From the NCBI RefSeq assembly GCF_000025965.1, contig NC_006824.1:1-64000 (forward strand): a stretch of 64,000 bases of DNA. Reading direction: 5' to 3'. The notes below the pieces were generated by a model. The model searched no databases. It had not been told where the DNA came from and saw nothing but the letters and a program-made list of their open reading frames with translations. Below, piece by piece: positions 1 through 64,000 of the stretch; the stretch's first letter is position 1, and each line of letters begins with the position of its first letter. The translations under genes were made by a program, and so were the position numbers. This DNA comes from Aromatoleum aromaticum EbN1 (GTDB lineage Bacteria > Pseudomonadota > Gammaproteobacteria > Burkholderiales > Rhodocyclaceae).

Positions 1-125
1 AGTAACTTATTACGCTATAAAAATATAAATCTTGCGATCCGTACATGGCGCCCGATTCAGCCCGCGATAGGCTCTCGAGTCGGCCCGGGCCCCTGAAGAT
101 CGGCATGGAAGAAAAGGAGACAACT

Positions 126-1877
126 TTGACGAATACCCCTCCGAAGCGCCCGACCCGGCGCGAAGCACTGATCCGAGGCGGCCTGACGATAGGCGGACTG
201 GCGGCCTGGGCGGTCGCGCCCGCCGCCGAGGGGGCCCAGCCTGCGGCCAAGTGGGACCACGAAGCCGACGTGGTGTGTGTGGGCAGCGGCGCAGCTGGCT
301 GTGCGGCCGCGGTGACCGCTGCGGCGGCCGGGGCGAAGGTGATTGTCATCGAGAAGCTGCCGACTACTGGCGGCACCACCAACAAGTCGGCCGGCATCGC
401 CTGGATTCCAAACAACCGCTTCATGTCGGCGCAGGGACTGCGCGACGACAAGGTCGACTGCCTGCGCTATCTGGCGCGCTACTCGTATCCGGGCGAGTAC
501 GACCCGAACAGCCCCACGCTGGGCCTGTCAACGCCCGCCTATCGGCTGCTCGAGGCCTTCTACGCCCACGGCGCGGCCACGGTCGAGCACCTGGAAGAGA
601 TGGGGGCGGCGCACTTCCAAGAATACAAAATGTGGCACGTCAATCGGCTCGCCCCGGACTATGCCGACCACCTGCCCGAGAACTGCGCCCCGCGCGGGCG
701 GGCGCTCGAGCCGGTCGATCGCAGCGGCACCTACGTGGGCGGGGCCGGGCTGGCCGCGCAGATGGCCGAGTGGCTGCGCCAGCGCGGCGTGCCGATCCTG
801 CTCGAGCACGCCGTGACCGCGCTGGTGCAAGAGGGCGGGCGCGTGGTGGGCGTCGAGGCGCGCACGGGCGAGCGGCTCGTACGCATCCGCGCGCGCCGCG
901 CGGTCATCTTCGGCAGCGGCGGCTATGCCCACAACCCCGAGCTGGTCGCGCGCCACCAGCCGGGCCTGTATGGCAGCTGCGCGATGCCCGGCTCCACAGG
1001 TGACTTTATCCCGATTGCCGGGGCGATGGGCGCGAGCATGGGCACGCTCGGCACGGCCTGGCGCACCCAAGTGGTGCTCGAGGAGGCGCTGCAAAGCCGT
1101 GCCATCGGCTTGGGCGCGTTCGTGCTGCCGGGCGACTCGATGATCGTAGTCAACAAGTACGGCCGGCGCGTGGTTAACGAAAAGATCAACTACAACGACC
1201 GCACCGAAACGCACTTCGTCTACGACCCGGTGGCCAAGGAGTACCCCAACCGCTTCCAGTTCATGGTCTTCGACGAGCGCACCCTCGACGGCTTCGGCGG
1301 CGCTTTTCCGCTGCCCACCACGCGCGCCTCCGACCCCTTCCTCATCGGCGGCGCAACCCTGGCCGAGCTTGCCACGAACATCCAGGCGCGCATGCAGAAG
1401 ATCGGCGCGCACATCGGCGCCTACCGGCTCGCGCCCGAGTTTGCCGCCACCCTCGAGCAGGCCGTGGCCCGCTTCAACGGCTACGCCGCCGCCGGCAAAG
1501 ACGCCGAGTTCGAGCGCGGGCTGCACGACTACGATCGCGACTGGCATGCGGTGTTCTCGCCGATGCGTCAGGGCACCGCCCAGCCGCCCAACCCGATGCC
1601 TAACGTCACCATGCATCCGCTCAGCGACCAGGGCCCGTTCTACGCCCTCATCCTCGGGCCGGGTGCGCTCGACACCTGCGGTGGTCCCGCGATCAACGAG
1701 CAGGCGCAGGTGCTCGACTGCGCCGACCGCCCCATCCTCGGCCTGTACGGCGCGGGCAACTGCGTGGCCAGCCCCTCCGGGCGCGCCTACTACGGCGCCG
1801 GCCACACCATCGGCGTCGCGCTCACCTTCGGCCACATCGCCGCCCGCCACGCCCTCGCCCACGGAGACACGGCGTGA
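126..1877 (+). CDS. FAD-dependent oxidoreductase (FAD_binding_2 / fumarate reductase-KstD-like) with Tat signal
   Basis: Flavoprotein dehydrogenase/reductase of the FAD_binding_2 family, which includes fumarate reductases and 3-ketosteroid delta-1-dehydrogenases; the substrate is not evident. I chose the TTG start at 126 because AAGGAGA lies about six bases upstream; in-frame ATGs at 45 and 105 lack such a site. From this start it is 583 aa. Residues about 10-40 form a twin-arginine signal (TRREALIRGG, then a hydrophobic stretch and AEGAQ), so export by Tat is likely. The dinucleotide-binding motif GSGAAG with a downstream VIVIEK acidic residue follows directly. The C-terminus carries the second FAD segment (GAGHTIGVALTFGHIAA). 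A Tat signal on a KstD-type protein points to periplasmic redox chemistry or inherited leader decay. It precedes two acyl-CoA dehydrogenase genes, which suggests a degradation pathway for a cyclic or branched acid. Family call firm, substrate open. Confidence 0.8.
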   Translation: MTNTPPKRPTRREALIRGGLTIGGLAAWAVAPAAEGAQPAAKWDHEADVVCVGSGAAGCAAAVTAAAAGAKVIVIEKLPTTGGTTNKSAGIAWIPNNRFMSAQGLRDDKVDCLRYLARYSYPGEYDPNSPTLGLSTPAYRLLEAFYAHGAATVEHLEEMGAAHFQEYKMWHVNRLAPDYADHLPENCAPRGRALEPVDRSGTYVGGAGLAAQMAEWLRQRGVPILLEHAVTALVQEGGRVVGVEARTGERLVRIRARRAVIFGSGGYAHNPELVARHQPGLYGSCAMPGSTGDFIPIAGAMGASMGTLGTAWRTQVVLEEALQSRAIGLGAFVLPGDSMIVVNKYGRRVVNEKINYNDRTETHFVYDPVAKEYPNRFQFMVFDERTLDGFGGAFPLPTTRASDPFLIGGATLAELATNIQARMQKIGAHIGAYRLAPEFAATLEQAVARFNGYAAAGKDAEFERGLHDYDRDWHAVFSPMRQGTAQPPNPMPNVTMHPLSDQGPFYALILGPGALDTCGGPAINEQAQVLDCADRPILGLYGAGNCVASPSGRAYYGAGHTIGVALTFGHIAARHALAHGDTA

Positions 1878-2088
1878 CCGCGTGGATGCTCCTCCCGGTC
1901 CGCTGGCCCGTGGACATCGGCGGGCCGGCGGCCCGAGGCTGCAGGGTGCTGATCCCCTGCGAGTCACGCGGCGGTTTCTTCGGCCCGCGGTGCCAGCTGC
2001 CGGTGAATGAGCGGCCTGCCGGGGCGCTCTCCGGCTCGGCGCGGCCCGCGCGTTCACCCCATTCCTACTGCTGCAGCAAGTTATCCGC
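1878..2088. other. intergenic gap without recognisable gene
   Basis: About 210 GC-rich bases between the flavoprotein stop and the first acyl-CoA dehydrogenase. Open frames cross it but none has a ribosome binding site or family resemblance. I see no terminator with a T-run. Confidence 0.5.
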
Positions 2089-3246
2089 ATGACCAATCTC
2101 GTCAGTACCTTTCGCTACACACAATTACCGCCTGCGGCCGAGGCATTCCGGCTCGAGATCAAGGCGTTTCTGATCTCGGCGATGGATGCCCTGCCTGCCG
2201 ATGTGCGCGCTCGCTCCTGGACCGGCTTCGACGCTGAGTTCAGCCACAAGCTGGCGGCGCGGGGGTGGGTGGGCATTACGCTGCCAGCCGAATACGGCGG
2301 GGCGAACCTCGACCCGTTCTCGCGTTTCGTTCTGGTCGAAGAGCTGTTGGCGGTCGGGGCGCCGGTGTCGGCGCACTGGATCGCGGACCGCCAGAGCGGT
2401 CCGTTGATCCTGCGCTATGGCACGGAGGCGCAGCGGCGCTTCTATCTGCCCAGGATCTGCGGCGCCAAGGCGTTCTTCTGCATCGGCATGAGCGAGCCCA
2501 ACGCCGGCTCGGACCTCGGCAGCGTCGGCACCCGTGCCACCCGCACCGAGCACGGCTGGCGCCTGAACGGCCGCAAGATCTGGACCACCAACGCCGTCCA
2601 TTGCCAGTACATGCTCGCGCTGGTGCGCACTTCCGGCAGCCCGCAGGATCGGCAGAAGGGGCTCTCCCAAGTCATCGTAGACCTCTCGCTGCCCGGCGTT
2701 ACGGTACGGCCCATCGAGGATCTCACCGGCGACACGCACTTCTCGGAAGTGTTCTTCGATGATGTGGAACTCGGTGACGACGCGCTCATCGGCCAGGAAG
2801 GCAACGGCTGGGAGCAGGTGACCGCGGAACTGGCCTTCGAGCGCAGCGGCCCGGAGCGCCTGTATTCGAGCCTCGTCCTGGTCGATCGCTGGATCGACTA
2901 CCTGCGCCAGAGCGGGAATGGCGAAGCGCATGCGCGCCAGATCGGACGCTTCGTGTCCCACCTCACGGCACTGCGCAACATGTCGGTGGCGGTGACGAGC
3001 CAGCTCGCGCACGGCGCCAGCCCGGTGGTGGAGGCGGCGCTCGTCAAGGACCTCGGCACCGAATTCGAGCAAAGCATCCCGGCTTCAATCGAGGCTGCGA
3101 TCGCCGCCAATCCGATGCTGGCGGTCGATGCGGAGCTCTATCGAACCGTCGCGTTTCTGAGCCAGATCGCGCCGACCTTTTCCCTGCGTGGCGGCACGCG
3201 CGAAATCCTGCGCGGCGTCATCGCGCGCGGACTCGGCTTACGTTAA
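2089..3246 (+). CDS. acyl-CoA dehydrogenase, large subunit-type (385 aa)
   Basis: Oxidises an acyl-CoA to the 2,3-enoyl-CoA with FAD and passes electrons to electron-transfer flavoprotein. The N-terminal helical domain (about 1-115) is followed by the beta-barrel motif FFCIGMSEPNAGSDLGSV (about 124-141) and KIWTTNA (about 163-169), which are typical FAD/substrate segments. The C-terminal domain ends in RGGTREILRGVIARGLG. A canonical YEGT catalytic segment is not seen; a glutamate (TREI) sits in the corresponding C-terminal loop. The ATG at 2089 has only a weak upstream site. The next gene starts ten bases after the stop and is a second, shorter acyl-CoA dehydrogenase, an arrangement known from alpha2beta2 heteromeric steroid side-chain enzymes such as FadE28/FadE29. 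Heteromerisation here is inference. Confidence 0.85.
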   Translation: MTNLVSTFRYTQLPPAAEAFRLEIKAFLISAMDALPADVRARSWTGFDAEFSHKLAARGWVGITLPAEYGGANLDPFSRFVLVEELLAVGAPVSAHWIADRQSGPLILRYGTEAQRRFYLPRICGAKAFFCIGMSEPNAGSDLGSVGTRATRTEHGWRLNGRKIWTTNAVHCQYMLALVRTSGSPQDRQKGLSQVIVDLSLPGVTVRPIEDLTGDTHFSEVFFDDVELGDDALIGQEGNGWEQVTAELAFERSGPERLYSSLVLVDRWIDYLRQSGNGEAHARQIGRFVSHLTALRNMSVAVTSQLAHGASPVVEAALVKDLGTEFEQSIPASIEAAIAANPMLAVDAELYRTVAFLSQIAPTFSLRGGTREILRGVIARGLGLR

Positions 3247-3256
3247 AGGTGGGGCC

Positions 3257-4240
3257 ATGTTTGTAGAAGCGATTGAGAAGATTCTCGAAGATCATTGCAG
3301 TCCGGCCGAGGTCCGCAACGTCGAAAGCGGGTGCGGCTCCCCCGCCCCTTTGTGGGAGTCGGTGGCGGAGGCCGGCTTTCTTGAGCTGTTGGGCTCGGAC
3401 GAGCAGGGTGGGGGGGGGCTTACGCTGGCTGAGTTGTTCCCCGTGATCGCCGCGTTCGGCCGTCACGCCATGCCGCTGCCCTTCGCGCAGAGCATCGTGG
3501 CGCGGGCGCTGCTCGCGCCTGGCGGCGAAGTGCCCGCGGGGATGCTGACCCTTGGGGCTGGCTGCCGGCGGATTGACGGCCGCATCGTGTGCCCCATGGT
3601 GCCGTTCGGTGTAGTGGCCGACTACGTTCTGGTCGACGAGGGCGACAGTCTCCTGGTGTTGCCATGCGCCGCGGCGCAGCGCACGCCGACCGGCGTTTCC
3701 CGCAGCCTGGTGGCAACGCTGAGTTGGGCGGAGGCAACGCCCCACGCGCGTCTCGCGGCTCAGGGCGTCCATGTGCAGCCGTTCTCCGCGGCAATTCATG
3801 CGGCGCTCATAAGCGGTGCATTGCATCGCGTCCTCGAGATGACCCTGCAGTACGCCAACGACCGCTCGCAGTTCGGCAAGTCGATCGGCAAGTTCCAGGC
3901 CATCCAGCACCAGATCAGCGTGATGGCCGAGAACGTGGCCGCCGCGAGCATGGCGGCAGAGGCAGCCTTCCAGGGCGAGGCGTCGCAGCCGGCCCTGCTG
4001 CCGAGCGGCATGGCAAAGGCCCGGGCTAGCGAAGCGGCCGTTCAGGCGGCGGCCATTGCGCACGCCGTGCATGGTGCGATCGGCGTCACAGAGGAGTATG
4101 ACCTTCAGCTGTACACCCGGCGCCTGCACGAGTGGCGCATGGCGCACGGCTCGGAGGACTACTGGAATCTGATCGTCGGGCGGCTGGCGCTGGCACATCC
4201 GCATCCGACCATTACCGATTTCGTGCGCCTGGGCGGCTGA
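3257..4240 (+). CDS. acyl-CoA dehydrogenase-like second subunit (327 aa)
   Basis: Shorter acyl-CoA dehydrogenase homologue, probably the partner of the preceding subunit. The start ATG at 3257 has AAAGGTGGGG upstream, so the in-frame extension back to 3188, which overlaps the previous gene, is not needed. The conserved FAD-contact helix YANDRSQFGKSIGKFQAIQH lies at about 195-215. The C-terminal helix has HGAIGVTEEYDLQLYTRRLHE. The middle beta domain is compressed compared with a full-length enzyme, as seen in small subunits of heteromeric dehydrogenases. A run of nine G at about 3410-3418 encodes GGG and could be prone to slippage. Function beyond acyl-CoA oxidation is not readable. Confidence 0.8.
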   Translation: MFVEAIEKILEDHCSPAEVRNVESGCGSPAPLWESVAEAGFLELLGSDEQGGGGLTLAELFPVIAAFGRHAMPLPFAQSIVARALLAPGGEVPAGMLTLGAGCRRIDGRIVCPMVPFGVVADYVLVDEGDSLLVLPCAAAQRTPTGVSRSLVATLSWAEATPHARLAAQGVHVQPFSAAIHAALISGALHRVLEMTLQYANDRSQFGKSIGKFQAIQHQISVMAENVAAASMAAEAAFQGEASQPALLPSGMAKARASEAAVQAAAIAHAVHGAIGVTEEYDLQLYTRRLHEWRMAHGSEDYWNLIVGRLALAHPHPTITDFVRLGG

Positions 4241-4388
4241 CGATGGGCAAGAGACGCGGATTGCCGAGCGCCACGACGGTGGGCGCGTGATATCCGGCGT
4301 GCGGCGATCGCCGTCGAAGGGCCGCGCTGCCGCGCGGCCCGACGCCCATACGGTGTGCGTCGGCGGGGAGCACCCGGTGGAGTCGAAA

Positions 4389-4853
4389 ATGCAGCTGCGC
4401 GACATCCTTAGGATGAGAAATCGAGAGCGCGGCTTGCCGCGCATCCGCAGCGTGCCGCCGGAGGTGCTGCTGCTCGACGCCTTGAAGACCATGGCGCGGC
4501 ACGCGCTCGGCGCGCTCGTCGTCTCGACTCGGGATCGCTTCATCGGCCTGGTGACCTTGAACGACGTGCTTCAAGCGCTCAGTTTGCGCGGTGCCGAAGT
4601 GCTGGCGGGCTCCGTCGACGAAATCATGAACGCTGAGGCGATCATCAGCCGACCGGATGATGCGATCGAGGACGTACGCAGGCTAATGTTCGAGCGTTGC
4701 CTCAGCCATGTGCCGGTGATTGACGAAGGCCGGCTGCTGGACGTCATTTCCCGAGTGGACGTGGCCGACGCCGCCTACGCCGAGTGCCAGTTCGAGAATC
4801 AGCTGTTGAAGCACTACATCAAGGGGTGGCCCGATCCGGATCGGGCCACCTGA
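4389..4853 (+). CDS. CBS-domain protein (tandem CBS pair)
   Basis: Small soluble protein of 154 aa built almost entirely of two CBS motifs, a module that usually binds adenine nucleotides or S-adenosylmethionine and acts as an energy sensor. Motif one covers about 18-60 (PPEVLLLDALKTM ... FIGLVTLNDVLQAL); motif two covers about 78-125 (EAIISRPDDAIEDVRRLMF ... LLDVISRVDVADAAY). The ATG at 4389 has GGTGGAG about eight bases upstream; a GTG at 4287 would add an arginine-rich leader without family resemblance. It sits between the dehydrogenase pair and the oxidoreductase operon, so a regulatory role for that enzyme is possible but unproven. A perfect palindrome overlaps its last codons. Confidence 0.75.
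   Translation: MQLRDILRMRNRERGLPRIRSVPPEVLLLDALKTMARHALGALVVSTRDRFIGLVTLNDVLQALSLRGAEVLAGSVDEIMNAEAIISRPDDAIEDVRRLMFERCLSHVPVIDEGRLLDVISRVDVADAAYAECQFENQLLKHYIKGWPDPDRAT
4825..4850. repeat. perfect 26-bp palindrome at the 3' end of the CBS gene
   Basis: Two 13-base arms (GGTGGCCCGATCC and its exact complement) meet without a spacer just before the CBS stop codon. It has no T-run after it, so it is not a standard intrinsic terminator. It may act as an mRNA-stabilising hairpin, an attenuator ahead of korC, or a protein-binding site. Confidence 0.6.
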
Positions 4854-4889
4854 AGAACGGTTGCAGTTCGAATGAAAGGGAGCTTGACC

Positions 4890-6677
4890 TTGAAGCCGAC
4901 AGACCTTCGAGCGCCTGACTACCTGCACAAGGTGGTCGACTGCCAATGGGCATGTCCCGCCCATACCCCCGTGCCGGAGTACATCCGGCTGATCGCGGCG
5001 GGCCGCTATGCGGAAGCGTATGCGCTCAACTGGCAGTACAACGTGTTTCCCGGAATTCTGGGGCGGGTGTGCGACCGCCCGTGCGAGCCGGCGTGCCGGC
5101 GCGGCCGCGTCGAGCGCGAGCCGGTGGCGATCTGCCGCCTCAAGCGCGTGGCGGCCGACCACAAGGGCGACGTGGGCGCGCTGCTGGTGCCCTCGCCCGT
5201 GCAGCGAAACGGCAAGCGCGTTGCTTGTGTGGGGGCTGGGCCCGCTTCGCTCGCGGTGGCGCGCGATCTGGCTACCCGCGGCTACGCGGTCACCGTGTTC
5301 GACAGCGGCACCCAGGCGGGCGGGATGGTGCGCAGCCAGATCCCCAAGTTCCGCCTGCCCGATGCGGTGATCGACGAGGAGTGCGGTTACATCGAGGCGC
5401 TCGGGGTGGAGGTGCGCCTGGGCCATTGGGTACCGAGCCTGCAGGGGCTGCTGGCCGAAGGGTGGGATGCGGTGTTCGTCGGCACCGGCGCGCCGCGCGG
5501 ACGGGATGCTGATATTGCCGGTCGCGAGGCGGCGGCCGCGAACATCTACTTGGGCATCGACTGGCTCGCGAACGTGGCCTTCGGGCATGTGGACACCATC
5601 GGCAAGCGCTTGATCGTGCTCGGCGGCGGCAACACCGCGATGGACTGCTGTCGCACCGCGCGGCGCCTGGGCGGCGAGGACGTGCGCGTGGTGGTGCGAA
5701 GCGGCTTCGAGGAGATGAAGGCCTCGCCCTGGGAGAAGGAGGAGGCGATGCACGAGGGCATCCCTATCCACAACTATCTCGTGCCGCTCGAATTCACCCA
5801 CGAGGGTGGGCGCCTCACCGGGGTGCGCTTCGAGCGCGTGCGCGCCGAGTACGACGCCGCCGAGCGCCGCAGCCTCGTACCCACGGGCGAGGCCCCGGTG
5901 CACATGCCCTGTGACGACGTGCTGGTGGCGATCGGTCAGGAGAACAGCTTTCCGTGGATCGAGCGCGACATCGGCCTTGAGTTCGACCGCTGGGGCCTGC
6001 CGGTGCTCGATGCGCGCACCTTCCAGTCGACGCTCGCGCCGGTGTTCTTCGGCGGCGATGCGGCCTTCGGACCGAAGAACATCATCACCGCGGTGGCCCA
6101 GGGCCACGAGGCGGCGATCTCGATCGACCGCTTCTGCCAGGGGCAGGCGGTGGCCGAGCGGCCGGAGGCGGTGGTCGAGCTGGTGAGCCAGAAGATGGGC
6201 ATCCACGACTGGAGCTACGGCAACCGCGTCTCGGAGGAGGCGCGGCGCAAGGTGCCCACGTGCGAACTCGCGGCGGCGCTGCGCGACGTGCGTCTGGAGC
6301 TCGAGCTCGGTTTCGATGAGCGCCAGGCGCTCGCCGAAGCCGAGCGATGCCTGAACTGCGACGTGCACACGGTGTTCAGCGCGCCCGCCTGCATCGAGTG
6401 CAACGCCTGCGTCGACATCTGCCCGAGCGAGTGCATCACCTTCACCGCCGACGGCGAGGAGACTGAGCTGCGCGCACGGCTCACGGCGCCGGCCACGAAC
6501 CCTGCGCAGCCCCTTTACGTGGCCGATGGCGTCAAGAGCGGTCGCATCATGGTCAAGGACGAAAACCTCTGCCTGCACTGCGGCATGTGCTCGGAGCGTT
6601 GCCCGACCGCGGCGTGGGACATGCAAAAGCTCAACCTGCGCCCGGCCCGTGAACAAGCGGAGACCACAGCACAATGA
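4890..6677 (+). CDS. korC: FAD/NAD(P)-binding Fe-S oxidoreductase subunit (GltD-like fused to 2x[4Fe-4S] ferredoxin), KorC-type
   Basis: Electron-transfer subunit that probably links reduced ferredoxin-type clusters of KorAB to NAD(P). The N-terminal cysteine region (CQWACPAH, then CDRPCEPACRRG) and two dinucleotide folds (GAGPASLAVARDLA for FAD; GGGNTAMDCC for NAD(P)) match the small subunit of glutamate synthase. The C-terminus adds two ferredoxin motifs, CIECNACVDICP and CLHCGMCSERCP. I prefer TTG 4890, which has GGGAG seven bases upstream, over ATG 4872, which has none; this gives 595 aa. Its stop overlaps the korA start (ATGA). A three-subunit 2-oxoglutarate:NADP+ oxidoreductase with this composition is known from Azoarcus evansii, where it supplies electrons for aromatic ring reduction. 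The exact 2-oxoacid substrate here is inferred. Confidence 0.8.
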   Translation: MKPTDLRAPDYLHKVVDCQWACPAHTPVPEYIRLIAAGRYAEAYALNWQYNVFPGILGRVCDRPCEPACRRGRVEREPVAICRLKRVAADHKGDVGALLVPSPVQRNGKRVACVGAGPASLAVARDLATRGYAVTVFDSGTQAGGMVRSQIPKFRLPDAVIDEECGYIEALGVEVRLGHWVPSLQGLLAEGWDAVFVGTGAPRGRDADIAGREAAAANIYLGIDWLANVAFGHVDTIGKRLIVLGGGNTAMDCCRTARRLGGEDVRVVVRSGFEEMKASPWEKEEAMHEGIPIHNYLVPLEFTHEGGRLTGVRFERVRAEYDAAERRSLVPTGEAPVHMPCDDVLVAIGQENSFPWIERDIGLEFDRWGLPVLDARTFQSTLAPVFFGGDAAFGPKNIITAVAQGHEAAISIDRFCQGQAVAERPEAVVELVSQKMGIHDWSYGNRVSEEARRKVPTCELAAALRDVRLELELGFDERQALAEAERCLNCDVHTVFSAPACIECNACVDICPSECITFTADGEETELRARLTAPATNPAQPLYVADGVKSGRIMVKDENLCLHCGMCSERCPTAAWDMQKLNLRPAREQAETTAQ

Positions 6678-8542
6678 ACCCCAAACACGTGATCCGCAGC
6701 ACCAACGACTTCGTCGTCAAGTTCGCCAATATAAACGGCTCGGGCTCGGCCTCGGCCAACGAGCTGTTTGCCCGCGCGATCCTGCGCATGGGCGTGCCGG
6801 TGTCACCGCGCAACATCTTCCCCTCGAACATCCAGGGCATGCCCACTTGGTACGAGATGCGGGTGTCGGGGGCGGGCTGGCTCGGGCGGCGCGGCGGCTG
6901 CGACCTCATGGTGGCGCTCAACCCGCAGACCTGGGAGCGCGATCTGGCCGAGATCGAGCCGGGCGGCTACCTCGTCTACGACTCGTCCAAGCTGGTGCCG
7001 CGCGGGAAGCTGCGCGAGGACATCACGGTGATCGGCATCCCGCTCACCGCGCTCTGTAGCCGCGAGTTCGACGACCTGCGCCAGCGCCAGCTGGTGAGGA
7101 ACATCATGTACGTGGGCGCGCTCGCGGCACTGCTCGACGTCGAGCTCGCGGTGGCCGAGGCGCTGCTCTCGGAGCAGTACCGCGGCAAGGACAAGCTCAT
7201 CGAGGCCAACGTGAAGGCGCTGCGCATCGGCCATGCCTACGCCCGCGAACATTACCCCTGTCCGCTCGCGCTACGCGTGGAGCGCGCCGAGGCGGTGGGC
7301 GAGCGTATCTTCATCGACGGCAACAGCGCCAGCGGCCTCGGTGCGGTCTATGGCGGGGCGACGGTGGCCGGCTGGTACCCGATCACGCCCTCGACTTCGG
7401 TGGTGGAGGCCTTCGGCAGCTACTGCCGCAAGCTGCGCACTGACCCCGACAGCGGGCGCGCACGCTACGCCATTGTCCAGGCCGAGGACGAGCTTGCTGC
7501 GATCGGCATGGTGATCGGCGCCGGCTGGAACGGGGCGCGCGCCTTCACTGCGACCTCGGGGCCGGGGGTGTCGCTGATGCAGGAGTTTCTCGGCCTGGCC
7601 TACTTCGCCGAGATCCCGGCGGTGCTCTTTAACGTGCAGCGCGGCGGCCCATCGACCGGCATGCCCACCCGCACCCAGCAGTCCGATCTGCTCGCCTGCG
7701 CCTACGCCTCGCACGGCGACACCCGCCACGTGCTGCTCTTTCCTGAGGATCCGTATGAGTGCTTTGCCTTCGGCGCGCAGGCGTTCGATCTGGCCGAGCG
7801 GCTGCAGACGCCCGTCTTCGTCATGCTCGATCTCGATATCGGCATGAACGAGCGGCTGTGCCGGCCCTTCGACTGGGACGACAGCCGCCGCTACGACCGC
7901 GGCAAGGTGCTCATCCACGCCGATCTGGAAGCCGGCAAGGAGTTTGGCCGCTATCTGGACATCGACGGCGACGGCATCCCGTACCGCACGCTGCCGGGCA
8001 CCCACCCCACCAAGGGCGCGTACTTCACCCGCGGCACCACGCGCAACGCCTACGCGCGCTATAGCGAAGCGGGCGCGGACTACGTCTCCAATATGGAGCG
8101 GCTGCGACGTAAGTTCGACACCGCCAAGACCTTGGTGCCTGCCCCGGTGCTCACCCCGGCGCCAGAGACCACGCGCGTGGGGGCGATCTGCTACGGCTCG
8201 ACGAGCCCCGCGATGGCCGAGGCGATCGCGCTGCTCGGGGCGCAGGGCATTCACCTCGACGTGCTGCGCGTGCGCGCCTTCCCCTTTGCCGACGAGGTAC
8301 TCGAGTTCATCGCCGACCACGACATCGTGTTCGTGGTCGAGCAGAACGAGAGCGCGCAGCTGCGGACACTCCTCATCAACGAGGGCGAGATCGCGCCGAA
8401 AAAGCTCATGCGCGTGCTGCACTACGACGGCACGCCGATCACCGCGCGCTTAATTGCTGGGTGCATCGGCGAGGCGCTCGCCGAGCGCGGCGCGAGCCCC
8501 CTTGGTACCCCCGCCCTTTCGCTGTGCAAGGTGGCCTCATGA
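6674..8542 (+). CDS. korA: 2-oxoacid:ferredoxin oxidoreductase alpha subunit with fused gamma domain
   Basis: Part of the CoA-dependent, thiamine-diphosphate 2-oxoacid oxidoreductase (probably 2-oxoglutarate). The 622-aa protein starts with a gamma domain (about 1-200, including GSGSASANELFARA and the NIFPSNIQGMPTWYEMRVSG segment). The pyrimidine-binding alpha domain follows (GGATVAGWYPITPST at about 233-247; GPGVSLMQEFLG at about 296-307; RGGPSTGMPT at about 320-330). Domain II at the C-terminus has VGAICYGSTSPAMAEA. The start ATG overlaps the korC stop and its own stop overlaps the korB start, so the three are translationally coupled. Its last 145 bases recur imperfectly at 10670. It must not be confused with the IncP repressor KorA. 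Confidence 0.85.
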   Translation: MNPKHVIRSTNDFVVKFANINGSGSASANELFARAILRMGVPVSPRNIFPSNIQGMPTWYEMRVSGAGWLGRRGGCDLMVALNPQTWERDLAEIEPGGYLVYDSSKLVPRGKLREDITVIGIPLTALCSREFDDLRQRQLVRNIMYVGALAALLDVELAVAEALLSEQYRGKDKLIEANVKALRIGHAYAREHYPCPLALRVERAEAVGERIFIDGNSASGLGAVYGGATVAGWYPITPSTSVVEAFGSYCRKLRTDPDSGRARYAIVQAEDELAAIGMVIGAGWNGARAFTATSGPGVSLMQEFLGLAYFAEIPAVLFNVQRGGPSTGMPTRTQQSDLLACAYASHGDTRHVLLFPEDPYECFAFGAQAFDLAERLQTPVFVMLDLDIGMNERLCRPFDWDDSRRYDRGKVLIHADLEAGKEFGRYLDIDGDGIPYRTLPGTHPTKGAYFTRGTTRNAYARYSEAGADYVSNMERLRRKFDTAKTLVPAPVLTPAPETTRVGAICYGSTSPAMAEAIALLGAQGIHLDVLRVRAFPFADEVLEFIADHDIVFVVEQNESAQLRTLLINEGEIAPKKLMRVLHYDGTPITARLIAGCIGEALAERGASPLGTPALSLCKVAS

Positions 8543-9594
8543 CCTATCTGCCCAAACCGAAACTGCTGCGCGCCGACGCCCCCCGCAACGCACTCGGCTA
8601 CACCCGCCGCGACTACGAGGGGGCGATCTCGACCCTGTGCGCGGGCTGCGGCCACGACTCGATCAGCGCCGCGGTGGTGCAGGCGTGCTTCGATCTGGAC
8701 ATCGAGCCGCACCGCGTCGCCAAGCTCTCGGGCATCGGCTGCTCGTCGAAGACGCCCGACTACTTCCTGGGCGCCTCGCACGGCTTCAACAGCGTGCACG
8801 GGCGGATGCCCTCGGTGCTCACGGGGGCGGCGCTCGCCAACCGGGAGCTACTCTACCTCGGTGTGTCGGGCGACGGCGACTCCGCCTCGATCGGCATCGG
8901 CCAGTTCGCCCACGCCATGCGCCGCGGCGTGAACATGACCTATCTCGTCGAGAACAACGGCGTCTACGGGCTCACCAAGGGGCAGTTCTCGGCCACCGCC
9001 GACAAGGGCTCGAAGAGCAAGAAAGGCGTGGTAAATGCCGACACCCCGATAGATCTGGTCGCACTCGCCCTACAGCTGGGGGCCACTTACGTGGCGCGCA
9101 GCTTCTCGGGCGACCGCGAGCAGCTCGTGCCGCTCATCAAGGGGGCGCTGCGCCACCGCGGCCCGGCCTTCATCGACGTCATCAGCCCGTGCGTGACCTT
9201 CAACAACCACGCCGGCTCGACCAAGAGCTACGACTACGTGCGCGAGCACAACGAGGCGGTCAATGCAGTCGAGTTCATCCTGCCGTGCACCGCGATCGAG
9301 ACCTCCTCCGCGCCGGGGAGCCTGCGCCGCGTGGTGCAGCACGACGGCTCGGTGCTGCACCTCCGAAAGCTCGGCCACGACTACGACTCCTCGGACCGCA
9401 TCGGCGCGATGAACTACCTGCAGGAGCGCCAGGCGCTGGGCGAGCTCGTCACCGGGCTGCTCTACATCGACAGTGTCGGCGAGGAGCTGCATGCGCACCT
9501 CAATACGATCGAGACGCCGCTCAACCGGCTCGGCGACGCCGAGCTGTGTCCCGGTAGCCGCGCGCTCCAGGCGCTGAACGCGAGCTTGCGATAG
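8539..9594 (+). CDS. korB: 2-oxoacid:ferredoxin oxidoreductase beta subunit (TPP-binding)
   Basis: Catalytic thiamine-diphosphate subunit pairing with KorA. The ATG at 8539 overlaps the korA stop (ATGA), giving 351 aa; the upstream in-frame GTG at 8461 lies inside korA. Visible motifs are the cluster-ligand CAGCGHDS near the N-terminus, GIGCSSKTPDYFLG, and the TPP/Mg segment GDGDSASIGIGQFAHAMRR followed by NNGVYGLTKGQFS. The later SPCVTFNNH cysteine is also typical of the family. It sits last in the korCAB operon, 69 bases before the etfB relic, which suggests that ETF was once co-transcribed with this enzyme. This is not the plasmid partition/repressor KorB. Confidence 0.87.
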   Translation: MTYLPKPKLLRADAPRNALGYTRRDYEGAISTLCAGCGHDSISAAVVQACFDLDIEPHRVAKLSGIGCSSKTPDYFLGASHGFNSVHGRMPSVLTGAALANRELLYLGVSGDGDSASIGIGQFAHAMRRGVNMTYLVENNGVYGLTKGQFSATADKGSKSKKGVVNADTPIDLVALALQLGATYVARSFSGDREQLVPLIKGALRHRGPAFIDVISPCVTFNNHAGSTKSYDYVREHNEAVNAVEFILPCTAIETSSAPGSLRRVVQHDGSVLHLRKLGHDYDSSDRIGAMNYLQERQALGELVTGLLYIDSVGEELHAHLNTIETPLNRLGDAELCPGSRALQALNASLR

Positions 9595-9663
9595 CTGGAA
9601 TTGAACGCTGGCCGGCCTCGCGCCAAGCGGGCCGCCGCACAACAACAGAGTTGAAGTGAAGTG

Positions 9664-10056
9664 ATGAAGATCCTGGTCCCAGTCAAACGGGTGACCGATC
9701 CGAACGTCAAGGTGCGGGTCAAGAGCGACGGCAGCGGGGTGGAGCTCGCGAAGGCCAAGATAGCGGTGAACCCCTTCGGCGAGATGACCGTCGAGGAGGC
9801 GGTGCGGCTGAAGGAAGCGGGCCTCGCCCGCGAGGTGGCGGCGGTCCCGTGCGGCGTTGCGGCCTGCCAGGAGACGCTGCGCGCGGCGCTGGCGATCGAT
9901 GCCGACCGCGCCGTCCTGGTCGAGACCGAGGCCGAGCTGCAGCCGCTCGCGGTGGCCGAGCTCTTGAAGGCGGTGGCCGAGCGCGAGGGCCCGCAGCTGG
10001 TACCCAGCGGCAAGCAGGAGATCGCACCTTTGCTCCGTTCTTCAGTCGGTCGATGA
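9664..10056 (+). pseudogene. etfB: electron transfer flavoprotein beta subunit, 5' fragment
   Basis: Starts like a complete Etf[20 protein letters not shown], then [19 protein letters not shown] and [13 protein letters not shown], with the expected spacing up to PQLV..GKQ at about residue 120. After roughly base 10020 the homology stops, less than half the usual length of about 250 aa; the last dozen residues are out of context. The missing C-terminal part is found next door in opposite orientation. The start is ATG 9664 (a GTG at 9661 directly precedes it). ETF would accept electrons from the upstream acyl-CoA dehydrogenases, so its loss here implies another ETF in the genome. Confidence 0.85.
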
Positions 10057-10200
10057 GCTCGCCCACGTCGGCCACCTTCACCGCGCCGCGCTTGGGCGGC
10101 TCGGCGACCTTGAGCGTCGCCAGCCGCGGCCCCACCTCGACGCCGAGCCCGGGGCAGGGTGTCGAGCGGCTTTTTCTTCGCCTTCATGATGTTCGACAGC
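10022..10200 (-). pseudogene. etfB: inverted 3' fragment of electron transfer flavoprotein beta subunit
   Basis: On the minus strand this segment encodes the EtfB C-terminus: [13 protein letters not shown] near 10195-10150, then, after a frame change, LGVEVGPRLATLKVAEPPKR and [19 protein letters not shown] down to 10022. The two pieces abut the 5' fragment at about 10021, so the gene was broken by inversion of its tail and lost its middle. The frame change shows further decay. Confidence 0.75.
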
Positions 10201-10210
10201 ATCGCGTAGC

Positions 10211-10351
10211 GTGCACGCGGGCGGCTACAGCCACATCCTCGGCGCGGGCAGGCCCAAGGATCTCGAAGCGCCGATCTTCCAGGTGGCCGACTACGGCGTG
10301 GTGGGGGACCTCTTCGAGCTCGTGCAGCAGCTCGCCGCGGCGCTCGACTGA
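10211..10351 (+). pseudogene. etfA: electron transfer flavoprotein alpha subunit remnant with internal deletion
   Basis: The open stretch [10 protein letters not shown] resembles an N-terminal-half EtfA segment. It is fused in frame to [20 protein letters not shown] and the C-terminal helix ending in a TGA at 10349. The second part is the well-known EtfA FAD-loop/C-terminus. Everything between is missing, a deletion of most of the protein. With the broken etfB it shows that an etfBA pair once followed korB. Confidence 0.75.
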
Positions 10352-10386
10352 GCGACAGTCCAGTTTTTTGTTTTTTTGGGTCCCCT

Positions 10387-10463
10387 CCGGTGACATTACC
10401 TCTCCTCCTAGGTCACCGGCTTTGTCCGGTTCATCGATGGCAGATCGATGAACCGGATTTTTT
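10387..10463 (+). terminator. tandem hairpins ending in an intrinsic terminator after the kor-etf operon
   Basis: A first hairpin has arms CCGGTGAC/GTCACCGG at 10387-10394 and 10412-10419. The second has perfect 13-base arms (CCGGTTCATCGAT at 10426-10438, complement at 10444-10456, five-base loop) followed by A and six T at 10458-10463, the classical rho-independent form. Confidence 0.8.
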
Positions 10464-10505
10464 AACCGTTCGGCATGTGAGCCGCACGCGCATTCGATTC
10501 CCGTC

Positions 10506-10588
10506 AACCGGCGTCTTCCTCTCCAGATCGCTCCTCGGACGCCGGTTCTTTCGCCCATCCGGCTGTTCGGCCGGATGGGCATATTTTT
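10506..10588 (+). terminator. second pair of hairpins with terminator T-run
   Basis: Arms AACCGGCGTC (10506-10515) and its complement (10538-10547) form one stem. Directly after, GCCCATCCGGC (10553-10563) pairs perfectly with 10570-10580 over a six-base loop and is followed by ATATTTTT. Four hairpins in 200 bases end the operon. Confidence 0.75.
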
Positions 10589-10669
10589 CGTGCGAGTAGT
10601 CGACCGAACATCTTTGGAATCCATATTGACGAGTGTCGCGGACATCTTCTCCTTTCTGGTGACAAGGTA

Positions 10670-10813
10670 GATCGCGCCGAAGAAGCTCGTGCGCGTGCTG
10701 CACTACGACGGCACGCCGATCACCGCGCGCTTCATCGCTGGGTGCATCGGCGAGGCGCTCGCCGAGCGCGGCGAGAGCGCCATTGGTACCCCCGCCCTTT
10801 CGCTGCGCAAGGT
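10670..10813 (+). pseudogene. korA: duplicated 3' end of korA (remnant of a second copy)
   Basis: Nearly identical to the korA 3' end at 8389-8531. Both encode a stretch with RVLHYDGTPITAR, IAGCIGEALAERG and GTPALSL, with a few substitutions (for example a changed codon run near 10778-10783). The copy has no upstream korA sequence and diverges again after CAAGGT at 10813. It is a relic of a second kor locus or of a duplication tied to the etf rearrangement. Confidence 0.85.
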
Positions 10814-10884
10814 CGGCGACCGCGTGTCGTGGCAGTTGCCGCGTCGGCTCATGCTCGGCAACAGTCCGTGCGCCTTCAGGATGA

Positions 10885-11490
10885 GGATTCCGAACCCACG
10901 TAACCGCTGATTCCGAAAGAGTGTGACCGGCGATTCCGCAGTTGTGACCGTGGATTCCGACTTGATCGTGACTGATTTCGGCGAGTTGTCGGAATGGGCG
11001 GTCACGATGCCGGATCCCTCGGTCACGATCAAATCGGAACGGAGTTTGCGAGGCCAAGCGTAGCAACGTCGTTTGTCCGGCCGCTACCCTCGCGCGCTTT
11101 GCGTGGAGATGGCGATGCCGGCGGAGCGTATTGCCATACACAAGATCAGAGAGCTGTTACGGCTCAAGTACGACTGCGCGCTCTCGCATGAACGGATCGC
11201 CCGCGCGCTGTCGGTTTCGAAAGGGGTGGTCGCCAAGTATGTGAAAGCTGCCCGCAGTTGTCTTCGGCTGACGAAGCCGAGTTGCGCGAGTTGCTGGGTG
11301 TTGCGACCCGCGGACACGGGGCGAGCCTCAGATACGTCGCGCCGGATCTGGCGGCGGTTCACCAGTGCCTCAAGCGCAAGAGCGTCAGGCTCGCGCTGCT
11401 GTGGAAAGAGTACGTCCAGGCCGCTGCTGACCCGCCTCCCAGTACTCGCGCTTTTGCGACCTGTACCGGGACTTTGCCCGGCGCCTGAAG
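10885..11490 (+). mobile_element. IS21-family insertion sequence remnant (left end plus 5' istA)
   Basis: Repeated units of the form GTGACCGnnGATTCCG occur at 10887-10960, and an 18-base arm at 10955-10972 is inverted with one mismatch at 11022-11039. Such multiple terminal repeats are typical of IS21-family ends. A decayed istA follows at 11109. The right end, the rest of istA and istB are missing; the sequence changes to trfA by about 11531. Confidence 0.65.
11109..11490 (+). pseudogene. istA: IS21-family transposase istA, frameshifted 5' fragment
   Basis: The first frame gives AERIAIHKIRELLRLKYD, then IARALSVSKGVVAKYVKAA, the helix-turn-helix start of IstA. The reading then moves to the next frame (ELRELLG, VAPDLAAVHQ, LLWKEYV) and again to YSRFCDLYRDFARRLK. 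The DDE catalytic domain is absent, so the gene cannot act. Confidence 0.7.
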
Positions 11491-11530
11491 CGATCATCGA
11501 TGCTCCGACCGGCGAGGGGTCGCACGCGCA

Positions 11531-11829
11531 CACGATTTCGTCGTCTGCGGCGCGGAGCTCGATCCTCGTGTAAAGGAGGGAAACGTGCTCGTTGTAGTGG
11601 AACAGTTTTCCGTGCATCAGCGTCTTGCGCGGCTCCCGCTTGTTCCTAGCCGTGAAGATGGATGACCGCGCGTAGTCGCTAGGGATGTGGCGCAAGTCCT
11701 CGCGCTCGCCAATCGTAGCCGGGAACAACAGGTCAAGCTGAAACTGTTTCTCGTTCGGCTTGATTCCTTTGCTATTCAGGTAGGCATGGCGTTGGAGTTC
11801 TCGACGCTGGCGATTACCTCGTTAGTCAT
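11531..11829 (-). pseudogene. trfA: IncP-type plasmid replication initiator TrfA, truncated and frameshifted
   Basis: Minus-strand sequence matching the start of the short form of TrfA. A likely start ATG at 11829 has GGGGGTGG upstream. After about 17 codons the frame stops, and the homologous reading resumes in another frame with YLNSKGIKPNEKQF and then IPSDYARSSIFTARNKREPR. GKLFHYNEHVSLLYT and IELRAADDEIV follow; the RK2 protein has NDTARSALFTTRNKK and VELRADDDELVW in the same places. The sequence ends at the valine codon at 11531 where the IS21 remnant begins, so the winged-helix DNA-binding part is lost. The replicon cannot initiate from this copy. Confidence 0.75.
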
Positions 11830-11968
11830 CACCACCCCCTGTCGTGTTGATTCAGCCAAAAAGCGGCAAAGTTAGCCGCCACGATGCATTATCGCTCGCC
11901 GCGAGTCGATCCAAACGGCCAGCGGGGCCACTATGCGGCATACTATCATCGTGGGTAAAGTCGCCGTA

Positions 11969-11997
11969 AGTATAGCTACACTTATCCAATCAGTCAA
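11969..11997 (-). promoter_or_regulatory. trfA promoter with overlapping KorA-like operator
   Basis: On the minus strand TTGACT (11997-11992) and TATACT (11974-11969) are separated by exactly 17 bases, a near-consensus sigma-70 promoter reading into the trfA fragment. The -10 box lies in GTATAGCTACAC (11970-11981), two changes from the IncP KorA operator GTTTAGCTAAAC, which overlaps the -10 of trfAp in RK2. A KorB operator lies just behind the -35. Confidence 0.7.
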
Positions 11998-12002
11998 AGA
12001 CT

Positions 12003-12015
12003 TTTAGCGGCTAAA
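12003..12015. promoter_or_regulatory. KorB operator (OB) in the trfA-trbA intergenic region
   Basis: TTTAGCGGCTAAA, a perfect match to the IncP KorB operator TTTAGCSGCTAAA, five bases upstream of the trfA -35 box and 34 bases before the trbA start. It would allow joint repression of both divergent units, as in IncP-1 plasmids. Confidence 0.85.
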
Positions 12016-12048
12016 ATTAAGAACACGCAAATAAGAGGCCGGAAGCCC

Positions 12049-12411
12049 TTGTACAACTACATTTTCTTCACGAACATGCTGCGCCTCCTTGATGAACTGC
12101 ACATGACTAAGCAGGAGCTGGCTGATAAATCGGGCGTGTCCATCTCTTTCCTCTCCGACATCACTACGGGCAAGGGCAACCCTTCCTTGAAAGTGATGGA
12201 GGACATTGCCAAGGCGTTGCAAACGCCGCTGCCCCTGCTGTTGGAATCGACAGACTTGGACCCGGCTTCCCTGGAAGCCCTGGCCGGTGAAAAGATGCCC
12301 AGCAGTCTCCCACCAGGCTATGTGCGGGTAGCGGTGGTACTACCGGAGCATCAAGCGTTCATCGTGAAGAAGTGGGCCGAAACAACCCGGAAGAAGCTTA
12401 CGAAGGCGTAA
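12049..12411 (+). CDS. trbA: TrbA transcriptional regulator of IncP transfer genes
   Basis: DNA-binding repressor of 120 aa that in IncP-1 plasmids controls trb and tra promoters. Residues about 12-65 form an XRE-type helix-turn-helix (MTKQELADKSGVSISFLSDI). The C-terminus GYVRVAVVLPEHQAFIVKKW is the dimerisation region shared by TrbA and KorA of RK2. The TTG at 12049 gives the length expected for TrbA; ATG 12076 would remove nine residues and has no better ribosome site. It lies between two KorB operators, divergent from trfA and upstream of trbB, exactly the IncP order. Since no korA or korB is present here, TrbA may be the only local regulator. Confidence 0.87.
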   Translation: MYNYIFFTNMLRLLDELHMTKQELADKSGVSISFLSDITTGKGNPSLKVMEDIAKALQTPLPLLLESTDLDPASLEALAGEKMPSSLPPGYVRVAVVLPEHQAFIVKKWAETTRKKLTKA

Positions 12412-12452
12412 CACGAGGAAGGCAAGGCAGCACGAAAGCCAGAAAACGGCAT

Positions 12453-12465
12453 TTTAGCGGCTAAA
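12453..12465. promoter_or_regulatory. KorB operator (OB) upstream of trbB
   Basis: Second perfect TTTAGCGGCTAAA, 42 bases after the trbA stop and about 240 bases before trbB. It is placed to control the trbB-trbP operon from a distance, as known for KorB in IncP-1. Confidence 0.85.
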
Positions 12466-12706
12466 GCACGCTGGGCGCTCAACCTCCAACCCCACGTCCA
12501 CAGCCCATCCGGCAGAAATACGCCGCGGCGCCCGCTCGGGTGCTTTGTCGGATTCTTCCCTCATTTTGCCTTAACCATGTCGCGTAAGCTGACAGAAACG
12601 TTTTCGTCAAATCGTTTCAATTCGTTTCCCTTTCGCCATAAATAAAATTCGATATATCGTCCAGTGCTAGGATTCAGAGAAATGACATTCTAGGCAGGCG
12701 GAAACG
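12466..12706 (+). promoter_or_regulatory. trbB upstream region with repeated GAAACG/CGTTTC elements
   Basis: No gene. An AT-rich stretch (about 12600-12660) probably holds the trbB promoter, but I cannot assign -35/-10 boxes with confidence. GAAACG at 12595-12600 is inverted as CGTTTC at 12613-12618 and again at 12623-12628, and GAAACG recurs just before the trbB start. These could be TrbA-binding sites. Confidence 0.4.
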
Positions 12707-13666
12707 ATGATCGAGCACGGCGAAGCGATCAGCATAAAGGAACGTGCGAAGCGCAAGCTCGAGCGAGATATGGGGCCGGAGTTCCTTGCCGCGCTGAGCG
12801 ACCCCAAGACCGTCGAAATCATGCTCAATGCCGACGGCAAACTGTGGCAGGAAAAATTGGGTGAGCCGATGCAGTGCATCGGCTCAATGCGCGTGGCGCA
12901 GGCGCAGGCGATCATCGAGACCATCGCCGGCTACCACGGCAAGGAAGTCACGCGACAGAAGCCGATCCTCGAAGGCGAATTGCCCCTCGACGGCTCACGC
13001 TTCGCTGGCCAGATCCCTCCAGTAGTCCCGGCGCCGATCTTTGCCATTCGTAAGAAGGCCGTCGCCATCTTCACCCTCGATCAGTACGTCGAAAGCGGGG
13101 TGATGACCGCTGGGCAACGCGACGTGCTGATTGAGGCCGTCCGCGCGCATCGCAACGTCCTCGTGATCGGCGGGACCGGCAGCGGCAAGACCACCTTGGT
13201 GAACGCCCTCATCAACCAAATGGTGATCAATGACCCGACCGAGCGGGTTTTCATCATCGAGGACACGGGAGAAATCCAGTGCGCGGCCGAGAACTACGTC
13301 CAGTACCACACCAGCCTCGACGTGAGCATGACGGCGCTGCTCAAAACCACCCTGCGTATGCGCCCCGACCGAATCCTGGTCGGAGAGGTGCGCGGTCCCG
13401 AAGCCCTTGATCTCTTGATGGCCTGGAACACCGGTCATGAAGGAGGTGCCGCCACCCTTCACGCCAACAACGCGAAAGCCGGCCTTGATCGGCTCGCAAT
13501 GCTCATCAGCATGCATTCCGACTCTCCCAAGCCCATCGAACCGCTCATCGGCCAAGCGGTTCATGTCGTCGTCCACATCGCCCGATCCGAAGGCGGCCGC
13601 CGCGTCCAGGAAATTATCGAGGTATCGGGTTTCGACCACGGCCGCTACATCACTAAAGCGCTTTAA
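12707..13666 (+). CDS. trbB: TrbB conjugal transfer ATPase (VirB11 family)
   Basis: Hexameric traffic ATPase at the cytoplasmic base of the mating-pair formation channel. The 319 aa agree with RK2 TrbB (about 320). The Walker [10 protein letters not shown] lies at about 154-162, followed by an acidic Asp box ([10 protein letters not shown]), the Walker B region [14 protein letters not shown], and the family His box [14 protein letters not shown]. First gene of the Tra2 operon; the next gene follows after 13 bases with its own AAAGGAG. Confidence 0.93.
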
Positions 13667-13679
13667 AGGAGTAACCCCC

Positions 13680-14105
13680 ATGCAAGTCGCAGTGCCCTCG
13701 TTCCGCCTCGATCGTAACGCCGTCTTCTATCTCGGCCTGCTCGCTCTTCTGGCCTTCTTCCTGCTGGCGCCGCATTCGGCCTTCGCATCCGAAGGAACGG
13801 GCGGTTCGCTCCCGTATGAGAGCTGGCTGACCAACCTGCGCAACTCCGTCACCGGTCCGGTCGCGTTCACGCTGGCCCTCATCGGCATCGTCGTTGCTGG
13901 CGGCATCCTGATCTTCGGCGGAGAGCTCAACGGTTTCTTCCGCACCTTGATCTTCATCGTCCTGGTCATGGCCCTGCTGGTCGGCGCGCAAAACATGATG
14001 AGCACCTTCTTCGGCCGTGGCGCGGAAATCGCGGCTGTCCCCGAGGACGCGATCCAGCACGCCAAGCTGGCCGCCTCGGTGGTCCTCCCCAAGCGGGCTG
14101 GATAA
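13680..14105 (+). CDS. trbC: TrbC prepilin (VirB2 family)
   Basis: Precursor of the cyclic conjugative pilin. ATG 13680 has AAAGGAG upstream, giving 141 aa. A long signal peptide ends in SAFA before [15 protein letters not shown]; two membrane helices follow ([19 protein letters not shown] and [18 protein letters not shown]). The segment [12 protein letters not shown] matches the RK2 site where TraF cleaves and joins Gly to the N-terminal Ser. The peptide after that point is removed. Conservation of both joining residues, together with traF in the Tra1 block, implies a circular pilin here too. Confidence 0.93.
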
Positions 14106-14107
14106 AC

Positions 14108-14419
14108 ATGGCCCTGCGCAGCATCCCCATTCGTAGGGCCGGCAACCGAGAAAACCTGTTCATGGGCGGGGATCGTGAGCTGGTGATGTTCTCGGGGCTG
14201 CTGGCCGGGGCACTGATTTTCAGCGCCCAAGAAGTCAGGGCAACGATGTTCGGTATCGCCTTGTGGTTCGGCGCGCTCTTCGTCTTGCGCCTCATGGCGA
14301 AGGGCGATCCGAAGATGCGCCACGTCTACCTGCGGCACCGCCGCTACAAGGCGTATTACCCCCCGCGCTCGACGCCCTTCCGGGAAAACACGACAAGCCA
14401 AGGGAAGCAATACAAATGA
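14108..14419 (+). CDS. trbD: TrbD inner-membrane mating-pair protein (VirB3 family)
   Basis: Small membrane protein of 103 aa, the same length as RK2 TrbD. It starts two bases after trbC and ends in an ATGA overlap with trbE. A hydrophobic hairpin (ELVMFSGLLAGALIFSAQ and TMFGIALWFGALFVLRLM) lies between basic ends, as in VirB3 proteins that associate with the VirB4 ATPase encoded next. Confidence 0.9.
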   Translation: MALRSIPIRRAGNRENLFMGGDRELVMFSGLLAGALIFSAQEVRATMFGIALWFGALFVLRLMAKGDPKMRHVYLRHRRYKAYYPPRSTPFRENTTSQGKQYK

Positions 14420-16953
14420 TCGAGACAATTGCAATCACCATTGCTGGCGTCGGGACCGTCTTGTTGCTCATCCTGTTTGTCCGCATCCGCCAGGTCGATG
14501 CTGAATTGCAGCTCAAGAAGCATCGTTCCAAAGACGCGGGCCTGGCCGACTTGCTCAACTACGCCGCTGTGGTCGATGACGGCGTGATCGTGGGCAAGAA
14601 CGGCTCCTTTATGGCTGCGTGGCTGTATCGGGGGGATGACAACGCCAGCAGCACCGATGAGCAGCGCGAAATGGTGTCCTTCCGGCTCAACCAGGCTCTG
14701 GCCGGCCTCGGTTCAGGATGGATGGTGCACGTCGACGCGGTGCGTCGGCCGGCGCCTAACTATTCGGCAAAGGGGAGCTCGCATTTCCCGGATGCCGTAT
14801 CGGCCGCGATAGACAAGGAACGGCGGCAGTTGTTCGAGGGCCTCGGCACGATGTACGAGGGGTACTTCGTACTGACGCTGACCTGGTTCCCGCCGCTCCT
14901 CGCGCAACGCAAGTTCGTGGAGCTGATGTTTGATGATGACGCCATCGCTCCCGATCGCCAGACCCGGACGATGGGGCTCATCGAGCAGTTCAAGCGCGAA
15001 CTCACTGCGATCGAAAACCGCCTGTCCTCGGCCGTCAAATTGATGCGGATGCGCGGCCAGAAGGTGGTCAACGAAGACGGCTCCACCGTCACCCATGACG
15101 ACTTCCTGAGCTGGTTGCAGTTTTGCCTCACCGGCCGGCATCACCCGATCCTGCTGCCCAGCAATCCGGTGTACCTGGATGCCGTGATCGGCGGTCAAGA
15201 GCTGTGGGGCGGGGTGGTGCCCAGGATCGGCCGCAACTTCGTCCAGGTCGTCGCCATCGAGGGCTTTCCCCTGGAGTCCACCCCCGGGCTCTTGACCGCC
15301 CTGGGCGAGCTACCGTGCGAATACCGTTGGTCGAGCCGGTTCATCTTCATGGACCCGCACGAAGCCGTGAAGCACCTGGACAAGTTCCGTAAGAAGTGGC
15401 GACAGAAGGTACGCGGGTTCTTCGATCAGGTCTTCAACACCCATACTGGCCCAGTCGACCAGGACGCCTTGTCGATGGTGGGCGACGCCGAAGCGGCGAT
15501 TGCCGAAGTAAATAGCGGTCTGGTCGCGGTCGGCTATTTCACGGGCGTTGTGATTCTGATGGACGAGAATCGGGACAAGCTCGAGGAATCGGCCCGGCTG
15601 GTCGAGAAGTCCATCAATCGCCTGGGCTTCGCAGCGCGCATCGAGACCATCAACACGCTCGATGCCTTTCTCGGCAGCCTCCCCGGTCACGGCGTCGAGA
15701 ACGTGCGCCGGCCACTCATCAACACGATGAACCTGGCGGATCTGCTCCCGACCTCATCCATTTGGACTGGCCACGCCGACGCGCCGTGCCCGCTCTATCC
15801 GCCGCTGTCGCCGGCCCTGATGCATTGCGTTACCCATGGGGCTACACCGTTCCGTCTCAACCTGCATGTGCGCGACATCGGCCACACGTTCATGTTCGGC
15901 CCGACCGGCGCCGGCAAGTCCACGCACCTGGCGCTGATCGCCGCGCAGCTCCGGCGCTATGCCGGCATGACCCTCTACGCCTTCGACAAAGGCATGTCCC
16001 TGTACCCGCTGACCAAGGCGGTCGGCGGGCTGCACTTCTCAGTCGCGGCCGACGATGACCGCCTGGCCTTCTGCCCGCTCCAGTTCCTCGACACCAAGGG
16101 CGATCGTGCCTGGGCGATGGAGTGGATCGACACCATCCTGGCATTGAACGGGGTCGAAACCACGCCGGCCCAGCGCAACGAAATCGGTCACGCGATCATG
16201 AGCATGCATCGCAGCGGCGGGCGCACGCTCTCGGAGCTCTCGGTGACGATCCAGGACGAAGCGATCCGCGAGGCGATCAGGCAGTACACGGTGGACGGCA
16301 CGATGGGCCACCTGCTGGACGCCGAAGAGGATGGCTTGTCGCTCGCCGACTTCACCACGTTTGAAATCGAGGAACTGATGGACCTCGGCGAAAAGTACGC
16401 GCTCCCGGTCCTGTTGTACCTGTTCCGCCGCATCGAGCGCAGCCTGAAAGGCCAGCCGGCCGTCATCATCCTGGATGAAGCGTGGTTGATGCTCGGTCAC
16501 CCCGCATTCCGCGCCAAGATCCGCGAATGGCTCAAGGTGCTGCGTAAGGCCAACTGCCTCGTGCTGATGGCGACACAGAGCCTTTCCGACGTGGCGAACA
16601 GCGGCATCCTCGACGTGATCGTGGAATCCACTGCGACCAAGATCTTCCTGCCCAACGTCTATGCCTGCGACCAGGACACGGCGGCTCTGTACCGCCGCAT
16701 GGGCCTCAACGCGCGCCAGATCGAAATCCTGGCGACCGCCATTCCGAAACGACAGTACTACTACGTTTCCGAGAGTGGCCGCCGCCTCTATGACCTCGCG
16801 CTGGGGCCGTTCGCCCTGGCCTTCGTCGGTTCCTCCGACAAGGAATCGGTTGCCAGCATCAAGAGCCTGGAAGCCAAGTTCGGCGATCAATGGGTGCATG
16901 AGTGGCTGGCGGGGAAGGGCCTGAACCTCAATGACTATCTGGAGGCCGCATGA
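14416..16953 (+). CDS. trbE: TrbE conjugal transfer ATPase (VirB4 family)
   Basis: Large ATPase of the type IV secretion channel, 845 aa from ATG 14416 (overlapping the trbD stop); RK2 TrbE is about 850. An N-terminal membrane helix (IAITIAGVGTVLLLILFV) is followed by the CagE/TrbE domain. Walker A GPTGAGKST lies at about 495-503 and Walker B VIILDEAWLML at about 682-692. The motif LMATQSLSDVANSG follows. The longer open frame back to 14263 only overlaps trbD. Confidence 0.93.
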   Translation: MIETIAITIAGVGTVLLLILFVRIRQVDAELQLKKHRSKDAGLADLLNYAAVVDDGVIVGKNGSFMAAWLYRGDDNASSTDEQREMVSFRLNQALAGLGSGWMVHVDAVRRPAPNYSAKGSSHFPDAVSAAIDKERRQLFEGLGTMYEGYFVLTLTWFPPLLAQRKFVELMFDDDAIAPDRQTRTMGLIEQFKRELTAIENRLSSAVKLMRMRGQKVVNEDGSTVTHDDFLSWLQFCLTGRHHPILLPSNPVYLDAVIGGQELWGGVVPRIGRNFVQVVAIEGFPLESTPGLLTALGELPCEYRWSSRFIFMDPHEAVKHLDKFRKKWRQKVRGFFDQVFNTHTGPVDQDALSMVGDAEAAIAEVNSGLVAVGYFTGVVILMDENRDKLEESARLVEKSINRLGFAARIETINTLDAFLGSLPGHGVENVRRPLINTMNLADLLPTSSIWTGHADAPCPLYPPLSPALMHCVTHGATPFRLNLHVRDIGHTFMFGPTGAGKSTHLALIAAQLRRYAGMTLYAFDKGMSLYPLTKAVGGLHFSVAADDDRLAFCPLQFLDTKGDRAWAMEWIDTILALNGVETTPAQRNEIGHAIMSMHRSGGRTLSELSVTIQDEAIREAIRQYTVDGTMGHLLDAEEDGLSLADFTTFEIEELMDLGEKYALPVLLYLFRRIERSLKGQPAVIILDEAWLMLGHPAFRAKIREWLKVLRKANCLVLMATQSLSDVANSGILDVIVESTATKIFLPNVYACDQDTAALYRRMGLNARQIEILATAIPKRQYYYVSESGRRLYDLALGPFALAFVGSSDKESVASIKSLEAKFGDQWVHEWLAGKGLNLNDYLEAA

Positions 16954-17735
16954 GCATCGCTGACACGATGAAGGGCTTGATCTTCAAGAAGAAGGCCGAG
17001 CTGAACGGCGATCCCCTCGATCCGCGCAACGCCGGCGCCACGATGGTCCGCGGCCGCCGCGAGGGGGAGGTCGAGAACCCCTACCTGGCCGCTCGCCGCA
17101 CCTGGAACGATCACGTGGGATCGATCGTATCCCAGCGCCAGACTTGGCAGGTCATCGGCATCCTGTCGCTGCTCATCGCCCTGGCCGGCGTCGGCGGCGT
17201 GATCCACATCGGGAGTCAGTCGAAGTTCATCCCCTATGTGGTGGAAGTCGACAAGCTCGGCCAGATGGTGGCTGCCGGCCCGGTCACCGCAGCCGCCAAA
17301 GCCGATCCACGCGTCGTCCACGCGTCGGTCGCCGAGTTCATTGGAGACGCCAGGATCGTGACTCCTGACGTGGCCTTGCAGCGCAAGGCCGTGTTCCGCG
17401 TGTACGCGAAGCTCTCTCCGAACGATCCCGCGACTGCAAAGATGAACGAGTGGCTGAACGGCCACCCCGAGGCCAGCCCCTTCAAGCGGGCCGAAAAGGA
17501 AATGGTCAACGTCGAAATCAAGACCGTCCTCCAGCAGTCGCCCGACACCTGGCAAGTGGATTGGGTCGAAACCAGCCGCGACCGGCAAGGCATCGTGAAG
17601 GGCCAGCCTGTCACGATGCGCGCCCTGGTCACGGTGTACACGGCCGAAGTGTCCAGCCAAACGACAGACGAGCAGTTGCGGAACAACCCCATGAGCGTAT
17701 TCGTCCGCGACTTTTCTTGGTCACGCATTCTCTGA
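16950..17735 (+). CDS. trbF: TrbF mating-pair protein (VirB8 family)
   Basis: Bitopic inner-membrane protein of 261 aa (RK2 TrbF 260) that nucleates the secretion core. A cytoplasmic N-terminus, one membrane helix (VIGILSLLIALAGVGGVIHI at about 68-87) and a periplasmic VirB8 domain with VVEVDKLGQ and the closing VFVRDFSWSRIL are visible. It starts in an ATGA overlap with trbE. Confidence 0.92.
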   Translation: MSIADTMKGLIFKKKAELNGDPLDPRNAGATMVRGRREGEVENPYLAARRTWNDHVGSIVSQRQTWQVIGILSLLIALAGVGGVIHIGSQSKFIPYVVEVDKLGQMVAAGPVTAAAKADPRVVHASVAEFIGDARIVTPDVALQRKAVFRVYAKLSPNDPATAKMNEWLNGHPEASPFKRAEKEMVNVEIKTVLQQSPDTWQVDWVETSRDRQGIVKGQPVTMRALVTVYTAEVSSQTTDEQLRNNPMSVFVRDFSWSRIL

Positions 17736-17752
17736 TTTAGGGGTTATCCAAG

Positions 17753-18649
17753 ATGAAAAAACATCTTTCTGCTGTGATCCTGGGCATCGCGCTGACCGCA
17801 TCCGTCGTGGCGGCACCAGACGATGACTTGGCCGACAAGTATTTCTCCGGGAAGAACCCCAAGCTGACCGCGCAAGAGCGGGAGGCGTTGAGGATCGCCA
17901 AGAAGTGGGGGGCGAACTCGGCGACCGGTATCAAGCCGGTGGCCGGCGCTAACGGCGCCGTGCGCTTCATCTACGGCGCACAGCAACCCAGCATCGTGTG
18001 CGCGGTACTCCAGGTCTGCGACGTAGCTTTGCAGCCCGGCGAACTGGTGAACTCGATCCACCTGGGCGATACCGCCCGCTGGACGGTCGAGCCGGCGATC
18101 ACGGGCAGCGGCACCGCCGAAACCCAGCACCTCATCATCAAGCCGATGGATGTCGGCCTGGAAACCAGCCTGATCGTGACTACGAACCGGCGCACCTATC
18201 ACCTCAAGCTGCGCTCGCATCGCACCGAGTACATGCCGCAAGTGGCCTTCACATACCCCGAGGACGCCCTTGCCAAGTGGGATGCGATCCGCACCCGCGA
18301 AGTGCGCGAGCGCGAAGAGCAAGCGATGCCGCAGACCGGCGAATACCTCGGCGATTTGTCGTTCGACTATGACGTGTCGGGCACCACGCGCTGGAAGCCG
18401 GTGCGCGTCTACAACGATGGCCGCAAGACCATCATCGAAATGCCATCTACGATGGAGCAGACCGAGGCGCCGACCCTGCTGGTCGTGCGCAAGGATGGCG
18501 GGCTGTTCACCGACGACGAAACCGTGCTGGTCAATTACCGCGTCCAGGGCGACCGCTACATCGTGGACACGATCTTCGACAAGGCGGTCCTGATTGCCGG
18601 GGTCGGTAGCAGCCAAGACCGCGTGACCATCACCAGGACCGGGAAATGA
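17753..18649 (+). CDS. trbG: TrbG outer-core protein (VirB9 family)
   Basis: Periplasmic/outer-membrane core protein of 298 aa (RK2 TrbG 297). A signal peptide (KKHLSAVILGIALTASVVAA) precedes the CagX/VirB9 domain with RFIYGAQQPSIVCAVLQVCD, NRRTYHLKLRSH and the C-terminal QGDRYIVDTIFDKAVL. RK2-like TrbG works with the lipoprotein TrbH, encoded next with an ATGA overlap. Confidence 0.92.
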   Translation: MKKHLSAVILGIALTASVVAAPDDDLADKYFSGKNPKLTAQEREALRIAKKWGANSATGIKPVAGANGAVRFIYGAQQPSIVCAVLQVCDVALQPGELVNSIHLGDTARWTVEPAITGSGTAETQHLIIKPMDVGLETSLIVTTNRRTYHLKLRSHRTEYMPQVAFTYPEDALAKWDAIRTREVREREEQAMPQTGEYLGDLSFDYDVSGTTRWKPVRVYNDGRKTIIEMPSTMEQTEAPTLLVVRKDGGLFTDDETVLVNYRVQGDRYIVDTIFDKAVLIAGVGSSQDRVTITRTGK

Positions 18650-19143
18650 CCATGAAGAGATTTGCCCTTGTCGCGCTGGTTGCATTCGCCCTGGGCGGAT
18701 GCGCAACGACAGTCCCTTACGGCAACTTCGTCCAACCCCCGGTTACGGTCGATCAGCAGAAGCTCGCCGGGGATGCCGCCAAGCAGCTCGCTGCGCTGTG
18801 GCCGCCGGCCAAGACCCGGTTCGAACTGCAACAGCCCACGCCGGACGAGTTCGGCGCGGCACTGGTCAGCAATCTCCGGGCGGCTGGCTATGCCGTCGTG
18901 GAGTACGCCCCGGAGAGGACCTCCAGCGCCGGCAGGGCTGCGCCAGAGCAAACAGCTGGCGAGCCGGTTGCGGTCGCACCGCCGACCATGGCCGCACTGC
19001 CGCTGCGGTACGTCCTGGATCATGACGCAGGCAGCGGGCTTTATCGCCTCACGCTGCTGATCGGCTCGCAGTCCATCACACGCCCCTACCTGGAACAGAA
19101 CCGCACGCTGATTCCGGCCGGGTATTGGGCACGCAAGGAGTGA
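18646..19143 (+). CDS. trbH: TrbH lipoprotein of the mating-pair channel (VirB7-like role)
   Basis: 165-aa lipoprotein. The signal peptide RFALVALVAFALGGC has a lipobox (LGGC) with the acylated Cys at about 19. Length and position match RK2 TrbH (160 aa), which plays the VirB7-type role of anchoring the outer core. The remainder is a periplasmic domain without further motif I can name. The start overlaps the trbG stop; ATG 18652 is an equally possible start. Confidence 0.88.
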   Translation: MTMKRFALVALVAFALGGCATTVPYGNFVQPPVTVDQQKLAGDAAKQLAALWPPAKTRFELQQPTPDEFGAALVSNLRAAGYAVVEYAPERTSSAGRAAPEQTAGEPVAVAPPTMAALPLRYVLDHDAGSGLYRLTLLIGSQSITRPYLEQNRTLIPAGYWARKE

Positions 19144-19148
19144 TACTG

Positions 19149-20537
19149 ATGAGCGAAACAGCCGATCAAATGGCACCCGAGGCCTCGCCCGGCCAAGTGT
19201 CGAAGAAGTCGGGCGTGCGTCGGGTCAACAATCTGCCCATGTACCTGCTGGGCGGGGTGATGGTCGCGTTTCTGGTGATCATGATGCTGGTGGCAGCGGA
19301 CCGCGCCGCTAAGCAGAACGCACCGGCAACCGGCGCCGCCGAGAAAGCCGGCAACACGTCGATGTTCGCCAAGGAAATTGCCGGGGAGCAGACCGGGGGG
19401 ATGATTCAGCCGGCGTCGCAACTGGTCCCGCCCGAGCTCGATGCGGCCCCAGCCAGCGAGCCGCTATTGATCGCCCGACCCGAGAACCTGGACGCCCCAC
19501 CGAGCCCGCCAGCTGCGAGCGGCGGGCTACAGCAGCCCGAGCGCGACGACGAGGCCGACCGCATTCGTATGGCGAAGCTCCAACGGCTCGAGGAAGCGGC
19601 CAAGGCGCGAACGGGGGTGCAGATGGTGGCCCCACGTAGCGCTGCCTCCGCGCCGGGGGGTGCAGCCGGCACGCCCCAATCCCGCGACGAAATGCTGGCG
19701 CGGCTTGCCGCCATGCGACAGCAGGCGGACGGCGTCCGCAGCGAAGATCCGACCGCCGCGTATCAAGCGCGCCTGGCACAGATTCGCAGCAACCTCAACA
19801 CTGGGGCGACCAACCCGGCGGCCGCCGGCAGCGAGGCGTCGCAACTGGTCCGGACTTCGACAGGTGGTCGCAACAATATCACTCAGTTCGGGAAAGCAGG
19901 GCAGGGTGATCGCTGGGCGATGGAGTCCCAGCCCGAGGCGCCACACACGCCGTTCGAGCTGCGGGCCGGGTTCGTCGTGCCCGCCACACTCATTTCCGGG
20001 ATCAACTCAGATCTGCCGGGCCAGATCATGGCCCAAGTCGCGCAGCACGTTTACGACACCCCGACCGGGCGGCACCTGCTGATCCCGCAAGGCTCGCGCC
20101 TGGTCGGGACGTACTCCAGCGATGTTGCCCACGGTCAGGCACGCGTGCTGGTGGCGTGGCAGCGCATTGTCTTCCCCGACGGAAAGGCGATGGATATCGG
20201 CGCGATGCCGGGCGCCGACAGCGCGGGTTATGCCGGTTTCAACGACCAGGTGAACAACCACTACTTCCGCACGTTCGCGTCGGCCTTCCTCATGTCGGCC
20301 GTAACGGCCGGCTTCACCTTGAGCCAGGACAACGGCAACAGCACCGGCGACTCGCAGCGCGCGAGCGATGCCTTGAGCGAAGCCCTCGGGCAACAGCTCG
20401 GCCAAGTCACAGCACAGATGATCGCCAAGAACCTGAACATCGCACCAACGCTGGAAATCCGCCCGGGCTACCGCTTTAACGTCATCGTCACCAAGGACAT
20501 GACTTTTTCAAAGCCGTACCAATCGTTCGATTACTGA
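19149..20537 (+). CDS. trbI: TrbI core-channel protein (VirB10 family)
   Basis: VirB10-type scaffold spanning both membranes, 462 aa from ATG 19149 (RK2 TrbI 463). A cytoplasmic N-terminus, a single helix (LPMYLLGGVMVAFLVIMMLVA at about 29-49) and a long proline/alanine-rich periplasmic linker come first. The conserved beta-barrel domain follows (TPFELRAGFVVPATLISGIN; LLIPQGSRLVGTYSSDV). The membrane-crossing helix region and the closing RPGYRFNVIVTKDM are typical of the family. Confidence 0.93.
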   Translation: MSETADQMAPEASPGQVSKKSGVRRVNNLPMYLLGGVMVAFLVIMMLVAADRAAKQNAPATGAAEKAGNTSMFAKEIAGEQTGGMIQPASQLVPPELDAAPASEPLLIARPENLDAPPSPPAASGGLQQPERDDEADRIRMAKLQRLEEAAKARTGVQMVAPRSAASAPGGAAGTPQSRDEMLARLAAMRQQADGVRSEDPTAAYQARLAQIRSNLNTGATNPAAAGSEASQLVRTSTGGRNNITQFGKAGQGDRWAMESQPEAPHTPFELRAGFVVPATLISGINSDLPGQIMAQVAQHVYDTPTGRHLLIPQGSRLVGTYSSDVAHGQARVLVAWQRIVFPDGKAMDIGAMPGADSAGYAGFNDQVNNHYFRTFASAFLMSAVTAGFTLSQDNGNSTGDSQRASDALSEALGQQLGQVTAQMIAKNLNIAPTLEIRPGYRFNVIVTKDMTFSKPYQSFDY

Positions 20538-20555
20538 CGCCAAGGAAAAACACCT

Positions 20556-21314
20556 ATGAAAATGAAATTTTTAGCCGCTAAAGCCACCCTGGTCGTTGCT
20601 CTGTCCGCAGGCCCGCTCGCGGCGCACGCCGGGATTCCGGTCATCGACGCCGCGAACCTCTCGCAAACCATCATGACGGCGATCGAGAGCGTTGCCCAGA
20701 CGCTCAAGCAGATCGAGCAGTATCAAACGCAACTACAGCAGTATGAGAACCAGATTCAAAACACGATGGCACCAGCCGCCTACATTTGGGACCGCGCGCA
20801 ATCGACCATCAACGGCCTGATGACCGCCGTCGACACGCTGAACTACTACAAGACACAGCTTGGCAGCGTCGATGGCTACTTGGGCAAATTCCAGGACGTG
20901 GCCTATTACCGGGGCTCGCCGTGTTTCTCCGGCGCCGGGTGCAGCGACACAGAGCGGACGGCCATGAACGAGAACCGACGCCTGGCCTCCGAATCGCAGA
21001 AGAAGGCCAACGACGCGCTTTTCCGTGGCCTCGACAGGCAACAGGAAGCCCTCAAGGCCGACGCCCGCACGCTGGAACAACTGCAATCCAGCGCCCAAGG
21101 CGCCAGCGGCCAGATGCAGGCGCTCGGCTATGCCAACCAGCTCGCCAGCCAGCAAGCCAATCAGCTCTTGCAGATACGGGGGCTGTTGATCGCCCAGCAG
21201 AACGCAGTTGCGACCCGCATGCAGGCCGAGGCCGACCGGGAGGCACAGACTATCGCAGCGGATGAACAATTCCGTCGTGGCAGTTATCGGGCCAGCTCCG
21301 GGCAGACCTGGTAA
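20556..21314 (+). CDS. trbJ: TrbJ pilus-associated protein (VirB5 family)
   Basis: Secreted, alanine/glutamine-rich coiled-coil protein of 252 aa (RK2 TrbJ 254), the minor pilus-tip or assembly component. The signal peptide ends at AAHA before GIPVIDAANLSQ. Repeated heptads such as IEQYQTQLQQYENQIQ follow. Codons 5-9 contain a perfect KorB operator, so protein and operator share the same bases. It begins a unit with trbK. Confidence 0.92.
   Translation: MKMKFLAAKATLVVALSAGPLAAHAGIPVIDAANLSQTIMTAIESVAQTLKQIEQYQTQLQQYENQIQNTMAPAAYIWDRAQSTINGLMTAVDTLNYYKTQLGSVDGYLGKFQDVAYYRGSPCFSGAGCSDTERTAMNENRRLASESQKKANDALFRGLDRQQEALKADARTLEQLQSSAQGASGQMQALGYANQLASQQANQLLQIRGLLIAQQNAVATRMQAEADREAQTIAADEQFRRGSYRASSGQTW
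20570..20582. promoter_or_regulatory. KorB operator (OB) inside the trbJ start
   Basis: TTTAGCCGCTAAA, a perfect OB, lies within codons 5-9 of trbJ and reads F-L-A-A-K. Intragenic placement at this point suggests roadblocking or partition-type KorB binding rather than promoter control. Confidence 0.85.
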
Positions 21315-21328
21315 AGGAGCATAGGCGG

Positions 21329-21559
21329 ATGAATCGCAATTTGACCCTGACAGCGGCCGCCCTTGTGGGGGCCCTCGTGACTGGATGCGCGCCGGATGCC
21401 TCGGAAGAACCGAAGAAGGAGGAAATGCCGGTGGTTAACGATGAGAACTGCAAGCTGGAGAACATCAAGAAGATCCAGGACGACAAAGTACGGCAGGCGT
21501 TTGCCGATGCCTGCGCTCGTCGTGGCGACTTCAAGTCTAGCTCCGGAAAGACCTATTGA
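21329..21559 (+). CDS. trbK: TrbK entry-exclusion lipoprotein
   Basis: Small lipoprotein of 76 aa. The signal peptide TLTAAALVGALVTGC has a lipobox with Cys at about 20. A charged body follows (EEPKKEEMPVVNDENCKLE ... ADACARRGDF). In IncP-1 plasmids TrbK sits in the recipient's envelope and blocks uptake of the same plasmid type. Position between trbJ and trbL and size (RK2 69 aa) agree. Its presence means a host carrying this element should refuse a second copy. Confidence 0.88.
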   Translation: MNRNLTLTAAALVGALVTGCAPDASEEPKKEEMPVVNDENCKLENIKKIQDDKVRQAFADACARRGDFKSSSGKTY

Positions 21560-21569
21560 GGGAATGACC

Positions 21570-23216
21570 ATGAGACTGCCAGTCACCTTCAAAGCCCTTT
21601 CTATGCTGTTGCCGCTGTGGCTGGCACTCTTTGCGCTGGATGCCCATGCCGCCATCGACAACGCGGACGTGCTCGATAGCGTACTGACGCGCTACCAGAC
21701 AGCCGCGAGCGGCTGGGCTGCCACCATCATCAATTCCGCGTCCTGGTTGTTCTGGCTGTTAGTCGTGATCTCGATGGTTTGGACGTTCGGCATGATGGCC
21801 TTGCGCAAGGCCGACATTGGGGAGTTCTTCGCGGAGTTCGTCCGCTTCACGATCTTCACCGGCTTCTTCTGGTGGCTTTTGACCAACGGCCCGAACTTCG
21901 CCAAATCGATCATGGATAGCTTGCGGCAGATCGGCGGCAATGCAACTGGACTCGGCATCGGCCTTTCCCCATCCGGGATCGTGGATGTGGGTTTTGAGAT
22001 CTTCGACAAGGTAATCGACCAATCGTCGCTGTGGTCGCCAGTGAATAGCGCCGTAGGGATCAGCATCGCCGCAGCCATCTTGGTGATTCTCGCTCTAGTC
22101 GGCGTCAACATGCTGCTACTGCTGGTCTCCGGCTGGATTCTGGCGTATGCGGGAATCTTCTTCCTAGGCTTCGGCGGCTCCCGGTGGACCTCCGACATGG
22201 CGATCAACTACTACAAGACCGTCCTCGGCGTGGCGGCTCAACTGCTCGCGATGGTGCTGATCGTCGGCATCGGTAAAACCTTCCTCGATGGCTACTACGG
22301 AAGGATGAGCGAAAGCATGACCATCAAGGAAATGGGGGTCATGTTGATTGTTTCCGTAATCCTGCTATCGCTGGTCAACAAGCTCCCAAGCCTCGTATCC
22401 GGAATCATCATCGGCGCCAGTGTCGGGCACGCCGGCATTGGCAACTTCGGAGCTGGCGCTGCGGTCGGCGCCGCGGGCATGGCGGCAGCAGCAGCGGCGA
22501 CGGGAGGCGCGATGTTGGCTGTAGGTGCCGCGAACGCGGCCGGTGGTGCACAAGCCGTGATGGCGGCCTTCTCCAAGGCCAGTGAGAACGTCCAATCCGG
22601 CGCTGACGCATTCACCAGCATGTGGGCCGGTGGCGGCCCGGGAGGGGGCGGAGGCAGCGGCAAGGGTGAGGAAAGCACCGGCAGCACGCCATTCGCACAG
22701 GCGGCCGGCTTCGCATCATCCGGCAGCGTCCAAGCCCTACGCGGCAGTTCGGCAGCGAGGGCCGAGGGGCAGGATTGGGACGCCAAGGGCAAAGAAGAAG
22801 GGAAGTCCGATCAGGGGCAAGGCAAGGCTAGCGAGTCCAAGGCCAACGCAGGAACGGGCGGCGCCGGAAAGGCAGAAGGAGGGCCGCAGCGAAGCTCCGG
22901 AGGCTTGAGGCCCTCGGCCGGGAAAGCGGGGCTGTTCGCCGCCGATGCAGCCGCGAACTTGGCGAAAGGCACGGCACAGGTAGCAAAGGAAAAGATGGCG
23001 GGCATCAGGGATGCCGCGATGGATCGCATCGCCGAAACCACGGGGGGCAAGATCGCCGCCGCCATCAAGGCCGGGAGTGCAAAAGACGAGGCAGGAAGCG
23101 CCATCGAATCGATGCCGACGTTTGGAGGGAACAACCTCGCGGGCGCCAGCACCAGCGATGTCGACACGGCGGCAGAAGTCGCTGCATTTGCCAACCGAGC
23201 CACCAAGTTCGTATGA
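21570..23216 (+). CDS. trbL: TrbL polytopic channel protein (VirB6 family)
   Basis: Inner-membrane channel component, 548 aa from ATG 21570 (ATG 21564 lies too close to GAGGGA). After a signal-like helix there are five to six membrane segments (for example SWLFWLLVVISMVWTFGMMA, AILVILALVGVNMLLLLVSG). A glycine/alanine-rich region and a long hydrophilic tail (from about 350) rich in Gly, Lys and Glu follow, as in RK2 TrbL (528 aa). Confidence 0.92.
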   Translation: MRLPVTFKALSMLLPLWLALFALDAHAAIDNADVLDSVLTRYQTAASGWAATIINSASWLFWLLVVISMVWTFGMMALRKADIGEFFAEFVRFTIFTGFFWWLLTNGPNFAKSIMDSLRQIGGNATGLGIGLSPSGIVDVGFEIFDKVIDQSSLWSPVNSAVGISIAAAILVILALVGVNMLLLLVSGWILAYAGIFFLGFGGSRWTSDMAINYYKTVLGVAAQLLAMVLIVGIGKTFLDGYYGRMSESMTIKEMGVMLIVSVILLSLVNKLPSLVSGIIIGASVGHAGIGNFGAGAAVGAAGMAAAAAATGGAMLAVGAANAAGGAQAVMAAFSKASENVQSGADAFTSMWAGGGPGGGGGSGKGEESTGSTPFAQAAGFASSGSVQALRGSSAARAEGQDWDAKGKEEGKSDQGQGKASESKANAGTGGAGKAEGGPQRSSGGLRPSAGKAGLFAADAAANLAKGTAQVAKEKMAGIRDAAMDRIAETTGGKIAAAIKAGSAKDEAGSAIESMPTFGGNNLAGASTSDVDTAAEVAAFANRATKFV

Positions 23217-23233
23217 GCAAGGAGAAACGAAGA

Positions 23234-23812
23234 ATGAAGAAGAACCTGCTTGGGATGGCCTCCGCGGTGGTGGCCCTCGGCACATCGCCCGGCTCGGTCA
23301 ATGCGCAAGACGCAGACGTACTTTCCGGTGATACCCGCCTTGCCTGCGAGGCCATTCTGTGCCTCTCCACCGGGCAGCGGCCGAGCGAGTGCACTCCCTC
23401 CTTGGATCACTATTTCGGTATTAAGAAAAAGAAACTGTCGGACACGCTCGAGGCGAGGCTCAGCTTCTTGAACAAGTGCCCGGTCGCCAACCAAACGCCG
23501 CAAATGTCGACCCTGGTACGAGTGATCTCGCGCAGCGCCGGCCGATGCGACGCGGCCTCACTGAACAGCGCGCTGCAAATGTGGACCAGCGGCGACGGCG
23601 GCGAGATCTATATCGGCAACAGGATGCCCGACTACTGCATGGCCTATACAGCGCACGCCTACACCGACTTCAGCCAGACCAAGCCCATGTATGTCGGGAT
23701 GCCGGAGAACGGCGGATATTGGGTTGAAGCGAAGGATTACGAACGTGCCCTAGCGGAATACAACGCCCGTCTGGAAGCGGAGCACCGGAACTATTGGTGG
23801 GGAGGCAGCTAA
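23234..23812 (+). CDS. trbM: TrbM conjugal transfer protein
   Basis: Periplasmic protein of 192 aa (RK2 TrbM 195). ATG 23234 has AAGGAGA about ten bases upstream, inside the end of the region after trbL. A signal peptide (NLLGMASAVVALGTSPGSVNA) is followed by the cysteine-containing TrbM domain with LACEAILCLSTGQRPSEC and LSFLNKCPVAN. Its molecular role in transfer is not established; it is followed by the lytic transglycosylase. Confidence 0.9.
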   Translation: MKKNLLGMASAVVALGTSPGSVNAQDADVLSGDTRLACEAILCLSTGQRPSECTPSLDHYFGIKKKKLSDTLEARLSFLNKCPVANQTPQMSTLVRVISRSAGRCDAASLNSALQMWTSGDGGEIYIGNRMPDYCMAYTAHAYTDFSQTKPMYVGMPENGGYWVEAKDYERALAEYNARLEAEHRNYWWGGS

Positions 23813-23814
23813 TC

Positions 23815-24414
23815 GTGCTGCCGTTCGTTGCGGATCTACCCCCGCTGGAGCAAGAGCGCATCGTGTGCTCGATCTCGTCTGCCGTGAAGTACGAAGTGCC
23901 CGCCAACATCGTCTTGGCAGTCGCCGAGAAAGAGGGCGGCAAACCCGGCCAGTGGGTTCGCAACACGAACGGCACCCATGACGTAGGCCCGATGCAATTC
24001 AATACCGCGTACCTGCGCGAACTGGAGCGGTACGGCATCACGGCGAACGATGTAGCGGCCGCTGGCTGCTACTCGTTCGACCTGGCCGCCTGGCGGCTGC
24101 GGATGCACCTGCGCAACGACAAGGGAGACATCTGGACGCGAGCCGCGAACTACCATTCGCGCACACCGCAATTCAATGCCATCTATCGCGCCGACCTGAT
24201 GAAGAAGGCGGCGAAATGGGCGGATTGGCTGGAAGCCCGGTTTGTCACCCTCGACGTAATCAAAGAGGGCGCAGCGCCTTCAACACCAACGATGCAGGCG
24301 CCTGCCCCTACGGCCGCGGCGGCGACTCAAGCCGCGCAACCGACCCCGCCGCGATCCACGCGCACGGGTGCGTATGTGCCGCGCCAGATCACTTTCACCA
24401 GCGCGAACGAATGA
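23815..24414 (+). CDS. trbN: TrbN lytic transglycosylase (VirB1-like)
   Basis: Peptidoglycan-cleaving enzyme that opens the cell wall for the secretion channel. GTG 23815 is preceded by GGGGAGG with about eight bases spacing, giving 199 aa. The SLT fold shows ANIVLAVAEKEGGKPGQWV with the likely catalytic Glu, then GTHDVGPMQFNTAYL and AANYHSRTP. No clear signal peptide is visible from this start. It overlaps the trbP start (ATGA). Confidence 0.88.
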   Translation: MLPFVADLPPLEQERIVCSISSAVKYEVPANIVLAVAEKEGGKPGQWVRNTNGTHDVGPMQFNTAYLRELERYGITANDVAAAGCYSFDLAAWRLRMHLRNDKGDIWTRAANYHSRTPQFNAIYRADLMKKAAKWADWLEARFVTLDVIKEGAAPSTPTMQAPAPTAAAATQAAQPTPPRSTRTGAYVPRQITFTSANE

Positions 24415-25109
24415 CGCCGCTGCGACTCTCGGAGGGCTCCCTGGAGGCCTTGAAGTGGATCGCCCTGCTATTGATGACAGGGGATCACGTCAATAAATAC
24501 CTGTTCAACGCCACCCTGCCGGTGCTGTTTGAGGTCGGCCGGGTTGCACTGCCGCTCTTCATCTTTGTCCTGGCTTACAACCTCGCACGCCCCGACGTCA
24601 TGGCGCGAGGGACGTATGGCCGCACGATGAAGCGCCTGGGGCTCTTCGGTGCGGTGGCTTCGGTCCCTTTCATCGCCCTGGGCGGGTTGGCCTTCGGGTG
24701 GTGGCCGCTCAATGTGCTTTTCACACTCCTAGTCATCGCTGGCACGCTGCTCCTAGTCGAAAAGGGCAGGACAGGCACCTGGATCGTCGCCGGCATCCTC
24801 TTCCTGATCGGCGGCAGCTCTGTCGAATACTGGTGGCCCGCAGTCGCCCTCGGCCTCGCCGCGTGGTGGCACTGCAAGCACCCGTCATGGTGGTCGGCCG
24901 CCGCGGCAGTGCTAGCGTGCGCGGCCCTCGGGCCGGTCAACGGAAATCTGTGGGCTCTGGCCGCCGTGCCGCTCGTGCTGATTGCCTCGCGGATCGAGCT
25001 TCGTATGCCGCGCCTTCGGCGGGTGTTCTATGCTTACTACCCGCTGCACCTCGCCGCGCTTTGGCTGATCCGCATTCCGATGAGCAAAGCCGGATACCTG
25101 TTCTTTTGA
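24411..25109 (+). CDS. trbP: TrbP, TraX-family membrane protein
   Basis: Polytopic membrane protein of 232 aa, the same length as RK2 TrbP, of the TraX family (F-factor TraX acetylates pilin; for TrbP the role is not essential). The N-terminal LKWIALLLMTGDHVNKYLFN motif and about seven hydrophobic helices are visible; the closing FYAYYPLHLAALWLI is characteristic. It follows trbN directly; the trbO gene that RK2 has in between is not seen. It closes the Tra2 block. Confidence 0.9.
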   Translation: MTPLRLSEGSLEALKWIALLLMTGDHVNKYLFNATLPVLFEVGRVALPLFIFVLAYNLARPDVMARGTYGRTMKRLGLFGAVASVPFIALGGLAFGWWPLNVLFTLLVIAGTLLLVEKGRTGTWIVAGILFLIGGSSVEYWWPAVALGLAAWWHCKHPSWWSAAAAVLACAALGPVNGNLWALAAVPLVLIASRIELRMPRLRRVFYAYYPLHLAALWLIRIPMSKAGYLFF

Positions 25110-25640
25110 ATGGAAAGAAGATCCATGCATAAAGCCGTTGTGTGCTGAAATAGAAATTCGCAGACAAAATCGTTCGACATTGGCAAGGATTTTGTCTGCT
25201 GGCTTGATCCATGCGAATGTCGAGATCGGCCGGAACGTTGGCTTCGATGATGCGCGGAAAGAGCACTACGACCACATGTCCGGGTATGCGTTCACGCTGG
25301 ACGGCGACATGGTCGAGATGCGACCGAAGGTCGCTGCCGCACCGCAACTCTCGCTGCTATTCCAGCACACCCCCTCTGTTCAGCTGTCGCCACATGCCTA
25401 TGAGCAAGGGCGCACACTCGCGCCAGGATCGGACATCCACGGAAGCCGAATGGCGGGAGTGGCTGGCGAAGAAGCAGATCGCGCCGCGAAGCCCGGAGCG
25501 ACACTTCCTGGCCTTCTGCAAGCGGCGCGGGCGCTATCCCGGCTTCAGGTGAGGGCGGTATCTTGGCCCGGCCTTGAGAGAAGCGGCGGTACGCGGCCGG
25601 CGATCGACACCGAAATGAGCGGACGGTAATGGATTCTTAA
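25110..25640. other. junction region after trbP with an 11-bp inverted repeat
   Basis: No convincing gene of normal size. GCAGACAAAAT (25160-25170) is repeated inverted at 25189-25199, a plausible recombination or operator site at the edge of the accessory island. An open frame 25138-25629 has no start signal or family resemblance. Confidence 0.4.
25394..25552 (+). CDS. possible small basic protein (52 aa)
   Basis: Short frame with two alternative ATGs (25394, 25400). The part EAEWREWLAKKQIAPRSPER looks like natural protein with a basic helix. No ribosome site and no recognised family; it may be the tail of a deleted gene. Confidence 0.25.
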   Translation: MPMSKGAHSRQDRTSTEAEWREWLAKKQIAPRSPERHFLAFCKRRGRYPGFR

Positions 25641-25645
25641 AAAAA

Positions 25646-25688
25646 GTACGCCGTACCTATTGACTAAGGTACGGCGTACCGATACATT
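25646..25688 (+). promoter_or_regulatory. promoter embedded in a perfect 12-bp inverted repeat
   Basis: GTACGCCGTACC (25646-25657) and its exact complement (25668-25679) flank a ten-base loop. TTGACT (25660-25665) in the loop and TACATT (25683-25688) are 17 bases apart, a good sigma-70 promoter for the island starting at 25716. Each arm is itself nearly palindromic, as expected for a dimeric repressor's operator. Confidence 0.7.
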
Positions 25689-25715
25689 GCAGGCCATAAC
25701 GACAAGGAGCCCGCA

Positions 25716-26015
25716 ATGCACAGCACTCATCACTTCAAGACGCGGATGTCCCAGCGTGGCATTACGGGGGACATGGTGAATCTGGCCCTCGAGTACGGCG
25801 AGGAAGACCCGGAGAACCTCGCTCGCCTGGTGTTCGGTCGTCGCCGGGCCACCCAGCTCATCGAAGAAAAGCAGCGCCAGGTGCGGGCCAAGGAGCAGGC
25901 GCTGCGTGAGGAGAAGCGCGAGCTGAAGCTCCTCAAGAAGTTGGCCGACAAGGGCGGGATCGTTGTTGTGGCGGCGGACGCTACCCTGATCACCACCTAC
26001 AACCTGGCCGCCTGA
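25716..26015 (+). CDS. DUF4258-domain small protein
   Basis: First gene behind the palindromic promoter, 99 aa, with AAGGAG upstream. HFKTRMSQRGITGDMVNLAL at the N-terminus and a final beta stretch (IVVVAADATLITTYNL) match the DUF4258 fold, which resembles small RelE-like toxins. A charged helix (LIEEKQRQVRAKEQALREEKRELK) separates them. It ends one base before the next gene, so it is co-expressed with the methylase-like protein. A toxin or regulatory role for the restriction island is a guess. Confidence 0.65.
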   Translation: MHSTHHFKTRMSQRGITGDMVNLALEYGEEDPENLARLVFGRRRATQLIEEKQRQVRAKEQALREEKRELKLLKKLADKGGIVVVAADATLITTYNLAA

Positions 26016-26016
26016 C

Positions 26017-27840
26017 ATGCTTGACGGTTCAGTCAGCCGCAGCTTGGGACGCCTATTGCAGCCGTTGAGGGCAACGCCCCTCGAGGTGGAGCAGCAGGTC
26101 ATTTTCGCCACGCAGCTCGCGACGTGGGTGTGGCTCGCCGCGAGCGACAAGATCCCGGAGGCGCTTGCACCGCACGGGCAGCCGCTGCCCCCTAATGAGG
26201 TTGGCCGCATCTTCCGGCAGCTGCGCAGTCTGCCGGCGCTGCGCGGCAACGGCGATGCCTTTATCGCGGACGACAGCCTGATTCACGCGGTTTCCGAGGC
26301 GGTGCTGGGGAATCTTCTGCATGAAGCCCGGCATCTGGTTAAGGGCGGATTCATTGGTGCCGAGTTCGTTGACGAAGTCCTGATAGCCTTGGGGTCCGGC
26401 GCAGGTCGCAGTGGCATAGGCATGTTCACGATGCCGCACGAGCTGGTGCAGTTGCTGATTGGGCTTGCAGACATCCGCCCCGGCGAAGAGGTCTACACGC
26501 CGTTTGACGATGCGCTGCAGCTCTCGCTTGCGGCAGCGCAGGCCGGCGCAAGCGTCTTCACGGAAATGCCGCGCTACTCCCCCCTGCCGTATCTGATCAA
26601 TCTGCTGACCAAGCAGCAGATTCATGTGAATGCCGGGCGCGACCCCATCACGCACCCCAGCTTCGTTGACGGCCCGCGGCTGCGAAGCTTCGCCAAGACT
26701 GTGTCGTTCCCGCCGATGGGCGTGCGCCTCCCCCTTGAAACGAGCGACCGCGATCTTTATGGACGCTTCCGCGAGCGCACGACCTCCAGCAGCGTGCTCG
26801 CTGCTCGCCACGTCCTGGCACAAACCCAGCGCCGCGCGGTCATCCTCGCGCCCAACAGTCTGTTGTTCGGTGCGGGGGCGGAGCGATCACTTCGCCAAGA
26901 CCTGGTGCATGGCGGACTCGAAGCCGTTATCGGCCTGCCGCCCGCGACGCTGTTCGGGACCGCTATTTCGCTGGCTGTTATGGTGATTAATCTCGAGCAG
27001 GCCGCAACACACGTGGAAGTCCTGTTCGTCGACGGCAGCGCCGACCGCTTCCACAAGCGGGACGGCAAGGGGCGCACAACGCTGACAGGCTGGCGCGAAC
27101 TGTTGCAGGCGGTCAATCAACGCCGGACCGGCGATCATGTGACGGCTGTTCCATCGCAAGTCATCGAGGAGAACGACTACCAACTCATGGTGTCGCGCTA
27201 TGCGCGTTCGCCAATGATTGATGCGGTAGACGAGGCACTGCGCAGAAGTGAGGTGGTGCCGCTTGAAGAACTGGTGGAGTTCATCCGGCCAGTGCCGGCC
27301 CGCGCTGCAGGCAGCGCGGAGGAGCTGCCGGTTGAAGCGCTCGAGGTAGGCGTCCCTGACCTGCCGGAATACGGTTACATCCGCAATCCTCAGAAGCGCG
27401 TCCGCCTAGAGGCTTTGAAGAACGCGTTGCGGCCCCTCGACATCCTGATCAGTGTAAAGGGCAGCGTCGGCAAGGTTGGAATCGTTCCGCCCGATCTCGA
27501 CGAAACATGGGTGGCTGGGCAATCCTGCTTGATCCTGCGCCGGCGCGACGGCGCACATCTTCACAGGCCGCATTTCCTGTTGCTTTACCTACGTTCAGCC
27601 ATCGGCAAGGCAAGCCTTGAGCGCATCGCGTCGGGGACCGCGGTGCCGCTCATTCAGCTCCGCGAGCTGCGCAAGCTTCTTGTCATAATACCGACAGCGC
27701 AAGAGCAGGCAGCGGCGGAGCAGGCTTTCGGGCAACTGGTGACCCTGCAGCAGCAGATCGAGGACTTGCGCGCGCAGCAGCAGCAGATCGCAGCGGGATT
27801 CTGGCCGCTGCCAGGCCTGGCCAACGCTGGCTCCACATAG
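26017..27840 (+). CDS. N6-methylase-like/specificity fusion with degenerate catalytic motifs
   Basis: 607-aa protein built like a type I modification subunit joined to a specificity half. Residues about 138-330 follow the HsdM fold: MPHELVQLLIGLADIRPGEE, then PNSLLFGAGAERSLRQDLV and LEAVIGLPPATLFGTAI. The SAM motif (normally DPxxGxGG) reads VYTPFDDALQLS, and the catalytic NPPF/Y box reads SFPPMG at about 230, so methyl transfer looks lost. The C-terminus (about 430-600) is a target-recognition half: DILISVKGSVGKVGIVP, then IQLRELRKLLVIIPTAQEQ and a coiled coil. It lies between DUF4258 and hsdR. Possible roles: a DNA-recognition adaptor, a decoy or a regulator. Confidence 0.65.
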   Translation: MLDGSVSRSLGRLLQPLRATPLEVEQQVIFATQLATWVWLAASDKIPEALAPHGQPLPPNEVGRIFRQLRSLPALRGNGDAFIADDSLIHAVSEAVLGNLLHEARHLVKGGFIGAEFVDEVLIALGSGAGRSGIGMFTMPHELVQLLIGLADIRPGEEVYTPFDDALQLSLAAAQAGASVFTEMPRYSPLPYLINLLTKQQIHVNAGRDPITHPSFVDGPRLRSFAKTVSFPPMGVRLPLETSDRDLYGRFRERTTSSSVLAARHVLAQTQRRAVILAPNSLLFGAGAERSLRQDLVHGGLEAVIGLPPATLFGTAISLAVMVINLEQAATHVEVLFVDGSADRFHKRDGKGRTTLTGWRELLQAVNQRRTGDHVTAVPSQVIEENDYQLMVSRYARSPMIDAVDEALRRSEVVPLEELVEFIRPVPARAAGSAEELPVEALEVGVPDLPEYGYIRNPQKRVRLEALKNALRPLDILISVKGSVGKVGIVPPDLDETWVAGQSCLILRRRDGAHLHRPHFLLLYLRSAIGKASLERIASGTAVPLIQLRELRKLLVIIPTAQEQAAAEQAFGQLVTLQQQIEDLRAQQQQIAAGFWPLPGLANAGST

Positions 27841-27914
27841 GGACTCGCCCAGCGGGACAAGAACAGCTAGAAACGTGATCAACTCGGGCGCAGCTTATAA
27901 GGGGAAGAATAACA

Positions 27915-30059
27915 ATGACCAACGAGGCGTTCTCGCGCGTCAAAATCGACGCTCAGCTCAAGGACCAGGGCTGGGAAATCCTCAATCCGAACGCTGTGCG
28001 CTTCGAGTACGTCCTTTCCGACGGCACCAAGGCGGACTACGTGCTGTGTGACCGCCACGGCCGGGCGCTCGCCGTCGTTGAGGCCAAGAAGGCAGCCATC
28101 AACCCGGCCGAAGCCGAAGCGCAGGCCAAGGCCTACGCCGTGCAGCTCCAGGTGCCCTACATCTTCCTTGCCAATGGCGAAGAGATCCGGTTCTGGGAGT
28201 GGGAACGTGAAGCTTTCCCGCGGACCGTGAAAACGTTCTTCGCGCAAAGCGACCTGGAGCGGCGGGCTGCGACCGGCCAAGTCAAACGCGACCCGCTCAC
28301 CGTCCAGATCGACAAGCACATCGTCGAGCGCGACTACCAGACCGCCTGCATTGACAAGCTCTGCCAGGAGATTACTGCCGGCAGGCGAAAGCTCCTCGTC
28401 GAAATGGCGACGGGCACCGGCAAGACCCGCACCGCGGCGGCCTTCATCAAGCGTCTTTTTGAGGCAAACGCCGTCACGCGCGTGCTGTTTCTGGTCGATC
28501 GCATCCCGCTTGCCAAACAGACCGAGGACGCCTTCGCCGAGCATCTATCCGACTTTCCCGCCTATGTCCTGCGGACCGGGCGACGCTTCCAGGACGAAAA
28601 ACGCATCACCATCACGACGCTGCAAAGCATGGTGAACATCTATCACGAGTATTCCGCCGGCTACTTCGACCTCGTGATTTCGGACGAATGCCACCGGTCA
28701 ATCTATGGCAAGTGGAGCGGGGTGCTGAAGCACTTCGACGGGATACAGGTCGGTCTCACCGCAACGCCCTGCGTTGCCAACCTCGGGGATTTGGGCGACG
28801 CGGAAGACAAGCTCTTTGTCCGCGACACGCTCCGCTTCTTCGAGGTGGACAAGCCGACCTTCAGCTACAAGATGAAGGATGCGATCCACGACGGCTACCT
28901 GGTGCCCTACCAGATCTACAAGGCCAAGACGGTGAAAACCGCCGCGGAAGGGGGTTTCGAGGTCAAGCGCGGCGAGCTCGACTGGTCGGCGATGGACACA
29001 ACCACCCGCGCAGAGTTCGAGAAGCTCTTCGAGGGGAGCGACGCGATCGTGATCGATCCCAATGCGCTCGAGCGGAAATTCACTATTCCGGAGCGGAACC
29101 GCGCCATCGTGCGCGAGTTCCGCGAGGTGCTCGAGAAAGGCTTCACGGACGCCAAGGGTGTGGTGCGCAAACCGCTCCTTGGCAAGACCATCGTCTTCGC
29201 GGTGACCAAGCGCCACGCGGAGACCCTCGCCCAGCTGTTCGATAGTGCCTTCGCCGACCAGAAACCCTCGCCTGAGGTGCGTTACGCGGATTATGTGGTC
29301 TCCGGCATGGGCAAGGACGACACCGTCGACGGGATGACCAAGATCAAGCGCTTCAAGAAGGAGCCGTTCCCGAAGGTGCTGGTTTCGGTCAACATGCTCG
29401 ATACCGGTTTCGACTGCCCCGAGGTGGCGAATCTGGTGTTCGCGCGGTTCACCCGGTCAGCCATCCTCTATCAGCAGATGCGCGGCCGCGGCACCCGCAA
29501 AGCCAAGGGCAAGCCCGTCTTCACGATGTTCGATTTCGTCGGCGTCACGGACTATCACGGCGACAACGACGCGGAAGGGGAGGGCGGGATCGTCATCCAG
29601 AAAGCCGCCCCCAAGAGGCCCACGGAGCCCCGCAAGCTGCTCTCCCTCGATATTGACGACCACATCGACCCGACCACGCGCGAGTGGGTCACGGTCGATG
29701 AAGACGGGAACATGGTGTTCCCCGAAGCTTCGGAGCAGAAGCAGGCCGAGATTGGGGCGCGCTTCGAAGCCTGGCTGCTGGCGCAGGAAGAAACGCTTTC
29801 GCCGGACGAAGCGCGCTGGCTGCGGACCGTGGGCAGTCAGCTCTACGCGAACGTCGATGCCTGGGATGAATTTACCGCCGGGCACTTCGCCTTTCCGCCT
29901 TTCACCCTGATGGGCGGTCTTCCTGAAGCTCTGCGCGTGTTCAGCAGCGGGAAGCGCCTCGACACCCTCCTTGAATCGTTAAACGACGCTGTGTTTCAGA
30001 CGGATGCGCAGGACAACGGCCCCCCCACGCCTCTGCGCCAAGCAGCAACCGCCTCATAA
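27915..30059 (+). CDS. hsdR: type I restriction enzyme R subunit
   Basis: DNA translocase/endonuclease of a type I restriction system, 714 aa (shorter than many HsdR of 800-1100). The nuclease core has D41 and E56-x-K58 (TKADYVL ... LAVVEAKK), a PD-(D/E)xK arrangement. Helicase motifs are MATGTGKTRTA (about 164-174), DECHRS (about 256-261), LTATP, and the late VSVNMLDTGFDCP and QMRGRGTR. The start has AAGGGGAAG upstream. The 3' neighbour is hsdM. Confidence 0.92.
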   Translation: MTNEAFSRVKIDAQLKDQGWEILNPNAVRFEYVLSDGTKADYVLCDRHGRALAVVEAKKAAINPAEAEAQAKAYAVQLQVPYIFLANGEEIRFWEWEREAFPRTVKTFFAQSDLERRAATGQVKRDPLTVQIDKHIVERDYQTACIDKLCQEITAGRRKLLVEMATGTGKTRTAAAFIKRLFEANAVTRVLFLVDRIPLAKQTEDAFAEHLSDFPAYVLRTGRRFQDEKRITITTLQSMVNIYHEYSAGYFDLVISDECHRSIYGKWSGVLKHFDGIQVGLTATPCVANLGDLGDAEDKLFVRDTLRFFEVDKPTFSYKMKDAIHDGYLVPYQIYKAKTVKTAAEGGFEVKRGELDWSAMDTTTRAEFEKLFEGSDAIVIDPNALERKFTIPERNRAIVREFREVLEKGFTDAKGVVRKPLLGKTIVFAVTKRHAETLAQLFDSAFADQKPSPEVRYADYVVSGMGKDDTVDGMTKIKRFKKEPFPKVLVSVNMLDTGFDCPEVANLVFARFTRSAILYQQMRGRGTRKAKGKPVFTMFDFVGVTDYHGDNDAEGEGGIVIQKAAPKRPTEPRKLLSLDIDDHIDPTTREWVTVDEDGNMVFPEASEQKQAEIGARFEAWLLAQEETLSPDEARWLRTVGSQLYANVDAWDEFTAGHFAFPPFTLMGGLPEALRVFSSGKRLDTLLESLNDAVFQTDAQDNGPPTPLRQAATAS

Positions 30060-30079
30060 CCCGAAAAGGACTCCAAGAA

Positions 30080-31702
30080 ATGCCCCTGACCCCAGCCATG
30101 CGCCGCTCGATCGAGCAGATACGGGACTATCTGTTCGGCGGCGGCTACCCGGACCCGGTGAGCAACGCCGAGCAGCTCTCTTTTCTGTTCTTCTTCTACC
30201 TGGTCGAAGGCATCGACGCCGAGAACGAGGCCCGCGCCAAGGTCCTTAAAACCCCCTATGAAAGCCTGTTCAAGAGCTCATGGACGCTCAGGAACCCCCT
30301 CAACGCCCTCGCCAAAGGTGAAACCACGATCCCGCGCGATCGTTTCCGCTGGTCGGTCTGGGCCACCGCCCTGTCCGGTGAACCGCTGGTTCGGTTCCTC
30401 CGGGACGAGGTGTTCGCGTTTTTCACCGAGATGGCGGGCAATGGCGCGGTCAATTTCATGCATGGCGCGCGACTGGTGATCGACGAGCCGACCGTGCTCA
30501 ACCAGGTGGTAACGCTCGTCGACGGGCTGCACCTCGACCGGGCCGATGCCGATACCAAGGGCGATCTCTTCGAGCACGTCCTGCGCCAAATCAAGCAGGC
30601 GGGCGAGCTCGGGCAGTTCCGCACCCCGCGGCACATCATCCGCGCGATCGTCGAGATCATCGATCCGAAGATCGGCGAGACCATCTACGACCCGGCTGCC
30701 GGCACGGCCGGGTTCCTGGTGGCGGCCTACAACCACATCCGCCTGGCCAACTCCTCGCCGGCGGGAATCCAAAGCGTCGAGCTTGACGGCAAGATGCAGA
30801 CGCGCGGTCTCGGCGACAAGCTCTCCACCGCGCAGCTCTCCGCCCTGCAGAGCAAGACCTTCTTCGGCAACGACGTGGACCCGAAGATGGTGCGCCTGGC
30901 CACCATGAATCTGACGCTGCGCGGCCTTCCCAACGTCCACATCCTGCTGCGCAACGTCCTGACGACCACGCTCGATAACGAGCGCAAGGCGGATCTGTGC
31001 CTGCCGCAGGAGGGCTATCACGTCGTCCTCGCCAATCCGCCGTTTTCGGGGCGGGTGGACAAGGACCGCATCGTCGATGACGTGAAAATCGGCACCACCA
31101 CGGCGACCGAGCTGCTCTTCCTCAAATACATGATGGATTCCCTGCGGCCAGGCGGGCGCTGCGGCGTGATCGTGCCCGAGGGCGTGCTCTTCGGCTCGAC
31201 CGGCGCACACAAGGAGCTGCGCCGGCAACTGATCGAGAACAACCGGGTCGAGGCGGTGATGAGCCTGCCGGGCGGGGTCTTCCAGCCGTATTCCGGCGTG
31301 AAAACCTCGGTGCTGTTCTTCCGGAAGGGCGGCAGAACCGAGAACGTGCTCTTCCTGCATGTCGATAACGACGGCTACAAGCTGGATGCCAATCACGACA
31401 CGCCCATCGAGGCCGACGATCTTCCGGGCCTGGTGGCCGCTTACCGGGATCGTGAAGCGAACCGCGAGGCGTGGGCGAGCCGGGAACCGCAGGCGGAATG
31501 GAGCGCCCCCTGGTGGTTCGCGGATGCCGCCGCGCTCCGCGCCAACGACTTCAATCTCTCGGCCGGGCGCTACCGGCCGATGAGCCAGTCCCAGGTCGAA
31601 CACCGCGACCCGCGCAAACTGCTCGATGAGCTGGCCGCGATCGAGGTCGAGATCGCCGAAGAAGTGGAAGCGCTGCGCGCAGCGTTGGGTGAGGCGGCAT
31701 GA
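30080..31702 (+). CDS. hsdM: type I restriction-modification system M subunit (N6-adenine methyltransferase)
   Basis: Adenine-N6 DNA methyltransferase of 540 aa. An N-terminal helical HsdM domain (about 1-150) precedes the SAM site IYDPAAGTAGFLVAA (about 201-215). The catalytic motif LANPPFSGRV lies at about 317-326, and PGGRCGVIVPEGVLFG follows. All motifs are intact, in contrast to the upstream fusion protein. It overlaps hsdS by ATGA. Confidence 0.93.
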   Translation: MPLTPAMRRSIEQIRDYLFGGGYPDPVSNAEQLSFLFFFYLVEGIDAENEARAKVLKTPYESLFKSSWTLRNPLNALAKGETTIPRDRFRWSVWATALSGEPLVRFLRDEVFAFFTEMAGNGAVNFMHGARLVIDEPTVLNQVVTLVDGLHLDRADADTKGDLFEHVLRQIKQAGELGQFRTPRHIIRAIVEIIDPKIGETIYDPAAGTAGFLVAAYNHIRLANSSPAGIQSVELDGKMQTRGLGDKLSTAQLSALQSKTFFGNDVDPKMVRLATMNLTLRGLPNVHILLRNVLTTTLDNERKADLCLPQEGYHVVLANPPFSGRVDKDRIVDDVKIGTTTATELLFLKYMMDSLRPGGRCGVIVPEGVLFGSTGAHKELRRQLIENNRVEAVMSLPGGVFQPYSGVKTSVLFFRKGGRTENVLFLHVDNDGYKLDANHDTPIEADDLPGLVAAYRDREANREAWASREPQAEWSAPWWFADAAALRANDFNLSAGRYRPMSQSQVEHRDPRKLLDELAAIEVEIAEEVEALRAALGEAA

Positions 31703-32925
31703 CCTTTCCCCGCTTTCGGCTCGCAGACGTTTGTGACATCAACCCACGGCTGCCGCGTACTCATGGCATCACGGACGACACGCTCGTGTCCTTCGTGCCG
31801 ATGGCCGCCGTTGACGAATTGACCGGCACTATCGCCACATCACAGAGCCGCTCATTCGCCGAGGTGAAGAAGGGCTACACGTCGTTCCGTGAGAACGATG
31901 TACTGTTTGCCAAGATCACGCCTTGCATGGAGAACGGCAAGGCCGCGCTCGCACAGAGTCTTGTCGGCGGCGTCGGCTTCGGTTCGACTGAGTTCCACGT
32001 CCTGCGCGCTGGTCCGCAAGTGCTGCCCGAGTGGCTGCGCTACTTTGTCAGACGCGAAGAGTTCCGCCGCGAAGCCAAACGCAACTTCACCGGCACGGCT
32101 GGACAGCAGCGCGTGCCAACCACTTTCCTCTCTGGCGCAGAGATTCCTGTCCCCTCGCTCGACGAGCAGCGGCGAATCGTCGACCTCCTCTCTCGTGCAG
32201 AGGGAATTGTCCGGTTGCGGCGCGAGGCGCAGAGGAAGGCCGCCGAGATCATCCCCGCACTGTTCGTCGACATGTTCGGCGACCCGGCGACGAATCCGAA
32301 GGGGTGGCCTGTTACGACAATTGGGAGCTTGAGCTCCTACACTCGCTACGGTCCCCGTTTCCCGGACCGTCCGTATGCGGCTGAGGGTGCCCACATTCTC
32401 AGAACGACAGACATGGGCTATAGCGGGGATATCCATTGGTCGGACGCGCCCGTCCTGCCAGTCACCGTCGACGAACTGGAAAAGTATCACCTAAGACCTG
32501 GAACGCTCTTGGTAACCCGAACCGGGGCCACGATTGGTAAGATTGCCATCTTTCGCGGCGCTGAAGAACCGTGCATTGCGGGTGCCTACCTAATAGAGAT
32601 CGGCTTCCAGGCTCAGGTGATCCCCGAATATATCCTGCACTTCTTGCTTAGCGCCTTCGGCCAGTCTCAGCTGGTCCGAGGGAGTCGTGCAGTAGCACAA
32701 CCAAATATCAACGCTCCAACGATCTGCGCCATACCAATTCCGTTGCCACCTCTTGAAATACAGGCGCGCTTTGCTGCAAGTGTCGATCAATTACGAGCTG
32801 CACAGGGATTGCAGGAATCGGCAATGGCGAAGGCTGAGGCAATCTTTAATTCGCTGCTGGCGCAGGTGTTTTCCAGAGACGACCAACGGGCGGCCACGCG
32901 ACTGGAAGAGGCAGCCGTGGCATGA
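31699..32925 (+). CDS. hsdS: type I restriction-modification system S (specificity) subunit
   Basis: Sequence-recognition subunit of 408 aa with two target-recognition domains. The first covers about 1-155 (FRLADVCDINPR ... TTFLSGAEIPVPSLDEQRRIV) and the second about 205-360 (WPVTTIGSLSS ... ICAIPIPLPPLEIQARF). Each is followed by a conserved coiled-coil spacer. The start overlaps the hsdM stop. The last bases overlap a 24-codon frame (32922-32996) that I do not call a gene. Confidence 0.92.
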   Translation: MTFPRFRLADVCDINPRLPRTHGITDDTLVSFVPMAAVDELTGTIATSQSRSFAEVKKGYTSFRENDVLFAKITPCMENGKAALAQSLVGGVGFGSTEFHVLRAGPQVLPEWLRYFVRREEFRREAKRNFTGTAGQQRVPTTFLSGAEIPVPSLDEQRRIVDLLSRAEGIVRLRREAQRKAAEIIPALFVDMFGDPATNPKGWPVTTIGSLSSYTRYGPRFPDRPYAAEGAHILRTTDMGYSGDIHWSDAPVLPVTVDELEKYHLRPGTLLVTRTGATIGKIAIFRGAEEPCIAGAYLIEIGFQAQVIPEYILHFLLSAFGQSQLVRGSRAVAQPNINAPTICAIPIPLPPLEIQARFAASVDQLRAAQGLQESAMAKAEAIFNSLLAQVFSRDDQRAATRLEEAAVA

Positions 32926-33017
32926 GCGAGGCCGATTTCAGTCTGATCTTTCAGGGATTCTCCGGAACGGGAAGGTTGGTTAGTAAATGTGGGTAACAAC
33001 AAAAAAGGTCAACGTTC

Positions 33018-34889
33018 ATGAAAGCTACCGCCGTTTCGCTGTTGGCTCTATTCGAGACCAAGATGCAGCTCGAAGTGCCGCTTTTTCAGCGGCAATACAT
33101 TTGGCAGCGCGAAAAGCATTGGGAGCCGCTGTGGGAGGACATCGCCCGAAAGTTCACCGACTATCTTGACGGTCGCAAGGACGCACCTGTGCATTTTCTG
33201 GGTGCGATGGTACTTGACCTGAAGCAGACTCCGGCCACCCATGTCGGCAAGCGCCAGGTCATTGACGGGCAGCAGCGGCTCACTACACTCCAGATTTTTC
33301 TATCGGCATTCCGAGATTTCTGTAGCGAACATAGCTGTGAGGACATGGCGAAGGAGTGCGCCAACTTCACCCTGAACAAGGGGATGATGGCCGATCCCGA
33401 AGTAGACAAGTTTAAAGTCTGGCCGACCCAGCTCGACAGAGCGCAGTTCGTCGATGTCGTCGGATCCGGTTCACGAGTCGAAGTCTTGAAGCGCCATCCG
33501 CTACGCAAGCGGCCCTACGCCCGTGGCTTCGACCCTAGACCGCGCATGGTCGAAGCCTATTTTTATTTCTATGAACAGCTTGAAGCGTTCTTCATCGGCA
33601 CCAAGGCAGAGCCGCCGCTCGCTGCCGACGCGCCGCTTTCAGCGCGCGTCGATGAGTGCTTCCAGGCTTTGAAAGGTGCGCTGCAGGTCGTCGAGATAGA
33701 TCTGGAACAAGGCGACGATGCGCAAGTCATCTTTGAGACCCTGAATGCGCGCGGCGAGCCCTTGTTACCTGCCGACTTGCTGCGCAACTTCATCTTTTTG
33801 CGCGCGGCACGACGGGGAGAACCGCAGGAAGCACTCTACAAGCAGTATTGGGCGCGCTTCGATGACCCGTTCTGGCGCGTTGAAGTCAAGCAAGGTAGGC
33901 TCTTACGACCCCGCAGCGACTTGTTTTTGCAGCATTTTCTTGCCAGCCGTTTGACCACCGACATCCCAATCAAGCACCTCTTTGTCGAATACAAGTTCTG
34001 GATTGATCGCACCGAACCATTCCCATCGGTCAAGGAAGAGCTGGCCTGCCTGGCGCGACAAGGCGATGATTTCCGGCGAATCATCGCCCCCGCCAAAGAC
34101 GATCCGATCTATGGCTTGGTCACTTTTCTCGACGCCTACGACGTGCGCACCAGCTATCCGCTGCTGCTCACGATGCTCGACGCCGGATTAGACGACACGC
34201 AGTGGGCGGTAGTATCTACCGTCCTCGAATCCTACCTGCTGCGCCGAGCCGTCTGCGGGTTGACGACAAAGAACTACAACCGCGTTTTCCTCGGTCTGAC
34301 CAGAAGCCTGCGGCGCGATGGCGTAACCCCGGAAAACCTAGCCGGGCTCCTTGCTGCGCAGACGGGTGACTCAACCGAATGGCCTGCCGACGATAGGTTT
34401 GCCGAAGCGTGGCGGACGCAACATGCCTATCATTTGTTAAACAACCCAAAAATCGTTCATATCCTGAAGCGGTTAAGCGATACCTACTTTACCAGCAAGA
34501 ACGAGGGCGTTTCCTTCGACCACCCGCTGACGGTCGAACATATTTTGCCGCAGCAGTGGGCCGACAAGTGGCCCTTGCCTGACGGCTCAAAAGGCATGAC
34601 GACCGCAGAGCTGTGGACGGCTGCAAAGGACGATCCGCGCGCCGAAGCATCGCGGAGTCGGAACAAGCTGCTGCAGACATTCGGCAATCTCACCATCTTG
34701 ACGCAGACGTTGAATTCGTCCGTGTCGAATAGCGAATGGGACGTTAAGCGGCCTGAACTACTGAAATATTCTCTGCTGCCAATCAACCAAATGCTGCACG
34801 ACGTAACGCAGTGGGATGAAGCCGCGATTGCTAAGCGTTCCGATGACCTGCTCGCTCGGGCACTCAAAATCTGGCCTCGCCATGTCTGA
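33018..34889 (+). CDS. DUF262/DUF1524 protein (GmrSD-like, type IV restriction-type)
   Basis: 623-aa protein with an N-terminal DUF262 domain (FQRQYIW at about 23-29; VIDGQQRLTTLQIF at 81-94) and a C-terminal DUF1524 region (VEHILPQQW at about 506-514, then NKLLQTFGNLTIL). Such proteins include GmrSD, which uses nucleotide hydrolysis to cut modified phage DNA; the late His and Asn residues fit an HNH-type nuclease. It lies 92 bases after hsdS and ends just before an intrinsic terminator, so it is probably the last gene of the island operon. Confidence 0.85.
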   Translation: MKATAVSLLALFETKMQLEVPLFQRQYIWQREKHWEPLWEDIARKFTDYLDGRKDAPVHFLGAMVLDLKQTPATHVGKRQVIDGQQRLTTLQIFLSAFRDFCSEHSCEDMAKECANFTLNKGMMADPEVDKFKVWPTQLDRAQFVDVVGSGSRVEVLKRHPLRKRPYARGFDPRPRMVEAYFYFYEQLEAFFIGTKAEPPLAADAPLSARVDECFQALKGALQVVEIDLEQGDDAQVIFETLNARGEPLLPADLLRNFIFLRAARRGEPQEALYKQYWARFDDPFWRVEVKQGRLLRPRSDLFLQHFLASRLTTDIPIKHLFVEYKFWIDRTEPFPSVKEELACLARQGDDFRRIIAPAKDDPIYGLVTFLDAYDVRTSYPLLLTMLDAGLDDTQWAVVSTVLESYLLRRAVCGLTTKNYNRVFLGLTRSLRRDGVTPENLAGLLAAQTGDSTEWPADDRFAEAWRTQHAYHLLNNPKIVHILKRLSDTYFTSKNEGVSFDHPLTVEHILPQQWADKWPLPDGSKGMTTAELWTAAKDDPRAEASRSRNKLLQTFGNLTILTQTLNSSVSNSEWDVKRPELLKYSLLPINQMLHDVTQWDEAAIAKRSDDLLARALKIWPRHV

Positions 34890-34953
34890 GCCTCGCCCTG
34901 GGTCGGACAGGCGACGCCTGCGCCGGGCGAAGTCAGCATACGACTAGGGAGCG

Positions 34954-34979
34954 AAGCCGGTCTTGCGACCGGCTTTTTT
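34954..34979 (+). terminator. intrinsic terminator after the restriction island
   Basis: AAGCCGGTC (34954-34962) pairs perfectly with GACCGGCTT (34967-34975) over TTGC and runs into TTTTTT. It closes the operon ending with the DUF262 gene. Confidence 0.88.
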
Positions 34980-35130
34980 CTAGCTTGTTTATGTTTGATA
35001 AAGGACGTTATCATTCATGAAACTGGGGATAAAGGGGCCGGGAAGGGCGGCGACGATTCTGGACTGGTGTACGGGCATAAAAGGTGCTATGTTGGTAGAT
35101 GCTTAGATGTTTATATGCGTAGGTGCGATC

Positions 35131-35403
35131 ATGGCTGAGGATTCGACGACAAGGTGGACGGTGACGGTTTCCCGGGAAACCGATCTGGCGCTGCGTGCCT
35201 TTCTGGGAGCGCAGGGGATGCGCAAGGGCGACATCTCCCGCTTCATCGAGGACGCCGTGCGTTGGCGGATGTTTGACCAGAACGTGCAGGCCATCAAGGC
35301 GCGCAACGCCGACATCCCCGCCGATGAGCTGCAGGGGGCGATTGACGAAGCCTGCGCCGCTGTGCGGGCGGAAATGTGGCCGACGACCCGCGGGCCGGTG
35401 TAA
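35131..35403 (+). CDS. ribbon-helix-helix antitoxin-like protein
   Basis: 90-aa DNA-binding protein, the likely antitoxin of the PIN toxin that follows after six bases. ATG 35131 has AGGTG upstream; ATG 35107 would add eight residues. The RHH strand-helix-helix WTVTVSRETDLALRAFLG-GDISRFIEDAVRWRMF occupies about residues 8-50. The acidic/helical tail (IPADELQGAIDEACAAVR) should bind the toxin. Pairs of this kind usually repress their own promoter. Confidence 0.75.
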   Translation: MAEDSTTRWTVTVSRETDLALRAFLGAQGMRKGDISRFIEDAVRWRMFDQNVQAIKARNADIPADELQGAIDEACAAVRAEMWPTTRGPV

Positions 35404-35409
35404 CCGGCC

Positions 35410-35823
35410 ATGCGGGTTGTGCTCGACACCAATATTCTGATTGCCGCACTGATCACGAAGGACACGCCGCCCGACCGCGCCTATCAGTCGTGGCGCGCGG
35501 GCGAATTCACGCTGCTCTCCTGCGACCAGCAGCTCGAGGAAATCCGCCGCGTCACTCGACGCGAGGGGGTCCGGTTCCGTATCCGGCCGATGGAGGCAGG
35601 GCGGATGGTGAACGATCTGCGCAAGCTGGCGGCGATGCTCGAAAAGCTGCCCGTCGTGGAGGTTTCGCCCGATCCCTACGACAACTACCTGCTGGCTATG
35701 GCCGTAGCCGGTGACGCGGATTATCTGGTCACCGGCGACAAGCGCGATCTGCTGGCCCTCGAGCGCCACGACCATACCCGGATTGTCACGGTGCGGACAT
35801 TCATTTCGCTGCGGGAGAGCTAA
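35410..35823 (+). CDS. PIN-domain toxin (COG1569-like)
   Basis: Putative RNase toxin of 137 aa. The PIN fold acidic residues are visible: D6 in VVLDTNILIAA, E in QQLEEIRRV, and the pair in SPDPYDNYLLAMAVAGDADYLVTGDKRDLL. Partner of the preceding RHH protein, with two adjacent cistrons typical of toxin-antitoxin modules. It may stabilise the island. Confidence 0.83.
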   Translation: MRVVLDTNILIAALITKDTPPDRAYQSWRAGEFTLLSCDQQLEEIRRVTRREGVRFRIRPMEAGRMVNDLRKLAAMLEKLPVVEVSPDPYDNYLLAMAVAGDADYLVTGDKRDLLALERHDHTRIVTVRTFISLRES

Positions 35824-35866
35824 CCATGGCCTTCCAGAGCATCCTGCGGCGCGGAAAGGAGCGGCG

Positions 35867-36340
35867 ATGACTTCTGGACCCGTTCTCTCGTTCTGGGATC
35901 TGTGTTTCAACAATCTGCCGCAGGGACCCTTTGAACGCCGCACCATTGCCGCGGACGAAGCCCGCTCCCTGATCGATGCGGCCCGCAGCGCCGGAACGTT
36001 GCGCTGCGTCAGCAGCGACGACCTGCTCGCGCCCAATCGGGAACGGCAAAGGCGGGGGCACGATGCCCTTCGCGACGTGCTCCTCGACAACTATGACCTC
36101 CCCCTGCGCTTCGAGGATTTTCTGTCCGGCTCCGCGGACCGGGAGGACGGCGTACAGAGCGTGACGCCGCTGCAGGTGGCGCGCCTGCAACCGGGCGAAC
36201 GGATGCTGGGGGTGAGCTGCGACTACGTCTTTTCCAAAAATCCCGGGATGGCCGATCCGGAGAATCTCTTTGCCATCGACGCGGAGTCCGTGGGCTTCGA
36301 TCTGATCACGGCACTGCCCCAGAGAGGGACGGCACCATGA
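35867..36340 (+). CDS. hypothetical protein, coupled to the recombinase
   Basis: 157-aa soluble protein from ATG 35867 with a strong AAAGGAG. I do not recognise the family. It has a hydrophobic start (VLSFWDLCFNNLPQGPF), an alpha-helical middle and a closing RMLGVSCDYVFSKNP. Its stop overlaps the integrase start (ATGA), so the two are translated together. A 14-codon frame (35826-35870) overlaps its start and may be a leader. It could modulate the recombinase or belong to the toxin-antitoxin unit. Confidence 0.6.
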   Translation: MTSGPVLSFWDLCFNNLPQGPFERRTIAADEARSLIDAARSAGTLRCVSSDDLLAPNRERQRRGHDALRDVLLDNYDLPLRFEDFLSGSADREDGVQSVTPLQVARLQPGERMLGVSCDYVFSKNPGMADPENLFAIDAESVGFDLITALPQRGTAP

Positions 36341-37323
36341 GCCGCCCGCTTCCTCCAGCTTCCGTTGTCGGAAGGGTGACTATCGTCCCGCAGTCCCCCC
36401 TCCCGGCCCTGTTCTGCTCGGACGAGGCCGCCGCGCGCCGGTTCGTCGAATTCTTCACCGCCAACATCCGCAACCCCAACACGCGGCGGGCCTATGGACG
36501 GGCGGTGGCCGGCTTCGCCGCCTGGTGCGAGCAGGAAGCCCGGATCACCGCGCTGCGCGACATTGAGCCGGTGCATGTCGCCGCCTATGTCGAGACGCTG
36601 CAGACGCGCCTGTCGGCCCCCTCGGTCAAGCAGCACCTGGCCGCCATCCGCATGTTGTTCGACTGGCTGGTGGTCGGCCAGGTCGTCGCGACCAATCCGG
36701 CGAGCGCTGTGCGCGGCCCGAAGCACTCGGTCAAGAAAGGCAAGACGCCGGTGCTCGCCGCCGACGAGGCCCGCGCTCTGCTCGACGCGATCGATGTCAG
36801 CACCGCCGTAGGCCTGCGCGATCGCGCCCTCATCGGCCTGATGGTCTACACCTTCGCCCGAATCGGCGCGGCGCTAAAGATGCGGATCGAGGATGTCTAT
36901 GTGCAGGGCCGGCGCAGCTGGGTGCGGCTGCACGAGAAAGGCGGCAAGCGGCACGAGATGCCCTGTCATCACAATCTCGAGGAGTATCTGCACGCCTATA
37001 TTGAGGGCGCGCAACTCGCCGGTGCGGGCAAGGCCTTCCTCTTCCGCACCGCCATCGGCCACACCGGCAGACTCTCCGAGCGCCCGATGTCCCAGGCCGA
37101 CGCCTACCGGATGATCGGCCGCCGCGCGGCGGACGCCGGCATCCTCACCCGCATCGGCAATCACTCCTTCCGCGCCACGGGCATCACTGAATACCTACGC
37201 AACGGCGGCAAGCTCGAGATCGCGCAACAGATGGCCAACCACGAGAGCGCCCGCACTACCGGCCTTTACGACCGCCGCAATGACCAGCTCACCCTTGATG
37301 AGGTCGAGCGAATCGTGGTCTAA
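36337..37323 (+). CDS. tyrosine recombinase/integrase
   Basis: Site-specific recombinase of 328 aa with a complete active site: R175 (YTFARIGAAL), K201 (HEKGGK), H276-x-x-R279 (NHSFRATGI), H302 (ANHESARTTG) and Y311 (GLYDRR). The N-terminal SAM-like core-binding domain (about 35-125) includes NTRRAYGRAVAGFAAWC. It overlaps the preceding unknown gene. The form resembles XerC/D-like recombinases of mobile elements and integrons. No flanking att repeat was found by eye. It could mobilise the whole 25-37 kb island. Confidence 0.9.
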   Translation: MSRPLPPASVVGRVTIVPQSPLPALFCSDEAAARRFVEFFTANIRNPNTRRAYGRAVAGFAAWCEQEARITALRDIEPVHVAAYVETLQTRLSAPSVKQHLAAIRMLFDWLVVGQVVATNPASAVRGPKHSVKKGKTPVLAADEARALLDAIDVSTAVGLRDRALIGLMVYTFARIGAALKMRIEDVYVQGRRSWVRLHEKGGKRHEMPCHHNLEEYLHAYIEGAQLAGAGKAFLFRTAIGHTGRLSERPMSQADAYRMIGRRAADAGILTRIGNHSFRATGITEYLRNGGKLEIAQQMANHESARTTGLYDRRNDQLTLDEVERIVV

Positions 37324-37511
37324 ATCTTCGCGGCGCAACTCCTATGCCATAATTATTTACATGCTAAAGCACTACATGGCACATCGAATAGCCCGAAGTT
37401 TTCAGCAAATCCAGCGAAGTAATGCGGAACTGCGGGCGGTGCTCGGTCCGCTCTCTAAGCATTTTGCGGGCATACAAGTGACCAGAGGCGGCCTCGTCAG
37501 CGGGAGCAACT
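37324..37511. other. region after the integrase without a clear gene
   Basis: About 190 bases, locally AT-rich (37345-37375). A 50-codon frame (37361-37513) lacks a ribosome site. The spot just 3' of an integrase is where an attachment site would be expected, but I see no repeated core. Confidence 0.4.
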
Positions 37512-37640
37512 AGGCGGCACCAGGCTCGCCAGCGCCGACAACAGCCAGACGGATCCGCCCTTCTTGAACCACAGCCAGGGCAGGTAGCAGCGGACGATTC
37601 CGGCGATCGCGGTGACGAAATAGCGCAGCAAGGTCCTCAC
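37512..37640 (-). pseudogene. YnfA/UPF0060-family membrane protein, N-terminal fragment
   Basis: Minus-strand frame starting with GTG 37640 reads [16 protein letters not shown], then [17 protein letters not shown], the first two helices of the UPF0060/YnfA inner-membrane family. It breaks off after about 40 of the usual 110 residues, next to the integrase downstream region. Confidence 0.7.
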
Positions 37641-37728
37641 GTTCTTTGCGCAGACCGCCTTGGCGGAAAGAACGCGGCAGACCAAACCGGCTGGCGGGAG
37701 CAATAATCCACAGGAACCCCAGCACTTA

Positions 37729-39630
<1,902 letters not shown>

Positions 39631-39745
39631 GAACTTGATGCCGCCTTGCGTCCAGGCGGCCGCGGTCATTTCACGTCGGGGTCAGGCGCACCGACCGTGG
39701 CGTTTGTGATTCAATCGCACTGTACCGCACAACCGAAGCGACCCA

Positions 39746-40090
39746 GTGAAGACCGAAACCTCTCAACCCGGCCGTAAGGCCCAGCTCGACGCGCTGCTGC
39801 TCAAACTCCCGGGCGTCAGCGCCCGGAAAATCAGCGGCCTGGACGCCTATTTCGTCAGCGACAAGATGTTTGCCTGCGTCAGCGCCAACGGCGTTGGCCT
39901 ACGCCTTCCCGTCGCCGTCGCGACCGAGGCGCAGTTTTCCCGGGCGAACGTCTCCGCGTTCCAGCCCGGCGGCCTGGCCAGCACGCGGGAATGGATCCAG
40001 ATCAACCGCGAAGACGCAGCCGATTACGAGAAGGACTTGGAGCTCTTCGAGGCGTCGGTCGCCTTCGTGAAGGTCGCCGGGAGCCGCTAG
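39746..40090 (+). CDS. TfoX/Sxy N-terminal domain-like protein
   Basis: 114-aa protein starting with GTG 39746. The core KISGLDAYFVSDKMFACVSA, VGLRLPVAVATEAQF, and the terminal DYEKDLELFEASVAFV fit the TfoX N-terminal domain family, small proteins of unknown role that share a fold with the competence regulator. Its TAG stop overlaps the stop of the convergent gene in a CTAG palindrome. Confidence 0.6.
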   Translation: MKTETSQPGRKAQLDALLLKLPGVSARKISGLDAYFVSDKMFACVSANGVGLRLPVAVATEAQFSRANVSAFQPGGLASTREWIQINREDAADYEKDLELFEASVAFVKVAGSR

Positions 40091-40854
40091 CTGCGCCGTT
40101 CACGCGCTCCCGCTCGTCGTTCCGATAGGACACGGAGCATCGGCAGAACACCGAGCGCGGCGATCAAATGCTTGACCGGATGCCCCGAAAACAAGCCGTC
40201 TGTCAGCGTCCAGATCAAGCGGTCAAGGAGCTCGAAGGCTTTCGCGACCCCGTACGCGAACAATAGCCAACCCCACGGCAGCCGAACCATTCCCGCGGCG
40301 ACGGGAAGGCGGAACCACAGCAGCAGTACGCCAAGGCCGCCGAACTGGGTAACGAGGTAGAGCCTCAAGTCGCCAGAGAGCCTCCACAGAACAACGGCGA
40401 CCAATCCTGTCATCTGCCACCCGAGGAACCAGCGCCTGCCGGCCGCGGGTCCCAGCCTTTCCGCACCAAGGGAACCTACAGCCCCGGCAAACGCGATCGT
40501 CATTGCGAGCCGATCCCAGACGAGAGACACGTCGGTTGGAGAAAGGTGGTACCAGACGCTCCCGATCCCGGTGAGCACGAGCCCCGTGAAGAAAACCGTC
40601 AGCGGCAAATATTGCGCGGGCATCGAGCGGGAGCAACGCGGGAGCCCCGCCAGCCCGGCCGCGACGAATGCGAGGCTCGTCAACACGTCGGCCGCATGCG
40701 GCAGCGCGATCGGTCCCAGCGACAGCGCCCGCGAATCCGCGAACCGGTGGTAGTCCTGCGGCTGCGCAATCGGCGCGACGAACGCGAGTCCTGCAAACAG
40801 GAGGCAGACCCAGGCGAGCGCCCAATACTCGGCAATGCGCGAGGAACGCGTCAC
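40087..40854 (-). CDS. ceramidase-like (CREST-type) integral membrane protein
   Basis: 255-aa membrane protein with about seven hydrophobic helices. GSVWYHLSPTDVSLVWDRL in the middle and SGHPVKHLIAALGVLPM near the end place the Ser, His, Asp and HxxxH metal-type residues of the alkaline ceramidase/CREST superfamily. A hydrolase role on a lipid amide is possible; bacterial members are mostly uncharacterised. It starts 12 bases after the sagB-like gene ends, so the pair is probably one operon. Confidence 0.6.
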   Translation of the reverse strand: MTRSSRIAEYWALAWVCLLFAGLAFVAPIAQPQDYHRFADSRALSLGPIALPHAADVLTSLAFVAAGLAGLPRCSRSMPAQYLPLTVFFTGLVLTGIGSVWYHLSPTDVSLVWDRLAMTIAFAGAVGSLGAERLGPAAGRRWFLGWQMTGLVAVVLWRLSGDLRLYLVTQFGGLGVLLLWFRLPVAAGMVRLPWGWLLFAYGVAKAFELLDRLIWTLTDGLFSGHPVKHLIAALGVLPMLRVLSERRAGARERRS

Positions 40855-40866
40855 ATCATGGATTCA

Positions 40867-42450
40867 CTACAACTGGCGCCCGGAGTATGGCGGCAGCGAG
40901 CTCAGCCGCGCATCCTCGGTTGGGACGCCGACGGTGAAGTGATACAGGCTCTGCCATTCGCTCCCCGCTAGACCGAGCAATTCGTGCATCGAATCGTCGA
41001 AATAGCAGCCGATGCCGGTGCCGCGCAGCGCAGCCGCTTCCGCTTCGAGGTACAACGCCTGGCCGATCATGCCGCACTCGCGAAACAGCGCCGGGTAGCG
41101 CCAGGGCTCGCGCTGGGCGAGACCGAAGCGCCCCAGCATGCCGAGCGCGAAGCACGAATCGGCAGCAATTTCCTGATGGCAGCAGACGAGCTGCGCCGAA
41201 GCGCGAAGGTCGTAAGGGATCAGCAGGTATAGCGGCAGATGCGTCGGCCCGACCTTGTGCCACAACCAGTCAGCGCGGAGCGCTGCCCGCAGTTCGTCGA
41301 GCACCGCCGCGTCGCGCAGCAAGATGTAAAGCCCCGGGTCGAGTCCGGTGACCCGATGTACGAGCAGCGCCAGGTGGACCTGCGGGCGCGACGCGCACGC
41401 GCTCCACGGCGGCACGCCCTGTCGCGGCAATACCGCATCGAGCAGCGCGAAGAAAGCTTCGGCAGTCATGCCGGAGACACCGTCGAACGCGAGCGCGCTG
41501 CGGCGCTGCCGGACCAGGGCTGCGACGCACAAGTCGAGGGTCGGCTCGGACGGCGCCGGAAACGTCGGCAGATCCGCCACCGCCTCCGGTGCGGTTCGCG
41601 GCTTGTGCACGGCGGCCTGAACGTCGTCGATCTCGTGCCAGTGCACATGACCCGTGCTGAGCCTGCTGGCCTGGCCCTGCCACGCGCAGCGCGCGCTGAG
41701 GACGCCGAGCAAGTCGACATCGACCACTGCCTGCGCGTCGCCGATCAGCATCAGCACGTCCGGCACTTCGCGCTCGGCGGTGCCGAAGTCGGCTTCGCGA
41801 TCCAGTCCGGCGAGGCGCGCGACGTCGTCGTCGCCGACCTCATCGAGCACCCTCGCCCGCCATCCGAGCGCCGCCGCAGCGAGCGAAACGGCTGCGATTG
41901 CGTGTCCGCAGTCGTGCTGACAGTAGCGATACGCGCGCATGCCGTACTTCCATGCCTCGCGCCAGTGGATCGAGCTGAGCGCGACGAGCAGCGCCCGGCC
42001 GCGGAACGCCGCATCCCATTCGTTCGTTGCGCCCGCGCGCTGTTCCAGCACATGCTCACGACTCGAATAGTGATACACCCCTGCCGCGACGTCAGGCAGC
42101 GCCGGCACAATCAAATAGGCCTCAGTCGGATGCAGATTGCCACTCGAAGGATTGCAGCGTAGCGCCCAGCGCGTGCCGCCGAATTCCTTCCACGCGGACA
42201 GCGCCAGCGACAACTCGAACAGCAAACCGATGTGCGCGCGATCGAGCGGCGCCGCCACCGGCAGACGGCCACGGCGCAAGTCGTTGTAGCGCGTCTCGCA
42301 AGCATCGGCCGCCAGCGGCAGCACAACACGCGGCGCGCCGGCATAACTGCGCCACGGATCGGGCTGATTCGCCCAGTCGAGCCGGCCCGGTCCCAGCGCA
42401 TAGCGCTCGGGTCGATGCTTGCTATTTTCATGATAGGCACGAACGGTCAT
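40867..42450 (-). CDS. SagB-type nitroreductase-fold protein with two tandem domains
   Basis: 527-aa protein containing two nitroreductase-like halves (about 60-260 and 310-515). The first has RCNPSSGNLHPTEAYLIVPA and AWKYGMRAYRYCQHDCGHAIA. The second has LLVHRVTGLDPGLYILLRD and FRECGMIGQALYLEAEAAALRGTGIGCYFDD. This organisation is that of SagB/ThcOx FMN-dependent dehydrogenases, which oxidise azolines in peptide natural products. No precursor peptide or cyclodehydratase (YcaO) lies nearby, so it may act on something else. Downstream partner: the ceramidase-like gene. Confidence 0.8.
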   Translation of the reverse strand: MTVRAYHENSKHRPERYALGPGRLDWANQPDPWRSYAGAPRVVLPLAADACETRYNDLRRGRLPVAAPLDRAHIGLLFELSLALSAWKEFGGTRWALRCNPSSGNLHPTEAYLIVPALPDVAAGVYHYSSREHVLEQRAGATNEWDAAFRGRALLVALSSIHWREAWKYGMRAYRYCQHDCGHAIAAVSLAAAALGWRARVLDEVGDDDVARLAGLDREADFGTAEREVPDVLMLIGDAQAVVDVDLLGVLSARCAWQGQASRLSTGHVHWHEIDDVQAAVHKPRTAPEAVADLPTFPAPSEPTLDLCVAALVRQRRSALAFDGVSGMTAEAFFALLDAVLPRQGVPPWSACASRPQVHLALLVHRVTGLDPGLYILLRDAAVLDELRAALRADWLWHKVGPTHLPLYLLIPYDLRASAQLVCCHQEIAADSCFALGMLGRFGLAQREPWRYPALFRECGMIGQALYLEAEAAALRGTGIGCYFDDSMHELLGLAGSEWQSLYHFTVGVPTEDARLSSLPPYSGRQL

Positions 42451-43041
42451 GGCACCGGCTCATGGGTGGCGATCGCAGTATTTTCCATTATCGCCCCCGC
42501 CCTCGCGAGCTGCACGAGCGAAGTCGCACCCCGCCGAAATATCGGCCTTCCCGACAGCGGCGCGAGTCAGGCGTCGAGCCGTGCAGCCCCCGCCAGCCGC
42601 GGACTTCCGTCTTCATGCACTTCCTGATTGGGCCCGATGAGGAAGGATCGGTCGAACCGCCGCGAGTCGCTCCGGACCCGTGGCGCGCCGCGAACCGCGT
42701 GACGAAACCGTGTCGCGAGCGATGAGCCGGGCTGTCAGTTGCACGCTGGCGCCTCGCAGCCTCCCTGAAGAAGACCGCCGACTTTCGTCGGCGGCTCCGG
42801 TTTCGACGAAGCACCGGTTTTCCGGACCGGTGCGAAGGCGCTGACAGGCAAACCCCTATGACGAAACCCCGGGCCGAAGGCCGTCCCTGTTTCAGGGGCT
42901 GACAGGTCGCATGACGCACGTTTTTGCCGAAACGTGCAAAACGGCGGAAAACCGCAAAGACGATTTCTCTAGCCTCCGCTGCAGAAAGCGCCCTTCGTCG
43001 AAGGGCTCCCGAAGTGTCGAAAAAGGCAACCCGGGCAGGAT
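42451..43041. other. gene-poor region with a cluster of five hairpins
   Basis: About 590 bases. Between 42775 and 43006 five perfect stems follow each other: CCGCCGAC/GTCGGCGG (42775-42794), GCACCGGT/ACCGGTGC (42811-42833), GCACGTTT/AAACGTGC (42916-42937), GCGG/CCGC (42944-42955), GCCCTTC/GAAGGGC (42990-43006). CTGACAGG recurs at 42841 and 42899. None has a T-run. The density suggests a structured RNA, a recombination region or a leader of the downstream phage-like genes. Confidence 0.5.
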
Positions 43042-43626
43042 ATGAAACAGGATTTCGCCGCATTAGCGGAAAGGCGCCGGGCGGCTGCCCGCTTCGAGCA
43101 CTCGCCCCGCTGCGGCCCGTACTCCGAGTGCCTCGGATCGAGCGACCCGATCGTGCGAATCGAGGATATCGCGCACATGCTGGCCAGCACCTGCTGCTTC
43201 GCCAAGCAGACGACGTTCTTCTATTCGATCGCGCAGCACGACTATCTCGTGAGCATGATCGTGCCGCCCGACGATGCGCTCGCCGCGCTGCTCGCGGACG
43301 CGCGGACGGCACTCGAGCAGCTGCTGCCGCAATGCTTCGAGACCGACGGTGATGCGGCCACCTACATCCTCGCGCGGCTCGGCCTACCGAGCGGCCTGCC
43401 CTCGGCGGTCGAGCAGGCCGATCTCGTGCTGCGCGCGACCGAACGCCACGATCTCGGCCGAGCGCACGACGCCGCGGTGGCGCCTCTCGAGGGGGTCCGG
43501 CCGCTGCCGCTGAAGATCCAGCCGCTGCCGCCGCTCGTGGCGAAGCACCTTTTCCTCGATCGCTATTACGAGCTTCGGCCGCAGCGGAGTCCGAGCGCGT
43601 CCCCTGTTCCCGAGGGCGCGTCATGA
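43042..43626 (+). CDS. phage-type HD-superfamily homologue lacking the HD motif
   Basis: 194-aa protein similar to small HD-domain phosphohydrolases found in prophages: IVRIEDIAHMLASTCCF, then TFFYSIAQHDYLVSMIVPP and a later LRATERHDLGRA. In active relatives the sequence LLHDA provides the HD metal ligands; here the corresponding place reads LLADARTAL, so one histidine is lost. An upstream His (AQHD) is kept. Activity is therefore doubtful. It begins a compact group ending with a broken integrase. Confidence 0.55.
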   Translation: MKQDFAALAERRRAAARFEHSPRCGPYSECLGSSDPIVRIEDIAHMLASTCCFAKQTTFFYSIAQHDYLVSMIVPPDDALAALLADARTALEQLLPQCFETDGDAATYILARLGLPSGLPSAVEQADLVLRATERHDLGRAHDAAVAPLEGVRPLPLKIQPLPPLVAKHLFLDRYYELRPQRSPSASPVPEGAS

Positions 43627-43699
43627 CGCAGCAAGCGTTCCCTGGCTTTTAGGACGCCGCGCACGCGATGCCCGGCCTAGGGCCCCATGCGAGGCGCCA

Positions 43700-43867
43700 A
43701 TGACTTCGCCATGGCCGCAGTGTGCGCCGGCGAGTTTCCCGGGAAGCGAGACCGGCGAGCTTTCGCTCGCAGGCGCGCGCCTTACGCAGATCCTGCTGCC
43801 GAACGAAAAGACCCGGCCGGAACACGCGATCGCGGTGGCGCTGTTGCCGCCGCCGAAGGAGGCATGA
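43700..43867 (+). CDS. small phage-like hypothetical protein (55 aa)
   Basis: Frame from ATG 43700 to TGA 43865. The C-terminal half AGARLTQILLPNEKTRPEHA and a final LLPPPKEA look protein-like, and its end carries the AAGGAGG site for the next gene. Start signal weak, family unknown. Confidence 0.45.
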   Translation: MTSPWPQCAPASFPGSETGELSLAGARLTQILLPNEKTRPEHAIAVALLPPPKEA

Positions 43868-43868
43868 A

Positions 43869-44081
43869 ATGTTCCTGAATAAAGACGAACTGCGCAACCT
43901 CACCGGCTACCAGATGCCCTCGGCGCAAAAGCGCTGGCTCACGGATCGTGGCTGGCCCTACGAGGAAAACGCCGCGGGATACCCGAAAGTGCTGCGCTCG
44001 GTTGTCGAGAAGCGCATGGGCGGCTCGACCGAACCTGTCCGGCGCAGGCAAGGCCCGAATCTCGAGGCTATCCTGCGATGA
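43869..44081 (+). CDS. DUF4224-domain protein
   Basis: 70-aa protein with an excellent AAGGAGG site. LNKDELRNLTGYQMPSAQKR, WLTDRGWPYEE and VLRSVVEKRMGG fit DUF4224, short helix-turn-helix-like proteins encoded just before phage integrases, probably excision or regulatory factors. It overlaps the integrase start (ATGA). Confidence 0.75.
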   Translation: MFLNKDELRNLTGYQMPSAQKRWLTDRGWPYEENAAGYPKVLRSVVEKRMGGSTEPVRRRQGPNLEAILR

Positions 44082-44800
44082 TGGGACGTCAGCGAAAACA
44101 TGGCCTGCACCTGCCGCCCCGCATGTACCTCAAGGGGCGCTCGTACTGGTACGCGGGAAAAGCCCGATGGATCAACCTCGGGCGAAGCCTCCCCGTCGTC
44201 CGGACGGAATGGGCCGTACTGGAGAACACCGACGCCCCGGCCGAGATGATGTCGAGCGTCATCGGCCGCTACCTGCGCGAAGTGGTCCCCGAGAAGGCCC
44301 CGAGCACGCAGGCCGGCAACAGGCTGGAAGCGGCGACGCTGACGAAGGTGTTCGGCCTCATGAAGCCGGCCGAGATCACCCCAGCGGACGTGTGGGACTT
44401 CATGCAGACGCGCGCGAAGACGTCGAAAGTCCGCGCCAACCGCGAACGGTCCCTGCTGCAGGACATCATGCGCCACGCGATCATGTGGGGGCACTGCAAG
44501 GACAACCCGGTGCGCGAGGTGAAGCCGTTCAAGGAAACCCCTCGCACGCGCTACGTCACCGACGCCGAGTTCGAAGCGGTCAAGCGGATCGCCTCTCCGA
44601 TCGTGGCCGCGCTGATGGATCTGGCTCGCTTCACCGGCCAGCGCCGCGGCGATCTGCTCGCGCTGCGCCGCGATGCGATCACCCTTTATCCTCGCCAATT
44701 CTCGATACACAACACACCGACCCGGCAGAACTCCGCTTCGTTGGCCGTGACGACTACCAGTCCACGCGCCAGACCGCGGCCGGCAATCTGGCAGTCGTAA
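44078..44800 (+). pseudogene. phage tyrosine integrase, truncated at the catalytic domain
   Basis: Reads as an integrase from ATG 44078 with AP2-like start (KGRSYWYAGKARWINLG), core-binding domain (LMKPAEITPADVWDFMQ) and the beginning of the catalytic domain (MDLARFTGQRRGDLLALRR) with the first Arg. After about 44690 the sequence is unrelated; the His, second Arg and Tyr are lost. An alternative frame there (PAELRFVGRDDYQSTRQTAA) may be the tail of another gene that was joined. Confidence 0.8.
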
Positions 44801-44858
44801 GGGCCAGAAGCGTTACTTGGCGCGAAAGCGGCCATCAAGTGGCACGACTGCTTATTTG

Positions 44859-44904
44859 CGCGCCACATAAAATGGCGCGATACTGTCTATCGCGCCACAT
44901 AAAA
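44859..44904. promoter_or_regulatory. repeated operator upstream of the fic gene
   Basis: CGCGCCACATAAAA occurs twice (44859-44872, 44891-44904), 32 bases or three helical turns apart. Between them TGGCGCGATA (44873-44882) is a perfect inverted partner of TATCGCGCCA (44888-44897). The array ends eight bases before the fic start, so a bound protein would block expression; the Fic protein's own N-terminal helix-turn-helix is a candidate. Confidence 0.65.
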
Positions 44905-44912
44905 GCGATTTC

Positions 44913-46307
44913 ATGCCAAAAAAAATCCTCGACGAGGAGCTCCAACCCATCCTCGAGCTGATCGCCCGGCATCCGGGCGGAATCGGCATCGACGGGCTGC
45001 TCAAGGAGATCGGCCCGGCCTTGCCGCGCCGCACCCTGCAACGCCGTCTGGCCAGCCTGGTTGCGCAACAACGTGTGCGAACCGAAGGCGAGGGGCGCGC
45101 CCTCAAGTATCGATTCCCGGAAACCGTCGGCTCATCGGACGTCGAATTGCCTAACCTTCAGGCCTCCGGAACAGGTGAAACGTACGTACCTCTGTCCACC
45201 GAGGGGACAGCAATCAAGGCCTACGTTCGCCAGCCGCGCCAGCAACGCAAACCCGTCGGCTACCAGATTGGCTTTCTGGAGCAATACCACCCCAACCGGA
45301 CAGCCTATCTGCCTGCCGACTTACGCGCCCAACTGCACAGCATGGGGCGCTCGCCCGCCGAGCAAGCGACCGCGGGCACCTTCGCGCGGGACATTCTCAA
45401 CCGCCTGCTCATCGACCTCTCCTGGGCTTCCTCGCGCCTCGAAGGCAACACCTACAGCCGGCTCGATACCGAGCGCCTGATCGAATTCGGCGAGGCCGCC
45501 GAAGGCAAGGATGCACTGGAAACCCAGATGATCCTGAACCACAAGGCGGCCATCGAATACCTGATCCGCGACGTCGAACGCGCCGGCCTGTCAGCGGAAA
45601 CCGTCATCGCCCTGCACGCCTTCCTGTCCGACGGTCTGATGCCCGATCCGCTCACGTGTGGCCGCCTGCGTGCGCGCTCGGTCGAAATCGGCGGCAGCGT
45701 CTATTTGCCGATCGCCCTGCCTCAGCGGCTGGAGGAGTTGTTCGGCATCGTGCTGCGCATCGCCGCCGAGATCGACGATCCCTTCGAGCAGGCCTTCTTC
45801 CTGATGGTGCATCTGCCCTACCTGCAACCTTTCGAAGATGTGAACAAGCGCGTCTCGCGGCTGGCCGCCAACATCCCGCTGATCCGGCACAACCTCTGCC
45901 CGCTGTCCTTCATCGACGTGCCGCAGCAGGCCTATGTCGATGCGATGCTCGGCGTGTATGAACTCAACGACGTCGCCCTGCTGCGCGACGTCTTCGTCTG
46001 GGCTTACGAACGCTCCTGCCAGCAATACGTCGCCGTGCAGCAGCAGCTCGTCCCGCCCGACACCTTCCGCCTGCGCTACCGCAACGAACTTGCCGAAACC
46101 GTCGCCGCCATCGTGCGCGGCGGGCAGCGCGCTGACGAAGCGGCGATCCGCGCCGTCATGCCGGCCACGGTGGGCAAAGACGACCGGCCGCGTTTCGTTG
46201 CCCTGACGTTGGCCGAGTTCAACACGATTCACCCCGGCAACGCGATTCGCTTCGGGTTGAGGCCGCTGGAATTTTCGGCGTGGCTAGAGCAGCATGGCGC
46301 TTCGTGA
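44913..46307 (+). CDS. Fic-family protein with N-terminal winged-helix and variant Fic motif
   Basis: 464-aa protein. A DNA-binding-like region lies at about 1-70 (IDGLLKEIGPALPRRTLQRR). The inhibitory helix motif SSRLEGN lies at about 173-179. The Fic core normally has HPFx(D/E)GNGR; here it is VHLPYLQPFEDVNKRVSR, with Gln before Pro and Asn-Lys-Arg in place of Gly-Asn-Gly-Arg. This variant is recurrent in a Fic subfamily, so it may not be a defect, but AMP transfer cannot be assumed. The C-terminal part (about 370-464) is specific to this subfamily. Confidence 0.83.
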   Translation: MPKKILDEELQPILELIARHPGGIGIDGLLKEIGPALPRRTLQRRLASLVAQQRVRTEGEGRALKYRFPETVGSSDVELPNLQASGTGETYVPLSTEGTAIKAYVRQPRQQRKPVGYQIGFLEQYHPNRTAYLPADLRAQLHSMGRSPAEQATAGTFARDILNRLLIDLSWASSRLEGNTYSRLDTERLIEFGEAAEGKDALETQMILNHKAAIEYLIRDVERAGLSAETVIALHAFLSDGLMPDPLTCGRLRARSVEIGGSVYLPIALPQRLEELFGIVLRIAAEIDDPFEQAFFLMVHLPYLQPFEDVNKRVSRLAANIPLIRHNLCPLSFIDVPQQAYVDAMLGVYELNDVALLRDVFVWAYERSCQQYVAVQQQLVPPDTFRLRYRNELAETVAAIVRGGQRADEAAIRAVMPATVGKDDRPRFVALTLAEFNTIHPGNAIRFGLRPLEFSAWLEQHGAS

Positions 46308-46404
46308 AGCCACACAAATCTCACGCAGGGTTTCAGGCCTGTCGCCAGGCAGCGATGCAGGAGCGGCGCGGCAGCGGTCAACCCGGCTTCCCGCTTCGGT
46401 GCCG

Positions 46405-46486
46405 CGCCCCCCATGCCGGGGTGAACTTGTCGCCGCCCGCCAGCAGGATCACCACTTCCAGGCCGCGCTGCGTGAAATACACGGGT
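46405..46486 (-). pseudogene. HigB/RelE-type (Gp49-like) toxin fragment
   Basis: On the minus strand VYFTQRGLEVVILLAGGDKF matches the conserved core of phage Gp49-like addiction toxins. Both sides are unrelated. Too short to act. Confidence 0.55.
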
Positions 46487-46499
46487 TAGCCTGGCCCAT

Positions 46500-47100
46500 A
46501 ATGGATTCACATCTCCGAGACCCCCTCTCCCACCGATTCGCAGTCACCAAAGTTGCCCAACTCTGCCCGGCGGATTCGCAACTTAATGCGCGCTGCCGCC
46601 TGCGGGTCTCGGAGATCGGCAAACCAGGCGTCGAAAGATTCGGTGGTTTGGAGCGGAGTGGTTCAAGGATCAGACCTTCCTTGCTCTCGTCGATGGGCGC
46701 AGCCAGGGGATCTTGCGGAAGGCCCAGAGCGACGCCGCGAAACATTGGCCGAGGGAGGGTCCTGTTCCGCCAGCGAACGTGATTGCCGAACTGTCCTTCG
46801 GGTTTTGGCACAACCTGACGGATTCAGGTTGGAGCACCCTCTTTGGGTGCCTTACCTGCACAAAGCCTTCCGTCCTCGCAAGTCACCGAAGCGGGCGACC
46901 TTCAACCAGCAGCTCGGGAAGCGGCGGTAGCTTCGAAACCGGATCGCTCACCCTGAGCCGATCTTCCATCTGAACTTGATTGGCATCCACGAGACGCTCC
47001 GTGAAGTTGCCCAGACGTTGTAACCGGCTACGGCTGCGGTGATGCTCAAGACCAGCACCGTGCGTCGCGAAGTGATGGCCGCTAACTCCTACTGCAAGAG
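46500..47100 (+). pseudogene. Abi-family (abortive infection) protein, multiply frameshifted
   Basis: Pieces in three frames are recognisable: ILRKAQSDAAKHWPREG and NVIAELSFGFWHNLTD (46700-46820), then LWVPYLHKAFRP (about 46840-46880), then RNRIAHPEPIFHLNLIG and HETLREVAQTL (about 46938-47022). Together they follow the Abi_2-like family including the RNRxxHHEP-type motif. Several frameshifts and stops exclude a product. Confidence 0.7.
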
Positions 47101-47321
47101 GCGGGGTATCTAGCTCCTCGCGCCCTCGGCCTTCGCGATTCGAGGAAGCAGCAATATCAGGCGCTGCCCGGCTCGCACAACTTGGGCGCGAGCCGGAACG
47201 ATCAGACATCCAAGGATTAGCTGCTGGTGGGCTGGCAGGGCGTCTATGACTCGGTGCGCAATGGTGGCTATTTCGGCCTCTTCAGACTGGTTGGAAGCCG
47301 TGAACCTGGCCGTGCCAAGCG
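47101..47321. other. region between the Abi relic and traC without a gene
   Basis: About 220 bases with no recognisable coding or structured element before the traC terminator. Confidence 0.4.
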
Positions 47322-47349
47322 AAAAAACCGCCCCGGGGTGAGGCGGTTT
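47322..47349 (-). terminator. intrinsic terminator of the traC-containing operon
   Basis: Read on the minus strand, AAACCGCC (47349-47342) pairs with GGCGGTTT (47332-47325) and runs into TTTTTT. It lies 24 bases after the traC stop and ends the tra operon here; RK2's traB and traA do not follow. Confidence 0.8.
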
Positions 47350-47372
47350 AGGGTGGGGGAGCTACAATTAGA

Positions 47373-50300
47373 TCACGCGATCCGTGCCGCGCGCCTCGGC
47401 TGCTGTTCCTGGATCTGTTTCTTCTCCTGTCCCTGGGTGTGCTCGCGCTTCTTTTCGATCTCGCGGATCACGCGGCCGACCTCTGCCTTTAGCTGGCGTT
47501 CAACTCCTTCTCGACCCAGCTCGCTCTTTGTAGCCAAGTCGTTGAAGTCGGTGCGCCCCTTCATCTGATCGAGAGCCGCCAGTTGTTTGTCATTGAGCTG
47601 GGCGCGTTTCAGCTCCGCCGTCTGCTGCTCGGTGAGCGTCGCCCCCTCGGGGTCCTGCTGCGCGTCTTCCAGGGCTTTCGTGGCTCGCAGGTGCTCCCGG
47701 TAAGTCTGCGGGGTAACGGGTTCCAGGTTAGCCGGATAGGCGTTCTCGCCCGGCGCGAAGATCGGGAAGATAGCTTTCCCGCCCACGGCTTTCGCGGCCT
47801 CCTGGGCCTTCACGCGGCCAGAATTGACGCCCTGCGTCAGCTCCAATTGCCGGTCGTCGTCGCCCAAGATGATGACCGGCTTGTCGGGGAACTTCTCGTG
47901 CAGAGCGTGGGCCACGGCGGGCAGGTTCCCGGAGTCGAATGCGGCGACGGTGGCGAAACCCAGCGCCTCGGCGTTGGTGGCCGCCGTCGCGTAGCCCTCT
48001 GAAATGACAAGCGCCGGGGCCGTGGCTAGCGCGTCCATGCCGCCGACAGGATGGAAGCAGCCTTCCTTTTTGCTGTCCTTCGCGAAGCGTTTGGTGCCGT
48101 CCTCCTGGATGTACTGCATCGTCCACTGCTTGCCATCGATGTCGAAAGCCGGAATGTAGGTCTTCTGCCCTTCCTTGTCGGTAAACGCGCCGGCATGGGC
48201 TTGGATGCCCTTGTCGCGCATGTACGGTGTCAGCTCGGCAACCGGTGCCAAGTCGGCCATTTGCTTGCCGACGCGCTGGGCGCTCGCTTCATGCAGGCGG
48301 TCTTGCTCTTCGGCACGTGCCGCCAGCTTGCTCGCGGCCTCGGCCGCCAACTTCGCCTTCTCCTGGGGATCGAGGGAATAGCCTTTCGACTTCCATTTCA
48401 TCTCGATGCCGGTGCGGTTGTTCTTGATATAGCCGGCCGGGTGGCCGTCCAGGTGGCCGACGTAGAAACCAGCGTGTTCGCCCTTCTTGTCGCCCTCGAC
48501 GCCGATCCGGTGTTTCTTGCCGTCCATGATGGGGTGCTCGTCGGTCACGTTGCAGCCCATCGAACGCAAGGCATCGGCGAACTCTTCACGCGGGTTCATC
48601 GCCGCGGCTTGCTGCGCCGGCACGTTGTCGGGCAACCAGCGTTGCAGCTTCTCCATGTCGGCCTTCGGTCCGGCATACCAGGACTTCGCGACCTTGTCCC
48701 AAGCTGCGCCGGCGGCCTTCGCCGCGCTGCGCTCGCCATACGGAACGGCCAGATAGACGCGCTCCTGGGCGGCCTTCTGACCGGCGCCGTAGTCTAGGGC
48801 CGGCATGTCGGCTGTGCGGGCCAGGGCGGGCTCTTGGGCGGTGCCTTGCGCCCATTTGGCGAAGGGGGTCGCATCGGCGCCCGGCGGGACATACCAAGAC
48901 TGTTCCTTGCGGTCCCAGCGCGCCCCGAGGGCCTTGGCGTCGTCCTTCTCCTTGTATGGGACATTAAGGTAGGTCCGTTCGTCCGGGGCGGAGCGATCCG
49001 CCGTCTGCTTCTGCTGCTCTTCCAACTCGGCAATGCGCTTCTGCATGTCAGCGTCGTTGAGCATGACATTCATTTCCGCCGACTTTCGCGCCTCTTTAGC
49101 CGCTGAAATGTCCTCGTCCGTGCTGGCGGGATCACGGCGAACGCGGTCCTCATGAGCGCGGGCAAGGATCGCGCTGTGCTCATGCTCGTTATCGGTCGAA
49201 TTGGCGGCAACCACGGCCAAACGGGACGCCAGATGCTCGGCCTGCTGGGCGTTCTCGAAGTCGTGCACGAACTCATAGCGCCCATCTTCGCGCTGGGCGT
49301 ACACGCTCCAGAACTGCGGTTCCACGCCAAGATCCGCGGCCGCCGCGACGTGGGTTTCCCCGTCGACCTGGTACTCGGCGCTGGCCTGCACCTGGACGTT
49401 GCCGTTCCAGTCGTGCGGCAAGGTCGCCTCGAAGGCTTCATTGGCCGCTGCATCGAACGCCGCCACATCGCCGACCTTCCGCGCCTCGGCAACCTTCGCC
49501 TCCTCCCGGAGCTGTTCCAGCGGCTCGATGGCCGCCTGGATCTTCGCCTCCAAGGCCTCAACGGCTTCGGGCAGCTCATGCCGCGTCCAGAACTCGTTTT
49601 GGGTACTGAGGGGCTGAATCTGATCGAGTAGATCGAGGGCCTTGTCGATCTGCTCCAGCCGCGCGGTATCGAGGACACCGGGCAAGGTGCCGCGCTCCAA
49701 GTGTCCCAGCATCCAAGCTTCGGCCTTCACCGCCTTCGCGGCCCGGTCGGTAGCGTCATCGGGTCCGGCTTGCATACTGACCTCCTGTGTCGGAATGGCC
49801 TGCTGCGCCTCGTCACGCTCGGCCACGGTTTGCCTGGCTAGGGTCATCGCTTCGCGCCACTGAGATGCGGCAATCGTGTACGTCTCCTTGGCCTCCCGCA
49901 CGGCAGGATCGGCATGGTGAAGCGGATAGCGCCGCTCGCTGGCATCCTTCTCGCCATAGACACGCACAAGCTCGGCTTGGAAAGCTTGGTCTGCAAGTTT
50001 CATGGCCTCGTGCTGGGTGACGGTCAGCTCGGCTACGGTCGGCTGCGGCTGCGCTTCCTGCTCCTGTGCCTGGCCCTGCTCCTGTACCTGCTTCTGCTCG
50101 AAGGCCATCACATAGTTTTTGATCTTCTCGGCCTCGGCCGCCGCCCGGAAGATCTCCAGCGAGTCATCCTCCAGGGCCTTGATCCACGAAGCGACATACG
50201 CGACGTGCTGTCCGGGATCGTGGCCAATGCCCAGTTCGTCGCCGATGATCATCGACGCGATTTCCGCCCGCAGTTCTTCCTTGGCGTACCCCTCGCTGCC

Positions 50301-50978
50301 GAACGGGTGCACCAGGTCGCGGTCAAGCCGGGACTCGTGCCCGGTCCAGTGCCCGAGCTCGTGCAGCGCCGTCGCATAGTAGTTGTCGGCGGTCGGGAAT
50401 TGGCCCCTGTCAGGAAGGTGGATGCTGTCGGTCGCCGGCCGATAGAAGGCGCGATTGTTCTCGCCGTGGCGGATGACGGCACCCGAGGCTTTCACGATGT
50501 GCTCGGCCCGCTCGACAGCATCCCAAGTCTGTTCCTTGCGCTCGATGGGCGGAAGACCCTCGATCTGTTCCGCATTGAACACGGAGGCGAAGAACACGCG
50601 TGGCCGCTCCAGCATCACGGTTTGCTTGACCGGCTTGCCGTCGCCATCCAGGACGGGCTTGCCGTGCTCGTCCCGCTTCTCCTGCTCTTCGCTGAACTTC
50701 CAGTATTGAACGGGGGTGCCCTTCTCACCCTTGCGGACCTGGGCGCCGGCCGCCGTCGCCTGCTTGTAGGTCATCCAGCGGTTATCCGTGCGCCCCTGGC
50801 TCATCAGATAGATCGCGTTGATGCCCTTGTACCGCTTGCCAGTCGTTGGATTGACCGGCAGGAAGCCGCCAGGCTCTCCAGGCTCCCAAGGCCGTTGCCA
50901 CGGCGCCGTGCCCGCCTTGAGCTGTTCAATCAGGTTCTCCGCGACCGTTTTATGGAACGGTTTCTTGGCCTCTGCCAT
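47373..50978 (-). CDS. traC: TraC DNA primase with ArdC-like zincin domain
   Basis: Plasmid primase exported with the transferred strand. ATG 50978 has GGAGGG upstream, giving 1201 aa (RK2 TraC about 1060). The N-terminus (about 1-300) is the ArdC-like domain with FHKTVAENLIEQLKAGTAPW and the metalloprotease motif HELGHWTGH. A long helical middle follows, then two DUF5710-type repeats (YLNVPYKEKDDAKALGARWD and YLAVPYGERSAAKAAGAAWD). The Toprim core has LVISEGYATAATNAEALG and IILGDDDRQ. The C-terminus is helical. The DUF5710 pair and extra length distinguish it from the textbook protein. Confidence 0.88.
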   Translation of the reverse strand: MAEAKKPFHKTVAENLIEQLKAGTAPWQRPWEPGEPGGFLPVNPTTGKRYKGINAIYLMSQGRTDNRWMTYKQATAAGAQVRKGEKGTPVQYWKFSEEQEKRDEHGKPVLDGDGKPVKQTVMLERPRVFFASVFNAEQIEGLPPIERKEQTWDAVERAEHIVKASGAVIRHGENNRAFYRPATDSIHLPDRGQFPTADNYYATALHELGHWTGHESRLDRDLVHPFGSEGYAKEELRAEIASMIIGDELGIGHDPGQHVAYVASWIKALEDDSLEIFRAAAEAEKIKNYVMAFEQKQVQEQGQAQEQEAQPQPTVAELTVTQHEAMKLADQAFQAELVRVYGEKDASERRYPLHHADPAVREAKETYTIAASQWREAMTLARQTVAERDEAQQAIPTQEVSMQAGPDDATDRAAKAVKAEAWMLGHLERGTLPGVLDTARLEQIDKALDLLDQIQPLSTQNEFWTRHELPEAVEALEAKIQAAIEPLEQLREEAKVAEARKVGDVAAFDAAANEAFEATLPHDWNGNVQVQASAEYQVDGETHVAAAADLGVEPQFWSVYAQREDGRYEFVHDFENAQQAEHLASRLAVVAANSTDNEHEHSAILARAHEDRVRRDPASTDEDISAAKEARKSAEMNVMLNDADMQKRIAELEEQQKQTADRSAPDERTYLNVPYKEKDDAKALGARWDRKEQSWYVPPGADATPFAKWAQGTAQEPALARTADMPALDYGAGQKAAQERVYLAVPYGERSAAKAAGAAWDKVAKSWYAGPKADMEKLQRWLPDNVPAQQAAAMNPREEFADALRSMGCNVTDEHPIMDGKKHRIGVEGDKKGEHAGFYVGHLDGHPAGYIKNNRTGIEMKWKSKGYSLDPQEKAKLAAEAASKLAARAEEQDRLHEASAQRVGKQMADLAPVAELTPYMRDKGIQAHAGAFTDKEGQKTYIPAFDIDGKQWTMQYIQEDGTKRFAKDSKKEGCFHPVGGMDALATAPALVISEGYATAATNAEALGFATVAAFDSGNLPAVAHALHEKFPDKPVIILGDDDRQLELTQGVNSGRVKAQEAAKAVGGKAIFPIFAPGENAYPANLEPVTPQTYREHLRATKALEDAQQDPEGATLTEQQTAELKRAQLNDKQLAALDQMKGRTDFNDLATKSELGREGVERQLKAEVGRVIREIEKKREHTQGQEKKQIQEQQPRRAARIA
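49095..49107. promoter_or_regulatory. imperfect KorB operator within traC
   Basis: TTTAGCCGCTGAA differs from the OB consensus at one base (G for A). On the coding strand it gives S-A-A-K. It may be a weak site or chance. Confidence 0.35.
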
Positions 50979-50982
50979 GGCC

Positions 50983-51228
50983 TTAACCCTCCTGCCGCTC
51001 GGTCGGAACGGTCGCGTCCACCAGATCGACATCGCTGTCGAGCGCGTCTTGTTCGCTCAAGGCGTCTTCCGCGAAGGCGCCCACGCGCTCGGCCTCATCC
51101 GGATCGAACTCGGCCTGGTAACCGGGCGTCTGGGCGTCGATCAACTTCTCGCGGATCGCATCCGTCGCATTCGTCACGTCATCGAGGATCGCGGCTTCAG
51201 GATGGGTGATCTGCTCGGTCATGGTCAT
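50983..51228 (-). CDS. traD: TraD small conjugal transfer protein
   Basis: Acidic protein of 81 aa between traE and traC, the place of traD in IncP-1. ATG 51228 overlaps the traE stop (ATGA); ATG 51222 is the alternative with better spacing to AGGAG. Asp/Glu-rich sequence ([20 protein letters not shown]) without known domain. RK2 TraD is longer (129 aa) and dispensable for transfer. Confidence 0.7.
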
Positions 51229-53309
51229 TGCTCCTGTTCGTGAGTGTTGTTGCGGCCGGTGCTGTAGTCGGGTCGGCCCTTGAGCTTCGGGTTCTTGCTC
51301 TCGGGATAGCTCTGCTTGCAAGTCGGGAAGTTGCTGCACGCCCACCAGAAGACGTCGGCCTTCTTCGTCGGCCGGCGAATCAGCCCCTGCCCGCACGCCA
51401 TGCACTTGTAGAGAGTGGAAATCGGCAAGGCTTCACGGCCGCCGGCAATGGCGACGGCGCCATCGTTGGCCTTCGTCACCTGGTCACGGATGAACGTCTC
51501 TTGCTTGGCAATGAAGGCGGCCAACTCGGCCGTGCCCTGCTCGATGCCTTTCAACATGCGTTCGTAAAGGGCGGTCAGCACGGGGCTCTTCACGACTTCG
51601 GGCAGGGCGTCGATCATGCTGCGCCCCAATGTCGTGCCGATAATCTGCTTGCCCTTGGTTTCCAGGAACCCGCGGCGTTTCAGCTCGGAAATGATGGATG
51701 CGCGGGTGGCGGAAGTGCCGATACCGTCCTCCTCGCGCAGCATCTTCTTGTGCTCCGGCTCGGGCACAACCTTATGGATGTTCTCCATCGCACGGAGCAG
51801 CGTGCCCTCGGTGAAGCGGGCCGGTGGCTTCGTCTTGGCGTCCTTCCGGGTGGCCTGCTTGCAGGTCACGCCATCGCCCTTCTGCATAGCCGGAAGGCGT
51901 TGATTCCCGCCTTCGTCCGCGTCCTTCTCCGTGTCCTGCTCGTCGACTTCCTGGTAGACGTCGCGCCAGCCGTTGCGCGTAACAACCTTGCCGGTCGCAA
52001 CGAAGGTTTCATCCTCGACCTCCACGACAACCGTGGTGCTCATGTACTCATGGACGCAGTAGAACTGCGCCAGGTACGCCCGCACGATCAGGTCATAAAT
52101 GTTGCGCTCCCTCTCGATCAGGCCCGCCTTGCTGCCGTTGTGCATAGTCGGGATGATCCCGTGATGCGCCGTGATCTTCGAGTCGTTCCACGTCTTGGAC
52201 TTCAAGCGCGGATCGGCACCGGCCACCAGGCCGGCCAGCTCCGGGTTCACGTGCTGAATCGCCTTAAGAACGCGGGGCGAATCGGCATGCTGCGACTCGG
52301 GCAGGTAGGCGCAATCGGTACGGGGATAGGAAGTCAGCTTGTGGGTTTCATAGAGCGTCTGGCAGGCGTTCAGCACGTCCTCGGCGCTGTACCCGAACTT
52401 GTTGGACGCAAGCAATGTGATGTCGGACAGGGCAAACGCGAGCGGCTGGTTCTGCTTCTTGGCCTCCTGCGTGTATTCGGCGACGGTGCCGGGTTTGCCG
52501 GTGACCTTTGCCACCAGCGCGTCCGCCACGGCGGTATCGACAAGGCGCCCCTCGGCATCGAGACCCGCCTGATCGACCTTCGCTCGCCAAGAGGCGAGGA
52601 AGGCACCGCCCGAATGCTGAATCGCTGCGCGGATGGTGTGATACGGGATCGGCTTGAACGCCTCGATTTCCCTGTCTCGCGCGACAACGAGCGTGAGCGT
52701 CGGGGTCTGCACACGGCCGACCGTGAGCAGACCCCGCGAACCACCGCGCTGTGCGCGCAGGGTATAGGCGCGACTGAGATTCATGCCGATCAGCCAGTCG
52801 GCCCGCTGCCGTGCCCGCGCGGCATCGGCCCAGCCGTGATAGGTGCCGTTGTCCTTGAGGGCGGCAAGGCCACGCTTCACGGAAACGGAATCCTGCGCGG
52901 ACACCCAAAATCGCCGCGCGGGCTTGTTGCAGCGAAAGTGCTCCAGGACCTCATCGACCAGCAATTGACCCTCGCGGTCGGGGTCGGCGGCGTTGACGAT
53001 TTCCGCCGCCTCCTTGAGCAGTTTGCCGATCACGGCGAGCTGCTGCTTGGCATCGTCCTTCGCCTTGAGCATCCAGTCGGTCGGAATGATGGGTAGCTCG
53101 TCGACCCGCCAGATTTTCTTGCCGCGGGCGTTGCGGGGAACGTCGTCGGGGGTGTACTCGTCGGGCTCCGCCTGTTCGAGCATGTGTCCGAAGCACCAGG
53201 TCACAGTATCGGTGCCGCACTCGATGAAGCCGTCGCCCTTCCCGCTCTGGCCCAGCTCGCTTGCGATGGCCTTTGCGACGGATGGCTTTTCAGCGATGAA
53301 CAATCGCAT
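51225..53309 (-). CDS. traE: TraE topoisomerase III-like protein
   Basis: Type IA topoisomerase of 694 aa. Toprim domain with [13 protein letters not shown] and the acidic [17 protein letters not shown]; catalytic Tyr in [26 protein letters not shown] of domain I. The C-terminus has a four-cysteine zinc ribbon (CMACGQGLI ... CSNFPTCKQ). In IncP-1 plasmids traE is dispensable for transfer but related to TopB. Next gene traD overlaps its stop. Confidence 0.92.
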
Positions 53310-53323
53310 CGTTCTTTCCTCCC

Positions 53324-53863
53324 TTACCAGGTGATGACCGGGGAAACGACTGTCACGATCTGGGAACGATTGATGGGGCCGAAGTAGCGGCCATCGAACG
53401 ATGTGCCACTCATGTCGGACATGAGCAGCAGTTCGGCGGCGCCGAGGATGTAGCGGGTGGCATGGAACCGTGGCAGCGGTCGGCCGCCGGCATCGACAGC
53501 TTTGGGAGCACTGAAAGGCAGCAGCACGCCGTTTACGCGCACGCCATCGGCGGATACGGCAACGTCATCGCCTTTAGCGGCTAAAACGCGCTTCATCAGA
53601 TAGCCGTAACCGCCGGCGCAGAAGCCGGCGCCGATGTAGCCGCGTTCCCGTGCCTCGTTGAAGACTTGGAGGTGCGGTGGGCAGAAGAGGACATAAGCCC
53701 CCTTCTCCACCGCTAGGCTTGGGCTCGTCCAGTACAGGCCGACCGGAATGCTCCTGGTGGTATTGATGCGTGCGCCGACCGAATACGCGAGGGCGGCGCC
53801 GGTGAGCCCCGCCGCGCCTGCCAAGGCCACCCCGACACTGATCTTCTTGAAGAGCTGCTTCAT
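53324..53863 (-). CDS. traF: TraF pilin-processing serine protease
   Basis: Signal-peptidase-like enzyme of 179 aa that cleaves TrbC and joins its ends into a ring. A leader helix (VGVALAGAAGLTGAALAYSV) precedes the active-site Ser38 (RSIPVGLYW). The likely general base is Lys91 (LMKRVLAAKGDD), and Asp157 (SFDGRYFG) corresponds to the third residue known from RK2 TraF. It overlaps the traG stop (ATGA). A KorB operator lies within the codons just after Lys91. Confidence 0.92.
   Translation of the reverse strand: MKQLFKKISVGVALAGAAGLTGAALAYSVGARINTTRSIPVGLYWTSPSLAVEKGAYVLFCPPHLQVFNEARERGYIGAGFCAGGYGYLMKRVLAAKGDDVAVSADGVRVNGVLLPFSAPKAVDAGGRPLPRFHATRYILGAAELLLMSDMSGTSFDGRYFGPINRSQIVTVVSPVITW
53573..53585. 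promoter_or_regulatory. KorB operator (OB) inside traF
   Basis: TTTAGCGGCTAAA, a perfect OB, lies in the middle of traF; on the coding strand it reads L-A-A-K directly after the catalytic lysine region. No promoter is apparent at the site. Confidence 0.8.
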
Positions 53864-55764
53864 ATCGTGATCCGCTCCCCTGCTTCCGCGAACTGGACCA
53901 GGCGATCACTGTCCTTGGGCGCGGGCACCGCAGCGCGCGCCAGGAAAATCGGATCTTTGAAGTAAAGCGGCTGCTTGCCATAAATCGCGGGATAGCCGGC
54001 CACGTACACCACCATGTCGCCAGGCTCTTCGATGTTGCCGTCTGCGTTCTTCCGAGGACCAGGCATCCGCAAGCACTCATCCGGTGTCAGCAAGGGGCGC
54101 TGCACTTCTTGGAACGTGCGGGAAACCTGCCCGAGCATCGCCGCCGTGCGGCGGCCGCTGGTCGTGATCTGCTCCTTGACTACGGTGGTCTGTCCGGTCA
54201 GCCGAGACAGGTGTTCGGCAGTCTCCACACGGTTCGGGGGATAGGCGTTCTGCACATGGCAGTTGGAGGTGATGGTTTCATCTGGTCCGTACCCCGTTTC
54301 ACGGCTCTTGAGTTGGTTGATGTCCTGGCAGATCAGGTAGCACTTGATGCCGTAGCCCGCCACGAAGGCCAGTGACTCTTGCAGGATCTGCAACTTCCCA
54401 AGGCTGGGAAACTCATCGAGCATCATGAGGAGCCGGTGCTTGTAATGCGCCACCAGCCGCCCGTTGTCGAAGTCCATCTTGTCCGCGAGCAGACGGACAA
54501 TCATGTTCACCATGACGCGGACCAGGGGCCGCAGCCGATCCTTGTCATTGGGGTGCGTGACGATATAGAGCGTTACGGGGTCATCTGAATGCATCAGGTC
54601 GCGGATGCAGAATTCGGAGCGACTCACGTTGCGGGCCACGACTGGATCGCGGTACAGGGCCAGGAAGGACTTGGCCGTGGACAGCACCGATCCCGCTTCT
54701 TCCTCCGGCCGATCCATCATGTCGCGGGCGGCGGAACCAATGGCATGGTGGTTCTGCCCGGCGACGTGCCCATAGGTCGCCATCTCCATCCAAAGCTCGC
54801 CGACGTCGCGGTTCGGATCGGCCAGCATCGCATCAACCGATGGGAGCGTGGCCGTCGTGTCGTCGTCCTTCGCCTTGTAGAGCGCGTGCAGAATCACGCC
54901 GACCAAGAGTGCAAACGCCGTTTTCTGCCAATGCGAACCCAGGCCCTTCCCGTCCGGGTCGACAATCAGGGTCACCAGGTTCTGAACATCGCCAACCTCG
55001 TGTTCAGTACCCATCCGGATTTCGTCCAGCGGATTCCAGCACACGCTACCGTTCGCAGTAGCCGGCTCAAACCGCAGCACGTTGTTCTTGGCGTGCTTCT
55101 TCCTCCACCCGGCAGTCATTGCCCACAGCTCGCCTTTCAGGTCGGTGACAACGGCGCTGTCACCCCATGACAACAACGTCGGAACAACCAAGCCGACACC
55201 TTTGCCCGAGCGGGTAGGGGCATAGGTCAAGATGTGCTCCGGGCCGTTATGGCGCAGATAATGAAAATTGCCGTCCTTGTCCTCCCAGCCCCCGACATAG
55301 ACGCCCGTGGACGGGGCGGTGTCCTTGCCCGTGACAACATCCAAGAGACGGCGAGGCCGGGGCAGCAGCCCGGCAGCCTGAATGTCTTTCTTCCCGGCCC
55401 AGCGCGCGGAGCCATGCAGGTACTCGTTCGCCTTCGACGAGTTCGAGGACACGACTTTCGCCACCGCCACGCCCAGCAGCCCCACTGTGGAAATCATCAT
55501 GCCCACACTGCCCGCCTGCATGATTTCGTTCGGATAGTGGGAATACCACTTCGATGACCACTCGAGGATCGACCACGGCGCATAGACGTGGTTGAAATGG
55601 CCGCCAAGGTTCGCCTGGTAATCGAAGATATGGGCGAAAAACTGGGTAGCAGACTGCAATCCGGCCCCAAGCGACACCGCCCCGAGCACGGGCAACAACT
55701 TGCCGCCCGCGCCTTTCTTGGTGCGGACTTGAGGCCCGACCGCATTGTCCATCTTGATCTTCAT
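53860..55764 (-). CDS. traG: TraG coupling protein (VirD4 family)
   Basis: Hexameric ATPase that connects the relaxosome to the TrbB-L channel, 634 aa (RK2 TraG 635). Two N-terminal membrane helices (about 25-45 and 88-106) precede the nucleotide site APTRSGKG (182-189) and Walker B LLMMLDEFPSLGKL (about 445). CYLICQDINQLKSR follows, as in VirD4 proteins. It overlaps both traI and traF by four bases. Confidence 0.93.
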   Translation of the reverse strand: MKIKMDNAVGPQVRTKKGAGGKLLPVLGAVSLGAGLQSATQFFAHIFDYQANLGGHFNHVYAPWSILEWSSKWYSHYPNEIMQAGSVGMMISTVGLLGVAVAKVVSSNSSKANEYLHGSARWAGKKDIQAAGLLPRPRRLLDVVTGKDTAPSTGVYVGGWEDKDGNFHYLRHNGPEHILTYAPTRSGKGVGLVVPTLLSWGDSAVVTDLKGELWAMTAGWRKKHAKNNVLRFEPATANGSVCWNPLDEIRMGTEHEVGDVQNLVTLIVDPDGKGLGSHWQKTAFALLVGVILHALYKAKDDDTTATLPSVDAMLADPNRDVGELWMEMATYGHVAGQNHHAIGSAARDMMDRPEEEAGSVLSTAKSFLALYRDPVVARNVSRSEFCIRDLMHSDDPVTLYIVTHPNDKDRLRPLVRVMVNMIVRLLADKMDFDNGRLVAHYKHRLLMMLDEFPSLGKLQILQESLAFVAGYGIKCYLICQDINQLKSRETGYGPDETITSNCHVQNAYPPNRVETAEHLSRLTGQTTVVKEQITTSGRRTAAMLGQVSRTFQEVQRPLLTPDECLRMPGPRKNADGNIEEPGDMVVYVAGYPAIYGKQPLYFKDPIFLARAAVPAPKDSDRLVQFAEAGERITI

Positions 55765-57983
55765 CGACTCCTTCCCTTCGACGTTTGGATCGAACCCCGA
55801 GGCGTGACGGTGACAGGATCGCCGACCGCTACACGGGACAAGCGCCGGGCCGTGGCTTGGTCGATGGGCAGAACCATGACAGCGTCAGCATCGTCTCGCC
55901 TGAGAAGAGCCAGCGTCCGACCTTCGACATGACGAAGACCAGCAAATGAAAAACCACGGGCATTCTTATTATATAAACTATTTTTCGGTATATCGAAATA
56001 TTTTAGGGGCTTATCTTCGCGCTCGGCGAGGTATTCGTCCGCTGCAGCCTGTTGCGCGGGTTTCAGTCGTCCTACCCCAACAGCGTCCCGTCGCAATGCG
56101 TGATCTGATTGGGCTCGTTGCTGCTCCACGTGACGAGGAACATCACGCGGCAATAGCACTTCACCTCCGCCGACGATGCGAACCACACTGAGTTCGGACA
56201 TTCCTCGCAAACGGTGCTGGCTTTGGGGCGGCGGGACTCGCCCAATGCGTCCAACGTTGGGCTTGCGGCCGACATGGGCGGGGGCGTCCATGCCGGCCCC
56301 GCCTCTGCCGTCGCTGCCTCCTCGGCCGGCTCCGGCGCCGGTCCGGGCACGGTTGTCGTCGGCAGCGGCGCTTGATCCAGCGCCGCCAAGGCGGCGTCGA
56401 TCAGTTCGTCCTCGCTCGGTTCGTGCTGCTCGCTCATGTGCTTTCTCCTTGCTCAAAAGCTGTTGCCGCCGCAGTTCCAAAGCGGGATCCGCAAACGTGA
56501 TAGGTAGCTGGGAATCGACGGCAGCCCTGATGATTTGAGCCTTGAACGCGGGGGTGCCGTTGACGGTAATCTGACTGCCATACCGCTCCATCGCCAGGCG
56601 CAGGGCGGCTTGCACGCCTTCGCGCGTGGCATCGCGGGAGACCTGAAGCTTGTCACCATCGTCGCGCACAGCCGACTGGCCGATGCGGAAGATGATCGTG
56701 CCCTTCTTGGTGATGTTGTCCTGAACGTGGGCGCGCTCGGACTTCGTTGCACCCTGTCCGGCGATCGTGTTGCCCTTGAGGCCCTGGGCCGCCTCACGAC
56801 CCCGCAGGGCAGCCAGCGCGTCCGCATTGCCCTGTAGGGCCTCCTGCTTCAACCAGTCCGCCCAGGCCCGCCGCTTGAAGCCTTGGGAGAGCTTTTCCCG
56901 CTCTTTCGCATACTCCTTATGGATCTCGGCCAGTTGATCGCGCAGGGCGGTACTGGCCTGCGAATAGAGCGCTTTCTTGCCAACGCCCTTGCTATCGACA
57001 ACCGTGATAGTCGCGCGCCTGAGCCGGTTGGCCCGCTTCGCACCGTCGACAGCACGATCCTTGCGGCGCCGGGCTTTCGCCAGGGAATCGGCGCGTGCCG
57101 CTGTGAGGGTCTGCTGCTCGGCCTTGTACCGGGCATAGAGCTCGACCGTATTGACGCGCAGGCCGATGGGGGGCTTTTCGTATTGCCGCCGCATCTTCGG
57201 TTCCGCCAGCCGATCCGGCGACGGCTCGAAGGGACCAAGCCGCGCCTCAAGACCGGGCTTGGAAAGCTCGCGGGCGATAGTGCTGGCTTTGACCCGCGTG
57301 CCGTCTGCCGCCTCCACAACCAAGCCATTGCCGCGCTCGCGCAGCTCAAGCCCGTTTTTCCTCATGACTTGGTGCAATTCGGTCCAAGATTGCGCCCCGC
57401 GCATTTCCTCCAAGGATTCCCGCCGTACCCAGCCGACGAGGCTTTCGACCCCCGCATGACGCTCCATGTCCGCTGCGCGCCCCTCGGCCACGGACCGCCG
57501 CGATTGGTGGTTGTCCCGCTCCAGCCCGCAATCCCGCTCGAGTACGGCGCACAGTTCCGCGAGCGTGCGATAGGACTGGAACGGCTCATGCATCGTGTGC
57601 CGCTCCGGGTGGATCTTGTTGATGGCGATGTGAAGATGAAGATTGTCGGTGTCATGGTGTACCGCGCTGACACGCTGGTGCTCGCCGTAACCGAGGCCGG
57701 CACAGATACGTTCCTCAATCACTTTCAACGTATCGGCGCTCGGGTGCTCACCGGGCCGAAAGCTGACCAGCAGGTGATAGGTCTTGTCGCCGGCCCCACG
57801 GGTGTTCTGCCGCTGCGTAGCAAGCACTTCCCCGATGACCGCCTGCAGGGTGGCGGCCGCGCAGTGGGTAGCGGTGACCGGCCCGAGGCGTTCCGTTTTG
57901 CCTTGCTCGTCGGTGATGTACTCCACCAACTCGGCGAAGTCGCTCTTGGCAAGGGACCTCATTGGGACGTGCTTTGCGATCAC
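55761..57983 (-). CDS. traI: TraI relaxase (MOBP)
   Basis: DNA strand transferase of 740 aa (RK2 TraI 732) that nicks oriT and stays bound to the 5' end. Tyr22 (LVEYITDEQGK) is the expected nucleophile. Motif II (YHLLVSFRPGEH) and motif III with the metal-binding histidines (HHDTDNLHLHIAINKIHP at about 108-125) follow. The basic C-terminal half carries traH in another frame. A KorB operator lies just upstream of its start, between traJ and traI. Confidence 0.94.
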   Translation of the reverse strand: MIAKHVPMRSLAKSDFAELVEYITDEQGKTERLGPVTATHCAAATLQAVIGEVLATQRQNTRGAGDKTYHLLVSFRPGEHPSADTLKVIEERICAGLGYGEHQRVSAVHHDTDNLHLHIAINKIHPERHTMHEPFQSYRTLAELCAVLERDCGLERDNHQSRRSVAEGRAADMERHAGVESLVGWVRRESLEEMRGAQSWTELHQVMRKNGLELRERGNGLVVEAADGTRVKASTIARELSKPGLEARLGPFEPSPDRLAEPKMRRQYEKPPIGLRVNTVELYARYKAEQQTLTAARADSLAKARRRKDRAVDGAKRANRLRRATITVVDSKGVGKKALYSQASTALRDQLAEIHKEYAKEREKLSQGFKRRAWADWLKQEALQGNADALAALRGREAAQGLKGNTIAGQGATKSERAHVQDNITKKGTIIFRIGQSAVRDDGDKLQVSRDATREGVQAALRLAMERYGSQITVNGTPAFKAQIIRAAVDSQLPITFADPALELRRQQLLSKEKAHERAARTERGRTDRRRLGGAGSSAAADDNRARTGAGAGRGGSDGRGGAGMDAPAHVGRKPNVGRIGRVPPPQSQHRLRGMSELSVVRIVGGGEVLLPRDVPRHVEQQRAQSDHALRRDAVGVGRLKPAQQAAADEYLAEREDKPLKYFDIPKNSLYNKNARGFSFAGLRHVEGRTLALLRRDDADAVMVLPIDQATARRLSRVAVGDPVTVTPRGSIQTSKGRSR
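56072..56437 (-). CDS. traH: TraH relaxosome-stabilising protein embedded in traI
   Basis: 121-aa acidic protein in a different frame within the traI 3' half. AAGGAGA six bases before ATG 56437 and the RK2 precedent (TraH, 119 aa, also inside traI) support it. An acidic start (EQHEPSEDELIDAALAALDQ), a proline/alanine stretch and a cysteine-containing end (VCEECPNSVWF ... KCYCRVMF) are visible. RK2 TraH holds the TraI-TraJ-oriT complex together. Codon choice is constrained by two proteins. Confidence 0.85.
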   Translation of the reverse strand: MSEQHEPSEDELIDAALAALDQAPLPTTTVPGPAPEPAEEAATAEAGPAWTPPPMSAASPTLDALGESRRPKASTVCEECPNSVWFASSAEVKCYCRVMFLVTWSSNEPNQITHCDGTLLG

Positions 57984-58000
57984 GCGCGAGCCTCCGGCGT

Positions 58001-58013
58001 TTTAGCCGCTAAA
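58001..58013. promoter_or_regulatory. KorB operator (OB) upstream of traI
   Basis: TTTAGCCGCTAAA, a perfect OB, in the 34 bases between traJ and traI. Confidence 0.85.
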
Positions 58014-58017
58014 AGGA

Positions 58018-58392
58018 TCATCGTTCGGCCCTCGGCATGACAACGGCCATCATGACCTGCCCCATCTCGTCCTGTGTCGCCTCGATTCGGGACAGGACCG
58101 CGCGAATAGTCGCCTCGCCAAACTGGGCGGTGCGCTCGTCGTTGGTGAGCCAAAGCTTCAGCAGCCCGCCGAGGCGGCCAAGGTCGCCGTTGATCCGCGC
58201 GAGTTCGCGCACCTGCTCGTAATCGACCACACCACCGATGCGGTAGCCCTGCCCGACTTCGCGCAGAAAGCGGGCGACGCTCATCCCGGCCCGCTGGGCC
58301 TGAGCTTCGATCAGCTTCTTCTCTTCCGGGAACACAGGCACCCGTAGGTGGTGCTTGCGTTTCCCGGCGATTGGCCTTGCGGTTTTCCCCAT
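58018..58392 (-). CDS. traJ: TraJ oriT-recognition protein
   Basis: 124-aa protein (RK2 TraJ 123) that binds the inverted repeat at oriT and recruits TraI. FPEEKKLIEAQAQRAGMS begins an RHH-like domain; VGQGYRIGGVVDYEQVRELA and INGDLGRLGGLLKLWLT are nearly identical to the RK2 protein. ATG 58392 gives the best length match; ATG 58413 is an alternative. Both have weak ribosome sites. Transcribed away from oriT toward traI. Confidence 0.92.
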   Translation of the reverse strand: MGKTARPIAGKRKHHLRVPVFPEEKKLIEAQAQRAGMSVARFLREVGQGYRIGGVVDYEQVRELARINGDLGRLGGLLKLWLTNDERTAQFGEATIRAVLSRIEATQDEMGQVMMAVVMPRAER

Positions 58393-58483
58393 CGTCCAAG
58401 GCTCGCTTGTCATGTCGGCGGTAGCCGGCCCAACCTCGCAGAGCAGGATGCCCGTTGAGCGCCCCCGGCGCGAATAAGGGTTA

Positions 58484-58570
58484 GCGAAGGTAGATAACCG
58501 GCTCCGCTGGTTAGCTAACTTCGCCCATCCTGCCCGCCTTTCGGCGTTCATTACCCCAGGGAAAGTCTAC
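58484..58570 (+). other. oriT: origin of transfer (oriT) with TraJ-binding repeat and nic site
   Basis: An imperfect 18-base inverted repeat (58484-58501 and 58507-58524, 15 of 18 matching) is followed by CCCATCCTG-CCCGCC; by RK2 precedent the nick falls after G58532 on this strand. GGGAAAGTCTACGCCATC further on also matches the RK2 oriT (GGAAAGTCTACACG). The site lies between divergent traJ and traK. Confidence 0.9.
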
Positions 58571-58767
58571 GCCATCACTTTTGATTTATCCGCAGCGAGG
58601 CGCAAAACAAGTGTAAATATTTTAATGGATATAGCGAAATTTAGTGAACGCTCCCATAATCCCTGTGTCGTAAGGATATGGACCCGATGTAGTTGCACCT
58701 TTTCGCGGTCTTGTTACACGCGGCGTAGCGCAAGAATTGAAGCGACGGGACCTATGGAACGAGCACG
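58571..58767 (+). promoter_or_regulatory. TraK-binding/leader region between oriT and traK
   Basis: About 200 bases with no gene. The AT-rich part (58575-58660) corresponds in position to the intrinsically bent TraK-binding region of RK2 oriT and should hold the traK promoter. I cannot assign boxes reliably. Confidence 0.5.
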
Positions 58768-59175
58768 ATGGCGAAGAGCTACACCGAAGAACTTGCCGGG
58801 TGGGTGAGCAAACGCACGACACAAAGGCTGCGCCAGGACAAAAACATCGTTGCGTTCTTGGCCGTGAAGGGCGACGTGAAGGCGGCGCTCGATGCAGGCT
58901 ACTCGATGAAAACCATCTGGGAGCACCTGCACGAAACGAAGCGCATCGAGTATCGCTATGAGACTTTCACGCTGCACGTGAAGCGGCACATCCGGACCAA
59001 GCCTCGAGCCGAACACCGGGTCGAGCAGCAGCTACCGCAGGAGCAGAGCAAGCCACAAGCTCTGGCGGCCACAACGCGGCCAGACCAGGCGCAAAGCGAA
59101 CCCCGAAAGACCCCGCCGCCCTCCGTGGGGGGCTTCACATTCACCGCAACACCGAAGAAAGAGGACTTGTTCTAA
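58768..59175 (+). CDS. traK: TraK oriT-binding protein
   Basis: 135-aa protein (RK2 TraK 134) that wraps oriT DNA and aids relaxosome formation. YTEELAGWVSKRTTQRLRQD at the start and YETFTLHVKRHIRTKP are the conserved parts; the C-terminus is Gln/Pro-rich and ends in FTFTATPKKEDLF. Its stop overlaps the traL start (TAATG). Confidence 0.9.
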   Translation: MAKSYTEELAGWVSKRTTQRLRQDKNIVAFLAVKGDVKAALDAGYSMKTIWEHLHETKRIEYRYETFTLHVKRHIRTKPRAEHRVEQQLPQEQSKPQALAATTRPDQAQSEPRKTPPPSVGGFTFTATPKKEDLF

Positions 59176-59900
59176 TGGCCAAGATCCACATGGTTCTGCA
59201 AGGGAAAGGCGGCGTCGGCAAATCGATGATCGCGGCTGTTATTGCGCAGTACAAGGCAGGGAAGGGACAAAAGCCGATCTGCATTGACACCGATCCGGTC
59301 AACGCGACGTTCGAGGGATACAAGGCCCTCGACGTGCGGCGCCTCAACATCATGGACGGCGATGAGATCAACACCAGGAACTTCGATACCCTGGTCGAGC
59401 AGATCGCCACGGCCGAGGTCGACGTCATCATCGACAACGGTGCCAGCTCGTTCGTGCCGCTCTCGCACTACCTCATCAGCAACCAAGTGCCGGCGCTACT
59501 CCGGAACATGGGACATGAGCTTGTGGTGCACACCGTCATTACGGGTGGGCAGGCTCTCCAAGATACAGTGAGCGGTTTTGCCCAGCTGGCCGGCCAATTC
59601 CCCGCCGAATGCCTGTTCGTCGCCTGGCTGAACTCCTATTGGGGCGCCATCGAGCACGAGGGCAAGGGGTTCGAGCAGATGAAGGCGTACACCACGAACA
59701 AGGCCCGCGTGTCGGCCATCATCCAGATTCCGCCGCTCAAGGAAGAAACTTACGGCAGGGACTTTACGGAAATGCTCCAAGCTCGCCTTACCTTCGATGA
59801 GGCCTTGGCGATGAGCTCTCTCACGATCATGACGCGGCAGCGGCTCAAGATCGTGAAAGGCCAGCTCTTCGCCCAGCTCGAGAATACGGCGGTGCTGTGA
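59175..59900 (+). CDS. traL: TraL ParA-like ATPase
   Basis: 241-aa P-loop protein, the same length as RK2 TraL. The deviant Walker A GKGGVGKSM (10-18) and DTDPVNATFEGY are typical of ParA/MinD-like ATPases. Its function in IncP transfer is minor. It overlaps traM. Confidence 0.92.
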   Translation: MAKIHMVLQGKGGVGKSMIAAVIAQYKAGKGQKPICIDTDPVNATFEGYKALDVRRLNIMDGDEINTRNFDTLVEQIATAEVDVIIDNGASSFVPLSHYLISNQVPALLRNMGHELVVHTVITGGQALQDTVSGFAQLAGQFPAECLFVAWLNSYWGAIEHEGKGFEQMKAYTTNKARVSAIIQIPPLKEETYGRDFTEMLQARLTFDEALAMSSLTIMTRQRLKIVKGQLFAQLENTAVL

Positions 59901-60334
59901 TGTCGGACAAGATCGAGTCCATCATCAAGGAGATCGCGGCGAAACACGGCATCGCCGTTGGCCGCGATGATCCGATCCTGGTCCTGCAAACGATCAATGA
60001 GCGACTGATGCAGGACAGCGCGGTCGCTCAGCAGGAAACGCTGGACCGCTTCAAGGAAGAACTGGAATCCATCGCACAGCGGTGGGGCGAGGACGCCAAG
60101 AGCAAGGCGGAACGGACGTTGAACGCGGCGCTGACAGCGAGTAAGGAAACCATGATGAAAGGGATGCAGGAGGGCACGAAAGCGGCCGCCGAATCGGCAC
60201 GCTGCGAGGTGGAGGCGGCCGTCGGGCGGCTCGCCGGCTCAGTGCGGGCCAGCCAGCGGATCGCGATCATGAACATGATCGCGGGCGCCCTGGCTGTCTT
60301 TGCAGCAGCCATGGCGCTGCTCTCGACGTTATGA
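59900..60334 (+). CDS. traM: TraM conjugal transfer protein
   Basis: 144-aa protein (RK2 TraM about 145). ATG 59900 overlaps the traL stop; GTG 59897 is possible. A helical, charged body (ETLDRFKEELESIAQRWGED) ends in a membrane helix (IAIMNMIAGALAVFAAAMALL). Last gene of the traKLM unit; an IS5-like element follows where IncP-1 plasmids have further backbone. Confidence 0.9.
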   Translation: MSDKIESIIKEIAAKHGIAVGRDDPILVLQTINERLMQDSAVAQQETLDRFKEELESIAQRWGEDAKSKAERTLNAALTASKETMMKGMQEGTKAAAESARCEVEAAVGRLAGSVRASQRIAIMNMIAGALAVFAAAMALLSTL

Positions 60335-60494
60335 AGCCGGCGGATAGGGAGATCCAGACGGGTTTTTTATGGCTCAGGTTGACGCTTTGACACTAAATCC
60401 GTCTTGGGTATCTCGGGTCGGGCGCCGGGCGATGACGTCATGGGCGGCGGCCGGGGCCAGTGTCGTCGTGGCCGACTCAGGGAGCCAGGCGCCT
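60335..60494. other. spacer between traM and the IS5-like element
   Basis: 160 bases with a T-run (60361-60368) and the palindrome GATGACGTCATG around 60432. No gene recognised. Confidence 0.4.
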
Positions 60495-61315
60495 AAGAAC
60501 CTGTTCAAAGTCTCTGGAGTAATGAGAACGTTGAGGGATGAGGAAGAGCTATCCGAGCGCCATCAGCCGCGAACAGTTCGAGATCATCCGTCCGCTGCTG
60601 GAGAGTGCGCGCAGGAAGACCTGTCCGAGGCGCGTGGACCTGTACGAAGTGTTCTGCGCGGTGTTGTATCTGCTCAGGAGTGGCTGCCAGGGGCGCATGC
60701 TGCCCGACGGGTTTCCCAAATGGCGCCCGGTGCACGCGTACTTTGCCATCTGGAGCGAGCCGCGCGAGGGTGGGAGCCTGCTGGAGCAGGCTTTAAAAAA
60801 TCAGGTTGGCGCAGCCCGGCAGAGACTGGAGCGCAACGCCTGCAGCACGGTCGTGATCGTGGACGCGCAAAGCGTGAAGAACACGGATACGGCGGTCCAG
60901 AAGGGCTATGACGCGGGCAAGAAGGTGTCAGGGATCGAGCGCCACATTGCGGTCGACACCCAAGGCTTGCCGTATGCGAGGGCGGTGAGCACGGCTGAGG
61001 TGACGGACCGCAAGGGGGGGCTGCAGGCGGCTGCGTCGTTGCAAGCCTGGGCTCGAGCGGGTGCAACGCGTGCTGTGCGACAGCGGCTATAGGGGCCAGC
61101 CCTTCGCGCAGGGCGTGACGGTGCAGATCGCCAAGCGCCGCGAACCACCGCGTTCAAGGTGATGCCCAAGCGCTGGATCGTCGAGCGCAGCTTTGCCTGG
61201 CTGGAAAAAAACAGGCGACTATGGGAGAAGTGCGAGCGGCTGCTCAACACCAGCTTGCAGTTCATCCACCTCGCATTCCTGGCCCTTTTGCTCAATAGAC
61301 TTTGAACAGGTTCTC
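60495..61315 (+). mobile_element. IS5-family (IS1031-like) insertion sequence
   Basis: About 820 bases bounded by inverted ends: AGAACCTGTTCAAAGTCT at the left (60496-60513) and its complement at the right (61297-61314). A broken transposase gene fills the interior. The bases flanking each end do not give a clear short target duplication (left TAA, right TCA), which suggests later rearrangement at one side. Confidence 0.8.
60538..61305 (+). pseudogene. IS5-family transposase with frameshifts
   Basis: Begins KSYPSAISREQFEIIRPLLE and continues with VDAQSVKNTDTA and GIERHIAVDTQGLPYA (first DDE aspartate region). Near the seven-G run at about 61013 the frame changes to LERVQRVLCDSGYRGQPFA. A further break lies between 61144 and 61153, then FKVMPKRWIVERSFAWLEKN to the TGA at 61303. 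The first shift might be a programmed one; the second is damage, so the element is probably inactive. Confidence 0.78.
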
Positions 61316-61438
61316 AGGAATTCTTCCATTTTCCTGAAAACAGCTGCTGGCCAGGTGCATCGCATTTCTCCCGTGTTGCGAAATTCGAATCGACGATTTA
61401 TACCTGCCTTCCCTGGCCTTCAGGGGGCACACATCCCT

Positions 61439-62014
61439 TCACTCCCCTCGCAGCCAGCGGCGCAGCAATTTCGTGATAACCGGCATCACAACGTACGTCA
61501 GCAGGACCACCGCGATCGGAATCAGCACCATCGTAGCCATATACACCGGCAGCCCTTCGAGCACGGGTCGCAAGATCATCAGCAGGGGCGTGATCGTCAG
61601 ATACACGCCCAGTCCGCTGGCGATCATCATCTTGTGGCGGGGCGGTGGAATCATCGGCTGGGGCGAGCCGGCGTTTGCCGGCAACTGAAACCATGTTTCC
61701 AAACCGACGGCCTGCTCGATCAGCACCGGTGCGCTCTCCACTGATTCGAGTTGCCTCACCAGTTCCAGCCGTTGCGCCGAGTCCTCCCATCGCCGCAGGC
61801 TTGCGAAGCTATCGAAACTCATGATGATTCGGTATGCACGTTCCCCGGTCCCGGTGGGTTTGAGGATAGTGGCACCCAAGTTTCCCGGGAATTGGCGCGC
61901 CGCCCGAACGCCTCCACCGATGAGGACTTCCCACTCCGTCTCCCGCCCAAGTTTCGGCACCCGCGTAACCATCAGGGTTACAGGATCCTTGAGTACCTGC
62001 TCTTCAGCAATCAA
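61439..62014 (-). CDS. antibiotic biosynthesis monooxygenase (ABM)-domain protein with membrane tail
   Basis: 191-aa protein. The N-terminal ferredoxin-like ABM fold (about 8-95) shows VTLMVTRVPK, FPGNLGATILKP, YRIIMSFDSFASLRRWEDS. Two membrane helices follow (KMMIASGLGVYLTITPLLMIL and VYMATMVLIPIAVVLLTYVV) and a basic end. Such ABM-membrane proteins occur beside transporters; the substrate is unknown. It starts 35 bases after the TRAP permease and is probably in its operon. Confidence 0.7.
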   Translation of the reverse strand: MIAEEQVLKDPVTLMVTRVPKLGRETEWEVLIGGGVRAARQFPGNLGATILKPTGTGERAYRIIMSFDSFASLRRWEDSAQRLELVRQLESVESAPVLIEQAVGLETWFQLPANAGSPQPMIPPPRHKMMIASGLGVYLTITPLLMILRPVLEGLPVYMATMVLIPIAVVLLTYVVMPVITKLLRRWLRGE

Positions 62015-62048
62015 TCACGCTCCCTCCTCTGCTGCTGAGTTTCGTCCG

Positions 62049-63980
62049 TCAAGGCGTCGATGTTCCGTGACGGTCGTCCACCCCTGAACTGACACGTATC
62101 GCCATCCATGCTCCGAATACTGCGGCAATTCCCCCAGCTACCTGCACCTGAGGCGAGGGAGTCAACAGGCCGAGTCCCGCGACCAGGAAACACAAGCGCT
62201 GCACAATGCCGAGCGGCCGTTTCCAGAAACCTTCGGCCGCCAGACACAGGCAGGCGACGGCAAGGATCACCGCCAGACAGGCAAATGCAATCTGCAGCGG
62301 CGCTCCCGAGAGCAGAATGCCGTTGTTATACACGAAGGCAAACGGAACCACGAACGCGATCATCGCCATTCTCACCGCCGCCAGGCCGACGGCAAGAGGG
62401 TTGGCGAGCGCGATCGGGGCAGCGGCAAACGCGGCAACGGCGATCGGCGGTGTCATCGCCGACAGGCTAGCGTAATAGACAAGAAACAGATGCGCAGCGA
62501 TCAGCGAAACGCCGAGCTTCGTGAGCGCCGGCGCGACCAGCACCGCGGCGAGGATGTACACGCTGGGGGTCGGCATCCCCATGCCCAGCACCAGTGTGAT
62601 GACTGCGGCGACCACCAGCGACAAAAACAGATCCGTGCCGGCAAGGAGGAAGATGAGTTCGGTCACCTTTGCGCCGAGTCCGGTCATCGACAGCCCGCCG
62701 ACGACCAGCCCCGCGGCGGCACAGGCGGCCACGACCGGCACAACTCGCAGAGTCGCTTCCGCGAGAATCTCATAGAACCCCTTGAAACTGAGACGGGTCT
62801 CGCGCTTGTACATGGCCACCGCGATCACTGCGAGGGTGCCGAATGCGGCGACGAAATTGGGGGAATAGCCAATCAGCAGCGCCACCACCAGAGCGATCAA
62901 CGGGACCAGGAACATCCCTCCTCGTCGCATCGTGTCGCCGAAGGCTGGCACTTTGTCGAGACCGGCGATTCCCAGTTTGAGGGAGTTGAGGTGCACCTGC
63001 AGATAGACGCAGAAATAGTAGAGGAATGCCGGCAGGATCCCTGCAAGTGCGATATCCGTATATCGGATACCGGTGAACTCGGCCATGATGAAAGCAGCCG
63101 AACCCATCACAGGAGGCAGGATGCTGCCGCCCGTGGATGCGGCAACTTCGATTCCGCCGGCAAGGGCGCCCGAGTAGCCGAGCTTTTTCATCATCGGAAT
63201 AGTGATCGACCCGGTCGTGACCACGTCAGCCGTGGGGCTTCCGGAAATGGTCCCGTAGAGTCCGGACGAAACCACCGCGATTTTCGCGGGACCGCCGGGG
63301 CTCTTGCCGCTCACGGCGGAAGCGGCATCGAAGAAGAAATCGCCGCCTCCCGTACGCGACAGAAAGGTTCCGAACAGGCCGAACAGAAAGACATAGGTCA
63401 AAGCGACTCTGATCGGCGCACCAAAGATGCCGTCGGTCGTGAACGCGAGGATATCGAGAAAGTGGAGGTAGTCGATCGAACCGTGGCCAAGCACTCCGGG
63501 CAATCGGTCGCCCCACAGATTGTAGCCAAGAAACACCAGCACGATCGTCGTCAGCCCCGGGCCGACCGTGCGTCGTGTCGCTTCGAGAGTGATGAGCAGC
63601 AGCCCGCTTCCGCAAATAATGTCCCACAAAGTCAGCTCGTCGAGGAGCGTGATCCGGGTCACGATGCGCTCGTTGTGAAACCAGAAATACGCGGAAATTC
63701 CCATGCTCGCCGCTGCGAATAGCAGGTCGCATAGCGGAACCCGCTCCCGGCTCGAGGCTGCGGTCGCCCCGGTTGTCAGAAAGACCAATGCCAGCATCAG
63801 ACCGAGGAATACGATCGTCATCGCATAGATCTGGACAATCTGGATGGTCGTCACCCAGACGATGCCCAGCGCGACCAGCGCAGCAAAGGGTTTGAGAAGT
63901 TTGCCGGCCCAGCTGGCGGGATCTCGGCGCGCACCGGTTGTGAAAAACTTGCTAAAGAAATCGAGGCTCATACTGGACAT
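62049..63980 (-). CDS. TRAP transporter fused permease (TAXI type)
   Basis: 643-aa membrane protein joining the small (DctQ-like) and large (DctM-like) TRAP subunits, with about 17 hydrophobic segments. The large-subunit signatures GLYGTISGSPTADVVTTG, IEVAASTGGSILPPVMGSAA and LGMGMPTPSVYILAAVL, MTPPIAVAAFAAA are clear. ATG 63980 has GGGGAG upstream at the window edge. It needs a periplasmic TAXI binding protein, which should lie just beyond 64000. The transported acid is not deducible. Confidence 0.9.
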   Translation of the reverse strand: MSSMSLDFFSKFFTTGARRDPASWAGKLLKPFAALVALGIVWVTTIQIVQIYAMTIVFLGLMLALVFLTTGATAASSRERVPLCDLLFAAASMGISAYFWFHNERIVTRITLLDELTLWDIICGSGLLLITLEATRRTVGPGLTTIVLVFLGYNLWGDRLPGVLGHGSIDYLHFLDILAFTTDGIFGAPIRVALTYVFLFGLFGTFLSRTGGGDFFFDAASAVSGKSPGGPAKIAVVSSGLYGTISGSPTADVVTTGSITIPMMKKLGYSGALAGGIEVAASTGGSILPPVMGSAAFIMAEFTGIRYTDIALAGILPAFLYYFCVYLQVHLNSLKLGIAGLDKVPAFGDTMRRGGMFLVPLIALVVALLIGYSPNFVAAFGTLAVIAVAMYKRETRLSFKGFYEILAEATLRVVPVVAACAAAGLVVGGLSMTGLGAKVTELIFLLAGTDLFLSLVVAAVITLVLGMGMPTPSVYILAAVLVAPALTKLGVSLIAAHLFLVYYASLSAMTPPIAVAAFAAAPIALANPLAVGLAAVRMAMIAFVVPFAFVYNNGILLSGAPLQIAFACLAVILAVACLCLAAEGFWKRPLGIVQRLCFLVAGLGLLTPSPQVQVAGGIAAVFGAWMAIRVSSGVDDRHGTSTP

Positions 63981-64000
63981 GCTCGGCTCTCCCCAATGCA

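Follow-up and report, generated by a model that had tools for sequence, protein, structure and literature searches.

A degenerate type I methyltransferase and half-specificity fusion, proposed as autorepressor of a restriction operon in Aromatoleum aromaticum EbN1

The control of type I restriction-modification systems is little known (PMC12707154, section 20), and the parts of the literature available for this comparison describe two controllers: RptR of Escherichia coli, a 9-kDa, four-helix protein that reads TAGCTA and represses a type I restriction island (PMC12255303), and a C-family protein encoded at an hsd locus of Mycoplasma (PMC12707154). Autogenous control of restriction-modification is exerted by C proteins and by the regulatory methyltransferases EcoRII, SsoII and Ecl18kI, sometimes through the methyltransferase polypeptide itself, and these regulators employ a helix-turn-helix or a fused repressor domain (PMC12707154). 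A related architecture is that of M.AhdI, an M2S2 enzyme with half-specificity subunits that reads GACN5GTC (PMC2878638). DUF4258, which accompanies the protein discussed below, is a toxin family of the BECR fold (RelE/ParE superfamily), whose activity is unknown (PMC11980606). Within the accessible portions of the open-licence PMC literature, no report of a dead M-S fusion that controls a restriction operon was recognised, and neither DUF4258 nor HsdM is mentioned in the available part of a BREX survey (PMC12839542).

The locus considered here lies in a stretch of 64,000 nucleotides of Aromatoleum aromaticum EbN1 (hereafter the window), part of a 223,670-base contig in a genome of 4.73 Mb and three contigs. 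Its plus strand carries, in succession, a gene for a 99-residue DUF4258 protein (25716..26015; Pfam PF14076, 26.2 bits, just above the cut-off of 25); 1 bp further on, the gene for a 607-residue fusion of a degenerate HsdM with half an HsdS, here named pMS (26017..27840) and proposed as a DNA-binding autorepressor; hsdR, encoding the restriction subunit (27915..30059, 714 residues); hsdM (30080..31702, 540 residues); hsdS, with two recognition stretches (31699..32925, 408 residues); and a GmrSD-like type IV restriction gene (33018..34889, GmrSD_N and GmrSD_C). Pfam matches confirm this order, proposed in a first-pass annotation, and the intact hsdM that had been placed in the operon does possess ANPPF and DPAAGTAG. 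The GmrSD-like gene is a neighbour rather than a constant part of the module, and has no BLAST match in the stretches fetched from other pMS loci. The restriction island is flanked by a TraX gene (24216-25106) and a gene for an XerC/D-like integrase (36337-37320); the contig may be a plasmid or may carry a mobile element.

The pMS protein matches Pfam N6_Mtase solely along the C-terminal half of that family (profile positions 166-305 of 311, residues 263-398, E 5e-14) and contains a single Methylase_S stretch (residues 475-569, E 1e-4 with Pfam), which amounts to one recognition domain (TRD) with its flanking conserved region. A profile of nine pMS relatives matches HsdM of EcoR124II (7bst_D, E 1.4e-35) and also HsdS subunits of known structure, these over one half (best E 4.5e-11); the HsdM scaffold and the recognition half, as originally described, are both retained. 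The SFPPMG reported in place of NPPF was also found, as VSFPPMG at residues 229-235 in motif IV, where NPP[FY] would stand, and the NPPY of 7bst_D aligns to fpPfg of the nine-relative profile. At the motif I position, VYTPFDDALQLS, TPFDDALQ replaces the SAM motif DPxxGxG. The reported absence of DPxxGxG holds for this protein and most relatives and fails for five members from Bacillota (L011, L015, L057, L058, L059), which keep motif I in part; it is lost in the other members. No helix-turn-helix domain was present among the Pfam and NCBIfam matches of 26017-27837 with E up to 0.1. These features suggest that pMS is a former type I DNA methyltransferase joined to a single half-specificity domain, in which catalysis would have been lost and sequence-specific DNA binding kept, a description judged probable as part of the whole repressor reading developed below.

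The first-pass annotation had raised the possibility of an association confined to this strain. This is not so: DUF4258, the degenerate fusion and hsd genes recur in Pseudomonadota, Campylobacterota and Cyanobacteriota. Searches by tblastn and with profiles gathered 21 pMS loci and then four more, and the 25 loci compared belong to these three phyla and to Bacillota. The hosts include, on the Rhodocyclaceae side, the window, Rhodocyclus, Azospira and a Rhodocyclaceae MAG; elsewhere, Halopseudomonas, Pseudomonas abyssi, Leucothrix, Roseovarius, Roseomonas, Aliivibrio and Sulfuricurvum; and also five cyanobacteria, Salimicrobium, Lactobacillus, Lactococcus (two) and Paenibacillus. Among the 23 unsplit members, which exclude the split genes of L012 and L013, none keeps NPP[FYW] and 22 have lost the Asn of motif IV, L011 alone retaining it, as NFPF. 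The family is rare. With the own or centre genome included and thresholds that differ between searches, it was found in 3 of the 297 genomes searched in the window's family, 1 of 369 in its class, 1 of 398 in its phylum and 6 of 398 in the family to which Halopseudomonas belongs. The phylum figure counts the window's own genome and drops a second match, G762 (L020), which is an HsdM with NPPF. Single-sequence scans of genome contigs and viral contigs gave no pMS match; an alignment query yielded seven loci from genome contigs, of which six are pMS and the seventh, L027, is HsdM-like and was rejected, and no pMS from viral contigs. A phage search returned one weak partial match, annotated as type I restriction-modification. 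L045 and L046, which duplicate stretches of L023 and L024 exactly, were not counted.

The loss of catalytic motifs, the two-ORF pMS genes of Roseomonas and Roseovarius and an apparent N-terminal frame break in two cyanobacteria could be taken as signs of a decaying remnant, a broken methylase gene that drifts beside the operon. However, frames of 538-632 residues are open in all 16 proteins compared (four phyla, near-copies included), the operon position recurs, and in a methylase-domain tree 17 pMS members cluster together (99/98), separate from 14 true HsdM, taken from pMS loci and from a Methylococcus plasmid. That tree places L011 and L015 on the HsdM side, so that the pMS label requires two changes on the best tree, and it contains four long pMS branches, one join of long branches being flagged. 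The recognition domain, which is the most variable part of an ordinary HsdS, is conserved in pMS about as well as the methylase domain: identities are 52% against 35-45% in the methylase part between the window and Rhodocyclus, 75% against 50% between L050 and L023, and 95% against 97-99% between L023 and L024. Conservation across loci speaks strongly against a local fusion or a remnant, and the chance left to decay is minute. In the cyanobacterial loci L007 and L008, the apparent frame break near the N-terminus of pMS falls at the same run of nine T, and could represent slippage or phase variation.

DUF4258 directly precedes pMS in 14 of the 21 loci (window, L021, L022, L025, L023, L024, L026, L050, L052, L005, L006, L012, L013, L014) and is absent from the other seven (L007, L008, L009, L010, L011, L015, L051). 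Type I hsd genes lie downstream of pMS on the same strand also in 14 of 21 (window, L021, L022, L025, L023, L024, L026, L050, L052, L006, L011, L012, L013, L015); in L022 the contig ends after hsdM, the sole hsd gene visible there, and in Roseomonas (L012) hsdS and hsdR are in pieces and hsdM was not found. The hsd genes precede pMS in Oscillatoria and are convergent in L051, L007 has hsdM and a piece of hsdS divergent from pMS, and no hsd genes were found in the stretches fetched of L008, L009, L010 and L014. Both Lactococcus loci (L057, L059) have hsdM and hsdS behind pMS.

This arrangement, together with the retained HsdM-like C-terminal half and half-S, would suit an accessory subunit of the restriction enzyme, which could join HsdM/HsdS or HsdR and either alter the choice of site or restrain restriction of unmodified host DNA. 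Yet pMS heads hsd lineages as different as those of the window, Rhodocyclus and Azospira, whose HsdM are only 22-26% alike over 292-365 residues; four loci, as just described, show no hsd genes in the fetched stretch; and a Methylococcus plasmid carries the same hsdR, hsdM and hsdS (75, 82 and 62% identical to those of the window) and no pMS. Such a role, which would moreover leave the operator-like sites described below unexplained, appears very unlikely. The differing hsd lineages and the Methylococcus operon indicate instead that the operon head is a module placed on unrelated restriction operons, and that it can be missing.

Other features of these neighbourhoods deserve mention. On the Methylococcus plasmid, a WGR-domain gene (L056:8654-8995) heads hsdRMS where the window has DUF4258 and pMS. 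Between L023:14028-16995 and L024:14208-17425 there has been a specificity swap, hsdS and the gene after it being different; HsdS is 33% alike, as against 97% for HsdM, 95% for HsdR and 95-99% for pMS. Genes for an XRE regulator and a PIN protein stand beside the pMS operon in Sulfuricurvum and Leucothrix (L006:12327-13881 and L026:7963-9565), 48% and 46% alike and differently arranged, and a gene for an SprT-like protease follows hsdR in L021:20103-20819, L023:20091-20846, L024:20489-21244 and L005:10037-10735.

The promoter region of the window operon carries an operator-like palindrome. Upstream of the DUF4258 gene, two copies of the palindrome RGTACGNCGTACC bracket the -35 box of a sigma-70-like promoter, TTGACT-17-TACATT (25660..25688, plus strand), assigned by consensus match (9/12). 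Copy 1, AGTACGCCGTACC (25645..25657), is located just upstream of the -35 box and has one mismatch to GGTACGNCGTACC; copy 2, GGTACGGCGTACC (25668..25680), is located between -35 and -10; together they form a perfect inverted repeat with 13-nt arms and an 8-nt loop (25646..25679). Across the whole genome (4.73 Mb), at most one mismatch to GGTACGNCGTACC occurs in three places, two of them in this promoter, and the pattern read backwards, as a control, occurs in 19. RGTAN5TACY in L018, from the organism's own chromosome, is inside an ORF. The repeat at 25646-25679 also scores as a terminator-like stem on the minus strand; that it is a terminator only is ruled out by L021, L022, L025, L007 and L008, which carry a single copy. 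This promoter palindrome and the wide conservation of pMS are new relative to the first-pass annotation.

Eight of the 21 loci have RGTA-N5-TACY in the 150 bp that precede the operon: the window (two copies), L021, L022, L025, L005, L007, L008 and L051. Its position is -49 in L021, L022 and L025 and -62 in Oscillatoria; L051 has it at -47, in the form AGTATGCAATACT; in two cyanobacteria that lack DUF4258 it overlaps a putative -10 box. For counting, the 21 loci were reduced to 16 representatives by setting aside the near or close relatives L022, L025, L023, L050 and L008; five of the 16 have RGTA-N5-TACY, the mean of 300 shuffles being 0.127 and the maximum 2. Other lineages display other half-sites in the same geometry (…A-N5-T…), a palindrome centred on a base pair: AGCA-N5-TGCT in L024, GTTA-N5-TAAC in L006, ATCA-N5-TGAT in L012, ACTA-N5-TAGT in L009, AGTAA-N5-TTACT in L011 and TACTA-N5-TAGTA in L015. 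In L009 and L011 the site is present in two copies, with the same half-site and different spacers.

When the geometry was defined as arms of at least 5, a spacer of 5 bp and an inner A within 120 bp upstream, it was present in 9 of the 16 representatives, against a shuffle mean of 1.38 and maximum of 5 (300 shuffles), and the ten other spacers tried between 0 and 10 gave 0-3 representatives each; the window, L021 and L007 are missing from this count because their arms at N5 are only 4 long. Among 222 upstreams of other genes in the same 16 loci, 13 carry such a site (Fisher p 6.8e-7 against 9/16, and 7.6e-6 without the A/T-rich L010, whose site lies in an A/T run), as do 7 of 90 mostly intergenic upstreams (p 2.5e-5, and 1.6e-4 without L010), although these intergenic controls contain less A+T (0.54) than the operon upstreams (0.64). 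With no condition on the inner base, the counts also rise for other odd spacers (11/16 for spacer 3, 9/16 for spacer 7), in part through nested arms. Four representatives, L026, L052, L013 and L014, have no such site upstream.

These counts depend on operon starts and half-sites chosen by the analyst, some of them after the palindromes had been seen. The analyst's first-gene starts were employed where annotation differed (L005, L007, L008, L012) and our own ORF reading in unannotated loci; by annotated starts, the sites of L007 and L008 lie 304 and 214 bp upstream. For L009 and L011, the spacing and 222-upstream counts use the start of the small gene upstream. Among the loci fetched afterwards, L061 fits fully, its pMS being 91-92% identical to that of L051; the Lactococcus loci L057 and L059 carry a perfect palindrome at -50 in which the inner base at N5 is T and AGTA/TACT are 7 apart; and L058, from Paenibacillus, fits only in A/T-rich DNA.

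The protein that reads these sites should be common to the loci, variable between lineages in its specificity, and able to bind a palindrome with a fixed spacer, a description that pMS fits by its sequence; since it has one recognition domain, a dimer would read two identical half-sites. Half-site similarity follows TRD identity with r 0.46 (p 0.0008) over the 16 loci with a site and r 0.37 (p 0.04) over 11 representatives, and follows the pseudo-methylase domain with r 0.35 (p 0.004, 15 loci), the half-sites being analyst-chosen and the loci with no clear site (L026, L052, L010, L013, L014) left out. Over nine loci, the correlation is r 0.43 (p 0.007) with DUF4258 and r 0.50 (p 0.004) with the TRD; over six representatives both fall short of significance (DUF4258, r 0.15, p 0.30; TRD, r 0.36, p 0.10). 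The idea that DUF4258 reads the operator is weakened by L007, L008 and L051, where the RGTA site occurs without DUF4258 and pMS is the gene next downstream. Taken together, the correlations, the loci that lack DUF4258 and the conservation of the pMS recognition domain lean towards pMS as the reader, and within the repressor reading DUF4258 is probably an accessory first gene and partner that does not read the operator itself.

A different relationship between the two proteins would be that of a toxin-antitoxin-like pair, in which pMS would be a DNA-binding antitoxin, DUF4258 a toxin and co-repressor, and the restriction genes a guarded cargo. The available parts of two surveys lend this some weight: Tables 1 and 2 of PMC11980606 enter DUF4258 among the toxin families and record DUF4258-MqsA fusions, and according to a survey of E. 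coli (PMC10790755) the partner gene always lies downstream of it, the table of PMC11980606 giving the order A/T. Further points in its favour are that the two genes are adjacent in 14 of 21 loci, with a gap of 1 bp in the window, and that all seven aligned DUF4258 sequences conserve the residues H, R, R, G-G and TTY. Against it, seven of the 21 pMS loci have no DUF4258, and the pair is separable, the same DUF4258 subfamily being found at the head of unrelated genes on plasmids of Acinetobacter, Aeromonas and Moraxella, with LRAT-like, 115-residue, DUF3944, 195-residue and other genes behind it. We hold a toxin-antitoxin pair to be unlikely.

The plasmid loci examined (L036:7031-8029, L037:7001-9026 and L038:7001-9061, from Acinetobacter and Moraxella) are themselves of interest. 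On two Acinetobacter plasmids DUF4258 stands directly before a lecithin-retinol-acyltransferase-like gene and on the Moraxella plasmid directly before an unannotated gene; a prokaryotic viperin gene follows in L037 and L038. On a further Acinetobacter plasmid (L035:5986-9011) DUF4258 precedes a DUF3944 gene, divergent from a gene of the dynamin family. DUF4258 may be the leader gene of several defence-type operons.

Considering the locus as a whole, it is probable that pMS is a controller made from a methyltransferase, a dead M-S fusion that would dimerise, read the promoter site and repress its own operon. The degeneracy and conservation of pMS, the operon order and the operator-like sites with their geometry are demonstrated at the level of sequence. 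As proposed, two pMS chains would assemble in the manner of M2S2, each contributing the same half-S domain, and the dimer would recognise a palindrome of two half-sites 5 bp apart, RGTA being the half-site in the window's lineage. The putative sites in the promoter of DUF4258-pMS-hsdR-hsdM-hsdS are, in the various loci, next to the -35 box, in the spacer, over the -10 box or just downstream, positions at which a bound protein should obstruct RNA polymerase. The simplest reading would be steric repression with negative feedback, the choice of negative over positive control being drawn from site positions only. Under a negative autoregulator of this kind, the operon would be strongly expressed just after it enters a new cell, or once pMS has been titrated away or removed, and weakly expressed at steady state; release of pMS by dilution in a new cell, or through capture by anti-restriction DNA mimics, is a guess. 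Of the three roles offered in the first-pass annotation (regulator, anti-anti-restriction decoy, DNA sensor), the operator-like sites of half-S geometry in the gene's own promoter argue for the regulator only.

DNA mimics of the Ocr and ArdA type plug the restriction enzyme through its M/S scaffold. Since pMS has kept such a scaffold, it could act as a guard or decoy which the mimics also bind, thereby triggering the operon or the DUF4258 protein. This function appears quite unlikely, although the repressor model could accommodate it as the step that lifts repression. In the most far-reaching version of the proposal, pMS would found a class of transcription factors derived from type I methyltransferases, and the mimics would strip it from the operator because it still resembles the enzyme that they attack, switching on the operon and DUF4258; as a whole, this version is decidedly doubtful. 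In it, a site of the kind once methylated by the ancestors of pMS would be employed as an operator, and the inhibition of restriction would itself be the alarm. With or without the mimics, a controller derived from an inactivated methylase-specificity fusion would point to a new origin for transcription factors, and to a dead enzyme that reads DNA for a new purpose. The 13-bp candidate operator, present in two copies at the head of a module that is found on unrelated restriction operons, makes the proposal testable.

Several known systems can be compared with pMS, as far as their available descriptions go. With M.AhdI it shares a half-specificity domain; an M2S2 assembly is proposed for it, and a palindromic target with a 5-bp spacer is suggested by the sites of this geometry upstream in 9 of 16 representatives. 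Unlike M.AhdI, an active methylase whose M and S are separate chains, pMS is a single chain without NPPF whose candidate site lies in its own promoter. Regulatory methyltransferases such as EcoRII, SsoII and Ecl18kI are working enzymes. Unlike these and the C proteins, pMS has no helix-turn-helix match, and its own TRD would do the reading of DNA. Through its match to PF14076, the partner gene resembles the DUF4258 toxins, of BECR fold and unknown activity (PMC11980606); in contrast to DUF4258-MqsA, the partner here is a pseudo-methylase, and this DUF4258 is a putative toxin at most. RptR is encoded by the first gene of a type I hsd operon and binds and represses its own promoter through palindromes, as proposed for pMS; RptR, however, has no methylase or specificity domain, whereas pMS has 607 residues and other domains, and the palindrome in the window is RGTACGNCGTACC rather than TAGCTA.
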